Program-made: the position numbers and the translations under genes
The notes under the pieces: generated by a model
Databases searched by the model: none
Seen by the model: the letters and a program-made list of their open reading frames with translations, nothing else
What the model was told of the DNA's origin: nothing
Part shown: positions 1 to 40,996 of the stretch, piece by piece
Layout: every line of letters starts with the position of its first letter
Position numbering within the stretch: the first letter of the stretch is position 1
From: a virus
Direction: 5' to 3' (one strand)
IMG/VR virus record: IMGVR_UViG_3300037961_001990
Coordinates: 4,101 to 45,096 of that record
DNA length: 40,996 bases

Positions 1-2
1 AA

Positions 3-56
3 ACAACAAGCACAGTTGAAGATGATGCACAAGCATTTGGTTGGTTTACAGGATAA
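3..56 (+). CDS. C-terminal end of an upstream virion gene (partial)
   Basis: An open frame enters from the left edge and ends at TAA 54-56. Its last residues are TVEDDAQAFGWFTG. The stop overlaps the next start codon (TAATG), as is usual between neighbouring genes in this phage, so I take it as the 3' end of a real gene. Position next to structural genes suggests a virion protein, but too little is visible to name it. It does not join in frame with the capsid gene cut at the right edge of the window. Confidence 0.5.
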   Translation, partial: TTSTVEDDAQAFGWFTG

Positions 57-379
57 TGGCTAATACATACAAAAATGCAAAGGTAGATTTAACAACAACA
101 AATGCAACAACTGTGTTGACAACACCTGTTGGCTCTACAAATATTATAAAATCAATGCTTGTATCAGAAGATAGTGGAAATGCTGATACAATTACATTAA
201 CTATAACAGATACAGATAGTGCAGTGTTTAGTTTGTTTAAAGTAAAGGCTGTGAGTGCAAATACAACAGTTGAATTGTTGACACAACCATTAGTATTACA
301 AGACTCTGAAATATTAAAAGCAACAGCAGCTACAGCTAATCGTTTACATTTGGTTGTAAGTTATTTAGAAATAAGTTAG
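56..379 (+). CDS. small beta-rich putative virion protein
   Basis: 107 aa starting MANTYKNAKV. The start at 56 is chosen because the upstream stop overlaps it (TAATG); an in-frame codon at 41 would only add five residues. The sequence is rich in Thr, Val and Ser with alternating hydrophobic residues, as expected of a small beta-sandwich virion protein such as a head-tail adaptor or decoration protein. No catalytic motif is visible. It lies directly before the large tail or internal virion genes in the same direction. The structural role is inferred from composition and context only. Confidence 0.6.
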   Translation: MANTYKNAKVDLTTTNATTVLTTPVGSTNIIKSMLVSEDSGNADTITLTITDTDSAVFSLFKVKAVSANTTVELLTQPLVLQDSEILKATAATANRLHLVVSYLEIS

Positions 380-388
380 GATAAGAGC

Positions 389-1339
389 ATGGGTTTAGGT
401 GACGTATTAAAAAAGGTTGTTTTACCAGTAGCTGCTGGAGCTTTGTTAGGTCCTGCTGCGACAGGTATTCTTAAAGGTGTAGGTTTAGGTAAACTTGCCG
501 CTAATCCTTTTATTACTAATGCTTTAGCCAGTGGTTTAGGTAGTGTGGTCGCAGGGGGAAATACTAAAGATGCTTTACGATCTGCACTATTAGGAGGTGT
601 GGGCGGCACTTTTGCACAAAGAAAATTTCCAAAATTAACAGGTCAAACGACACAACAATCAGTAAATGCAGCAAGTCAAATTGATCCAGATAGTACAAAA
701 ACTATGACAAGAAAACCAATAGATGCGGCAAAAAAATTTGAACCAGCAACTATGTCAGGACAATTAGCACAACAATTAGGATTTGAAGATAGTTTAATCG
801 GTAATTTGTTAAACACGAAATTAGGTGAGGGTCTTGCTGCAGGATTGTTAACACAGTTGTTTTCTAGTGATGAGGATGAGGATTCACGTACTGCTTTTGA
901 GCGTAGACCTTTTGGATTTGGTGGCCCTGGCGGACAAATTGGTGGAATTAAATATATGCAAGAGGGCGGAGATACGAAAGAACAACGTATGCCTAGAGAG
1001 CCACGAAGACCTTCTGGTATACTAGAATTTTTAGAATCAGATAAACCAATTTTTTCACCGTTTGGATTTGGCACTGACTTTGATACAAAACTTGAAATTC
1101 TTAAAAAATTAGGATTTATTAAAACTGCACAACAAGGTGGTGAGATGGATTTTCCTAGACGCGATGGCGGTATAGACCCATCAGAGGGATCAGGAACAAA
1201 AGATGATGTGCCAGCTATGTTGACTGCTGGTGAATTTGTTTTAACTAAAGATGCCGTTAAAGGTTTAGGTAACGGCAATCAAAGACTTGGCATACAAAGA
1301 GCATATGATATGATGGGTCAATTAGAGAGGATGGCATAA
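389..1339 (+). CDS. Gly/Ala-rich putative tail or internal virion protein
   Basis: 316 aa, preceded by AGGATAAG as ribosome-binding site. The N-terminal 75 residues are hydrophobic and Gly/Ala-rich (GVLKKVVLPVAAGALLG onward), resembling membrane-active segments of ejected virion proteins. A linker contains MQEGGD and QQGGEM. The C-terminal segment includes DDVPAMLTAGEFVLTKDAV, a motif I recall from tail and tape-measure-type phage proteins. It overlaps the next gene by one base (TAATG). A role in tail structure or genome delivery is inferred; no enzyme motif is seen. Confidence 0.65.
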   Translation: MGLGDVLKKVVLPVAAGALLGPAATGILKGVGLGKLAANPFITNALASGLGSVVAGGNTKDALRSALLGGVGGTFAQRKFPKLTGQTTQQSVNAASQIDPDSTKTMTRKPIDAAKKFEPATMSGQLAQQLGFEDSLIGNLLNTKLGEGLAAGLLTQLFSSDEDEDSRTAFERRPFGFGGPGGQIGGIKYMQEGGDTKEQRMPREPRRPSGILEFLESDKPIFSPFGFGTDFDTKLEILKKLGFIKTAQQGGEMDFPRRDGGIDPSEGSGTKDDVPAMLTAGEFVLTKDAVKGLGNGNQRLGIQRAYDMMGQLERMA

Positions 1340-2394
1340 TGGCAGTTCAAACAGTTGAACAAGTAAAACGCTTACCACCTTATCTTGAGGGTTTACAAAA
1401 ACGTCTTTTGCAAAGTCTATATGGCACGTTTGACGGAGACACTCAAACAACACCTGGTTTAATAGATAAACCATTAGATTTACCAGATTTTCAAGTAGCT
1501 GGATTAGACCCACTACAGCAGATGGCTTTTGCATATGCTCCACAAATGTTCGGGTCTTTTGCACCATTTATGCAAAGTGGTTTAGGTCAAATTGGTGCTG
1601 GTGCTGGTGCTTTGGGTCAAGGGCAAGCGACATTAGGTGCAGCATTATCACCTATAGGTGCGGCTGGAACTGCAATATCTAGGGGCATAGGACAATTAGC
1701 TGACCCAACAGCAGGTATGCAAAAGTTTTTTGATCCGTTTCAAGAGCAAGTCATTGAACAGGCGGAGCGAGATATAGACCGAGATTATAATAAAAGAAGA
1801 CAAGAATTATTAAGTGGTTTGCAAGCTAAAGGTCAGGGTGTAGGAACAGGTCGTGGTAGTGGTCGTAGTGCTGTATTAGAAGCAGAACTTGCAAGAAACA
1901 CAGCAGATCAAAAAGCAAGAACATTAAGTGGATTGCGTTCTGGTGGCTTTCAACAGGCCATGAAAAACTTTCTTGGCTCTACAGAATTGATGGGCGGTCT
2001 TGGTAGTAAATTAGGAGAGGTAGGTAGCCGTTTTGGAGATATTGGTGGAAAATTTGGCGTTTTGGGTGATGTTTATAATCGTCTCGCTGGTACTACTGGA
2101 GATTTAGGACGACTAACATCAGAGTTAGGTCGTGCTGATTTAACAAATTTAGTTAATTTAGGTGGAATAGGCAGAGCTTTTCAACAAGAAGGACTTGATG
2201 CTAATAGACAAAATATTTTACAGGGTATTATGGAGCCTTACACAAGATTACAATTAGGATCACAATTCTTATCAGGTATGCCTAGTGCTTCAATACCATC
2301 TATATTTAAATCTGTTACAACACCAGAGCCTAACCCATTTATGTCTGGCGTTGGTGCTTACACAGCCCTACAAAATGCAGGAGTAAGTGCATAA
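1339..2394 (+). CDS. putative tail/virion protein
   Basis: 351 aa, coupled by TAATG to both neighbours. The centre is very rich in Gly and Ala (GQIGAGAGALGQGQATLGAA at about residues 82-101) and is followed by a charged helical stretch (EQVIEQAERDIDRDYNKRRQ). The second half has further Gly-rich repeats with GxLGR-like spacing. This low-complexity, helix-rich architecture is typical of podovirus-like tail or internal core proteins, but I cannot assign a family. The function is inferred from position between other large virion genes. Confidence 0.6.
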   Translation: MAVQTVEQVKRLPPYLEGLQKRLLQSLYGTFDGDTQTTPGLIDKPLDLPDFQVAGLDPLQQMAFAYAPQMFGSFAPFMQSGLGQIGAGAGALGQGQATLGAALSPIGAAGTAISRGIGQLADPTAGMQKFFDPFQEQVIEQAERDIDRDYNKRRQELLSGLQAKGQGVGTGRGSGRSAVLEAELARNTADQKARTLSGLRSGGFQQAMKNFLGSTELMGGLGSKLGEVGSRFGDIGGKFGVLGDVYNRLAGTTGDLGRLTSELGRADLTNLVNLGGIGRAFQQEGLDANRQNILQGIMEPYTRLQLGSQFLSGMPSASIPSIFKSVTTPEPNPFMSGVGAYTALQNAGVSA

Positions 2395-4064
2395 TGGCTG
2401 AAGATAGTTTATTAAAATTTATTTTTCCAAAAGCTGATCCAAAAGGTATTCAACGTGGTTTAAATTTTGTTTTTCCAAAAGCAAATTTCGATTTTGCGGG
2501 AGAAGATTCTGAAGAAATTATTGATGATAATGAAATAATAAAACCACCTATGCCAGGTAAAAGTATAGATTTAAACTTAATACCAGATGAAATACAAGAA
2601 AAATTAAACTTGCTTTCGAATGTACCTATCCTAAAAAAGAAAGATAAAACTGCAGAAAATGTAGTTACTTCAGATAATGTTGTAGATGATAATGTTGATG
2701 TTGATGATGGTGCTGATGATACCGAACAAAGTTTAACTCCTACAATGGAGGGATTTGAAGAGTTTACAGAACTACAAAAAGATAGTTTTAGACCTGATTT
2801 AGAGGGTGTTGATAAATATGATAAGGCTAGTCAAGATTTGTTTGATAAATCTTTAAATGATTATGAAAACGTATTTAAAGGATCAATACCAACGATAGGT
2901 GATATAAAAGATTATAAACAAGAATTTTATGAAGCAACTGGTCTTGATCCATCAGGAAAACCAGATTTAAGAACTGCTGCTACAGCTTTCGGACTAGCTT
3001 TGATGCAAAATAAAGCAGGTAAAGGTTTTAATATTGGAAGAATAATGGCTGAAATTGGAAAAGCTGGTGAAAAAGCTCTTCCATTAGCTGAAAAAGCAAG
3101 ACAGCAAGCTAAAGCAGAAGAAATAGCTGCTGGTCGTTTTGCTTTGGGTGAGGTCGCAAAAGATAAAGCTGCAAGAAATACTGCCATACAAAATAAAATA
3201 AACGCTATGATTGAGTTAAAAAAGGAAATGCGTCAACAATATGGTGAGAGAAATAAAGCCATACTTGATCACTATTTTAATACTCAAATAGAAACTTTAA
3301 AAGCAAATAAAGAAATAACTAAGGCAGAGATTGAAGCTAGCAAACCAGATAATGATTTAATTTTAGCAAGAATAGATACTCCTATATTAGGAATTGATAA
3401 TATTAAAGTTCAGACTGCAACTAGAAAAAATGATTTACAAAGAGTTTATGTAAACCCAAGCTCAGATGTTATAAATCTTGCCAAAGGTTATACAGATACA
3501 TTAGAAGCTGAAGCAAGTCTTGATAAAATTATAAAAGTTTTAGATGATTTAGGTAAGCAAAGTGGTTTTGGTGAACAAGTTTTAACAAAGTATGATGAAA
3601 TTGTTACTGGGTTATTTGGTAAAAATTATTCTATTTTTCTGAATGAAGATGGCGAAGTAGATAGAAGACTTAATAATGTAGATGCAATAAAAGATAGAAT
3701 CATAGCTCAATATAAAAGATTTTTAACACAAGAAACGGGTAATGGTATATCAAACGAAGATGTTAATTCAATTAAAAGAGCACTTGGCGAATTAACATTA
3801 CTCACTGATCCAAATAAGATAGCTAAAAAAGTAAGAGAAACTAAAGAAATATTTTTGTCAAGAAGAGAAGCTATTGGACTTCAATTAAGAGATTTTCAAG
3901 ACAGAGATATGTATTTAACAGACAAAGAATATAGAAAAACAATTGAACAAATAGATAGTCAATTAATAGCTAGTTTAGCAACAGAAGGAACTGTAAGCAA
4001 AAATATTACATTTCAACCTATTGCAACAAGTGATGATGGTATTCCTTTATTTAAAATAGGTTAA
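2394..4064 (+). CDS. putative virion protein with acidic N-terminal half
   Basis: 556 aa. It has a short duplicated motif near the N-terminus (KFIFPKADPKG and NFVFPKANFDF), an Asp-rich stretch at about residues 96-110, then an Ala-rich helical segment around residues 185-260 that may form coiled coil. The C-terminal half is mixed charged helices. No enzyme motif is recognised. It begins one base inside the previous stop and ends two bases before the next ATG, so it belongs to the same late transcript. A structural or ejected role is inferred only from context. Confidence 0.6.
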   Translation: MAEDSLLKFIFPKADPKGIQRGLNFVFPKANFDFAGEDSEEIIDDNEIIKPPMPGKSIDLNLIPDEIQEKLNLLSNVPILKKKDKTAENVVTSDNVVDDNVDVDDGADDTEQSLTPTMEGFEEFTELQKDSFRPDLEGVDKYDKASQDLFDKSLNDYENVFKGSIPTIGDIKDYKQEFYEATGLDPSGKPDLRTAATAFGLALMQNKAGKGFNIGRIMAEIGKAGEKALPLAEKARQQAKAEEIAAGRFALGEVAKDKAARNTAIQNKINAMIELKKEMRQQYGERNKAILDHYFNTQIETLKANKEITKAEIEASKPDNDLILARIDTPILGIDNIKVQTATRKNDLQRVYVNPSSDVINLAKGYTDTLEAEASLDKIIKVLDDLGKQSGFGEQVLTKYDEIVTGLFGKNYSIFLNEDGEVDRRLNNVDAIKDRIIAQYKRFLTQETGNGISNEDVNSIKRALGELTLLTDPNKIAKKVRETKEIFLSRREAIGLQLRDFQDRDMYLTDKEYRKTIEQIDSQLIASLATEGTVSKNITFQPIATSDDGIPLFKIG

Positions 4065-4065
4065 T

Positions 4066-7035
4066 ATGGGTAAAATACGTATACAACTGCCAGATTTAAC
4101 TTTTGATGCAGAAATAGCTGGAGAGACACCTACTATTGAAGAAAAGTTAAAAATAGTAGATTTAATACGGCAGTTACGAGCACAAAAAGCAGACCGAACA
4201 AATATTCAAGAAACCGAACAAGGTCAAGAAATTGATACAACATCTGGTATTCGTAACGCAAAGTTACGTTTTGATTTAGGTTTTGCCGAAAATAAATTAG
4301 GTGAAGAGACAAGACTTAAAGAAAATTATGGTATGACAGAAAATGATTATTTTCGTGATAATAGAGGTCGTTTAGGTTTAAACGTATCTGGTGCGAAAAA
4401 GATTGGTATTGACATAGATAAACCTACATTGATTGATGAGTCGGGTTTTAGTAAGTATGATTTTGCAGATTTAAGTGGCATAACACCAGAGTTAACTGGT
4501 GGTATAGCAGGTGCTGTTAAGGGTGCCGCTGTGGGTTTGCCTGGTGGGCCTGCAGGTGTGTTGATAGGTAGTGCTGTAGGTGCTGGTCTAGGTGCTGGTG
4601 GTGCTAAAGCTGCTGAAGAAGTTGTAGAAACTGCTCGTGGTTTACAAGATCAAACATTTGGTGAGGTAGCTACTGATGTCGGAAAAGAAATAGCCACGAC
4701 TGCCGCTATAGATGCGGTTATAGGTGTACCCTTTTTAGGTTTGCGTTATGTAACTAAAATATTTGGTGGTGGTAAAAAACCAACAGAGACTGAACTTGAA
4801 ACAATAGGAAGTGGATTAGAAAGAACAGCTAAAATAGACGGTAAAGAGGTTAAAACACCGTTACTACCAAATTTACAAACCATTGGAGCACCAGCATTAT
4901 TAGGACGTACTGCAGGAATATCCGAAAAAATATTCGGAACTTCTAAAAGATTAGAAACAAATGATGAAAGCATAAGAACTACATTAGAAGCATATAAACA
5001 AGTGGTTGGTGAAGCTGCAACGTCAGAAGATATTGGTCAAATGATTTTACAAGCATCTGATCAACAGTTTAAAAAGATATTAGGTTCGCAAAAAAAAGCA
5101 GCAGATGTAGTTTTAAATCAACTTGATGATTTGTTAAAAAGCATGGGTGCTGCGGCTTCTAAAAATTCAAATTTAGATGCAGACGCTTTAGACTTTTTAG
5201 AGAAATCTTGGATACAGGCAACAAAAAATATAGATGATAGCACTGCTGAAATAGCTGCAATAATAAATCAAGCTCCATTTCAAAACAAGGTTATACCTAC
5301 AAATGATTTAGCAGAAATGGCTTTAGATATAAGAAAATCCAAACCTGATACACCAACCAACAGAGATTATACAGCTATAGCTTCAATATTAACAAAATAT
5401 GCACAAAGACGTAAAATGTCTTTTTCAGGTTTGCTTGATTTAAGAAAAGATTTAAATGCTCTTAAAACCATGAATCATAGTGTTAGACAAGAAGGTACAA
5501 GTAATACAATTGCTATCACTCAAGGTGCTTACAATCACATAAATGATATAATTAAAAAAATAGATGCAAAATTAACACCTATTGAAGTTGAAGATTTAAT
5601 TAGAAATTTTGACATTACAGAAGGTGGACAAAGGATTGGAACAGGTGTTTTAAAACCAGGCACTGTACAAAGGTTAAATGAAAAACTTCTTGCACATAGA
5701 GATTTAGTTCAAAATACAAATAGAATATTTGGTGATATGGAATCAGCGGCAGCACTTAAAGATTTTAGCTCTAAGGGTATTATAGGTGAAGGTGTAAACG
5801 CTGACTTTCTTGCAAATAACTTAATTAAAGATGGTAAACCAGAAATACTCAGAAAAGCTATAGATGCAGTTGCAGAGGGAGATATAAGCGGTTTTGGTAA
5901 TGCCGAACAATTTAGAGAGCTACTGGCTGGTCAATGGCTCCGTAATGCCATGACAGAGACGAACATAGGTTCTGATGCTGCAGGTAAGTTTAATGGATTA
6001 TTATTTCAAAAGAAAATAGATAGATTAGGCAGAACTGCTGATGTATTGTTTGGTAATAACGCAGCTAAAATAAAAGAGTTAAGTGCTAAAATTGCTAAAA
6101 CAAACTTTAATGATTTAACATCAGAGAGCATTAAAAATATTTGGAAACAAGAAAAAGGTATTCTTAGAAGCCTTAATGATGTTTTAACTGCTGCAAATGA
6201 AGAAGCAGGGTTAAGATCACTAAATTTATTTCAAAAAATTCGAACAAATCAAATAGGTGATTTGCAAGCAGCGTCAAACTTAACGCTTGATACTACAAAA
6301 ACATCCGAAGTAAGAAGAATATTAAGTAGCGTTGACCCACAAAAAAGAGAAAGTATAAAAGGTTTTTATCTGAAAGAATTAATTGGTGACTTTGGTACAA
6401 CACAGACAACTAACGCAGATGCTGTTAAAGCATTTTCTAGTAGACTGATAAAACAAGGTGAAGATGGTAAACTAGCTGTGGTATTTGGTGATGAAATGGG
6501 TAAAGATATGTTGGCTTTTGGTAAACAATTAGAGTTGTTGGCAAGAAAAGCTGATGGAGGTGATTTGATAGCTGCTAATATAGCTGCAAGTCCTTTACAG
6601 AATATAGGTTCGGTTTTACGTTTTGGTTTTCTTGGAAGAATTTTAGGTATGAGAAACTTTTACAAATCAACATTAGATGATTATGCAAAACTTAAAGCAC
6701 AAAAAGCTGGTAAAAAAATACCAGATGCAACTTTGTTTGCAAAAGCAATATCTAATACTATATCTGCTCTGTCTGCAACCGCTAGACAAACACCCCAACA
6801 AGTTACAAGAGATATGGGAAGAGATGCAAAACAACAACTGGAAAGTTATATTGAAAGTAAAGAACAAGATGCACAACCAGATGATCAAGTATCTCAAATA
6901 CAACAAAATTTACCAGCTCCGAACATAGATTCGGATATAGCCCAGGTAAATGTGACACAGCCTAATAATAGAGCTTCAATTATATTAAATCCAAATCCAC
7001 AAACTAGATTTTTAGCAGAACAAGGATTAGTCTAA
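4066..7035 (+). CDS. large putative internal virion (ejection) protein
   Basis: 989 aa. The N-terminus (IRIQLPDLTFDAEIAGETPT) is followed at about residues 145-185 by a Gly/Ala-rich hydrophobic block with glycine-zipper spacing (GGIAGAVKGAAVGLPGGPAG). Most of the remainder is predicted long charged helices, and the C-terminal 60 residues are Gln/Asn/Pro-rich. In podoviruses, proteins of this size and composition placed just before the lysis gene are ejected into the host envelope during infection. No transglycosylase motif was recognised. It overlaps the lysozyme start by one base. Confidence 0.65.
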   Translation: MGKIRIQLPDLTFDAEIAGETPTIEEKLKIVDLIRQLRAQKADRTNIQETEQGQEIDTTSGIRNAKLRFDLGFAENKLGEETRLKENYGMTENDYFRDNRGRLGLNVSGAKKIGIDIDKPTLIDESGFSKYDFADLSGITPELTGGIAGAVKGAAVGLPGGPAGVLIGSAVGAGLGAGGAKAAEEVVETARGLQDQTFGEVATDVGKEIATTAAIDAVIGVPFLGLRYVTKIFGGGKKPTETELETIGSGLERTAKIDGKEVKTPLLPNLQTIGAPALLGRTAGISEKIFGTSKRLETNDESIRTTLEAYKQVVGEAATSEDIGQMILQASDQQFKKILGSQKKAADVVLNQLDDLLKSMGAAASKNSNLDADALDFLEKSWIQATKNIDDSTAEIAAIINQAPFQNKVIPTNDLAEMALDIRKSKPDTPTNRDYTAIASILTKYAQRRKMSFSGLLDLRKDLNALKTMNHSVRQEGTSNTIAITQGAYNHINDIIKKIDAKLTPIEVEDLIRNFDITEGGQRIGTGVLKPGTVQRLNEKLLAHRDLVQNTNRIFGDMESAAALKDFSSKGIIGEGVNADFLANNLIKDGKPEILRKAIDAVAEGDISGFGNAEQFRELLAGQWLRNAMTETNIGSDAAGKFNGLLFQKKIDRLGRTADVLFGNNAAKIKELSAKIAKTNFNDLTSESIKNIWKQEKGILRSLNDVLTAANEEAGLRSLNLFQKIRTNQIGDLQAASNLTLDTTKTSEVRRILSSVDPQKRESIKGFYLKELIGDFGTTQTTNADAVKAFSSRLIKQGEDGKLAVVFGDEMGKDMLAFGKQLELLARKADGGDLIAANIAASPLQNIGSVLRFGFLGRILGMRNFYKSTLDDYAKLKAQKAGKKIPDATLFAKAISNTISALSATARQTPQQVTRDMGRDAKQQLESYIESKEQDAQPDDQVSQIQQNLPAPNIDSDIAQVNVTQPNNRASIILNPNPQTRFLAEQGLV

Positions 7036-7481
7036 TGGACTTAGAAAAATTAAAAGAACAACTGATCATTGATGAGGGGGTCAAGTATGAAACATACCTC
7101 GATCATCTTTCCCTAAAGACGGTAGGAATCGGACATTTGTGCCGTGAGGACGAACCAGAATTTGATTTGGAGTTAGGTGCAAAGGTATCTGAAGAAAGAG
7201 TAACAGAACTTTTTGAGCAAGACATACAAAGTGTTATACAGGATTGTAAAAAAGTTTATGATGATTGGGATAAACTACCAGAGGAAGTAAAACAAATAAT
7301 AGCAAATATGATGTTTAATCTAGGTAGACCAAGATACAGTAAGTTTCGCAAACATATTCAAGCTGTCATGGATGGCAAGTGGCAGGAAAGTGCAAATCAG
7401 ATGCGTGATTCGAGGTGGCATAAACAGGTGCCAAATCGGGCGGAGCGTTTATGTAAGCGTATGGAAGAAGTTAGTCTTTAA
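7035..7481 (+). CDS. endolysin, T4-type lysozyme (GH24)
   Basis: 148 aa. The phage lysozyme fold is recognised from the N-terminal pattern DEGVKYETYLDHLSLKTVGIGH. E14, D23 and T29 have the same spacing (9 and 6 residues) as the catalytic Glu11, Asp20 and Thr26 of T4 lysozyme. The C-terminal part retains SRWHKQVPNRAERLCKR, matching the SRWYNQTPNRAKR region of T4. It should cleave the glycan backbone of peptidoglycan at lysis. There is no signal peptide, so export needs a holin or pinholin. It is the last gene of the left structural block, and its 3' end overlaps the end of the convergent gene by 11 bases. Confidence 0.95.
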   Translation: MDLEKLKEQLIIDEGVKYETYLDHLSLKTVGIGHLCREDEPEFDLELGAKVSEERVTELFEQDIQSVIQDCKKVYDDWDKLPEEVKQIIANMMFNLGRPRYSKFRKHIQAVMDGKWQESANQMRDSRWHKQVPNRAERLCKRMEEVSL

Positions 7482-7653
7482 CTTTACTTTTCAACATTAA
7501 TAATATTTCAGTAGCTAATTTAAGAGCTTGATGTGTCGTTATCTCATGTTGCTGAAAGTCATGTTTAAATTCTTTGTTACGTTCTAATATATTAATTTTT
7601 ATTGGTGTATTTTCTGCTTCTTGTGTCGCATATACATATACTTCTTTTTTCAT
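7471..7653 (-). CDS. small protein of unknown function, coupled to the RHH regulator
   Basis: 60 aa, starting MKKEVYVYATQEAENTPIK. Its ATG overlaps the stop of the upstream minus-strand regulator (ATGA), implying translational coupling. It has no recognised domain; the pattern is beta-beta-helix with a Lys-rich C-terminus. Its 3' end overlaps the end of the lysozyme gene. It may be a partner or anti-regulator of the RHH protein, but that is inference from the operon only. Confidence 0.6.
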   Translation of the reverse strand: MKKEVYVYATQEAENTPIKINILERNKEFKHDFQQHEITTHQALKLATEILLMLKSKVKD

Positions 7654-7841
7654 TGCATTTGCTTCGCAGAACCAATACCCATATCTTTGATCTCACTACC
7701 ATATCTTGATTCATACTCTTTTTTTACAAGATTTGTAATTTGTTGTCCGACTTTTCTATCTTCGTCTACAGCTATCTTTTTAAGTTGTTTATATGTCTTA
7801 ATATCAACGCTAACACTTTTCCACTTTTCATTTGAAGCCAT
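7650..7841 (-). CDS. ribbon-helix-helix (Arc/CopG-like) transcription regulator
   Basis: 63 aa from the ATG at 7841, which has AAAGGATAAAGT just upstream; the longer frame back to 7997 lacks such a site. The layout is that of a ribbon-helix-helix repressor: a beta-strand KSVSVDI (about 8-14), helix A (about 15-27, YKQLKKIAVDE), a turn DRKVG, and helix B (about 31-43, QQITNLVKKEY). It is expressed divergently from the nuclease and recombination genes, with an inverted repeat TCCCATA-cga-TATGGGA at 7883-7899 in the shared control region. It is the best candidate to bind the TGGGA-type operators of the window, but this is inference. Confidence 0.75.
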   Translation of the reverse strand: MASNEKWKSVSVDIKTYKQLKKIAVDEDRKVGQQITNLVKKEYESRYGSEIKDMGIGSAKQMQ

Positions 7842-7859
7842 ATACTTTATCCTTTCTTT

Positions 7860-8231
7860 ATGATTAAAAGTAATATACACTATCCCATACGATATGGGAA
7901 GTATAATAAGTATAACGCTAAAAAAACAGAGTTTATGGGATTTAAGTTTGATTCCAAATGGGAAGCAGAGCGTTATGGTCAACTTGCATCTATGCAAATG
8001 GCAGGTGTTGTTGAAGATTTAGAGCGACAAGTAAAGTTTGATATAATTATAAATGATGTTAAAATTTGTAGATATGTTGCCGACTTTGTTTATACATTAG
8101 TTCATGAAGATGGAAAAAAAGAAAAAATTGTTGAGGATGCAAAAGGGGTGCAAACCACTGATTTTAAAATAAAAATGAAGCTAATGAAAGCCGTTAATAA
8201 TATAGAAATCAAAATTTCTAAAAAAAAGTAG
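7860..8231 (+). CDS. DUF1064-type nuclease, PD-(D/E)XK fold
   Basis: 123 aa. The pattern KYNAKKTEFMGFKFDSKWEAERY, then RYVADFVY (about 71-78), KIVEDAKGVQTTDFKIKMKL (about 89-108), matches DUF1064, a phage family related to Holliday-junction resolvase-like endonucleases. E35, D75, E92 and K95 are the likely metal-site residues. The ATG at 7860 is the only in-frame ATG before the domain, but it has no Shine-Dalgarno sequence, so the transcript may be leaderless or the true start may be a non-ATG codon further in. It stands ahead of the recombination genes, consistent with branch resolution or repair. Confidence 0.75.
   Translation: MIKSNIHYPIRYGKYNKYNAKKTEFMGFKFDSKWEAERYGQLASMQMAGVVEDLERQVKFDIIINDVKICRYVADFVYTLVHEDGKKEKIVEDAKGVQTTDFKIKMKLMKAVNNIEIKISKKK
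7883..7899. promoter_or_regulatory. inverted repeat at divergent control region
   Basis: The 17-bp inverted repeat TCCCATA-CGA-TATGGGA has 7-bp arms and lies between the RHH gene (minus) and the DUF1064 gene (plus), inside the first codons of the latter. It contains the same TCCCA/TGGGA half-sites as the operators at 8244, 16672 and 22780, but in the opposite order. It probably mediates autoregulation. Confidence 0.5.
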
Positions 8232-8264
8232 TTGACATTTTTGTGGGAAATTCCCATGTTATAA
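8232..8264 (+). promoter_or_regulatory. promoter of the recombination operon with TGGGAAATTCCCA operator
   Basis: TTGACA at 8232-8237 is a consensus -35 box. The -10 is less clear (TGTTAT at 8257-8262 or TTATAA at 8259-8264, spacers of 19-21). The perfect palindrome TGGGAAATTCCCA occupies 8244-8256 between them, where a bound repressor would block polymerase. It lies upstream of the gene starting at 8292. Confidence 0.65.
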
Positions 8265-8291
8265 GTTCCTAACAATTATATGAGGTGTACT

Positions 8292-8714
8292 ATGTCAAAG
8301 GTAGAATACATTGAAAAGTTTAATCTTGCTGAAACACAAGCACGATTAAATGACAATCTTAAAAAAGCTCAGAAAGATTTACAAGACTTTAATAAGTATC
8401 TTGAAGAGCGTTATACACAACAGGCACAACAAGTTCTAAATGATAGCGGTAAAGACTTTGGTACTGCTAATCTTTTAGAGGGTAATACGCAGGTCAAAGT
8501 AGAGTTGCGTAAAAAGGTTGCTTGGGATCAAGAGGGTTTGATAAAGTATCTGAATACTTTAAAACCTGAAGATGCAGATCACTTATCTAAGGTATCTGTT
8601 ACCGTGCCTGAGTCAAAATATTCTAATGCTTTACCTGCTATTCAGCACGAACTTAAAAAGTTCCGTACTGTTTCGTTGCAGGGTGTAAAAGTAACATTTG
8701 AGGGAGAAGAATAA
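8292..8714 (+). CDS. conserved-type phage protein of unknown function in recombination operon
   Basis: 140 aa from the ATG at 8292, chosen because GAGGTG lies 5 bases upstream; an in-frame ATG at 8280 lacks a site. The N-terminal 60 residues look like coiled coil (ARLNDNLKKAQKDLQDFNKYLEE in shorter heptads). The second half has a basic patch KVELRKKVAWDQEG. It ends on the TAATG start of the Sak4-like ATPase, so the two are co-translated. I do not recognise the family. A helper role in recombination or replication is inferred from the operon. Confidence 0.65.
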   Translation: MSKVEYIEKFNLAETQARLNDNLKKAQKDLQDFNKYLEERYTQQAQQVLNDSGKDFGTANLLEGNTQVKVELRKKVAWDQEGLIKYLNTLKPEDADHLSKVSVTVPESKYSNALPAIQHELKKFRTVSLQGVKVTFEGEE

Positions 8715-9574
8715 TGTTAAAAATAATATCAGCCGACGAAAGAATGGCAGAAGAAAGAGGTCATAAAATCGTTATTGGTGGACCAAGTGGTGTCGGTAAG
8801 ACTAGCTTGGTTCGCACAATGGACTCAGAAAAAACTTTGTTTATGGATTTAGAAGCAGGAGATGCCGCAATACAAGGGTGGCCTATAGATGTTATCCGCC
8901 CTAGAACATGGCAAGAATGTCGTGATTTTGCTTGTTATATTGGTGGTAGCAATCCTGCTTTAAATGATGATCAAGTCTATTCTAAAGCACATTATGAGCA
9001 ACTCTGCAAAGAAAAGGGCAACCCGCAAGAATGGTTGGCAAAATATGACAGTATATTTATTGATAGTATTACTGTAGCAGGTAGGTTGTGTTTTCAATGG
9101 TGTCAAAGCCAACCCGATTGCAAAACTTCTAACGGCAGGCTCGATACTCGAGCCGCCTACGGTATGCAGGGTCGTGAAATGATGGCTTGGCTTACACATT
9201 TGCAACATATTAGAGATAAGAATGTTGTATTTGTTGGTATACTAGATAGTCGCACAGACGACTACGGTAGACCAATACATGATTTACAAATAGAAGGCTC
9301 TAAGACGGGTCGTGAACTACCAGGGATTGTGGACGAAGTTATTACTATGGCAATAATGCCAGGTGATGAAAACACTCCACCATACCGTGCGTTTGTATGT
9401 CATACTCTAAACGAATGGAATTATCCTGCAAAGGATAGATCGGGTTGTTTAGATTTATTAGAACCACCTCACTTAGGTAATCTGTTAAAAAAGATGTCAG
9501 GTAACACTAAGGCAGAGGATCGTTTGTTAACTTTTAGTTTATTAAATAAAAATAATGGAGAGGTAAATGCTTAA
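8714..9574 (+). CDS. Sak4-like RecA-type ATPase (AAA_24), recombination
   Basis: 286 aa. Walker A GPSGVGKT at residues 23-30 and Walker B SIFIDS at 113-118 define a RecA-like NTPase of the AAA_24 family used by many phages as Sak4-type single-strand annealing or recombination protein. It is shorter than RecA and lacks its C-terminal domain. The following gene is an ssDNA-binding candidate, the usual partner of Sak4. It overlaps that gene by 8 bases. It likely acts on ssDNA in phage recombination and replication. Confidence 0.85.
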   Translation: MLKIISADERMAEERGHKIVIGGPSGVGKTSLVRTMDSEKTLFMDLEAGDAAIQGWPIDVIRPRTWQECRDFACYIGGSNPALNDDQVYSKAHYEQLCKEKGNPQEWLAKYDSIFIDSITVAGRLCFQWCQSQPDCKTSNGRLDTRAAYGMQGREMMAWLTHLQHIRDKNVVFVGILDSRTDDYGRPIHDLQIEGSKTGRELPGIVDEVITMAIMPGDENTPPYRAFVCHTLNEWNYPAKDRSGCLDLLEPPHLGNLLKKMSGNTKAEDRLLTFSLLNKNNGEVNA

Positions 9575-10154
9575 TTTTAATGACGTAGAACCCGATAAGG
9601 GATTAGAACCACTAGAACTTATACCTGCGAATACTGTTGCAAGGGTAACTCTAAAGATTGAAGAGGGTCAAATTGAGATACCCGAGTTTGGTCAAGGTAA
9701 TTTTTTTCGTGCAAGTGCAACAACAAAAGCAAAATGGTTGCCTATTGAGTTTACTATTACAAGCGGTAAACACAAAGGACGTAAGTTATGGCACAAATTG
9801 TTTGTTGATGGCGATAAGATTGCCGAGGGTGGTATGCCACAAGCTAAACAGATTGGTTTGCGTACCATGCGTTCTATTTTAGAAAGTGCTCGTCAAATCC
9901 GTACTGATGATATGTCGCCTGAAGCAAATGCTAAAAGACAAATAAATTCTATCGAAGATTTAAACGGTATGAATTTATGTATTAGGATTGGTATAGAAAA
10001 AGGCACTAATGGTTACGGTGATAAGAACTCATTGATTGCACCTTTAACACCTGGTCAAACAGATTATATACTTTCTGATTTACCTACTGAGCCACAAGTT
10101 CAGCAAGTGCAACAACCGACTTCTAATCCTACACCCGATTGGGCTAAACAGTAA
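9567..10154 (+). CDS. ssDNA-binding protein candidate (DUF669-like)
   Basis: 195 aa, preceded by GGAGAGG. The N-terminal 150 residues have the layout of DUF669-type phage proteins: beta-rich with LIPANTVARVTLKIEEG, then KWLPIEFTITSGKHKGRKLW, where the HKGRKLW turn is typical. The C-terminal 40 residues are Gln/Pro/Thr-rich and end DWAKQ, like the flexible tail of SSB proteins. It follows the Sak4-like gene with overlap. A role in coating ssDNA during replication or annealing is inferred from family resemblance and context. Confidence 0.7.
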   Translation: MLNFNDVEPDKGLEPLELIPANTVARVTLKIEEGQIEIPEFGQGNFFRASATTKAKWLPIEFTITSGKHKGRKLWHKLFVDGDKIAEGGMPQAKQIGLRTMRSILESARQIRTDDMSPEANAKRQINSIEDLNGMNLCIRIGIEKGTNGYGDKNSLIAPLTPGQTDYILSDLPTEPQVQQVQQPTSNPTPDWAKQ

Positions 10155-10327
10155 TTTAGAGATTGGGTTGGAACCATCCTTTTCAGAAGTTTTATTAGCG
10201 AACTTCACACAAGATAGATGTCATCATTATTATTACCCCAATAGGTAGTGATAGAAGGCCTGGAGATATAATTATGATGGGTAATGTGGGTTCTGTAATT
10301 TATATAGCAAAATCTATTAAGCTAATA

Positions 10328-10460
10328 GTCCAATATCTGCGGACACCGTATGGGTGGAAGGAATTCGAAAGAACCTTCGGTATTCGACTTAAAATGGAAA
10401 GTCCGATATTGTCTACACCGTATGGGTGGAGGTATTTGAAAGAACCCTCGGTATCTGACT
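10328..10460 (+). repeat. tandem 73-nt RNA repeat with covarying helices
   Basis: Copy 1 starts at 10328 and copy 2 at 10401, both with GTCC. Each copy folds into a three-way junction. P1 pairs 10332-10337 with 10379-10384 (copy 2: 10405-10410 with 10450-10455). P2 is CACC-GTATG-GGTG (10344-10356 and 10416-10428). P3 pairs 10357-10361 with 10374-10378 (copy 2: 10429-10432 with 10446-10449), closing a loop with a conserved GAAAGAA. An A-T pair in P1 of copy 1 is G-C in copy 2, and an A-T in P3 is G-C in copy 2. Confidence 0.65.
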
Positions 10461-10566
10461 TTAAACTACCTGACAAGAGTTATACATCTAATGTTGAATA
10501 GGGTGTTAGCTCTTGTTAGGATTTATTTAAGAATTTCTAGCGTCAACACCTTGTAGTGCGTTAGGA

Positions 10567-10602
10567 CTATGTTTGGGGAGTACATAGGACGCAAAACTCC
10601 CC
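10567..10602 (+). promoter_or_regulatory. H-type pseudoknot upstream of the SleB start
   Basis: Stem 1 pairs CTATGT (10567-10572) with ACATAG (10582-10587). Its loop carries GGGGAGT (10575-10581), which pairs with ACTCCCC (10596-10602) beyond the stem. This leaves loops of 2, 0 and 8 nt, the classical compact H-type geometry. The ribosome-binding site CGGGAGG starts 8 nt later (10611-10617), so folding could control translation of the hydrolase. Confidence 0.6.
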
Positions 10603-10622
10603 GCCACAATCGGGAGGATTAA

Positions 10623-11045
10623 ATGATTGAATCAATTATGTGTCTAGCCATGGCGATTTACTTTGAAGCAAGAGGTGAGCCTATGGTGGGGCAAGTGGCG
10701 GTTGCTCAAGTTGTCGTAAATAGAGTCGGGGATTATAGATATCCTGATAATGTTTGTGATGTCGTTAAGCAAGGCTATTACTATTCTTGGAATCAAAACA
10801 TTCCTATCAGAGATAAATGTCAATTTAGCTTTTGGTGCGACGGTAAACCCGAAACTATAAATGATATGATGGCATGGGGTTTTGCTATTGATATAGCTGA
10901 AGCCACAATGAAAGGCTATCTGTATGATACAACAAACGGTGCTACTCATTATCATGCGTATTATGTACAACCAAGTTGGTCATATCAGTTTACAAGGACT
11001 GTTCGTATTAACGACCATATATTTTATAGAAGAGAGATGGAATGA
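10623..11045 (+). CDS. cell wall hydrolase, SleB/CwlJ family
   Basis: 140 aa with a strong GGGAGG site. The SleB (Hydrolase_2) signature is complete: EARGE (15-19) with the probable catalytic Glu, GQVAVAQVVVNRV (23-35), CQFSFWCDG (66-74), GATHYHA (106-112), PSW (117-119) and HIFYR (132-136). These enzymes act as lytic transglycosylases or amidases on peptidoglycan. There is no signal peptide. It is the second wall-degrading enzyme in the window but lies in the replication block rather than near the lysozyme, behind a structured leader. It overlaps the helicase start by 4 bases. Confidence 0.9.
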   Translation: MIESIMCLAMAIYFEARGEPMVGQVAVAQVVVNRVGDYRYPDNVCDVVKQGYYYSWNQNIPIRDKCQFSFWCDGKPETINDMMAWGFAIDIAEATMKGYLYDTTNGATHYHAYYVQPSWSYQFTRTVRINDHIFYRREME

Positions 11046-13063
11046 TACTTAGACCATATCAAGATGTGGCAGTAAACTCTGCTATTAAATCATTAAACAA
11101 ACATAAAAATACAATAGTCGTTGCACCAACGGGTGCAGGTAAAACTATTATGCTATCGTCTTTGATAGGGAAGATGCACAAGGAGAACAATAAAGTATTG
11201 GTGCTTCAACACCGTGATGAACTTGTTAATCAAAATATGGACAAGTTTAAAAAGATAAATCCTAATATATCAACGAGTATTTTAAATGCTGATGAGAAGG
11301 ATTGGTCAGGTGATGTGGTGTTTGCCATGGTACAAACGCTATCAAGGCCGAACAATTTATCGAGTATGCAGCGGGTTAATCTAATTATTATTGATGAGAG
11401 CCATCATACTATAGCAAATTCTTGGTTGAATATAATAAAAGAATCAAAAGAAATTAATCCAAATGTTAGGATAGCAGGGTTTACGGCTACTCCTAATAGG
11501 GGTGATGGCAAGGGTTTAAAAGAGGTTTTTTCTAATTGTTCACACCAAATAGAAATAGAAACACTCATTCGTGAAGGTTTTCTTGTATCACCCAAACCAT
11601 TTGTGATTGATGTCGGAGTGCAAAAAGAACTTAGTCAAGTTAGAAAAACTATTGATGAATTTAACATGGACGAGGTAGCTCGTATCATGAACAAAAGACC
11701 TATTAATGAAGAGGTTGTTAATAAATGGCATGAACAAGCATCAGACCGTAAAACAGTTGTTTTCTGTTCTACAAAGAATCATGCTAAGGATTTATGTGAT
11801 GAGTTTGTAAAACAAGGTGTTCGGGCAGAGGTTCTTACAGGAGACACAAAGAAAGATGTTCGGGTTAATATGTTGCAAAGTTTATCAAATGGTGATTTGC
11901 AAGTTGTTATTAATGTAGCAGTTTTGACTGAGGGTTTCGACTCACCACCTGTATCTTGTATTATTTTAACAAGACCTTGTTCGTATAAATCTACAATGGT
12001 GCAAATGATTGGGCGTGGATTACGAACCATTGATCCAAATGAATACCCGAACATAATTAAAAAAGACTGTATAATTTTAGATTTTGGAACATCAATATTA
12101 ACTCATGGTAAGTTAGATGAGGAAGTTAACTTAGATGACGTTGCATCAGAGGAAAATGGTCAAGCACCACAAAAGCAATGCCCTGAGTGTAATTCGATAG
12201 TTCCTTTAGGTGTTCGTGAATGTCCTATATGTGGTCATGACTTTGCTAAACAAGAAGAAATGAAACTCAAAAAATTTAATATGACAGAAGTTGAGTTAAT
12301 AAATAAATCTCAATTTCGTTGGATTAGAATATTTGAAAGTGATAAATGTTTAATGGCATCAGGATTTAATGGTTTTGCCATGGTTATTGATTTAGGTGAT
12401 AATTTTTTGGGTCTTACAAAGCTCAGAAATGGGGATTTAAGGGCAGTGAGTATAGGTAATAAGAGAGAAGCTATTGCATCTGCTGACGACTTTCTAAGAA
12501 AGATTGAGAGTAGTAATAAAGCCAAGAAGAATAAACAGTGGTTAAATGAACCAGTAAGTGAAAAACAAAGAAGAATATTAATTAACAAAGGTTATACAAT
12601 ATCTCCTTTTGATTTCTCTTGGACAAAATATAAAGCGTCTTGTCTATTAGATTATTTGTTCAATAAAAAAAAGGTTGATCATCTTATTTATAAGAAGAAA
12701 AGAGAAATTAAAATTAATCAAAAATCTTTAAAATCAAACCAAGATAGGCTTGCTCAATTAAATAGACAGTATTCTCCAAATTATAATTCTGATAATTCAT
12801 ATTTTCCTACAAGAAAACAAATTAAAGAACAACAAAACTCTTTAGTTAAAATTAATCAAAAAGAAAGAGAAGATCGTTTAAAGGCTTTGAGTTATGGACT
12901 TAAACAAATAGATTCCAAAACAAATGATGAGAGAAAAAAGTTGAGTTTAGGTGCAGAAAAGTTAAGTTTGTCTAATATTAAACAGTTTCCTGGCACTAGA
13001 TCGGTGCAGATTGAAACAAGAAGGCAAAGATTATTTAGAACAACAAAAAATGAGAATGAATAA
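11042..13063 (+). CDS. DEAD/DEAH-box superfamily 2 helicase
   Basis: 673 aa. SF2 motifs are in order: APTGAGKT (28-35, motif I), DESHH (118-122, motif II), FTATP (147-151, motif III), TEGFDSP (about 296-302, motif V) and QMIGRGLR (321-328, motif VI). A Cys4 zinc knuckle (C380, C383, C394, C397) follows the helicase core. The C-terminal 270 residues are charged, Lys/Asn/Gln-rich and without a recognised domain. The protein should unwind or remodel DNA using ATP in phage replication or recombination. It is coupled to SleB by ATGA and ends one base before the next ATG. Confidence 0.92.
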   Translation: MILRPYQDVAVNSAIKSLNKHKNTIVVAPTGAGKTIMLSSLIGKMHKENNKVLVLQHRDELVNQNMDKFKKINPNISTSILNADEKDWSGDVVFAMVQTLSRPNNLSSMQRVNLIIIDESHHTIANSWLNIIKESKEINPNVRIAGFTATPNRGDGKGLKEVFSNCSHQIEIETLIREGFLVSPKPFVIDVGVQKELSQVRKTIDEFNMDEVARIMNKRPINEEVVNKWHEQASDRKTVVFCSTKNHAKDLCDEFVKQGVRAEVLTGDTKKDVRVNMLQSLSNGDLQVVINVAVLTEGFDSPPVSCIILTRPCSYKSTMVQMIGRGLRTIDPNEYPNIIKKDCIILDFGTSILTHGKLDEEVNLDDVASEENGQAPQKQCPECNSIVPLGVRECPICGHDFAKQEEMKLKKFNMTEVELINKSQFRWIRIFESDKCLMASGFNGFAMVIDLGDNFLGLTKLRNGDLRAVSIGNKREAIASADDFLRKIESSNKAKKNKQWLNEPVSEKQRRILINKGYTISPFDFSWTKYKASCLLDYLFNKKKVDHLIYKKKREIKINQKSLKSNQDRLAQLNRQYSPNYNSDNSYFPTRKQIKEQQNSLVKINQKEREDRLKALSYGLKQIDSKTNDERKKLSLGAEKLSLSNIKQFPGTRSVQIETRRQRLFRTTKNENE

Positions 13064-13348
13064 ATGCCATTAATAGAACTTAATATGATACTAGATTGTG
13101 AAGAAGAGGTAAAAGAAGTGGGCTTTTACACACCTCTCGAATACCGTGTATTGGATCGTAAACAACTTTTAAACGGGATCAAAAAAGAAATAAATAAAAA
13201 AGGTTATTTGTTTGACAGTTGTAATTACGCTAGTGCTATGGCTATACATGAAGGTTATGTTGTTGCTTCATTGACTATGAGCAACAAAAAGAAAAGAAAA
13301 AATAAAATAATAACAGATTGGAAAGAAGATTGTCTTACGATTCATTAG
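13064..13348 (+). CDS. small hypothetical protein
   Basis: 94 aa, start directly after the helicase stop. It has an acidic N-terminus, a central alpha-beta stretch (TPLEYRVLDRKQLLNGIKKE), and a Lys-rich patch NKKKRKNK near the C-terminus that could contact nucleic acid. I do not recognise a family. It belongs to the replication operon by spacing. Confidence 0.55.
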   Translation: MPLIELNMILDCEEEVKEVGFYTPLEYRVLDRKQLLNGIKKEINKKGYLFDSCNYASAMAIHEGYVVASLTMSNKKKRKNKIITDWKEDCLTIH

Positions 13349-13590
13349 TCAAAGCAGGAAAATTGTTCGGTCAAGTAGGCTGGAATAAAAGATTTACAGA
13401 GCTGGACGAACAAGATGTATTGTATTTAATTTCAAGTATTCAACAAATGAAGGATATAGCAGATGACGTTAACGAAACTTATTTGGCAGCAATCTGGCTC
13501 AAATTCAACGTCGGGGATAAAGCAGCGGAGTTCCCATTCGGAAGAAATAAGCCAGAAAATAAAGAAAAAGATAGATCAAGCGATACTTGA
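13330..13590 (+). CDS. small hypothetical protein, TTG start
   Basis: 87 aa beginning at TTG 13330, which has GGAAAGAAGA immediately upstream; another TTG at 13318 is possible but without a site. The sequence YDSLVKAGKLFGQVGWNKRFTELDEQDVL appears as an ordered alpha-helical domain; I quote it in parts: GKLFGQVGWNKRF, then LDEQDVLYLISSIQQ. The C-terminus is charged. It overlaps its upstream neighbour by 19 bases and the next gene by up to 128 bases, so either it or the nuclease start may be shorter than given. Confidence 0.55.
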   Translation: MSYDSLVKAGKLFGQVGWNKRFTELDEQDVLYLISSIQQMKDIADDVNETYLAAIWLKFNVGDKAAEFPFGRNKPENKEKDRSSDT

Positions 13591-14248
13591 TAAACAAAAA
13601 GATCAAGAGCCTAGAAAATATTTAGGTGCTTCATCTCTCGGAGACGCTTGTTCACGCAAGATACAGTACAGATACATGGGTAAAAAGGCAGATAAAGATA
13701 AAGAGTTCTCTGCAAAGCTCTTACGCATCTTTCAGTTTGGTCATGTGATTGAAGATATGGCTCATGGTTGGATATACAACGCTGGCTTTGATCTTAAAAG
13801 CACTGATAAAAATGGCGAACAATTTGGTTTCTCAATAGCAGATGATCAGATTCGGGGTCATATTGATGGTGTTATATGCGGTGGATCAGATGATTTTAAA
13901 TATCCTATGTTATGGGAATGTAAATCTGCAAATGACAGGAGCTTCAATGAATTTGTTCGGAAAGGTGTCAGGCAAGTTAACTTAACATACGCATCACAAA
14001 TTGCATTGTATCAAGCGTACATGGATTTAACAGAAAACCCTGCATTGTTTACAGTAATAAATAAAAACACCTGTGATATATACTATGAGTTTGTTGATTT
14101 TGATAAAGAACTTGCTCAAAAAACAAGTGATAAAGCAGTTGAAATATTAAAAGCAGTTCAACATGATGAAATATTACCTCGTGTTGCTATGGACTCTGAT
14201 TACTTTTTATGTAAAAATTGTGAGTTCAGGAGTACCTGCTGGGATTAA
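13463..14248 (+). CDS. Cas4/AddB-like PD-(D/E)XK nuclease with Fe-S cluster
   Basis: 261 aa if the ATG at 13463 (AAGGATATAGCAG upstream) is used; the conserved domain begins near residue 50. The nuclease core has H94, D135 in HIDG, and E152-C-K154 in WECKSAN, followed by QVNLTYASQIALYQAYM, the helix with Gln and Tyr typical of RecB-family motif QxxxY. C63 together with C250, C253 and C259 gives the four-cysteine arrangement of 4Fe-4S nucleases such as Cas4 and AddB. It likely resects DNA ends for phage recombination, working with the Sak4-like protein. The true start may be downstream, since the overlap with the previous gene is long. Confidence 0.85.
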   Translation: MTLTKLIWQQSGSNSTSGIKQRSSHSEEISQKIKKKIDQAILDKQKDQEPRKYLGASSLGDACSRKIQYRYMGKKADKDKEFSAKLLRIFQFGHVIEDMAHGWIYNAGFDLKSTDKNGEQFGFSIADDQIRGHIDGVICGGSDDFKYPMLWECKSANDRSFNEFVRKGVRQVNLTYASQIALYQAYMDLTENPALFTVINKNTCDIYYEFVDFDKELAQKTSDKAVEILKAVQHDEILPRVAMDSDYFLCKNCEFRSTCWD

Positions 14249-14253
14249 AAAAA

Positions 14254-14283
14254 AACCCGAACAATTTTGGCGTTGCTCGGGTT
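14254..14283 (-). terminator. hairpin with T-tract on the minus strand
   Basis: Arms AACCCGAACAA and TTGCTCGGGTT form an 11-bp stem with one G-U pair and an 8-nt loop. On the minus strand the stem is followed by nine T residues, the form of a Rho-independent terminator. On the plus strand the tract precedes the stem. It would stop antisense transcription coming out of the primase gene. One arm is a copy of the over-represented CCGAACA motif. Confidence 0.5.
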
Positions 14284-14313
14284 AAGGTGTAATGACTATA
14301 GGAGTACAATATA

Positions 14314-16476
14314 ATGCGTATCGTTCCTTTTGACAACACAAAATATAGTGTTAATGCAAAAGATTTAGTAAATGAAATATCTAAAAAAGTGCCTAATCAG
14401 GTGCAGATTGACATTCTTCGGCAGACTTTTCCACACGGTGAAGTAAAGGGTGATTTGTTTACTATCGGGTCTTTACAGGGAGAAGCAGGTAAATCATTAA
14501 AAATAGACATAAATCCTAACAGTCCTTTCTTTATGAAGGGTCAGGACTTTAATGGAAACACTGGTGTCGGGGGTATTGTTAAGATACTTATTGAAGGTCG
14601 TGGCATGAATCTACCTGAAATTAAAGAAATGTTCGCAGATTACCTGGGTGAAGAAAGAAACTTTGTTCGGCAGCAGCCTGCTGAGAATCCAGTAAAAGTC
14701 CAGATTAACAGGCAAACACCATATGATTCGGAGTATTTATACAAAAATGCTGAAGGTCAGGTTATATGTGCTGTGCGTAAATACCTTGTTCGGGATAGTT
14801 CAGGTAATCCTATACTGGATACGCATGGTAAACCTAAGAAAGAGTTCAGGCAGTTTACTGGCGACCACCCGTATCCTCGTATGCCTGATGTCAGACCATT
14901 GTATAATATCCCGAACATTTTAGCTTCTGATACTATTATCTGGGTAGAGGGCGAGAAGTGTGCAGATGCACTCAACAATCTAGGTTATACAGCCACCTGT
15001 ACTATGGGTGGAGCGGGTATGCTTACAAAGAAGTCAGCGTCACAATATGATTTCTCACCTTTACAGGGCAAAGAACTCATCTTATGGGCTGATAATGATA
15101 CAGCAGGTAGGCGTTTGGCTGAGCTTGTGCAAGAGCTATCACTCAAGGCTAATGTTAAATCCGTTAAGATGCTTACTCTTCCTCGGGGTAAGCCTGAGAG
15201 ATGGGACGCAGATGACGCTATAGCTGAAGGGTTTGATATAAATACTTTTCTTAATACTCCGAACAATGTTACCAAACATAACATCAACCTGCTGGACGAT
15301 AGTATGCTGGTGTCCAGATTCACTGGCGTTGCACCCGAACAAAAATTTATCGTGGACGCAACATTTCCGCTCGGGGTACCCATAATTTTATCCGCAGCGG
15401 GTGATGCGGGCAAGGGTATGTTGACGTTAGATTTGGCTATGAAGGTGGCTTCGGGGGCTTCTATGACCAGTTCCTTCGGGGCGAATGTAACAGAGTTCGG
15501 GAATGTGGTTATATTTACGGCAGAAGATGATGAAGCAGAGATGCACCGACGAATCCAGCGTTTAGACCCGAACAATGATCGGGCTAATTATTATCATGAG
15601 CTTCGGGTTGTTGCTTTGCCTAACGCAGGAGGTGTGTTTCCGATACTGCAAAATGTTCACGGGGAGTTCACAACTTCTGCTGAGTTTGAGCGTATATACG
15701 AACAAATATTACAAATAAATAACTTAAAGTTAATTATATTCGATCCTTTAGCGTCTTTTGTTCACGCAGATGTGAACTCTGATCCAGCAGCGGGAGCAGC
15801 TTTAACGGGGCTAATGTCGAAAATAGGTTCGGAAACTGGAGCTTCAGTGATGATGTGCCACCATATGACCAAGGTTAAAGATGATGCCGTCATATCAACA
15901 CCAGAACAAGCCAGAAACCTTATTCGGGGTACTTCTGCCCTTGTAGACGGTGTGCGTTGTGCTTTTGCGTTGTGGCAGGTAGATGAGAAGTCTGCAAAAC
16001 GCCAGTGTAAGGAACTGAACATAGAATATCAGCGTAATCGGTGCTTTGACGGGGCGGTTGTCAAGTCGAACGGGGTTGCAAAAAGACAGGTGCGTAAGTT
16101 TGTTCGGGATTTAAATACTGGATTGCTGGTTGATCGGAGTGAAGATATTGAACAACTGAACATGGGAACTAATCGGGATAACAGAAAGACTGCCCTGTAC
16201 GAGTGGATAGCTCGGTGTGAACGGGAAGGTAGAGCTTTATCGCAACAGGGAGGTGCTGATTCTCTAACGAATCGTATGACTGATGCTGACGCTCCTGAAG
16301 CCCTGAACAATTTATCTCAACGGGTATTAGATGGAATTGTTCGGGAACTTATAACTGACAATCGTATAGACAAGTTTAGCTTTAGCACTGCTGGTGGGAG
16401 GAAGTGGCTTGGCACGACGGTCGGGGTGATGAGTCGGGGTGAATATGAAGCAACGACTGCCAGAGATAATATATAA
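14314..16476 (+). CDS. TOPRIM primase - RecA-like helicase
   Basis: 720 aa, AGGAG site about 10 bases upstream. A TOPRIM domain is shown by IIWVEGEKCADAL (208-220, catalytic Glu) and LILWADNDTAG (255-265, DxD). A RecA-like AAA_25/RepA-type ATPase follows: Walker A AAGDAGKGM (361-369), Walker B LIIFD (473-477), and MMCHHMTK (513-520) as sensor. This is the layout of phage and plasmid primase-helicases that prime and unwind at the fork. No N-terminal zinc finger is seen. Eight copies of TGTTCGG/CCGAACA lie inside the gene in different frames, more than any other gene in the window. Confidence 0.88.
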   Translation: MRIVPFDNTKYSVNAKDLVNEISKKVPNQVQIDILRQTFPHGEVKGDLFTIGSLQGEAGKSLKIDINPNSPFFMKGQDFNGNTGVGGIVKILIEGRGMNLPEIKEMFADYLGEERNFVRQQPAENPVKVQINRQTPYDSEYLYKNAEGQVICAVRKYLVRDSSGNPILDTHGKPKKEFRQFTGDHPYPRMPDVRPLYNIPNILASDTIIWVEGEKCADALNNLGYTATCTMGGAGMLTKKSASQYDFSPLQGKELILWADNDTAGRRLAELVQELSLKANVKSVKMLTLPRGKPERWDADDAIAEGFDINTFLNTPNNVTKHNINLLDDSMLVSRFTGVAPEQKFIVDATFPLGVPIILSAAGDAGKGMLTLDLAMKVASGASMTSSFGANVTEFGNVVIFTAEDDEAEMHRRIQRLDPNNDRANYYHELRVVALPNAGGVFPILQNVHGEFTTSAEFERIYEQILQINNLKLIIFDPLASFVHADVNSDPAAGAALTGLMSKIGSETGASVMMCHHMTKVKDDAVISTPEQARNLIRGTSALVDGVRCAFALWQVDEKSAKRQCKELNIEYQRNRCFDGAVVKSNGVAKRQVRKFVRDLNTGLLVDRSEDIEQLNMGTNRDNRKTALYEWIARCEREGRALSQQGGADSLTNRMTDADAPEALNNLSQRVLDGIVRELITDNRIDKFSFSTAGGRKWLGTTVGVMSRGEYEATTARDNI

Positions 16477-16558
16477 ACCCGAACATTTATCCCATGAAGA
16501 CTCATCTCATGAAGGCTCCAGGCCGAACAAAGTTTCTGCTGCAGTACATGACAAAAAA

Positions 16559-16582
16559 AACCAGCAGAAAAAACTGCTGGTT
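16559..16582 (-). terminator. hairpin with T-tract on the minus strand
   Basis: Perfect 9-bp arms AACCAGCAG and CTGCTGGTT enclose six A residues. On the minus strand the stem is followed by TTTTTT, so it has terminator form for leftward transcription. With the similar element at 14254 it brackets the primase gene. Confidence 0.5.
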
Positions 16583-16663
16583 AAGTGTGGAGGAAATTTA
16601 CAGTAATATTTTTTTACAATAAATTATTTTTTTTGCTTGTAAATTCTTTTTTTATAATTATTA

Positions 16664-16692
16664 TTTACTTATGGGATTTTCCCATGTAGTAT
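16664..16692 (+). promoter_or_regulatory. promoter of the cyclotransferase gene with TGGGATTTTCCCA operator
   Basis: TTTACT (16664-16669), a 17-nt spacer and TAGTAT (16687-16692) make a plausible sigma-70 promoter. The 15-bp palindrome ATGGGATTTTCCCAT (16671-16685) fills the spacer. It shares the TGGGA-N3-TCCCA plan of the operators at 8244 and 22780. Confidence 0.6.
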
Positions 16693-16718
16693 TAAATTAT
16701 TAATTACAGGAGTAAAGA

Positions 16719-17198
16719 ATGACAAAATTATATATCGCATACGGTAGCAACTTAAATCTTAGCCAAATGGCTTTTCGTTGTCCTAATGCAAAACAGTTAG
16801 GTAGTTTATATATTCCAAATTGGAAGTTAGTATTTCGTGGTGTTGCAGACATTCAACCGTCAACCAATAATCATGATATGTTACCCGTGGGTTTATGGGA
16901 GATTACAGAAGAATGTGAGAAGGCATTAGACTTGTATGAGGGTTTTCCAAACTTATATGGCAAAATAGAGATTATGGGTATGATGACATATACTATGAAC
17001 AGAACAAGTTTTGCCCCACCGTCTAGGGCTTATTTTCAATCTATTCTTGAGGGTTACAAAGACTTTGGTTTAGATACTGCTCATTTATACAATTCTTTGG
17101 GTTGGTCGCATTGCCACCATGTACATACTAATATTATTCAAGATAGACCAAGTAATAATGCTTATAGATTGAAGTATTTTAGTGGCAATAAAAAGTAA
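16719..17198 (+). CDS. gamma-glutamylcyclotransferase-like protein (GGCT/AIG2 fold)
   Basis: 159 aa, AGGAG site upstream. The fold signature is YGSNL at residues 8-12, followed by QMAFRCPNAKQLG, and YEGFPNLY at 73-80 with E74 in the position of the catalytic glutamate. These enzymes release pyroglutamate (5-oxoproline) from gamma-glutamyl amines or peptides. Comparative studies of amidoligases (Aravind and co-workers) describe GGCT-like and amidoligase genes as neighbourhood partners. This phage has an amidoligase at 22821 behind a matching operator, so the two may act on the same amide bond. Substrate unknown. Confidence 0.88.
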   Translation: MTKLYIAYGSNLNLSQMAFRCPNAKQLGSLYIPNWKLVFRGVADIQPSTNNHDMLPVGLWEITEECEKALDLYEGFPNLYGKIEIMGMMTYTMNRTSFAPPSRAYFQSILEGYKDFGLDTAHLYNSLGWSHCHHVHTNIIQDRPSNNAYRLKYFSGNKK

Positions 17199-17208
17199 TT
17201 TTTTTTAC

Positions 17209-17236
17209 TTGCAATATGAATTATAATACATATTAT
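17209..17236 (+). promoter_or_regulatory. possible promoter of the small-gene operon
   Basis: TTGCAA (17209-17214), 16 nt, TATTAT (17231-17236). The surrounding TACTTGCAATAT resembles ACTTGTAATAT found upstream of 19822 and 22821. The AT-richness makes the call uncertain. Confidence 0.35.
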
Positions 17237-17257
17237 TATTATAAAGGAGTTATGAAT

Positions 17258-17413
17258 ATGAAGAATAAAATTATTAAAGAAATAGAAAAAGGTACGTCTA
17301 CTAATGCCATTGTTGGTATGTTCTTAAGTAAAAGATTTGACTATGATGATATAGTTAAAATTATTCGTGATTATAAATGGGAGCAATTTAGACGATATGG
17401 CAGGAGATTTTAA
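17258..17413 (+). CDS. small hypothetical protein
   Basis: 51 aa starting MKNKIIKEIEKGTSTNAIVG. The ATG at 17258 sits 8 bases after AAGGAG; an ATG at 17252 is too close to the site. It has two predicted helices and a basic end FRRYGRRF. The KGTSTNAIVGMFLS segment could be a helix-turn-helix-like unit, but it is too short to be sure. First gene of the small-gene operon. Confidence 0.55.
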   Translation: MKNKIIKEIEKGTSTNAIVGMFLSKRFDYDDIVKIIRDYKWEQFRRYGRRF

Positions 17414-17414
17414 T

Positions 17415-17588
17415 ATGAAATTTAGAAGTGATTATTTAGATTATGCTTGTGATGGTATGCTAGGTCATAAAAATTGGGCTTATGAAAATACTTTAATATC
17501 ATTAGAAGAACTTAAAAAGAATGATGAAGTAGAATGTGTTGTTGTTTTTTTTAAAAATCCAAGTGAAGAGGAAGATACTGATGAATAA
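17415..17588 (+). CDS. small hypothetical protein
   Basis: 57 aa, ATG 17415 after AGGAG. N-terminal MKFRSDYLDYACDG, acidic C-terminus PSEEEDTDE. No family recognised. It overlaps the next start by 8 bases. Confidence 0.55.
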   Translation: MKFRSDYLDYACDGMLGHKNWAYENTLISLEELKKNDEVECVVVFFKNPSEEEDTDE

Positions 17589-18045
17589 TATTAGACATAT
17601 TATTGATGAAGAAGAAGAAGAGAAGAAAAAACGTAGAATTAAAAAACGTAAGGTATCACAAACTTTATATTGGGAAAATCTCGGTATAGATGGTTTTTGC
17701 CCCGATTATGGAGATAATAAAGATATATTACTAGATGAATATAATGATACTGTTGATTATGTTCAAAACTTAGCAGGTCGTAATTCTACACTATCTTTTG
17801 ATAATACTGACGTTATTAACTTTCCAACATATAATTCTCTTATGAAGTTAAAAACTAATAGACTTATAGACTATTATGAAAAACTTGGTTTTAAAAACGT
17901 CAAGATAAAGGTTGGCAAGGATAGGTATGTGGGCGGTAAGAAAAAAGGTCAAAATGGTCGTGAGTTAAAATTACCACCTATCGGTAAATTACAATCGGAC
18001 AAAAATCCATTAAAAAAGAAAATAGAGGGAGTTATTGATGTATAA
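17581..18045 (+). CDS. hypothetical protein with highly charged N-terminus
   Basis: 154 aa from ATG 17581, with GAAGAGGAAG upstream. Residues 8-25 are an acidic run followed by a basic run (DEEEEEKKKRRIKKRK), and the C-terminal 35 residues are Lys/Gly-rich (GGKKKGQNGRELK). The middle is ordered (QTLYWENLGIDGFCPDYG). The alternating charge suggests nucleic-acid or partner binding. No family recognised. Confidence 0.55.
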   Translation: MNNIRHIIDEEEEEKKKRRIKKRKVSQTLYWENLGIDGFCPDYGDNKDILLDEYNDTVDYVQNLAGRNSTLSFDNTDVINFPTYNSLMKLKTNRLIDYYEKLGFKNVKIKVGKDRYVGGKKKGQNGRELKLPPIGKLQSDKNPLKKKIEGVIDV

Positions 18046-18229
18046 TAAAGATGATATTCATGTAATAGATTATGAGACTATGAAGATTAAGTCTTTTAAT
18101 AGTTGGGATTTATGTATGTTCGTCAATGATATGATGGGTGATAAATCTTTCAAGAGCAAAAGGTATTTGTTTTTACCTAATGCTGATGTTGCTTTAAAAA
18201 TATTAGATGAAAAAAAGGAGAATGAATAA
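18038..18229 (+). CDS. small hypothetical protein
   Basis: 63 aa from ATG 18038 after AGGGAG. It begins MYNKDDIHVIDYETMKI and ends KKENE. It has mixed alpha-beta composition and no recognised family. The junction to the next gene is the repeated GGAGAATGAATAATG phrase, which encodes ENE-stop and carries the next start. Confidence 0.55.
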   Translation: MYNKDDIHVIDYETMKIKSFNSWDLCMFVNDMMGDKSFKSKRYLFLPNADVALKILDEKKENE

Positions 18230-18423
18230 TGTTAAAAGAAATATTTAGTGATGAAAAAATTACTGTATCTGAAGTAGATATAAATAAATTTCATCAACAT
18301 TTAAATAAACATGATGCTCAAATTATTTCTGACTATATACATGATGCTTTAGCAAGTATGGATATTAAGCATTGTGGATTTCAATGGGATATAAACGTAA
18401 CTGTTGAGCAGGAGAATGAATAG
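18229..18423 (+). CDS. small hypothetical protein
   Basis: 64 aa, MLKEIFSDEKITVSEVDINK, C-terminus QENE. It reads as an alpha-beta fold with a HFQHL-like His-rich centre (KFHQHLNKHDAQ). Family unknown. Ends in the shared GGAGAATGAATAGTG junction. Confidence 0.55.
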   Translation: MLKEIFSDEKITVSEVDINKFHQHLNKHDAQIISDYIHDALASMDIKHCGFQWDINVTVEQENE

Positions 18424-18599
18424 TGAGTACATATATTAATAATATTGTAGAAGAAGATACAATCGCTTGTGGTGTTTGTGAACAAACATTTAATACTAAT
18501 GAAATTACAACTGATGATTTTAATTTTGCATGGGATAATGTAGTTTCTATTGACTGTTGTAATGAATGTTTTTTGATTAGTAAAAAGGAGAATGAATAG
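18423..18599 (+). CDS. small zinc-ribbon-like protein, GTG start
   Basis: 58 aa from GTG 18423, overlapping the previous TAG by one base and preceded by AGGAG. It contains CGVC (about 16-19) and CCNEC (about 45-49), an arrangement suggesting a zinc ribbon, with an acidic remainder. It ends KKENE at the repeated junction. It is short and has a non-ATG start, so it is easily missed. Regulatory or adaptor role is possible but not shown. Confidence 0.55.
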   Translation: MSTYINNIVEEDTIACGVCEQTFNTNEITTDDFNFAWDNVVSIDCCNECFLISKKENE

Positions 18600-18742
18600 T
18601 GAGTAAATGGAAATATATAGTGTGGGTAGGTGGTGTAGATGATTATTACACTACTTATGAAAGAGCAAAAGAACATTATGATGAATGGATTGCTCAAGGC
18701 TATGATGATGTAATATTAGAAAAAATAGAGGAGAATGAATAA
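18599..18742 (+). CDS. small hypothetical protein, GTG start
   Basis: 47 aa from GTG 18599 with AAGGAG upstream. Sequence begins MSKWKYIVWVGGVDDYYTTY and continues as a helix (ERAKEHYDEWIAQG); a beta-hairpin plus helix is likely. It ends EENE at the shared junction and abuts the next ATG. Family not recognised. Confidence 0.55.
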   Translation: MSKWKYIVWVGGVDDYYTTYERAKEHYDEWIAQGYDDVILEKIEENE

Positions 18743-18951
18743 TGAACGGTAACGGTATGTTTAAAATGCCTAATCACTATGGTGTATGGGATATAACATT
18801 TTGTAAATATGATGATAATGGAGATGTTATAGAAGATAAAAACGGTAAACCTATATTGTACACTGATGATAGCGGTAAACTCGATTTTAGTTGGGTAGGC
18901 GAAGTTATTGACGAAGATAATGAAAAGTATTTAACAAAAGTAGAGGAGTAA
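18742..18951 (+). CDS. small acidic hypothetical protein
   Basis: 69 aa, start overlaps the previous TAA. MNGNGMFKMPNHYGVWDITF, then Asp/Lys/Gly turns (DDNGDVIEDKNGKPI) typical of beta-hairpins. Strongly acidic. No family recognised. Four bases separate its stop from the next ATG. Confidence 0.55.
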   Translation: MNGNGMFKMPNHYGVWDITFCKYDDNGDVIEDKNGKPILYTDDSGKLDFSWVGEVIDEDNEKYLTKVEE

Positions 18952-18954
18952 ATA

Positions 18955-19122
18955 ATGAGTGAAATAACACTTGAAAGAATAAAACGTATTGCAAAAGACA
19001 TTAAAGAAGATGATGAATGGGTTGTAGATAGTTTTACAAAAGCAGAACATAATGGAGTGTGTGATGCAATGGATAGGCTTGTTAGACATTTAGAAGAAAC
19101 AAGTAATAACGATAAACTTTAA
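18955..19122 (+). CDS. small helical hypothetical protein
   Basis: 55 aa, ATG 18955 after GAGGAG. MSEITLERIKRIAKDIKEDD, ending EETSNNDKL. It looks fully alpha-helical and acidic. It follows in the same operon with GAGGAGTAAATAATG as junction. Function unknown. Confidence 0.5.
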   Translation: MSEITLERIKRIAKDIKEDDEWVVDSFTKAEHNGVCDAMDRLVRHLEETSNNDKL

Positions 19123-19137
19123 AATAGAGGAGTAAAT

Positions 19138-19344
19138 GTGGGAGTTATTATATATTTATCACGATACCTTAAAAGATTACAAAAGAAACAAACTTTACCC
19201 AAGGTTGGCTATCAATGTAGAGATTGCCATGATTATAGTAAAGCTGATTTTGTTGCTTTTACTGATAAGAACGGGAAACACGTTTGTGTAGGTTGTGCTA
19301 GTGATGAAGAAAAAGAACAATACGAAGATCCACGGGGCTATTAG
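19138..19344 (+). CDS. small zinc-ribbon protein, GTG start
   Basis: 68 aa from GTG 19138 after GAGGAG. CRDC (about 27-30) and CVGC (about 50-53) form a clear two-knuckle zinc ribbon, with a basic N-terminus RYLKRLQKKQ. A competing ATG at 19136 opens another frame of 51 codons that lacks the ribbon; the GTG frame is preferred because of the cysteine pairs. Its stop lies inside a terminator hairpin, so it closes this operon. Confidence 0.55.
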   Translation: MGVIIYLSRYLKRLQKKQTLPKVGYQCRDCHDYSKADFVAFTDKNGKHVCVGCASDEEKEQYEDPRGY

Positions 19345-19357
19345 CCCCTGGATTTTT
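19334..19357 (+). terminator. Rho-independent terminator of the small-gene operon
   Basis: GGGGCT-ATT-AGCCCC (19334-19348) is followed by TGGATTTTT. The TAG stop of the zinc-ribbon gene lies within the stem. A TGTTCGGG motif follows directly. Confidence 0.7.
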
Positions 19358-19549
19358 GTTCGGGTTTCGGGGGCAACCACTCCTCGCGTCGGCTGGTAGG
19401 CAGGTCGCAATACTACAGATCACTGAACATTTTATACCCCGTGGATATAGTTTGATTCATATAATTTGTTCGGTGCATAATGGTGGGTTGCTTAAATTCA
19501 GTTACCAAAATCTGTAGATTGTCTACATTAATTTAATTAGGAGTTTAGT
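19358..19549. other. intergenic control region with two TGTTCGG copies
   Basis: About 190 bases between a terminator and the next small gene. It holds TGTTCGG at 19470 (another copy ends the terminator) and a short inverted repeat TGTAGA-TTG-TCTACA at 19513-19527, upstream of the gene at 19550. It has no gene and does not fold as a tRNA. Confidence 0.4.
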
Positions 19550-19744
19550 ATGACAAAATTTAGTGATGAAAAAATACAAGAGATTAAAGAATATTTTAAA
19601 AAGAATAAGGGTAGAGTCATGAGTGAGGAGATTACGGGTATTCATATGGAAAGAAAAACTAAACGTAAGTTTGGTATTAATGACGTTGCAGAACACTTTG
19701 GTTTAACTGAAAGTCAAGCAAGAAGAATATTATATGTAAAATAA
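19550..19744 (+). CDS. small HTH-like DNA-binding protein candidate
   Basis: 64 aa after TAGGAG. It has an N-terminal Lys-rich helix (DEKIQEIKEYFKKNKGR) and a C-terminal GINDVAEHFGLTESQARRIL with the spacing of a helix-turn-helix (helix, turn FGLTES, recognition helix). Possibly a phage transcription regulator. It sits alone between two promoter-like regions. Confidence 0.6.
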   Translation: MTKFSDEKIQEIKEYFKKNKGRVMSEEITGIHMERKTKRKFGINDVAEHFGLTESQARRILYVK

Positions 19745-19750
19745 TTTAAA

Positions 19751-19778
19751 TTAATACTTGTAATATATTTCATATAGA
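19751..19778 (+). promoter_or_regulatory. possible promoter with GTAATATATTTC element
   Basis: TTAATA (19751-19756), 16 nt, TATAGA (19773-19778). The spacer contains GTAATATATTTC (19760-19771), one mismatch from the perfect palindrome GTAATATATTAC upstream of the amidoligase and the 24430 operon. Confidence 0.45.
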
Positions 19779-19821
19779 TATATATGTTATATATAACTTA
19801 ATTTTTTTTGGAGAACTGAAT

Positions 19822-19995
19822 ATGACTGACTTTATTACTGATGGTGCTTGTATTGATGAAATTGAAAAGCATAAACAAAATTTATTAAATTCATGTGAAT
19901 GGCAAGATTATGTAATTGATGGCAAAACTTATGAAAAGTTTGATGCTATATTTATTTTAGATGAAATATTACATGATTTTAAAATACAAGAATAA
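19822..19995 (+). CDS. small acidic hypothetical protein
   Basis: 57 aa from ATG 19822 (TTGGAG upstream): MTDFITDGACIDEIEKHKQN, ending ILHDFKIQE. Helix-rich and acidic. First gene of the second small-gene operon. No family recognised. Confidence 0.5.
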   Translation: MTDFITDGACIDEIEKHKQNLLNSCEWQDYVIDGKTYEKFDAIFILDEILHDFKIQE

Positions 19996-20010
19996 AGGGG
20001 GGAATGTGTA

Positions 20011-20262
20011 ATGACTAAAGAATATATTATTAGATTTCATCATACCGCTTATGATGATTATAAAGTAACTGCTGAAAGTAAAGAGCAGGCAATAGATATG
20101 ATTAAGTCGGGTGAATATGGATATTACCATGAAGAGACTAATTTTCTTTATAATGGTGAAAATACTTTTGATGGTATTTATCAAATTTTAGATAATGGTT
20201 ATTGGAGTAAAGATATAACTACATCTAAAGAAAAAAAAGCAATTAAAAAACTAGGTTATTAA
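20011..20262 (+). CDS. small hypothetical protein
   Basis: 83 aa after AAAGGGGGGAATGTGTA. MTKEYIIRFHHTAYDDYKVT followed by AESKEQAIDMIKSGEYGYY: this strand-strand-helix pattern is like many small DpnD/PcfM-type or ASRA-type phage proteins. That resemblance is weak. Same operon as its neighbours. Confidence 0.55.
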   Translation: MTKEYIIRFHHTAYDDYKVTAESKEQAIDMIKSGEYGYYHEETNFLYNGENTFDGIYQILDNGYWSKDITTSKEKKAIKKLGY

Positions 20263-20277
20263 AGGGGAGAATGTGTA

Positions 20278-20700
20278 ATGATGATTTATAGACATATGTT
20301 TAACTTATCTGACAATAAAGATATTGTTGATACTTTAAAAGATCGTTTTGGTTATACTTTAGGATATACTTTTGAATTTGGTAAAGAATATTTATATACC
20401 TATTCTGATAAAAAAGACTTTGATATTAAAAAAGATAATTTTTATTTTATTCGTGGTAATAAACAACCAACTAAAGATTATATGGGTAATGATCATGAGA
20501 CTTTTAAATGGGAATTAGACTTGGAAAGAGATACTCATGAAAGTAATAACTTTTGGATATTAGAAGAAAAACTTGTTCGTTGGGCTATCGAGGAAGGTTA
20601 TTATTCTGACAATGTGAAAGTTATTAATCCTATTAATGACATTTATGTAGAATATACACTTAATGGCTATATGCCGACATTTAAAGAGGGGAAACTGTAA
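20278..20700 (+). CDS. hypothetical protein
   Basis: 140 aa, start at 20278 or the adjacent ATG 20281, after AAAGGGGAGAATGTGTA. Rich in Tyr, Phe and Asp (GYTLGYTFEFGKEYLYTYSD), mixed alpha-beta. Ends KEGKL with the next ATG overlapping TAATG. Family not recognised. Confidence 0.55.
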   Translation: MMIYRHMFNLSDNKDIVDTLKDRFGYTLGYTFEFGKEYLYTYSDKKDFDIKKDNFYFIRGNKQPTKDYMGNDHETFKWELDLERDTHESNNFWILEEKLVRWAIEEGYYSDNVKVINPINDIYVEYTLNGYMPTFKEGKL

Positions 20701-20900
20701 TGGATAAGGTTGTTATTCCTGCTGAAAAATGGGTAGGCTTATATGCAGAACTTGCTAGTTATATCGAAGAATATTCATCATTAGATGATCATTTTGATGA
20801 TGACGGCAATCGTAAACCCGAATATGAAGATCAATTTAACGACATAACTGATAGTGTGGAAAACATCATGTCGCAATTTTTAATTAAGGGAGAACTGTAA
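20700..20900 (+). CDS. small acidic hypothetical protein
   Basis: 66 aa, MDKVVIPAEKWVGLYAELAS, then very acidic (SLDDHFDDDGNRKPEYED). It begins and ends in TAATG overlaps, with AGGGAGAACTG at its 3' end serving as the next ribosome-binding site. Function unknown. Confidence 0.55.
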   Translation: MDKVVIPAEKWVGLYAELASYIEEYSSLDDHFDDDGNRKPEYEDQFNDITDSVENIMSQFLIKGEL

Positions 20901-21088
20901 TGTTAGAAGTACACAAAGAGTTTTTTAATGAATTTAAAGATATTAATAGGAATAAGTTAGTTAATATGAGTAAAGACTTTACTGCACTTATAAATTCTAA
21001 CAAATATGACGAAAATTATGTTGAAGAACTATTGTTTTTTAGAAGAAAATTTGATGAATTAATTACTTTATTGGGAGATAGTAACTAA
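20900..21088 (+). CDS. small helical hypothetical protein
   Basis: 62 aa, MLEVHKEFFNEFKDINRNKL, all-helical and charged. TAATG overlap with both neighbours. No family recognised. Confidence 0.55.
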   Translation: MLEVHKEFFNEFKDINRNKLVNMSKDFTALINSNKYDENYVEELLFFRRKFDELITLLGDSN

Positions 21089-21513
21089 TGACTAATCTAG
21101 TAAAACGTATTGATATGGCTTTGCATATTCAAGAATTATGTGCTGAACATAAAATAACGGTTAAATACCAACCGTTAGATGATATAACACCATGTTATTA
21201 TGCTAATCAAAAAACTAAGGTTATTATGATACGACCAACCAAGAACACGGGTTATTATGTTTCGGCATTGCACGAAATAGGACATTTGGTGGGAGAAAAC
21301 CAATCACGGGATAATGACCTATTAGAAAAAGAAATTGGGGCTTGGAAGTATGCTATGGAGCAGGCAATCGTATGGACTGATACTGCAACCCGAATTATGA
21401 AAAAAGCATTATGTAGCTACGGTGTAACTGAAGAACAATTTAAGGGTATTTGGTCTGATTTACTTACCAACTTACAACTTACCACGGTAAGTAAATCGGG
21501 CGGTAACTTGTAA
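21088..21513 (+). CDS. HEIGH zinc metallopeptidase-like protein (ImmA/IrrE-like)
   Basis: 141 aa. HEIGH at residues 62-66 is a HExxH zinc site in the context ALHEIGHLVGE, and the later EKEIGAWKYAMEQA gives an acidic residue on a following helix as the possible third ligand. In ImmA-like proteins this type of site cleaves a repressor. Here the partner could be one of the small regulators, but this is not shown. The last 50 codons contain the first ACTTAC repeats of the adjacent array. Confidence 0.7.
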   Translation: MTNLVKRIDMALHIQELCAEHKITVKYQPLDDITPCYYANQKTKVIMIRPTKNTGYYVSALHEIGHLVGENQSRDNDLLEKEIGAWKYAMEQAIVWTDTATRIMKKALCSYGVTEEQFKGIWSDLLTNLQLTTVSKSGGNL

Positions 21514-21672
21514 CTAATTGTTTTTATTAAATAAATAGATATTACTTACGGTACTTACAATTTAATACCGTAAGTAAACTTTGTTCGGTAAGTCATTGAT
21601 TTCATTGCAACTTACCAACTTACCGTACTTACCCCCCTAAAGGGGGGAATGATGGGCGGTAAGTAACCGCCC
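21462..21672. repeat. iteron-like array of ACTTAC repeats
   Basis: Twelve copies of ACTTAC or its complement GTAAGT lie in about 200 bases. Those in ACTTAC orientation are near 21462, 21470, 21477, 21544, 21553, 21610, 21618 and 21627. Inverted copies are near 21487, 21570, 21588 and 21659. Most extend to ACTTACC. Two hairpins follow: C6-TAAA-G6 at 21632-21647 and GGGCGGT-aagta-ACCGCCC at 21654-21672. The array starts in the metallopeptidase gene and ends before the terminase small subunit, so it may be an origin, a packaging site or an operator for a multimeric protein. Confidence 0.7.
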
Positions 21673-21753
21673 CATTCCATTATCCAATAGCCAAATATTT
21701 GTTCGGTTGCGAATCCAAAAATATTCATGTATATCTTTAGCAAGAGGTATATT

Positions 21754-22275
21754 ATGTCACAAGTAGCAGAAACAATATCTAAAGATTTATCTAAAGCGGG
21801 TTGGAAGAGACTTACTGATAAACAACAAAAATTCCTTAATAACTTCATGCATAAAGACATGACGCAAACTGCGTCGGCAAGAGATGCAGGATATAAAAAC
21901 CCAACCGTTGATGCGGTAAGGCTATTGCGTAATCCCGTCGTGCAGGAGCGGTTGCAAGAGATGCGTATGGAGAATAACGCTAAGTTCGGTGTAACCGTTG
22001 AGAAGTCGGTGCGTGATCTTTTGAAGATACGCAATGATGCGTGGCAGAATGGTAGGTTTAGCGACGCTATACGGGCTGAGGAACTAAGATTAAAGGCAAC
22101 TGGACTACTTGTTAATAAATCCCATGTGTTGCACGAGGATATGGGAGGTTTAAACAGGGAGCAAATCCTTGAGAAACTGGAAGAATTTAAGAAACTGGCA
22201 GAACATAGAATGAAAAACGTAACGCCAGACAAAAATGTTCGGAATGAGATAGCTTCAACTAACGCAATCCACTAA
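21754..22275 (+). CDS. terminase small subunit (Terminase_2 type)
   Basis: 173 aa from ATG 21754 after AGAGG; an in-frame ATG at 21727 lacks a site. LTDKQQKFLNNFMHKDMTQ, followed by ASARDAGYKN and RLLRNPVVQERLQEM, is the N-terminal helix-turn-helix region of the Terminase_2 family. The C-terminal part (EQILEKLEEFKKLAEH) is helical and suited to oligomerisation. It recognises the packaging site and recruits the large subunit, which is encoded 5 kb downstream beyond the amidoligase region. Two of the intriguing repeat arrays flank it on both sides. Confidence 0.88.
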   Translation: MSQVAETISKDLSKAGWKRLTDKQQKFLNNFMHKDMTQTASARDAGYKNPTVDAVRLLRNPVVQERLQEMRMENNAKFGVTVEKSVRDLLKIRNDAWQNGRFSDAIRAEELRLKATGLLVNKSHVLHEDMGGLNREQILEKLEEFKKLAEHRMKNVTPDKNVRNEIASTNAIH

Positions 22276-22743
22276 AATTACGGCATAAAACCCCGCTTCG
22301 CGGGGCAGGCGACCGCCCTCATCAGCAGAATCGGGGAGGCGGAGGCGTAACCCGACACTTTGTTCGGGTTTTCGCTCGCTGGACAGCGTGCGAACTGGCT
22401 GGCTTCGCCAGCCCGCAGCGTCGATCCGCTGCGTCCAGACGAAAACCCGAAACTTTGTTCGGCTGCGGGTCGTGCCTATCTAGCCCTCCCCGCAGCCAGC
22501 TCGCTCCAGCTCGCTGGCCGAAGTTCAGAATCGGGGATTACCTCGCTGCCTGGGAAACATTCCGAAACTTTGTTCGGAATCGGGCAGCCTGACGGCTGCC
22601 TTCGGGGTTCGAGCTGCCTGGCGGCAGCTCGCTGTCAGGACCTTCCCGAAACTTTGTTCGCATCTGGTGCCTGGCGGCACCAGGTCCAGCTGGCGGTCAA
22701 ACCGCCAGCTGAAAAAAAACCGAACATTTATTTAAATTATTGT
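22276..22743. other. GC-rich hairpin island (left of amidoligase)
   Basis: A non-coding, strongly GC-rich stretch in an AT-rich genome. It is a chain of perfect hairpins: 22291-22305 (CCCCGC arms), 22397-22413 (GGCTGGC arms), 22583-22600 (GGCAGCC arms), 22611-22630 (GAGCTGCC arms), 22664-22683 (CTGGTGCC arms) and 22687-22711 (11-bp arms). The hairpins are separated by copies of CCGAAACTTTGTTCGG at 22351, 22446, 22561 and 22645. Longer pairings such as GGGTTTTCG/CGAAAACCC enclose the units. ORFs here are artefacts of high GC. Packaging site, origin or mobile-element remnant are all possible. Confidence 0.8.
22351..22660. repeat. four copies of CCGAAACTTTGTTCGG between hairpins
   Basis: Copies are at 22351-22368 (CCCGACACTTTGTTCGGG), 22446-22462, 22561-22578 and 22645-22660. 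Each is itself an imperfect inverted repeat (CCGAA...TTCGG) with loop ACTTTG; in the third the arms extend to 8 bp (ATTCCGAA/TTCGGAAT). Spacings are about 95, 115 and 84 bases. Three of the four end in the genome-wide motif TGTTCGG. Confidence 0.75.
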
Positions 22744-22792
22744 TTGACTTGTAATATATTACATATTATAACTATATTATGGGATTATCCCA
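22744..22792 (+). promoter_or_regulatory. amidoligase promoter with two different palindromic operators
   Basis: TTGACT (22744-22749), 17 nt, TATAAC (22767-22772). The perfect palindrome GTAATATATTAC (22751-22762) lies in the spacer. The second palindrome TGGGATTATCCCA (22780-22792) covers the expected transcription start. Each is shared with other promoters of this phage, so this promoter may respond to two regulators. Confidence 0.65.
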
Positions 22793-22820
22793 CAAACAAC
22801 ATAAACGAGGAGTTTTGAAA

Positions 22821-24134
22821 ATGCCAGATAATATTCAAATATCAGACGAAGAACAGCAGGAACTAGACAATTTATATTCTTATTTAAATCATACAAGTTT
22901 ATTAAATTGTTTAGATCAATTAAATATGAACATAACAACAAACCCGCACGAAACATATACGCGAAATGCATTTCCTGCTATTGGTTGGGAAATTGAGTTT
23001 TATATTCAACCATCAACAACCATTCGCCCGCCATTAGGACTACAAGGAATTAAAAACAGACTTGTGGAACATATCGAAGAAAATCGCGATTTTTACGGTT
23101 TTAATAGATTAACAAATTTTGCTGATCTTGGAACAGATCAAACACCAAATGGCGGAAATCAAGTTTACGAATTAAAAATTAAACCGTTTGCTTTGTGTAA
23201 TTATTCTTTTAATGTTTTAACTAGTATTACTAATTTTTTAAGTAATGAATTAAACGCGAAAATTAACTCATCTTGTGGCGGTCATTTTCATATTGGTAAT
23301 AAATGGATTAATAGCATTGATATTTTAGAAGAAGAGTTTTGCAAGCAATCTTGGAAATTTGGTTCTTTAATGGGATTAAAAGCCATAATGCCTTTACCAT
23401 TAGTTAAAAGAGTTATTACACGTTATGCACTGAACCAATTAATATTAGACAGATTGCAACCAAGGAGCAGGACAAATAACCGTTTTGCTTTACCTATTGA
23501 TAAACTTGTTAATAATAGGGCAGTGATCAGAGATTGGGAAAGAGCAACAACCGCAGGCGAAATGTCACGCGTAATTGGTGGGAAGTTTAACACAGTTAAT
23601 TTGGCTAATTGGGGCGGAATTGGAACAATAGAATTTAGACAAGGAGCAGGAACACTAGAAACCCGCAAAATGTTTAATTGGATTTGGTTAGTCGTTGCAA
23701 TGTTTTATACATCAGATGAACAAGACATTGATTATTCAAACAATAATCAAGAAGAACTTTCAACACCCGAGCAACCATTTAGAGCAGGAACAAGATTAGA
23801 TACTATTTATCAAATGTGTAGGACAGAAACAGGAGCAACCGTTAGAGATATGATGCTTGAAACAGGTACAAGCAGATCAAACATTGCGGGCAGAATTTCA
23901 GAAATGCGTCAAAGATTTGGCAGAACCGCTATTGTGACACACACACAGGCAACCAATGGGGCAAGTTTTGGAGACGGTGACGAGTTTGCACGTTATCAGA
24001 TATTAAAAACATATACCGCCAATACTAACGAAATAAGAATTAAACCCGACAACCAAGCAGGCAACCCGTCGATATTTTGCGGAATTGGTGACGCACTTTA
24101 TAAATGGTTTAAACAACGTGAGCAGGCTTTGTGA
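22821..24134 (+). CDS. amidoligase (Amidoligase_2 family) with C-terminal winged helix
   Basis: 437 aa from ATG 22821 (GAGGAG 8 bases upstream); an in-frame ATG at 22779 lies inside the operator. GWEIEF (55-60), YELK (116-119), CGGHFHIG (152-159) and TIEFRQGAGTLE (269-280) are the hallmark motifs of the COOH-NH2 amidoligases with glutamine-synthetase-like fold, which join amino groups to carboxylates using ATP. Residues about 327-375 (GATVRDMMLETGTSRSNIAG, ISEMRQRFGR) resemble a winged helix-turn-helix. Codon use (more CGC, CCG, ACC) differs from neighbours, and hairpin islands flank it, suggesting acquisition. Likely partner: the cyclotransferase at 16719. Substrate unknown. Confidence 0.88.
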   Translation: MPDNIQISDEEQQELDNLYSYLNHTSLLNCLDQLNMNITTNPHETYTRNAFPAIGWEIEFYIQPSTTIRPPLGLQGIKNRLVEHIEENRDFYGFNRLTNFADLGTDQTPNGGNQVYELKIKPFALCNYSFNVLTSITNFLSNELNAKINSSCGGHFHIGNKWINSIDILEEEFCKQSWKFGSLMGLKAIMPLPLVKRVITRYALNQLILDRLQPRSRTNNRFALPIDKLVNNRAVIRDWERATTAGEMSRVIGGKFNTVNLANWGGIGTIEFRQGAGTLETRKMFNWIWLVVAMFYTSDEQDIDYSNNNQEELSTPEQPFRAGTRLDTIYQMCRTETGATVRDMMLETGTSRSNIAGRISEMRQRFGRTAIVTHTQATNGASFGDGDEFARYQILKTYTANTNEIRIKPDNQAGNPSIFCGIGDALYKWFKQREQAL

Positions 24135-24190
24135 ACAAAGCTTGCCGAATGGCTACAGAAAACCGCCCACTTCGTGGGCGGTTTTTTTTT
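24126..24190 (+). terminator. strong terminator after the amidoligase
   Basis: The main hairpin has 10-bp arms AACCGCCCAC and GTGGGCGGTT around TTC (24161-24183), followed by an unbroken T-tract to 24190. A smaller hairpin GCTTTGT-GA-ACAAAGC (24126-24141) overlaps the amidoligase stop codon. The A-tract before the main stem would let it work for leftward transcription too. Confidence 0.9.
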
Positions 24191-24371
24191 CGGCTCGCTT
24201 CGCTCGCCAGTTGATCGGGGAGCGTATACAAGCAGGGCAAACCGTCGGGCAGGTACCCTACCAATCAAAACGTCGGGCGGGCTCGCTTCGCTCGCCCCAA
24301 GGCCGCCCTGCGGGCGGGCTACGCTCGCGGTCGCTCGCTCCGCAAGTTTTCCGCAAACGCCCAGGCACAAC
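24191..24371. other. GC-rich island (right of amidoligase)
   Basis: A second non-coding GC-rich stretch. It holds two identical 17-mers GGCTCGCTTCGCTCGCC at 24192-24208 and 24280-24296, two copies of CGTCGGGC (24243, 24271), and the hairpin CCGCCC-TGC-GGGCGG (24303-24317). The element GCTCGC also recurs in the left island (22372, 22500, 22511, 22628), suggesting common origin. It has no TGTTCGG motif. ORFs seen across it on both strands are compositional artefacts. Confidence 0.7.
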
Positions 24372-24400
24372 TTGACAATCATGTAATATATTACTATATA
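24372..24400 (+). promoter_or_regulatory. strong promoter with GTAATATATTAC operator
   Basis: TTGACA (24372-24377), 17 nt, TATATA (24395-24400). The palindrome GTAATATATTAC at 24383-24394 lies wholly in the spacer, a position expected of a repressor site. It drives the two-gene operon starting at 24430, which encodes an XRE-type regulator. Confidence 0.75.
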
Positions 24401-24429
24401 TACCATATGTAACAATAAAAAGGTGTATA

Positions 24430-24681
24430 ATGAGAAAATTTGAACTATATGTAGGCGAAAAGAGTGTATTCGAGGGTGAAGGTCCAACCTCTGTGATAGA
24501 CTTTATGCGTGAGAAGAGCATTTATGGTGCTGCAAAAGAGAGTGCTTTCTTAAAAATCATGTCTGAGCAGTTAGCGTCATGGTCTGGAAAGTCGATAAGG
24601 TTTAATTCTGTAGAGGATTTTACAAAAGATTTACTAAAAGAAAAAATATTAAAGGAAGTTAAAGATGAAGAGCACAATTAA
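24430..24681 (+). CDS. small hypothetical protein in HTH operon
   Basis: 83 aa after AAAGGTG. MRKFELYVGEKSVFEGEGPT is a beta-hairpin-like start; the remainder is helical (FLKIMSEQLASWSGKS). No family recognised. It overlaps the HTH gene by 17 bases, so they are co-expressed from the promoter at 24372. Confidence 0.55.
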   Translation: MRKFELYVGEKSVFEGEGPTSVIDFMREKSIYGAAKESAFLKIMSEQLASWSGKSIRFNSVEDFTKDLLKEKILKEVKDEEHN

Positions 24682-25069
24682 GCGACCAAAAACCGAGTAT
24701 AGCCAGTGGCAGGGGCATGATATGCGTTACCATCGCATGGATTTAGGCTATACGCAGGTAGAAATGGCAAAAAAATTGGGTATTACGCACCGAATGTACT
24801 GTTTTTACGAGTCTGGCGACACTCCTGTGTCGCTTCCCATGGAATATGCGATGAAATATTTGGTTCAAAACAAAGAAAAACCATTTGAAGAGGTGTTAAA
24901 GAACAAATCTTACCTTGTTTTTTCAAGATTTGAGCGTGAACGCATGAAAAAACTGCGTAATGCGTTAGCAGACCAGGTTGAACATGGTGAGCAGAACCCA
25001 CAATTTGATTTTATGTATCGGATGTGTCGTCAAGCGGTAAAAGAAATAGATAACGTATTGTCAAAATAA
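24665..25069 (+). CDS. XRE/Cro-type helix-turn-helix protein
   Basis: 134 aa. Residues about 22-70 (RMDLGYTQVEMAKKLGITHR, then YCFYESGDTPVSLPMEYAM) are a Cro/C1-type HTH domain with recognition helix around ITHRMYCFYESG. The C-terminal half is helical and charged. As its own promoter carries the palindrome GTAATATATTAC, which also occurs before the amidoligase, this protein is a candidate binder of that site. It lies just ahead of the late genes, where a switch protein would fit. Confidence 0.75.
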   Translation: MKSTIKRPKTEYSQWQGHDMRYHRMDLGYTQVEMAKKLGITHRMYCFYESGDTPVSLPMEYAMKYLVQNKEKPFEEVLKNKSYLVFSRFERERMKKLRNALADQVEHGEQNPQFDFMYRMCRQAVKEIDNVLSK

Positions 25070-25117
25070 AAAAAAGATAGTAAAGTCGCTTATATAGACG
25101 ATATATAGGGGTTTTAT

Positions 25118-26362
25118 ATGGCAAATTTTTCTGCTTCTGGGATGGGTGGCCCACTGCAACCAAGACCACCCGCACCTGCGGCTCCCGCACCTATGAATAT
25201 GGCGGTATCTGCTGAAAAAAGAAGTAAGTTAAAGAGTTATATGGAAGGTTATAAGGACGCGATAGAGTCCAAGACCGCAGAGCAGCTACTACCAAATATT
25301 TCCCCCTTGAGTGCACCTGCTGCTATGCCCCCTATGCAACGTCCTGTACAACAGGCAATGCTGCCAGCGATGTCACAGCCACCCATGATGATGAATGTAG
25401 GTGGTATGGTCGATGTTTTTGACCCTAATTTCATGAACAATTTAGGTTCAGAGATAATGGACAGTAATGAGGACAGTATTGTTCAAGGGTTTATTGGTGG
25501 TGGAGATGTTGGAGATGTCTATGCTGAGAAAGAAAAGTATAGAGATAAAAATTTTTCTAGCAACATAAGTGGTAATGTTGGTGGAAGAGAAGATATAGAT
25601 AGTTCATATGAAAAAGATTTATTAGAAAGAATTGAATCTAACACTCCTGATGTAACATCTCAACTTTCAGCACCATTAAATGTTTTTCCGCCAGAAGATG
25701 ATTCGATGCCTTTAAATATAGATAAAAAAGATTATTTTGAAGGATCAGCAAATCTAACACCAAGCTATGACAACACATTTGTTAATATTGACGATGCAAC
25801 AGATGAATTAGCAAATATGGGGAAATTTGAAAAAGGTATAGCGAATGTTCTTGGTGGTGTTTTTGGTAAGGCAAGAGATGACGCTGGCAACATCACACCT
25901 TTAGGGTATGCAGATTTATTAGCACAAACAAGAAGCACAGCAGCTACAAATCAACGGCTTCAAGATCAAAGAAGAAAAGATCAAGAAAGAGCAGAGAGAC
26001 GTTTGGCAGAAGAGCAACGTATGAGAGATATGATACAAAGTATGTTGCCACCTGCGGTCGATACAACCACACCGATTGACCCGATTATAGATTTACCGCC
26101 ATCTGGAGATGACACAACCCCAACAGCACCAACAAGTCCTATCGTAGAATCAACGAGAGTTCCAGGCTTTGATTTAGGTAATTTACCAGCGTTTCCGCAA
26201 TTTAATATGCCGACACAACCTGTTCTTCCACCGATTATTCAACCTGATTTTTTTAATCAACTTTTGGCTAATATGAAAATGCCAGTTGCTGCTATGCAGG
26301 AAGGTGGTAATGTTAAAAGTTTAGATGCGGCTGTAGAGAATTTTATTGAAGCAATAAAATAA
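25118..26362 (+). CDS. Pro/Met-rich putative virion protein
   Basis: 414 aa. The N-terminus is low-complexity (PRPPAPAAPAPMNMA), followed by Met/Pro/Gln-rich regions, an acidic middle, and a coiled-coil stretch around 285-305 (RRKDQERAERRLAEEQRMRD). Two Gly-Gly motifs, NVGGMVD and MQEGGNVK, match those in other virion-region proteins of this phage. First gene of the late block, upstream of the terminase large subunit. No enzyme motif. Confidence 0.6.
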   Translation: MANFSASGMGGPLQPRPPAPAAPAPMNMAVSAEKRSKLKSYMEGYKDAIESKTAEQLLPNISPLSAPAAMPPMQRPVQQAMLPAMSQPPMMMNVGGMVDVFDPNFMNNLGSEIMDSNEDSIVQGFIGGGDVGDVYAEKEKYRDKNFSSNISGNVGGREDIDSSYEKDLLERIESNTPDVTSQLSAPLNVFPPEDDSMPLNIDKKDYFEGSANLTPSYDNTFVNIDDATDELANMGKFEKGIANVLGGVFGKARDDAGNITPLGYADLLAQTRSTAATNQRLQDQRRKDQERAERRLAEEQRMRDMIQSMLPPAVDTTTPIDPIIDLPPSGDDTTPTAPTSPIVESTRVPGFDLGNLPAFPQFNMPTQPVLPPIIQPDFFNQLLANMKMPVAAMQEGGNVKSLDAAVENFIEAIK

Positions 26363-26671
26363 ATGGCAATATCGAGATCACAAATCCCTCAACAAATCAG
26401 TAAAGGAGCAAATAAGATGATGAAGAAAAAGGGTTATAAAATGGGTGGTAAAGTAAAATCCAAAGGCATGAAAAAAGGTGGCAAAGTCAAAGCCAAAGGC
26501 ATGAAGATGGGTGGTAAGGTTTCACCACGCAAAATGATGGCTAAAGGTATGAAAATGGGCGGTGTCATGAAAAAGAAGGGCATGAAAAAAGGTGGTGCCG
26601 TTGGTGGTATGACATTAGCTAAGATTAGATCGGCTGCTAAGAGCAAAGGGTATAAACTAGTTAAAAACTAA
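26363..26671 (+). CDS. Lys/Met/Gly repeat protein
   Basis: 102 aa. Residues about 23-82 are repeats of KGMKxGGKVK (for instance KGMKKGGKVK and KGMKMGGKVS), very basic, with an ordered tail TLAKIRSAAKSKGYKLVKN. A DNA-binding or packaging-related role is plausible from charge. It starts directly after the previous stop. The Gly-Gly-hydrophobic motif recurs in at least seven other proteins of the window. Confidence 0.65.
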   Translation: MAISRSQIPQQISKGANKMMKKKGYKMGGKVKSKGMKKGGKVKAKGMKMGGKVSPRKMMAKGMKMGGVMKKKGMKKGGAVGGMTLAKIRSAAKSKGYKLVKN

Positions 26672-27345
26672 TGCCGTATTTACAGAGTAATATACCTCAC
26701 TTCAAGTGTTGGGTGAGGAGGGAGTACACCTGTAATCACGACAAATATCACGGAGAGTTCTTACACGCAATGGCAATAGCCGTAACGACTATGCCTAATC
26801 GTTGTTTGAGTTTTCAAGTTATCTTTACTGGTTCGGAAACCGATGGAACAAAAAGTCCGAATGTGCATGGTGGGGCTATGTGGGCGAGGATGCCTATTAC
26901 AGGCTTGATGGCTGACATTCCTGTTGAGGAGTGGCCTGAACCTATGGACACACATGATGCACAGCCTTGGGATTGTTCATCTCACACTCATGCTGTTTAT
27001 ACGTTAGACAGGGCGACTCCTTGCCCTTGGCTTGCAAAGATAGGTAGCGAGATGTATCCAGCGAAATATTTATTTACAGTTGATTACACAGAGAGCGAGA
27101 TAGCAGACGATCCTGCACAACACAAGCAAAGCCATGTTATGTATTTGCTAGATGCAGGCGAATGGACAGGTAATGTCGTAGCATTACCGAACAACAGAGT
27201 TAGAGTTACGCATCCTGCGTGGTTTCAAACAGGAGAGGGTGCACCAGATTTTAGACCATCTCAGCATATACATTATTCAAAATCTGATTTAGATTACACA
27301 TTAGACGTAAATAGGATTTTTGATAACTTGTATAATGACGAATAA
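26671..27345 (+). CDS. conserved-type phage protein of unknown function
   Basis: 224 aa, well-ordered sequence rich in Trp, His, Cys and Pro (HFKCWVRREYTCNHDKYHGE, WDCSSHTHAVY). It lies between the repeat protein and the terminase large subunit, overlapping the latter by 11 bases. The ordered sequence with conserved-looking His/Cys could bind metal. I recall similar proteins in marine phages next to terminase, without known function. Confidence 0.65.
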   Translation: MPYLQSNIPHFKCWVRREYTCNHDKYHGEFLHAMAIAVTTMPNRCLSFQVIFTGSETDGTKSPNVHGGAMWARMPITGLMADIPVEEWPEPMDTHDAQPWDCSSHTHAVYTLDRATPCPWLAKIGSEMYPAKYLFTVDYTESEIADDPAQHKQSHVMYLLDAGEWTGNVVALPNNRVRVTHPAWFQTGEGAPDFRPSQHIHYSKSDLDYTLDVNRIFDNLYNDE

Positions 27346-28813
27346 CTTTAACATAGAAACAGACTATCTCACTGATGATGAGATGACTAAACTTGGTGAG
27401 ATAGTTGCACGATTAACAGATTTAGAAAAAAGAGACGTTTACCAAAAAAATTTTTTAGATTTTGTAAAACACGTTTGGCCTTCTTTCATTGAGGGTAAGC
27501 ACCACAAGATATATGCAGAGAAGTTACAGAATGTCGCAGATGGCAAGTCAACACGTCTGATTGTCAATATGCCGCCACGACACACCAAATCTGAGTTTGC
27601 AAGTTATTTATTTCCAACTTGGATGATGGGTCGTAAACCGACAAGCAAGATTATACAAGCGACACACACCTCTGAGTTGGCTGTAGGTTTTGGTCGTAAA
27701 GTTAAAAACTTGATTGATAGTGAAGATTTTAAAGATATTTTTCCAGAGATAAGTTTAGCATCTGATGCCAAAGCATCTGGTCGTTGGTCTACAAATAAAG
27801 GCGGTGAGTATTATGCCGTTGGTGTCGGTGGTGCGTTGGCAGGTCGTGGTGCTGATTTACTTATCATTGATGATCCAGTTTCTGAACAAGATGCGTTAAG
27901 TCCTTCTGCTTTGGACAATATTTATGAATGGTATACCTCTGGACCTAGACAAAGACTTCAGCCAGGTGGTTCAATTATTATTGTCATGACACGGTGGAGT
28001 ATTCGTGATTTGACTGCAAAAGTTTTGAAAAAACAGGCAGAGGGTGGTGCAGATCAGTGGGAAGTTGTAGAGTTTCCTGCGATATTCCCCGAAACAGATA
28101 ACGTATTATGGCCTGAATATTGGAAGAAAGAAGAGTTAGAAGCTGTACGTTCATCAATCCCTGTAGCCAAATGGAACGCACAATACTTGCAGAATCCCAC
28201 TGCTGAAGAAGGTGCGATCATTAAAAGGGAGTGGTGGAACATCTGGGAGAACGATGATCCACCACAGGTTAGTTATATCATACAATCTTATGATACTGCA
28301 TACAGTAAATCTGAAAGAGCTGACTTTTCTGCAATAACAACTTGGGGTATATTCAATCCAATTGAGGGTGAAAGTGAAGCTATCATTCTACTTGACGCAC
28401 AAAGAGGGCGTTGGGATTTCCCTGAATTAAAGGATGTTGCTCATAGATTATATACTGAATATGATCCCGATATGGTGTTAATTGAACAAAAAGCGACAGG
28501 CACACCATTGACACATGAGTTAAGACGTATGGGTATTCCTGTCACGCCTTTTACGCCAAGTAGGGGTGCAGATAAGTTTACACGTATGAACTCTTGTGCT
28601 CCTGTCTTTGAAAGTGGCATGGTTTGGCGACCTGACACACAGTTTGCAGACGAAGTTGTAGAAGAATGTGCAGCGTTTCCAAATGGTGAATATGACGATT
28701 TAGCTGATAGTATGACACAAGCTATCTTGCGTTTTCGTCAAGGAGGGTTTATCATCACTCCAAGCGACTATGAAGAAGATGAATACTATCGAGAAAAAAG
28801 AGAGTATTATTAA
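27335..28813 (+). CDS. terminase large subunit
   Basis: 492 aa from ATG 27335. ATPase motifs: PPRHTKS (80-86) as the Walker A variant of large terminases, LLIIDD (175-180) as Walker B, and IVMTRW (about 216-221) as coupling motif. The RNase H-like nuclease has D320 (QSYDTAYS), E384 (LIEQKATG) and the acidic cluster DDLADS (454-459). This is the motor that packages and cuts the phage DNA. It overlaps both neighbours by a few bases and forms the first recognised head gene. Confidence 0.95.
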   Translation: MTNNFNIETDYLTDDEMTKLGEIVARLTDLEKRDVYQKNFLDFVKHVWPSFIEGKHHKIYAEKLQNVADGKSTRLIVNMPPRHTKSEFASYLFPTWMMGRKPTSKIIQATHTSELAVGFGRKVKNLIDSEDFKDIFPEISLASDAKASGRWSTNKGGEYYAVGVGGALAGRGADLLIIDDPVSEQDALSPSALDNIYEWYTSGPRQRLQPGGSIIIVMTRWSIRDLTAKVLKKQAEGGADQWEVVEFPAIFPETDNVLWPEYWKKEELEAVRSSIPVAKWNAQYLQNPTAEEGAIIKREWWNIWENDDPPQVSYIIQSYDTAYSKSERADFSAITTWGIFNPIEGESEAIILLDAQRGRWDFPELKDVAHRLYTEYDPDMVLIEQKATGTPLTHELRRMGIPVTPFTPSRGADKFTRMNSCAPVFESGMVWRPDTQFADEVVEECAAFPNGEYDDLADSMTQAILRFRQGGFIITPSDYEEDEYYREKREYY

Positions 28814-31800
28814 TGAAATTTGAAGATATTTTTGATTTATCAAATATTGTTTCATCCTTTGCACAATCTCCAGAAGCAACAATAGCTGGCACTATTGATG
28901 AAGAAGGTAAAGCATCTCCTGCACCAGAAGGATTTGCACAAGATATAGTTTTAGGTTTACCCCAAGGTTTAGGAAAAGCCGTTAAACAAGAAGGTCCTAA
29001 ATTTGGATTAGGTTTAGCAACAAGTATTCCAGCATTACCATCAGATTTATTTGATTTAAACAAATTAATAACAGATTTAGCTGTTGATTATGCACCAAAA
29101 CCTATTTCTAAAGTAGCAGAATTTAGTTCACCTATAGCAGATTTTTTCTCTGAAAAAGCAGGCAGAGAAAAATTTGATCAATTATTAAATAAATTTGGTA
29201 TTCCATCTGATGCAAGCGATCCGAGTCAAATGGCTGGTGAAATTTTATTTCCCGTAGGTTTATTGACACAAGCTGGAAAATTAAAAAATTTAAAAAAATT
29301 GCCTGGTGATGAATTTAGAAATGATGGCATAATGGCAGCTTCAAATTTTTTACAAAGAAGTAGGAATTATAGAGAAGGAAGAACACCTAATTTAGATGCG
29401 GCTCAAGCTGAAATATTATCAAATTTGCAAATATTAGAAAATAGTTTGGATGCAGCTAGACAAGCTAGACAGAAAAAATTAGTTGATGCTTCTGAATTAG
29501 ACATAGAATTAATCAATCAAAAAAAAGTTAAAAATGTACCTGTAGATCAATCAAAACTTGACATAGATTTTTTAGATGTAACGGACTCTACTTATCCTGA
29601 ATTAAATTATGGTGTGAAATCTATTCACGATGATCCAGGTAATATTTATTCTGATTTAGTTAAAACAAGACCTGTGCACTTTAACGCAGAAATTGTAGCT
29701 ACAAATATTTTAAAAAATAATCCAAATGGACTAAAAGGCAGAGATTTAATTAAAAGATTAAAAGATTTTGGTGGAATTTCTAAAAAGGAATTACAAGATA
29801 CTGGTTTACTAGAATTTGAAAACAGTGATGATATAATTTCATTCAATAAAAATTATGAAGGAGTGCCAGGCAATCATTTAGTTAATACCAATACTAAAAA
29901 AAGTATTGATATGACTAGAAATAATAATAAAGTCGTTACCTCTTCAATATTTAAAAGTGACATTGATAGTAGAATAGTTGCGTATGATGACATTATAAAC
30001 AGATCATTACCGTTTGCAGAAGCAGCAAAATTATATGGTGTTAGTGAAGACCAATATCAAGCTATCATTTCTGGAGCTGCAACAGAACAAGTAGAAGCGG
30101 GTAATGGTTTTCCTCGTATTTTTGAAACATCACAAAGAATACCAGGTGCAGATACAGAAGAAATAGATTATGGTTTTTTAACTATAAATTCAAAAAGTGG
30201 TAAAAAAACAAGTGAAAGTCACGAAACAAGAATTTTACCATTAGATAAATCAAGATTAGCTCATTCAAGATTCTCTATTAGACAACATCCTAGAACAGGT
30301 AAAAAATATATTGTTCCTGAAGAATGGCAAACTGATTTTTTTGGAGATATTATTGGAACTAAAAAAAGACCTGGTAGTGGTTTTAGAATCCAAACTGGAA
30401 ATGAAGAGTTAGATGCACAGTTAATTAAAGAACTTGAAAATAAAAGAGATAATATAGAAACAGATATTGATTTTAAACAATTTCTGTTTGATGAAACAAA
30501 AACCAATAGACAAATGTTTAGTCCAGATATTAGAAAAATCTTTGATGAAATAGATAAGTCTAATGAAATTATTAAAGAAAATGATTTATTAATTTATAGC
30601 AGATCAGATGGTACAGAACCAGATTACAACACACGATTAAAATCAAAAAAAGACGGGTTAAATAAATATGTAGAACTTAATTCCAAAAGTTTTTCTAAAG
30701 TTGCAAAGATAGTAAATAATAGATTAGAAAAACCACTTGACAATGAATCATTTAAAAGTGCTTTGCCGTTAATTTTTAAGGATGTCAGAGTTCCACCAGA
30801 AGCAGAAAAATTTATTTTGACGATGAGAGAAATTTTTGGTTATGACGGATACGATTATGGAATAGGAAATAGATTTTTAAATCGTGATATGATAGAAAAA
30901 AGTTTAGAATTTTTTAATACTTATTCAAAATTTGTTGGTTCTGATGAAATAAATCCAGCGAGAGCTGGTGAAATAAGAAGTCTTTTTGACAATATTGGAC
31001 CATTAACAGCAGATATAAATTTTGTTAACAAAATGATTGAATTTAGTAATAAAATACAAAGTGAAGCTAATCTTGAACCGATAAGTAATCTTATTAAACC
31101 AAGTAAAAAATTAAATATAAACGAACAATTACCAAATATAGACACACTTAGTGATGATTGGATGAGTACCTATTATCAAAGGTTTGAAAAACCTGAAGAC
31201 ACTTTAAAGTATTTAGGTGAAAGGGTAAATAATTATGAACCTGAAGCAAGATTCAGAAGTTTAAACCTTAAAAATCAAGCAAAAATATTACAATTTTTAC
31301 ATGAAAATATTCCAGGATTAAAAGAAAATACTGATCAAGCAATATCCAATCATGTGAAAAATAAAAAGCAAGAATATTTGAGCCAAGGATACCAAGACCT
31401 TGCAGATAAATACACTTTTGAAAAAGGTGAATCAGAGATTTTTACTACATTTGAATTAGGACCTACATTGTCAAGACAATTAACAACTTTTCTCCATGAC
31501 CGTTTTGCTAATAGATATAGAAAAAAATCAGGCTTAATTGCAAAACAATTAACTAAATCAGATTTTATAGATATATTAAATGAAGATGATATAAAAGACC
31601 CTTTAATAAAGAATCTCGTAAAGCAAACTTTTTTAAGAGATAAAGCAAGAGTAAGATTGCGTGGAGCAAAAGAAGGACCAGAGTATCAACCATTTTCAGA
31701 CTCAAAAGAATGGGTAAAAATAATTATGAGAGATTATTTAAGGTTGGCTGCAGATTTAGATTTAGATGGTGTTGTTGTTCCAAATCCAGGAGCTTATATG

Positions 31801-32085
31801 TCAGCAAACAGATCAAGTGAAAAAGTACAAAGATTTTACGAAGATGTTGTTATGAATCAAATTGCAAAAGTTGCAAAAGAAACTGGTAAGGATGTTGACA
31901 CTATTGAATGGAGAGGTTGGAATACAAAAGGTATTGGTCATAATAGATACGGTGATCAACATAAAATAATAGAAACTGATCCAAATTTAAAGGGCAAGTC
32001 TGTTAAAGGATATAAATTTGGTGGACTTGTAGGTTCATTAAATGGTATCAATGTATTAGATTTAGGAGAAGTAAGAAATGGCTGA
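28813..32085 (+). CDS. very large virion-region protein of unknown function
   Basis: 1090 aa between terminase and portal. The N-terminal 150 residues are Pro/Ala/Gly-rich (SPAPEGFAQDIVLGLPQGLG). The remainder is charged helices, and the C-terminus has DVDTIEWRGWNTKGIGHNRY followed by KFGGLVGSL, the Gly-Gly motif seen in other proteins here. No protease, kinase or polymerase motif was recognised. A structural or co-injected role is inferred from size and place. It overlaps the portal start by 8 bases. Confidence 0.6.
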   Translation: MKFEDIFDLSNIVSSFAQSPEATIAGTIDEEGKASPAPEGFAQDIVLGLPQGLGKAVKQEGPKFGLGLATSIPALPSDLFDLNKLITDLAVDYAPKPISKVAEFSSPIADFFSEKAGREKFDQLLNKFGIPSDASDPSQMAGEILFPVGLLTQAGKLKNLKKLPGDEFRNDGIMAASNFLQRSRNYREGRTPNLDAAQAEILSNLQILENSLDAARQARQKKLVDASELDIELINQKKVKNVPVDQSKLDIDFLDVTDSTYPELNYGVKSIHDDPGNIYSDLVKTRPVHFNAEIVATNILKNNPNGLKGRDLIKRLKDFGGISKKELQDTGLLEFENSDDIISFNKNYEGVPGNHLVNTNTKKSIDMTRNNNKVVTSSIFKSDIDSRIVAYDDIINRSLPFAEAAKLYGVSEDQYQAIISGAATEQVEAGNGFPRIFETSQRIPGADTEEIDYGFLTINSKSGKKTSESHETRILPLDKSRLAHSRFSIRQHPRTGKKYIVPEEWQTDFFGDIIGTKKRPGSGFRIQTGNEELDAQLIKELENKRDNIETDIDFKQFLFDETKTNRQMFSPDIRKIFDEIDKSNEIIKENDLLIYSRSDGTEPDYNTRLKSKKDGLNKYVELNSKSFSKVAKIVNNRLEKPLDNESFKSALPLIFKDVRVPPEAEKFILTMREIFGYDGYDYGIGNRFLNRDMIEKSLEFFNTYSKFVGSDEINPARAGEIRSLFDNIGPLTADINFVNKMIEFSNKIQSEANLEPISNLIKPSKKLNINEQLPNIDTLSDDWMSTYYQRFEKPEDTLKYLGERVNNYEPEARFRSLNLKNQAKILQFLHENIPGLKENTDQAISNHVKNKKQEYLSQGYQDLADKYTFEKGESEIFTTFELGPTLSRQLTTFLHDRFANRYRKKSGLIAKQLTKSDFIDILNEDDIKDPLIKNLVKQTFLRDKARVRLRGAKEGPEYQPFSDSKEWVKIIMRDYLRLAADLDLDGVVVPNPGAYMSANRSSEKVQRFYEDVVMNQIAKVAKETGKDVDTIEWRGWNTKGIGHNRYGDQHKIIETDPNLKGKSVKGYKFGGLVGSLNGINVLDLGEVRNG

Positions 32086-34507
32086 AATTCCTTTAGGGCC
32101 AGGTGGTCCTGTAGAAGAGACACAAGGACTACCTGAAGAGATAGATGTAGTTGAATCACCTATTGTACCAAATGTAACAGAGCTTGAGAGTGGTGCAGCT
32201 ATTGTTGGTGAGTTACCTGAAGAACAACCAATGCCAGTAGATCAAATCCCTTTTGATGCTAATTTAGCAGAATTTATAGATGAAGGTGAATTAGGAGTTA
32301 TTTCTTCTGATTTAAAACAATCTATTCGTGATGATTTATCATCAAGAGAAGAGTGGGAGCAGATATATAAATCAGGTTTAGAATTATTAGGTATTAATTA
32401 CGAAGATAGAACAGAACCTTTTGAGGGTGCGACAGGTGTAATACATCCGTTGCTTTCTGAATCTATTACACAATTTCAAGCACAAGCATATCGTGAGTTG
32501 TTGCCTGCTGGTGGACCTGTAAGAGTGCAAATAGTTGGTCAAGAAACACCAGATGTTATCGCACAAGCTGAACGTGTTAAAGATTACATGAACTACGAAA
32601 TAGTCAATAACATGGAAGAGTTTGATCCAGAACTCGATCAAATGTTATTTTATCTTCCTATTGTTGGTTCAACATTTAAAAAAATATATTTTGATCCGTT
32701 ATTACAAAGAGCTGTTAGTAAGTTTGTCCATGCGGAAGATATAATCGTACCATATTCTGCTACAGATTTACTGACAGCTTCACGTGTAACTCATGTAGTA
32801 ACTATGAGTAAAAACGATATTCTTAAACTACAACTCACTAAATTTTACAAAGATGTTGATTTACCTACATCAGGCTCTGATGAGTCATCTTATGATGAGA
32901 TAAAAGATCAATTAGGACGTGTAGATGGTATGACACCATCTGGTTATGATGAAGATATTGTAATACATGAAATACATACAAATTTAGAAATAAAAGGTTT
33001 TGAAGATAGAGATGAAAGTGGTGAAGAGACAGGATTAAAATATCCATATATTGTTTCTATGCTCGAAAAGACAGGTGAAATACTATCTATAAGACGTAAT
33101 TACGATCAACAAGATTTACTAATGCGAAAGAAACAATTCTTTGTGCATTACAAATTTTTGCCTGGTCTTGGATTTTATGGATTTGGCTTAACACATATGA
33201 TGGGTGGTCTTGCCAAAGCATCAACAAGTTTACTTAGACAATTAATTGATGCAGGTACATTAAGTAATCTTCCTGCAGGATTTAAGGCACGAGGAGCTAG
33301 AATAAGAGATGAAGACTCACCTCTTGCCCCTGGTGAGTTTAGAGATATTGATGTTGCAGGTATGGATATACGTCAATCATTGATGGCATTGCCGTTTAAA
33401 GAGCCGTCAAACACGTTGTATTCATTGTTGGGTACTCTAGTAGACTCTGGCAGACGTTTCGCTTCTATGGCTGATATGAAGATCAGTGAGATGGGTGGAG
33501 AAACACCTGTTGGCACGACAATGGCTATCATGGAACGTGGCACGAAGGTTATGAGTGCTATTCATAAAAGATTGCATTACTCACAAAAACAAGAATTTAA
33601 ATTATTAGCAAACATATTTAGAGATAATCCTGCACCATATCCATATCAAACAGGATTACCGCCTATAATAAAGGCAGCAGACTTTGATGATCGTATTGAT
33701 GTTTTACCTGTCAGTGATCCGAACATTTTTTCTATGTCACAACGTATTGCATTAGCTCAAACACAGTTACAGTTGGCACAAAGTAATCCTGAAATACACG
33801 GTGGGCCACAAGGTTTATATCAAGCATATCGTAAAATGTACGAAGCATTAGGTGTGTCGAATGTAGATCAAGTTTTACCTAGACCGCCACAACCACAACC
33901 AGTTAATCCTGCTAGAGAAAATCAAGAAGCTATGCGTGGTCAAAGGTTACAAGCATTTCCACAACAAAACCATGAAGCTCATATTGAAGCTCATTTAGCT
34001 ATATTATCAACACCTGTTGCACAAGCAAATGCAACAATAGTTATGACATTACAAGGTCATATACAAGAACATATAGGTATGATGGCTGAAGCTATGGCAC
34101 AACAAGAAATTATGGCTAGTATACCTCCACAACAACAGATGATGATGCAACAAAATCCACAGATGATGCAAGAGATGAACGATCAAATACAAAGTCGTGC
34201 CGCTGTAATCATTGGTGAATTAACAGAAAAGTATGCACAAACATTAGAACCTGATAGTAGTACAGACCCATTAGTTGCATTAAGGCAACAAGAAATATCA
34301 CTAAAAGGTGCTGATATACAAAGAAGACAAGAAGAATTTGAACAAAAACAAGAGTTTGAAAAACAAAAAGAAAGAAATCAACGATTAGTTGACCAACAAA
34401 GGATTGACATTTCACAAGAGGCTTTAGATGATAAAACACGTATTGCAGAAGAGCGTATCCAAGCTCAAAGAGATATTGCTAATGCTAACAACAATAGGAG
34501 AAACTAA
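32078..34507 (+). CDS. portal protein
   Basis: 809 aa. The region FEGATGVIHPLLSESITQFQ and, later, YLPIVGSTFKKIYFDP is typical of large podovirus-type portal proteins. GFYGFGLTHMMGGLAKASTS matches the central part with conserved Gly. The C-terminal 200 residues are Gln/Met-rich with a coiled-coil end (KQEFEKQKERNQRLVDQQR), consistent with the long portal barrel. It forms the dodecameric DNA entry pore. Placement after the terminase and before scaffold and head genes supports this. Confidence 0.85.
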   Translation: MAEIPLGPGGPVEETQGLPEEIDVVESPIVPNVTELESGAAIVGELPEEQPMPVDQIPFDANLAEFIDEGELGVISSDLKQSIRDDLSSREEWEQIYKSGLELLGINYEDRTEPFEGATGVIHPLLSESITQFQAQAYRELLPAGGPVRVQIVGQETPDVIAQAERVKDYMNYEIVNNMEEFDPELDQMLFYLPIVGSTFKKIYFDPLLQRAVSKFVHAEDIIVPYSATDLLTASRVTHVVTMSKNDILKLQLTKFYKDVDLPTSGSDESSYDEIKDQLGRVDGMTPSGYDEDIVIHEIHTNLEIKGFEDRDESGEETGLKYPYIVSMLEKTGEILSIRRNYDQQDLLMRKKQFFVHYKFLPGLGFYGFGLTHMMGGLAKASTSLLRQLIDAGTLSNLPAGFKARGARIRDEDSPLAPGEFRDIDVAGMDIRQSLMALPFKEPSNTLYSLLGTLVDSGRRFASMADMKISEMGGETPVGTTMAIMERGTKVMSAIHKRLHYSQKQEFKLLANIFRDNPAPYPYQTGLPPIIKAADFDDRIDVLPVSDPNIFSMSQRIALAQTQLQLAQSNPEIHGGPQGLYQAYRKMYEALGVSNVDQVLPRPPQPQPVNPARENQEAMRGQRLQAFPQQNHEAHIEAHLAILSTPVAQANATIVMTLQGHIQEHIGMMAEAMAQQEIMASIPPQQQMMMQQNPQMMQEMNDQIQSRAAVIIGELTEKYAQTLEPDSSTDPLVALRQQEISLKGADIQRRQEEFEQKQEFEKQKERNQRLVDQQRIDISQEALDDKTRIAEERIQAQRDIANANNNRRN

Positions 34508-34508
34508 A

Positions 34509-34748
34509 TTGGTAAGTTCTATTAGAGAAAAAATATATCAAGTAGAGAAAGAAAAAAAGGTTGAGAGAAGAAAGGCTAAAGAGAAAGCTAATAATCCTGA
34601 ACCAGTATTTAAAGAAGTAAAAGAACCAAAGGTTGAAAAAGTAGTTGACAGTGGTGAGGTAAAAGCTACACCTAAAGCTGTTTCAAAGAAAAAAGGTAGA
34701 CCAAAAAAAGGAGAGTCAAATGGGAAAAAAACTAAAGCCAGTTCCTGA
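34509..34748 (+). CDS. small basic protein with AT-hook-like motif, TTG start
   Basis: 79 aa from TTG 34509, which has AGGAG 8 bases upstream; the in-frame ATG 34428 lies inside the portal gene. It is Lys/Glu-rich helix, then Lys/Pro-rich, with KKKGRPKKG near the C-terminus, a GRPKK core like an AT-hook. Probably DNA-binding. It overlaps the next gene by 29 bases. Confidence 0.6.
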   Translation: MVSSIREKIYQVEKEKKVERRKAKEKANNPEPVFKEVKEPKVEKVVDSGEVKATPKAVSKKKGRPKKGESNGKKTKASS

Positions 34749-35091
34749 AGGCAATAAAGGTTTAAAAAAACTACCAACTGAAGTTCGTAACAAGATGGGC
34801 TTCATGAGAAGAGGTGGTAAAGTTACAAGTTCAAAAAATGAATCTGGCAACAACATTTCTAATGCAGATCGAAAAAAAGTAAAACGACTTTTTATTCAAG
34901 AATCTGGTAAAAGTATATCTGATGCAGATCGTGAAAAAATAAATCAAATGATGGGTAAAGAGTCTGGAAGAGGTATTTCTGATGCAGACAGAAATAAAAT
35001 TGCAAAAATGTTAGGTATGAAAAAGGGTGGTCTTGTAAAGGGTGGAACATCTGCACAAATGACAGGCAAGAGGTATAAAGGTACTTTCTAA
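34720..35091 (+). CDS. protein with three exact 20-residue repeats
   Basis: 123 aa after GGAGAG. Residues 41-60, 61-80 and 81-100 are tandem 20-residue repeats with the pattern ESGxxISDADRxKIxxMxxx. The Gly-Gly motif occurs before (RRGGKVT) and after (KKGGLVKGG) them. Very basic. The exact periodicity suggests duplication in a helical repeat; no family assigned. Confidence 0.65.
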   Translation: MGKKLKPVPEGNKGLKKLPTEVRNKMGFMRRGGKVTSSKNESGNNISNADRKKVKRLFIQESGKSISDADREKINQMMGKESGRGISDADRNKIAKMLGMKKGGLVKGGTSAQMTGKRYKGTF

Positions 35092-35315
35092 TGCCAAAGC
35101 GTAGAAAAGGATTTTTAACTCATGATGAAGCATTAAAGTTTTTAGCTGGTATGACACCAGCACAAAGAGCTGCTTATCAAAGAGGTGTTGAAAATGCTAG
35201 GCTAAATAAAAAAAGAAAAGTAAAATATGATATTGACCCATTTACAGGACAAATGGGTTTTAGATTTAACAAGGGGGGAATAGTTAGTAGAGTAAAACAA
35301 ACAAAGTATTTATAA
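35091..35315 (+). CDS. small basic protein
   Basis: 74 aa, MPKRRKGFLTHDEALKFLAG, then TPAQRAAYQRGVENARLNKK, ending NKGGIVSRVKQTKYL with the Gly-Gly motif. TAATG overlap with the previous gene; next ATG follows the stop directly. A DNA-binding or head-associated role is inferred from charge and place. Confidence 0.6.
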   Translation: MPKRRKGFLTHDEALKFLAGMTPAQRAAYQRGVENARLNKKRKVKYDIDPFTGQMGFRFNKGGIVSRVKQTKYL

Positions 35316-35804
35316 ATGATTGACCCATTAACCTTAACCACAGCCGTCAGTGCAGCAAGTGCGGCATATGGACAAGTCAAACGATTAGTTCAAGCAGGAA
35401 GAGAATTTGAAGAGATTTCTGAAAGTCTTGGAAAATGGATGGGTGCTGTATCAGACATTGATAACATCAACAAAAACTCTAATAATCCCTCAACATTCGA
35501 TAAATTATTTAACGGCTCTATAGAAGAAGTTGCTCTTAAAAGTTATTCAGCAAAATTACAAATACAAAAACAAAGAGAAGAACTTAAAAACTGGATCATA
35601 GGTCATTATGGCATGGCAGGATGGGAGAACTTACTGAAAGAAGAAGGTCGTATACGTCGTCAACGACAAGAAGCTGTATACGCTATTGAAGAACAAAAAA
35701 GAAAAATGAGAGATTACACCATCATTGGTATCGCTTTGTTTGTAGGTTGTGCTTGTATTTTTTGGGGTATTTGGTTTGTGTCTGTAGCAGTTACGTCAAG
35801 ATAA
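35316..35804 (+). CDS. membrane-anchored helical protein
   Basis: 162 aa. Residues 1-130 are helical, with coiled-coil KEEGRIRRQRQEAVYAIEEQ near 108-127; a single transmembrane segment follows at about 136-158 (IIGIALFVGCACIFWGIWFV), leaving only four residues outside. A tail-anchored protein in the lysis-type cluster; could be a spanin-like or holin accessory factor. Next gene begins in its stop (TAATG). Confidence 0.6.
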   Translation: MIDPLTLTTAVSAASAAYGQVKRLVQAGREFEEISESLGKWMGAVSDIDNINKNSNNPSTFDKLFNGSIEEVALKSYSAKLQIQKQREELKNWIIGHYGMAGWENLLKEEGRIRRQRQEAVYAIEEQKRKMRDYTIIGIALFVGCACIFWGIWFVSVAVTSR

Positions 35805-36097
35805 TGTTATATAGTTTAATATATTATTTACTTTTATTTGTATGTGTTTTTTCTATTTTAGCAATTGTAGTATTTGCTAGAGATAAAGAGCATACGACTT
35901 GCAGATTAGCAAAACAACTGTTAGAAGATAAAACAAGAGTTTGTGTTTATGTAGGTGCGAACTATACACAGTGGAATGAATTTGTACCAATTGGTGCAGG
36001 TGAATGTCCACGAGAGATACAGTGTAAATATAGACCTAATGAAAAACCATTTACTCTTAAAAACGTGATAAGAAGTATAAAGGACAGTTTTAAATGA
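35804..36097 (+). CDS. small protein with N-terminal membrane anchor
   Basis: 97 aa from ATG 35804. Residues 1-24 (LIYYLLLFVCVFSILAIVVF) form a transmembrane helix or uncleaved signal; the rest contains four cysteines (C32, C46 and two in ECPREIQC) that suit disulphides in the periplasm. Possibly part of the lysis or envelope cluster. Ends with ATGA overlap. Confidence 0.6.
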   Translation: MLYSLIYYLLLFVCVFSILAIVVFARDKEHTTCRLAKQLLEDKTRVCVYVGANYTQWNEFVPIGAGECPREIQCKYRPNEKPFTLKNVIRSIKDSFK

Positions 36098-36423
36098 GCA
36101 AAAAATTACAAAAAGGCAGTCAATACGAACAATTTGATTTAGATGGTGACGGCATTGTAAGTGATGAGGAGCTGTCACGATCTGAACATATGATACGACT
36201 TGAGAACTCTGATAAGATGCAAGACCAACAACGTATGCTTTGTTGGGTATCATCTGTATCATCTATTATTTTAATAGTATTAGTTATGTCACCAGTGATA
36301 CCAGATGCACGAGTTGAGATGGTCACAGCTTTACTTTCAACTTATGTTGTGGCAAATTTAGGTATCGTTGCTACATTTATGGGTACAACAGCTTTTACAA
36401 GGTCGAAAGAAAATGGTAAATGA
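36094..36423 (+). CDS. EF-hand membrane protein
   Basis: 109 aa. A complete EF-hand loop DLDGDGIVSDEE at residues 15-26 has Asp at positions 1, 3, 5 and Glu at 12, as required for calcium binding. Two hydrophobic helices follow at about 49-70 and 75-99. Such a cytoplasmic calcium loop joined to two membrane helices would suit a holin-like or envelope-signalling protein. The membrane topology is inferred. It overlaps both neighbours by four bases. Confidence 0.7.
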   Translation: MSKKLQKGSQYEQFDLDGDGIVSDEELSRSEHMIRLENSDKMQDQQRMLCWVSSVSSIILIVLVMSPVIPDARVEMVTALLSTYVVANLGIVATFMGTTAFTRSKENGK

Positions 36424-36608
36424 CATGGCTTTTAGTCGTATTTTTATCAGGAACGGTTCAAGAAAGTGTCTACTTCAGTGATTTGGATGCGTGTCTTAGA
36501 ATTGCACAGAAAATTAGGTCGCAAAACTATGACCCTTCCCTCGCAGGGGATAGCAAAATTTGGGTTAAGGCTTATTGCGTTCCTAAATCAGTTCCGAAAA
36601 AAGAGTAA
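36420..36608 (+). CDS. small exported-looking protein
   Basis: 62 aa, MTWLLVVFLSGTVQESVYFS: a short hydrophobic N-terminus that could be a signal peptide, followed by two cysteines in the C-terminal part (ACLRIAQK, AYCVPK). Possibly periplasmic. ATGA overlap with the EF-hand protein gene. No family assigned. Confidence 0.5.
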   Translation: MTWLLVVFLSGTVQESVYFSDLDACLRIAQKIRSQNYDPSLAGDSKIWVKAYCVPKSVPKKE

Positions 36609-36614
36609 GAAAAA

Positions 36615-36815
36615 ATGATGGAACAAACAATAAGTGATGTAGAAAATTTAACTAAAACAGTTAATTTTAACGAAGGTGGTGGCAGTGATGTTGAAGCTGG
36701 TATTCAATTCATCTATCATATGCGTGAACATTTAGTTGATATTGGAATTGCAACAGTATATGGTTTAGTTGTATATGCAATATTTTTATGGATTACTAAA
36801 ACAATAAAGGGGTAG
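36615..36815 (+). CDS. small single-pass membrane protein
   Basis: 66 aa with GTAAGAAAAA ahead, so weak ribosome-binding signal. The N-terminal half is acidic (NEGGGSDVEAG), the C-terminal half holds one transmembrane segment (IATVYGLVVYAIFLWI). Ends TKTIKG. Part of the run of small membrane proteins in 35.3-36.8 kb. Confidence 0.5.
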   Translation: MMEQTISDVENLTKTVNFNEGGGSDVEAGIQFIYHMREHLVDIGIATVYGLVVYAIFLWITKTIKG

Positions 36816-36817
36816 TT

Positions 36818-37057
36818 ATGCCAAAAGACGCTTGTTATCATAAAGTAAAAGCTAGATATAGGGTTTTTCCATCAGCATATGCTTCAGGAGCTATTGCTAA
36901 ATGTAGAAAAGTTGGTGCGGCTAATTACGGTAAATCTTCTAAAAAAGCAAAAAAGAAAGCTATTGGTGGCGTTGTTAAGATGGCTAAAGGTGGATTTATT
37001 GCTAGAGGTTGTGGTCAAGTTCAAAATGCAAGGCGAAAACGTACTAGGACTTTTTGA
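36818..37057 (+). CDS. small basic Cys-containing protein, virus-wide small family
   Basis: 79 aa. DACYHKVKARYRVFPSAYAS followed by AIAKCRKVGAANYG is a pattern I recall from many marine phages and some large eukaryotic viruses, function unknown. The tail carries two Gly-Gly motifs (AIGGVV, AKGGFI) and is highly basic. First of three adjacent small basic proteins, candidates for DNA condensation in the head. Confidence 0.7.
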   Translation: MPKDACYHKVKARYRVFPSAYASGAIAKCRKVGAANYGKSSKKAKKKAIGGVVKMAKGGFIARGCGQVQNARRKRTRTF

Positions 37058-37350
37058 TGGCTGTACGCAAAACAAAAGCTGGTTTAGCGTTAAAGAGATG
37101 GTTTAAGGAGGATTGGAAAGATGTCCGCACGGGGAAGGCTTGTGGGAGACGCAAAGGTGAGAAACGGGGTACTCCATATTGTCGCCCCTCAAAGAGGATA
37201 TCTGCTAAAACCCCAAAAACTGCGGGAGAGATGTCTAGCTCTGAAAAAGCGAAAAGAATTGCTCAAAAGAAAAGATTAGGTCAACCAGCAGGTAAACCAA
37301 GAAGAGTAGAAGCGGCTAGGAGAAAAAAAAGTGGCACGAAAAAGAGATAA
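37057..37350 (+). CDS. small basic protein, DUF5872-like
   Basis: 97 aa from ATG 37057. ALKRWFKEDWKDVRTGKACG followed by YCRPSKRISAKTPKTAGEMS matches from memory the DUF5872 type of small viral proteins with CRPSKR and TPKTxGE signatures. Very basic. It overlaps the next gene by 20 bases. The family number is from recall and needs a profile search. Confidence 0.7.
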   Translation: MAVRKTKAGLALKRWFKEDWKDVRTGKACGRRKGEKRGTPYCRPSKRISAKTPKTAGEMSSSEKAKRIAQKKRLGQPAGKPRRVEAARRKKSGTKKR

Positions 37351-37615
37351 ACAACCACCAAAAACCAAAAAATATTTTCGTTCTACTAAATCTGGTGCTG
37401 GCATGACGAAAGCGGGAGTTGCTAGGTATAGAAGAGATAATCCTGGCAGTAAGTTAAAAACTGCCGTAACAGGAAAAGTAAAACCAGGTAGTAAAGCCGC
37501 CAAAAGACGTAAATCATTTTGTGCAAGAAGTGCAGGACAGATGAAGAAGTTTCCGAAAGCTGCTGCAAATCCAAATAGTCGTTTACGACAAGCAAGAAGA
37601 AGATGGAAATGTTAA
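37331..37615 (+). CDS. small basic protein, GTG start
   Basis: 94 aa from GTG 37331 with GCTAGGAG upstream. MTKAGVARYRRDNPGSKLKT and KAAKRRKSFCARSAGQMKKF are a strongly conserved-looking pair of motifs that I recall from the same group of small viral proteins, often next to the previous one. Very basic; single CARS motif. Head or DNA-binding role inferred. Confidence 0.7.
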   Translation: MARKRDKQPPKTKKYFRSTKSGAGMTKAGVARYRRDNPGSKLKTAVTGKVKPGSKAAKRRKSFCARSAGQMKKFPKAAANPNSRLRQARRRWKC

Positions 37616-37739
37616 TTTTATGGGGGGTGTCTGTTTCTTTTAACTTTAACTAAAGAAAGGCTCCTTTAATTATTGTTAAACAAAATGTGATAAAATTTTT
37701 TTTTGCAGATAAATCCCCCCACCAAAATAGGAGAATAAA
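37616..37739. promoter_or_regulatory. intergenic leader with long-range G6/C6 pairing
   Basis: 124 bases without a gene. GGGGGG (37622-37627) with TCTG (37630-37633) could pair with CAGA (37706-37709) and CCCCCC (37715-37720), closing a loop of about 70 bases just before the AGGAG site of the next gene. A weak promoter (TTTAAT at 37665, TGATAA at 37688) is possible inside. It could control expression of the following holin-like gene. Confidence 0.35.
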
Positions 37740-38141
37740 ATGTTAGGAAGCATAATAGGACCTATAAGTAGCCTTGCTGGAACATGGTTACAAGGTCGAG
37801 TAGATAAAGCGAAAGCAGAAACAGAAGTAAAAGTAGCTAAAGCCAGAGCGGAAGCTAAGGTCTATGAGACAGAAGCTACATCTAGTTTTCTTAATGAGCA
37901 AGCTCTGACAAATCAGATGGGTGAAAGTTGGAAAGATGAAGCGTGGTCACTTTGGTTTATAGCCGTCCTAACAGCGTGTTTCCTGCCTTGGACTCAAGAA
38001 TATGTTAAAGAAGGTTTTATATTTTTAGATCAACACACACCTGATTGGTTTCATCATATGCTTTACATTGTAATAGGAAGCTCATTTGGGTATCGGTTTG
38101 GTAAACAAGGTTTGCAATTATTTAGCAAGAAAGGTAAATAA
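37740..38141 (+). CDS. putative holin-like membrane protein
   Basis: 133 aa, AGGAG 7 bases upstream. Residues 15-60 form an Ala/Lys/Glu-rich amphipathic helix (DKAKAETEVKVAKARAEAKV). Two hydrophobic helices follow, about 69-90 (WSLWFIAVLTACFLPW) and 105-120 (HMLYIVIGSSFGYRF), with a basic C-terminus. The size and two-segment layout suit a holin, which the lysozyme at 7035 would need. I recall such proteins in marine phages annotated as holin, but the evidence is indirect. Confidence 0.55.
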   Translation: MLGSIIGPISSLAGTWLQGRVDKAKAETEVKVAKARAEAKVYETEATSSFLNEQALTNQMGESWKDEAWSLWFIAVLTACFLPWTQEYVKEGFIFLDQHTPDWFHHMLYIVIGSSFGYRFGKQGLQLFSKKGK

Positions 38142-38275
38142 TGGTTCTTAGAAAAATAAAAAAAGTAATTAAAGGTTTAAGCAAAGCATCTAAAACACAC
38201 GCTGCACAAGCAAAAACATTAAAAAGTATTATTAACAATGGCAAAAAGAAAAGACCCAAAAGTAGGAACAGGTAA
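38141..38275 (+). CDS. very small basic protein
   Basis: 44 aa beginning MVLRKIKKVIKGLSKASKTH and ending KKRPKSRNR, directly overlapping the previous stop (TAATG). Lys-rich amphipathic helix with AAQAKTLKSI. It overlaps the next gene by 38 bases. Similar short peptides occur in marine phages as I recall; function unknown. Confidence 0.5.
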   Translation: MVLRKIKKVIKGLSKASKTHAAQAKTLKSIINNGKKKRPKSRNR

Positions 38276-38537
38276 AAAACCTAAAGGAAGTGGCAGACGT
38301 TTATACACGGATGAAAATCCTAAAGACACTGTTAGCATCAAATTTGCAACTCCATCTGACGCAAGAGCAACAGTTGCAAAGGTTAAAAAAATCAATAAAC
38401 CGTATGCAAGAAAAATTCAAATCCTCACCGTTGGAGAACAAAGAGCAAAAGTTATGGGTAAATCCCAAGTTGCAGGCATCTTCAAAAGAGGAAAAGAAGC
38501 TATAAGGAAAAAAAGTGGACGGAATAAAATTAGCTGA
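38238..38537 (+). CDS. small basic protein of unknown function
   Basis: 99 aa: disordered basic N-terminus (KVGTGKKPKGSGRRLYTDEN), then an alpha-beta core TVSIKFATPSDARATVAKVK and a basic tail. The GKKPKGSGRRLYTDENPKD region looks conserved as in other phage and algal-virus proteins I recall. Overlaps its neighbours, same operon. Nucleic-acid binding is possible. Confidence 0.6.
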   Translation: MAKRKDPKVGTGKKPKGSGRRLYTDENPKDTVSIKFATPSDARATVAKVKKINKPYARKIQILTVGEQRAKVMGKSQVAGIFKRGKEAIRKKSGRNKIS

Positions 38538-38712
38538 ACATTTGTTAAAGAACATAAGAGAACGTAAACAAGATTTTATGATTACGCTCTCTAATGGTAC
38601 GGTAGAATCCATAGAGGACTATCGGTTCATTGTAGGTCAAATACGTGGCATGACCTACGCTGAGGAAGAAATTAAAGCCACGATGAAAGGAATAGAGCTA
38701 GAAGATGGCTAA
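38515..38712 (+). CDS. small helical protein, GTG start
   Basis: 65 aa from GTG 38515, with AAGGAA upstream. LAEHLLKNIRERKQDFMITL then SIEDYRFIVGQIRGMTYAEE. It is all-helical apart from a short hairpin. The ordered sequence and tight overlap with both neighbours (23 and 8 bases) support it as a gene. Position before GroES and scaffold suggests a head-assembly helper. Confidence 0.6.
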   Translation: MDGIKLAEHLLKNIRERKQDFMITLSNGTVESIEDYRFIVGQIRGMTYAEEEIKATMKGIELEDG

Positions 38713-39187
38713 AAAACTATTCGTGCCAGAAAGATTTGCTAATGCACGTAAAAAAGCAGCAACAATGGAAGTGCCTGAAGCTATTAAAAAAGGTTTTCCT
38801 AAATTAGAAGACAATCCAAATTCTAAAGACCCTTCCAAATTAGAACCCTCTGCCTTAGAAAGGCTTCCACAACCAGTAGGGTACAGAATACTTGTTATAC
38901 CTTACTATATGAAGTCACAAACTAAAGCTGGTATATTCATACCTGATGCGACACGAGATCGTGAAAGTTTTGCAACTGTGGCAGCATATGTTGTAAAACT
39001 AGGACCAGATGCTTATACAGATGTTGGGAAATTCCCAACAGGTGCTTGGTGCAAAGAGAAAAGTTGGGTGCTTATGGGAAGATACTCTGGAAATCGCTTT
39101 AAAGTTGAGAATTTAGAGGTAAGATTGATAAATGATGACAATATTATCGCAACAATACTTGACCCAAGTGATATTTCCTATGTATAA
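38705..39187 (+). CDS. GroES-like co-chaperonin (Cpn10)
   Basis: 160 aa. From residue 54 on the Cpn10 fold is clear: PVGYRILVIPYY (57-68), TKAGIFIPDATRDRE (73-87) as the mobile-loop region, VVKLGPDAYTDVGKF (96-110) and ENLEVRLINDDNIIAT (135-150). The N-terminal 50 residues are a basic extension not found in host GroES. Like T4 gp31, it may pair with host GroEL to fold the capsid protein. No GroEL is encoded in the window. It lies directly before scaffold and head genes. Confidence 0.9.
   Translation: MAKKLFVPERFANARKKAATMEVPEAIKKGFPKLEDNPNSKDPSKLEPSALERLPQPVGYRILVIPYYMKSQTKAGIFIPDATRDRESFATVAAYVVKLGPDAYTDVGKFPTGAWCKEKSWVLMGRYSGNRFKVENLEVRLINDDNIIATILDPSDISYV
39022..39040. promoter_or_regulatory. 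19-bp palindrome inside the GroES-like gene
   Basis: TGTTGGGAAATTCCCAACA is a perfect palindrome with 9-bp arms. Its core TGGGAAATTCCCA is identical to the operator at 8244-8256. It lies in coding sequence for DVGKFPTG, so coincidence with codon choice is possible; a regulator could also bind here. Confidence 0.35.
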
Positions 39188-39205
39188 AAGAATTGGAGAA
39201 TAAAA

Positions 39206-40120
39206 ATGAACGTAGAAAATCAAAACGCAGTGCAAGAAAACGAAATTGTTTCTGTAGATGTAGAAGAAGTAGAGCAACAAACATCTCAACCTGAGATACC
39301 AGTTGTTCAAGAAAAAGAAGAAACCCGAACAAATGTTCAAGAACAATCTGATGAGCATGAAGATTATAGTGAAAAAGTTCAAAAAAGAATTAATCAACTT
39401 ACAGCTCAAAGAAAACAAGCGTTAGAAGAAGCTCAAGCAGCTTTAGAATATGCACAAAAACAAAAAAAAGAAAATGAGAACCTTACTGCCAAGTTAAACA
39501 ATTTAGATAAAGGTTATATTAACGAATACGGCACTCGTGTTGATAGTCAAACTGAACAAGCTAAAAGATTGTTTAAAGAAGCTTATGAAGCTGGTGATTC
39601 AGATAAAATGGCTGAAGCTCAAGATGTTATGGCAAAATTAGCTATAGAAAAAGAAAGACTTAGAATACAAAAAGCTAGAGCTGAACAAGACGCTCAACAA
39701 CCAGTAGAAAAAAAAGAAGAAGCTCAAAAACAACAAGCACCTAAAGTAGAAGACCTTGATCCAAAGTTGCAAACATGGATGAAATCAAATACTTGGTTTG
39801 GAACAGACATGGTTATGACAGGTGCTGCTCAAGGATTACATCAACAGTTAGTTGGTTCAGAGGGTTTTGATCCAACATCTGATGAATATTACGCTGAAAT
39901 AGACAAGCGTATGAGAGATAGTTTTCCAAACAAGTTTCAGGAGAAACGGCAAAACGCCCAAGCTGTTGCTCCTGCAACGTCCAATGGACGGGCTGTAAAA
40001 TCAGGGCGGAAAAAAACGGTGGAATTATCACCAGGTCAGGTAGCCTTTGCAAAAAAGATGAATATTCCTCTTGAAAGATATGCAAAAGAAGTTGCCAAAA
40101 TAGAGTCAAGGAGAACATGA
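39206..40120 (+). CDS. putative scaffolding protein
   Basis: 304 aa after GGAG. It is strongly charged and Gln/Glu/Lys-rich, with a long coiled-coil at about 55-95 (RINQLTAQRKQALEEAQAAL) and another at 140-180, an acidic N-terminus, and a basic C-terminal segment (GRAVKSGRKKT, KKMNIPLERYAKEVAKIE). This composition and place, immediately before head genes, are typical for phage scaffolding proteins that guide procapsid assembly. It overlaps the next gene by four bases (ATGA). Confidence 0.75.
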   Translation: MNVENQNAVQENEIVSVDVEEVEQQTSQPEIPVVQEKEETRTNVQEQSDEHEDYSEKVQKRINQLTAQRKQALEEAQAALEYAQKQKKENENLTAKLNNLDKGYINEYGTRVDSQTEQAKRLFKEAYEAGDSDKMAEAQDVMAKLAIEKERLRIQKARAEQDAQQPVEKKEEAQKQQAPKVEDLDPKLQTWMKSNTWFGTDMVMTGAAQGLHQQLVGSEGFDPTSDEYYAEIDKRMRDSFPNKFQEKRQNAQAVAPATSNGRAVKSGRKKTVELSPGQVAFAKKMNIPLERYAKEVAKIESRRT

Positions 40121-40593
40121 TGGCTGATTTAGATAGAAAAAGCCGAGATTCGCAATCTCGTGAAAAAACAGAGCGGTTACAAGATTGGAAGCCACCATCT
40201 GCACTTGATGCTCCCGAACCTCCTATTGGTTACACTCATAGGTGGATAAGAGAATCCGTCATGGAATATGACGACAAAAACAATATTCACAAAAGAAGAC
40301 GTGAAGGTTATGAACTTGTTAAAGCAGATGAGTATCCAGATTTTGATGCTCCTGTAATTGATGAAGGTAAAAATGCAGGTGTCATAGGCACTGGTGGATT
40401 ATTACTTGCAAGAGTTCCAAATGAAATTGTAGAACAACGTAAGCAATATTTTGAAAATAAGACGCAAACTCAAATGGATGCGGTAGATCGTGATTGGATG
40501 AGAGAAAATAATCCTGTCATGCCAAAACTAAAACCTCAAAGAAACAGCAATGTTTCCTTTGGGATAAACCGAAATTTAAATGATGATAAATAA
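40117..40593 (+). CDS. putative head-associated protein of unknown function
   Basis: 158 aa; start at 40117 or ATG 40120, AGGAG ahead. Charged, with Trp/Pro motif WKPPSALDAPEPPIGYTHRW and a repeated-looking RRREGYELVKADEYPDF region (quoted in part: GYELVKADEYPDF). C-terminus flexible. It lies between scaffold and the next head gene, so a capsid-completion or minor head role is likely but unproven. Confidence 0.6.
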   Translation: MMADLDRKSRDSQSREKTERLQDWKPPSALDAPEPPIGYTHRWIRESVMEYDDKNNIHKRRREGYELVKADEYPDFDAPVIDEGKNAGVIGTGGLLLARVPNEIVEQRKQYFENKTQTQMDAVDRDWMRENNPVMPKLKPQRNSNVSFGINRNLNDDK

Positions 40594-40604
40594 GGAGATC
40601 AATT

Positions 40605-40996
40605 ATGGCAAATCAAGATGCCGCTTTTGGTATGCGTCCTGTAGGTAGAATAGGTGGTATGCCTTTTACTGGTGGACAAAGCCGATATAGGATCGCTGCA
40701 AATTATGGAACATCAATCTTTCAGGGTGACATGGTAGCTCAAGTCACTGGTGGTACTGTTGAAGTACACGCTGATGGTGGTACAGTTCCTATTGTAGGCG
40801 TATTCAATGGTGTTCAGTATACTGACCCAACAACTAAGGAACAGAAATTTAGTAATTTCTATCCTGCAAGCACTAATGCTTCTGACATTATTGCTTTTAT
40901 CATAGATGACCCAAATGTTATCTATGAAATTCAATGCAATGCAGCTTTTCCAGTTGCAGATTTATTTGGTAACTTTGATATTGTTTACACAAGCTC
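40605..40996 (+). CDS. N-terminal part of a head protein (decoration or capsid), runs off the window
   Basis: About 130 residues from ATG 40605 (AAGGAG upstream), with no stop before the edge. MANQDAAFGMRPVGRIGGMP is a start I recall from marine phage virion proteins found beside the scaffold. The visible part is beta-rich (FQGDMVAQVTGGTVEVHADG), as in a decoration protein or a capsid-like fold. Which of the two it is cannot be decided from this part. Confidence 0.75.
   Translation, partial: MANQDAAFGMRPVGRIGGMPFTGGQSRYRIAANYGTSIFQGDMVAQVTGGTVEVHADGGTVPIVGVFNGVQYTDPTTKEQKFSNFYPASTNASDIIAFIIDDPNVIYEIQCNAAFPVADLFGNFDIVYTS

Follow-up and report, generated by a model that had tools for sequence, protein, structure and literature searches.

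The window analysed here, a stretch of 40,996 nucleotides of viral DNA, belongs to a phage whose gene content includes DUF1064, AAA_24, a hydrolase, a DEAD/ResIII helicase, and a primase/helicase. Wolbachia phage WO and Acidithiobacillus phage AcaML1 encode the proteins closest to two from its replication region (about 30–43% identity). The gap of interest lies upstream of the cell wall hydrolase gene and downstream of a gene whose product we tentatively label SSB-like on the basis of gene position. This upstream gene has no Pfam match, and its relatives in phages WO and AcaML1 are listed as hypothetical. An initial sequence-only reading had called the gap the only gene-free stretch in the replication block, which is about right, except that it holds two distinct things, an insert (10155–10532) and a leader RNA (10533–10622), whose parts are listed in Table 1. 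Elsewhere in the window, positions 26420–26595 hold short, coding-like tandem repeats with many Lys, Gly, and Met codons (three 62-nt matches), and the 3′ part of the helicase gene (12714–13060) shows a length difference of about 280 bp between the window and the contigs L004, L010, and L012.

Table 1. Features in and around the gap, in window coordinates.
Feature	Position	Strand	Details
Upstream gene, presumably SSB-like	9567..10154	+	
Accessory insert, 378 bp	10155..10532	+	from stop codon of SSB-like gene to conserved leader; in relatives, 9-bp linker GTTTCTAAG
Hairpin D2	10186..10206	+	stem differs between lineages by register shift; loop TTTATTAGC conserved
Hairpin D3	10228..10253	+	ATTATTACC / GGTAGTGAT
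75-codon open frame overlapping junctions	10274..10501	+	frame-shifted in L010
Three-way junction, copy 1	10327..10389	+	P1 AGTC.AATAT / GTATT.GACT, P2 CACC-GTATG-GGTG, P3 GAAGG..TTC-GAAA-GAA CCTTC
Linker joining both junctions, 9 nt	10390..10399	+	invariant between lineages (alignment)
Three-way junction, copy 2	10400..10460	+	fold matches copy 1
Long terminal hairpin	10469..10520	+	followed by ATTTATTT; folding z −6.55
Separate conserved leader RNA, three-way junction + pseudoknot	10540..10602	+	TTGGGGAGT ... AAAACTCCCC
Downstream gene, cell wall hydrolase	10623..11045	+	PF07486 (Pfam)

Presence and absence of the insert

Searching with the two neighbouring genes retrieved 104 viral loci, and in the closest of these the gap between the two genes measures either 472–477 bp or 103–106 bp. 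The block is carried by 3 contigs (the window, L009, and L010), of which L009 is a second, nearly identical (99.98%) contig of the window phage, so that the independent occupied lineages number two. In L004, L005, L006, L008, and L027 a 9-bp linker aligns in place of the 378-bp block, and with L011 and L012, which also lack it, 7 close relatives are empty in total. Occupied and empty states are both found within the window clade, and both again within the L010 clade. Because the linker stands in these relatives despite flanking genes that are 98–99% identical at the nucleotide level within a clade (L004 versus the window; L010 versus L012), the alignments identify the block as an accessory insert rather than a fixed leader, a presence/absence module between two otherwise syntenic genes. 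Between the two clades the flanking genes are 81–87% identical, the block 89%, and the leader 100%, and the block is probably an old yet optional module.

Pattern scans for the junctions in viral contigs (four patterns) and in a genome collection recovered solely the two phage lineages, the other matches reading as coding or chance; as these were exact patterns run on viral and genome collections, two carrier lineages is a lower bound. A 5′-end pattern added 4 contigs, all unrelated, and a blastn search of phage and plasmid records returned nothing. A covariance model built from the repeats (R1) found no further copy in about 0.8 Mb of related loci, where the remaining matches scored about 15 bits. 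In L116 and L118, a section of a GIY-YIG-like ORF (ERTFGIRL) resembled the repeat DNA, a similarity that was dropped as pattern-selected. Rfam, searched at gathering scores and at a permissive E-value and covering riboswitches, introns, ribozymes, HEARO, GOLLD, and ROOL, returned no family for the insert; the best permissive match, to unrelated families, had E = 1 and 14.5 bits, where the gathering score is 51. No tRNA or tmRNA genes were detected. By eye, a tRNA-like sequence with an apparent long internal insertion lies at 2822–2960 of L111.

Fold and conservation of the insert

The insert is made up of two 5′ hairpins, two tandem copies of a three-way junction, and a strong 3′ hairpin. The two repeats do share one junction fold, as had been proposed: a repeat finder returned a 36-nt core at 10359 and 10430 that is 83% identical and spaced by 71 nt (72 for the 5′ halves), and with each copy folded alone the junction is the minimum-energy structure, at −19.0 kcal/mol for copy 1 and −16.0 kcal/mol for copy 2. 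The folding z-scores of the junctions are modest (−1.8 and −0.8, respectively). The units measure 64 nt (10327–10390) and 62 nt (10400–10461) and score 90.8 and 81.7 bits with model R1. In each of them P1 consists of 4 pairs, a pyrimidine mismatch, and then 5–6 pairs, P2 pairs CACC with GGTG around a G-Y-A-U-R loop, and P3 has 4–5 pairs, a bulge, and TTC-GAAA-GAA with its GNRA cap. Both lineages share bases specific to copy 1 (AAGGAA..TTC) and to copy 2 (AGGTA..CTG), which places the duplication before the split of the two phage lineages.

Compensatory change between the copies had been claimed in two helices. The A-T to G-C change in P1 is real (10332–10384 versus 10405–10455), but the one in P3 is more accurately a T to C change combined with the loss of 1 nt, which moves the helix into another register. 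This leaves the repeat by itself with a single pair changed on both sides, a result that shuffling shows to be non-significant (256/500), and with two lineages that are 89% identical the covariation of the repeat is thin, although the four repeat copies (two per phage, in two diverged lineages) keep 97.6% of pair cells versus 30–46% for slid partners. The whole element fares better. On the structure predicted from the window only, substitutions in L010 touch 14 pairs, of which 10 stay standard and 4 break, compared with 11.2 broken pairs expected under random placement (simulated p = 0.0044; p = 0.0016 for the kept fraction) in a neutral model that ignores context and selection on sequence. 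Pairing is thus kept above chance across this divergence by the whole element, whereas the repeat alone does not reach significance. Several changes between the window and L010 yield G-U pairs, which are legal only on a + strand RNA, and point to an RNA of that strand. The stretch 10155–10622 as a whole folds better than 100 shuffles (z −3.2), a signal driven by the 3′ hairpin, with the z-score given in Table 1, and by the 5′ hairpins (z −3.3). The 3′ hairpin appears to be terminator-like or to protect a 3′ end; consensus scans gave no promoter or terminator standing out.

The 75-codon frame that overlaps the junctions would, if conserved as protein, have told against an RNA. Neither lineage interrupts it, and start, stop, and C-terminus agree between the two, as for a gene encoding a small repeat protein. 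In L010, however, repeat 1 has lost 1 nt ahead of P2 and repeat 2 has gained 1 nt, which places about 25–30 middle codons in another frame, the second halves of the two repeats are mutually out of frame (at their spacing of 71), and there is no Pfam match. With a frame shift across repeat 1, and with the DNA conserved but the peptide not, we rejected this ORF as a gene and regard a coding role as highly improbable. On the comparison of the two lineages, what is conserved in the block is RNA structure on the + strand, not a protein, and the proposal of a new structured RNA outside known families is borne out by the lack of an Rfam match and by the structure kept between lineages.

A pseudoknot leader downstream of the insert

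The leader combines a predicted three-way junction with a pseudoknot. P1 pairs GCGTC with GACGC, the P2 region is variable, and P3 pairs CTATGT with ACATAG; its loop, TT-GGGGAGT, pairs through GGGGAGT (10575–10581) with ACTCCCC (10596–10602), located after P1 and AAA. ACTCCCC might alternatively pair with the SD GGGAGG, in competition with GGGGAGT. A pattern scan found the leader in 22 viral contigs, and a structural descriptor applied to all fetched loci recovered 12 distinct sequences, with 0 in shuffled controls. Of the 12, 8 contain the sequence of the search pattern, which is missing from L014, L017, L025, and L082, the last a looser match. All three helices show compensatory changes on both sides of a pair: GCGTC/GACGC to GCCTC/GAGGC in P1, T-A to C-G in P3, and GGGGAGT/ACTCCCC to GGGAAGT/ACTTCCC in the pseudoknot. 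The covariation of the leader is stronger than that of the tandem repeat. The architecture is kept, with different stems, in three contigs with unrelated neighbour genes (L120, L128, and L134). The leader lies directly 5′ of the helicase gene in L014-type phages and before the hydrolase or a different gene in the others, and it is retained in lineages without the insert. The operon's conserved leader is the 10540–10602 RNA, not the tandem junctions.

Like the insert, the leader has no Rfam match, and it represents a second structured RNA without an Rfam family, occurring in several unrelated phage contexts. Viral exonuclease-resistant RNAs are likewise built on a three-way junction, with the loop of one arm paired to nucleotides that follow the closing stem on its 3′ side. 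The leader resembles them in predicted architecture, with no sequence relation seen, and differs in its DNA phage context. A simpler form of the leader follows a capsid-like gene in L119. In L007 (2140–3092), L123, L127, and L130 the gene that follows the leader is a different one (MDDILFANQVLAGL...), which has been inserted or swapped in ahead of the hydrolase/helicase.

Possible roles of the insert

The dispensability of the block, its structural conservation, and the separate leader make an optional RNA that acts in trans the most likely reading, and to an optional (“moron”-type) noncoding RNA gene of a tailed marine phage we assign roughly half of the probability. Such an RNA would be made as part of the replication operon transcript or start at a promoter close by, and the 3′ hairpin would terminate it or protect its 3′ end. 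The duplicated junction, with its GAAA-capped P3 and the G-Y-A-U-R loop on P2, would form a putative binding module, acting in trans, on which an RNA or two copies of a protein from host or phage could dock; a protein-binding RNA is possible. Expression of the downstream genes, served by a pseudoknot leader of their own, would not depend on the insert, and only this dispensability suggests action in trans. A more specific and less probable proposal is a class of optional phage noncoding RNAs not described before, in which the duplicated junction serves as a trans decoy or scaffold for a host factor, e.g., against a defence system, the cassette being exchanged between phage lineages.

Most of the remaining probability is shared among cis control, a mobile-element relic, and a counter-defence decoy. 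The sequence-only reading had suggested aptamer-like domains in a leader, riboswitch-like or protein-binding. Under cis control, the tandem junctions would sense a ligand or, as in the put RNA of HK022, act on RNA polymerase, controlling the hydrolase-helicase operon. The tandem domain does lie upstream of this operon on the same strand, and the strong hairpin with a U-rich tail that follows could be a controlled terminator. A riboswitch or cis leader would be kept upstream of its gene among close relatives, whereas here 7 close relatives without the block keep the same downstream leader and gene; in addition, a separate structured leader stands between block and gene, about 160 nt separate the start codon from the end of the nearest junction, and no competing pairing of the junctions with the leader was seen. 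Cis control is therefore unlikely, and the riboswitch-like interpretation is not supported.

Somewhat less likely again is a non-autonomous mobile element or ribozyme relic (group I/II intron-like, IS200/IS605-like, or HEARO-like), the fold of which would reflect ancestry. Presence or absence at one precise site, the lack of an ORF, and a length of about 370 bp would suit such an origin, but the group I, group II, and HEARO families of Rfam are unmatched. Insertion sequences occupy several sites and have terminal repeats or a target duplication; the repeat finder gave no terminal inverted repeats, the ends share TTTA/ATTTA similarity only, with no clean target duplication, and no second copy was found within the three carrier contigs or at other sites of the viral collection (four patterns). 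The divergence of the element (89% identity) also parallels that of the host lineages (81–87%). A decoy that mimics a host RNA such as a type III antitoxin, in the manner of pseudo-ToxI, seems improbable, even though the insert, itself an optional locus, is built from structured RNA units that recur, and phage RNA mimicry has precedent (PMC3475682). Its units are 62–64-nt junctions rather than 36-nt pseudoknots, and one exact pattern run on the genome collection found no cognate host RNA, the three matches looking like coding sequence or chance.

Compared with known systems, the optional RNA gene that we favour shares with HK022 put the presence of two tandem RNA structures in a phage. The put structures lie in a phage transcript, early in operons, and act in cis, whereas the insert is optional, mid-operon, and made of three-way junctions. 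Phage PhiTE carries repeated structured RNA units in its genome as pseudo-ToxI (PMC3475682), and the insert is alike in this respect; those 36-nt pseudoknot repeats resemble a host antitoxin, and the 62–64-nt junctions have no known host counterpart. ROOL and GOLLD, like the insert, are structured, noncoding, phage-carried, and without an assigned function, and ROOL was non-essential in one strain (PMC12286853). They are longer, however (659 to over 800 nt, compared with 378 nt), and often lie near tRNA islands, whereas the insert has no tRNAs and no Rfam match; ROOL also contains multiple pseudoknots, unlike the insert. A role is known for few of the phage noncoding RNAs that adopt complex folds, and the natural occupied and empty pairs of nearly identical phages described here make a clean test of the effect of the insert possible.
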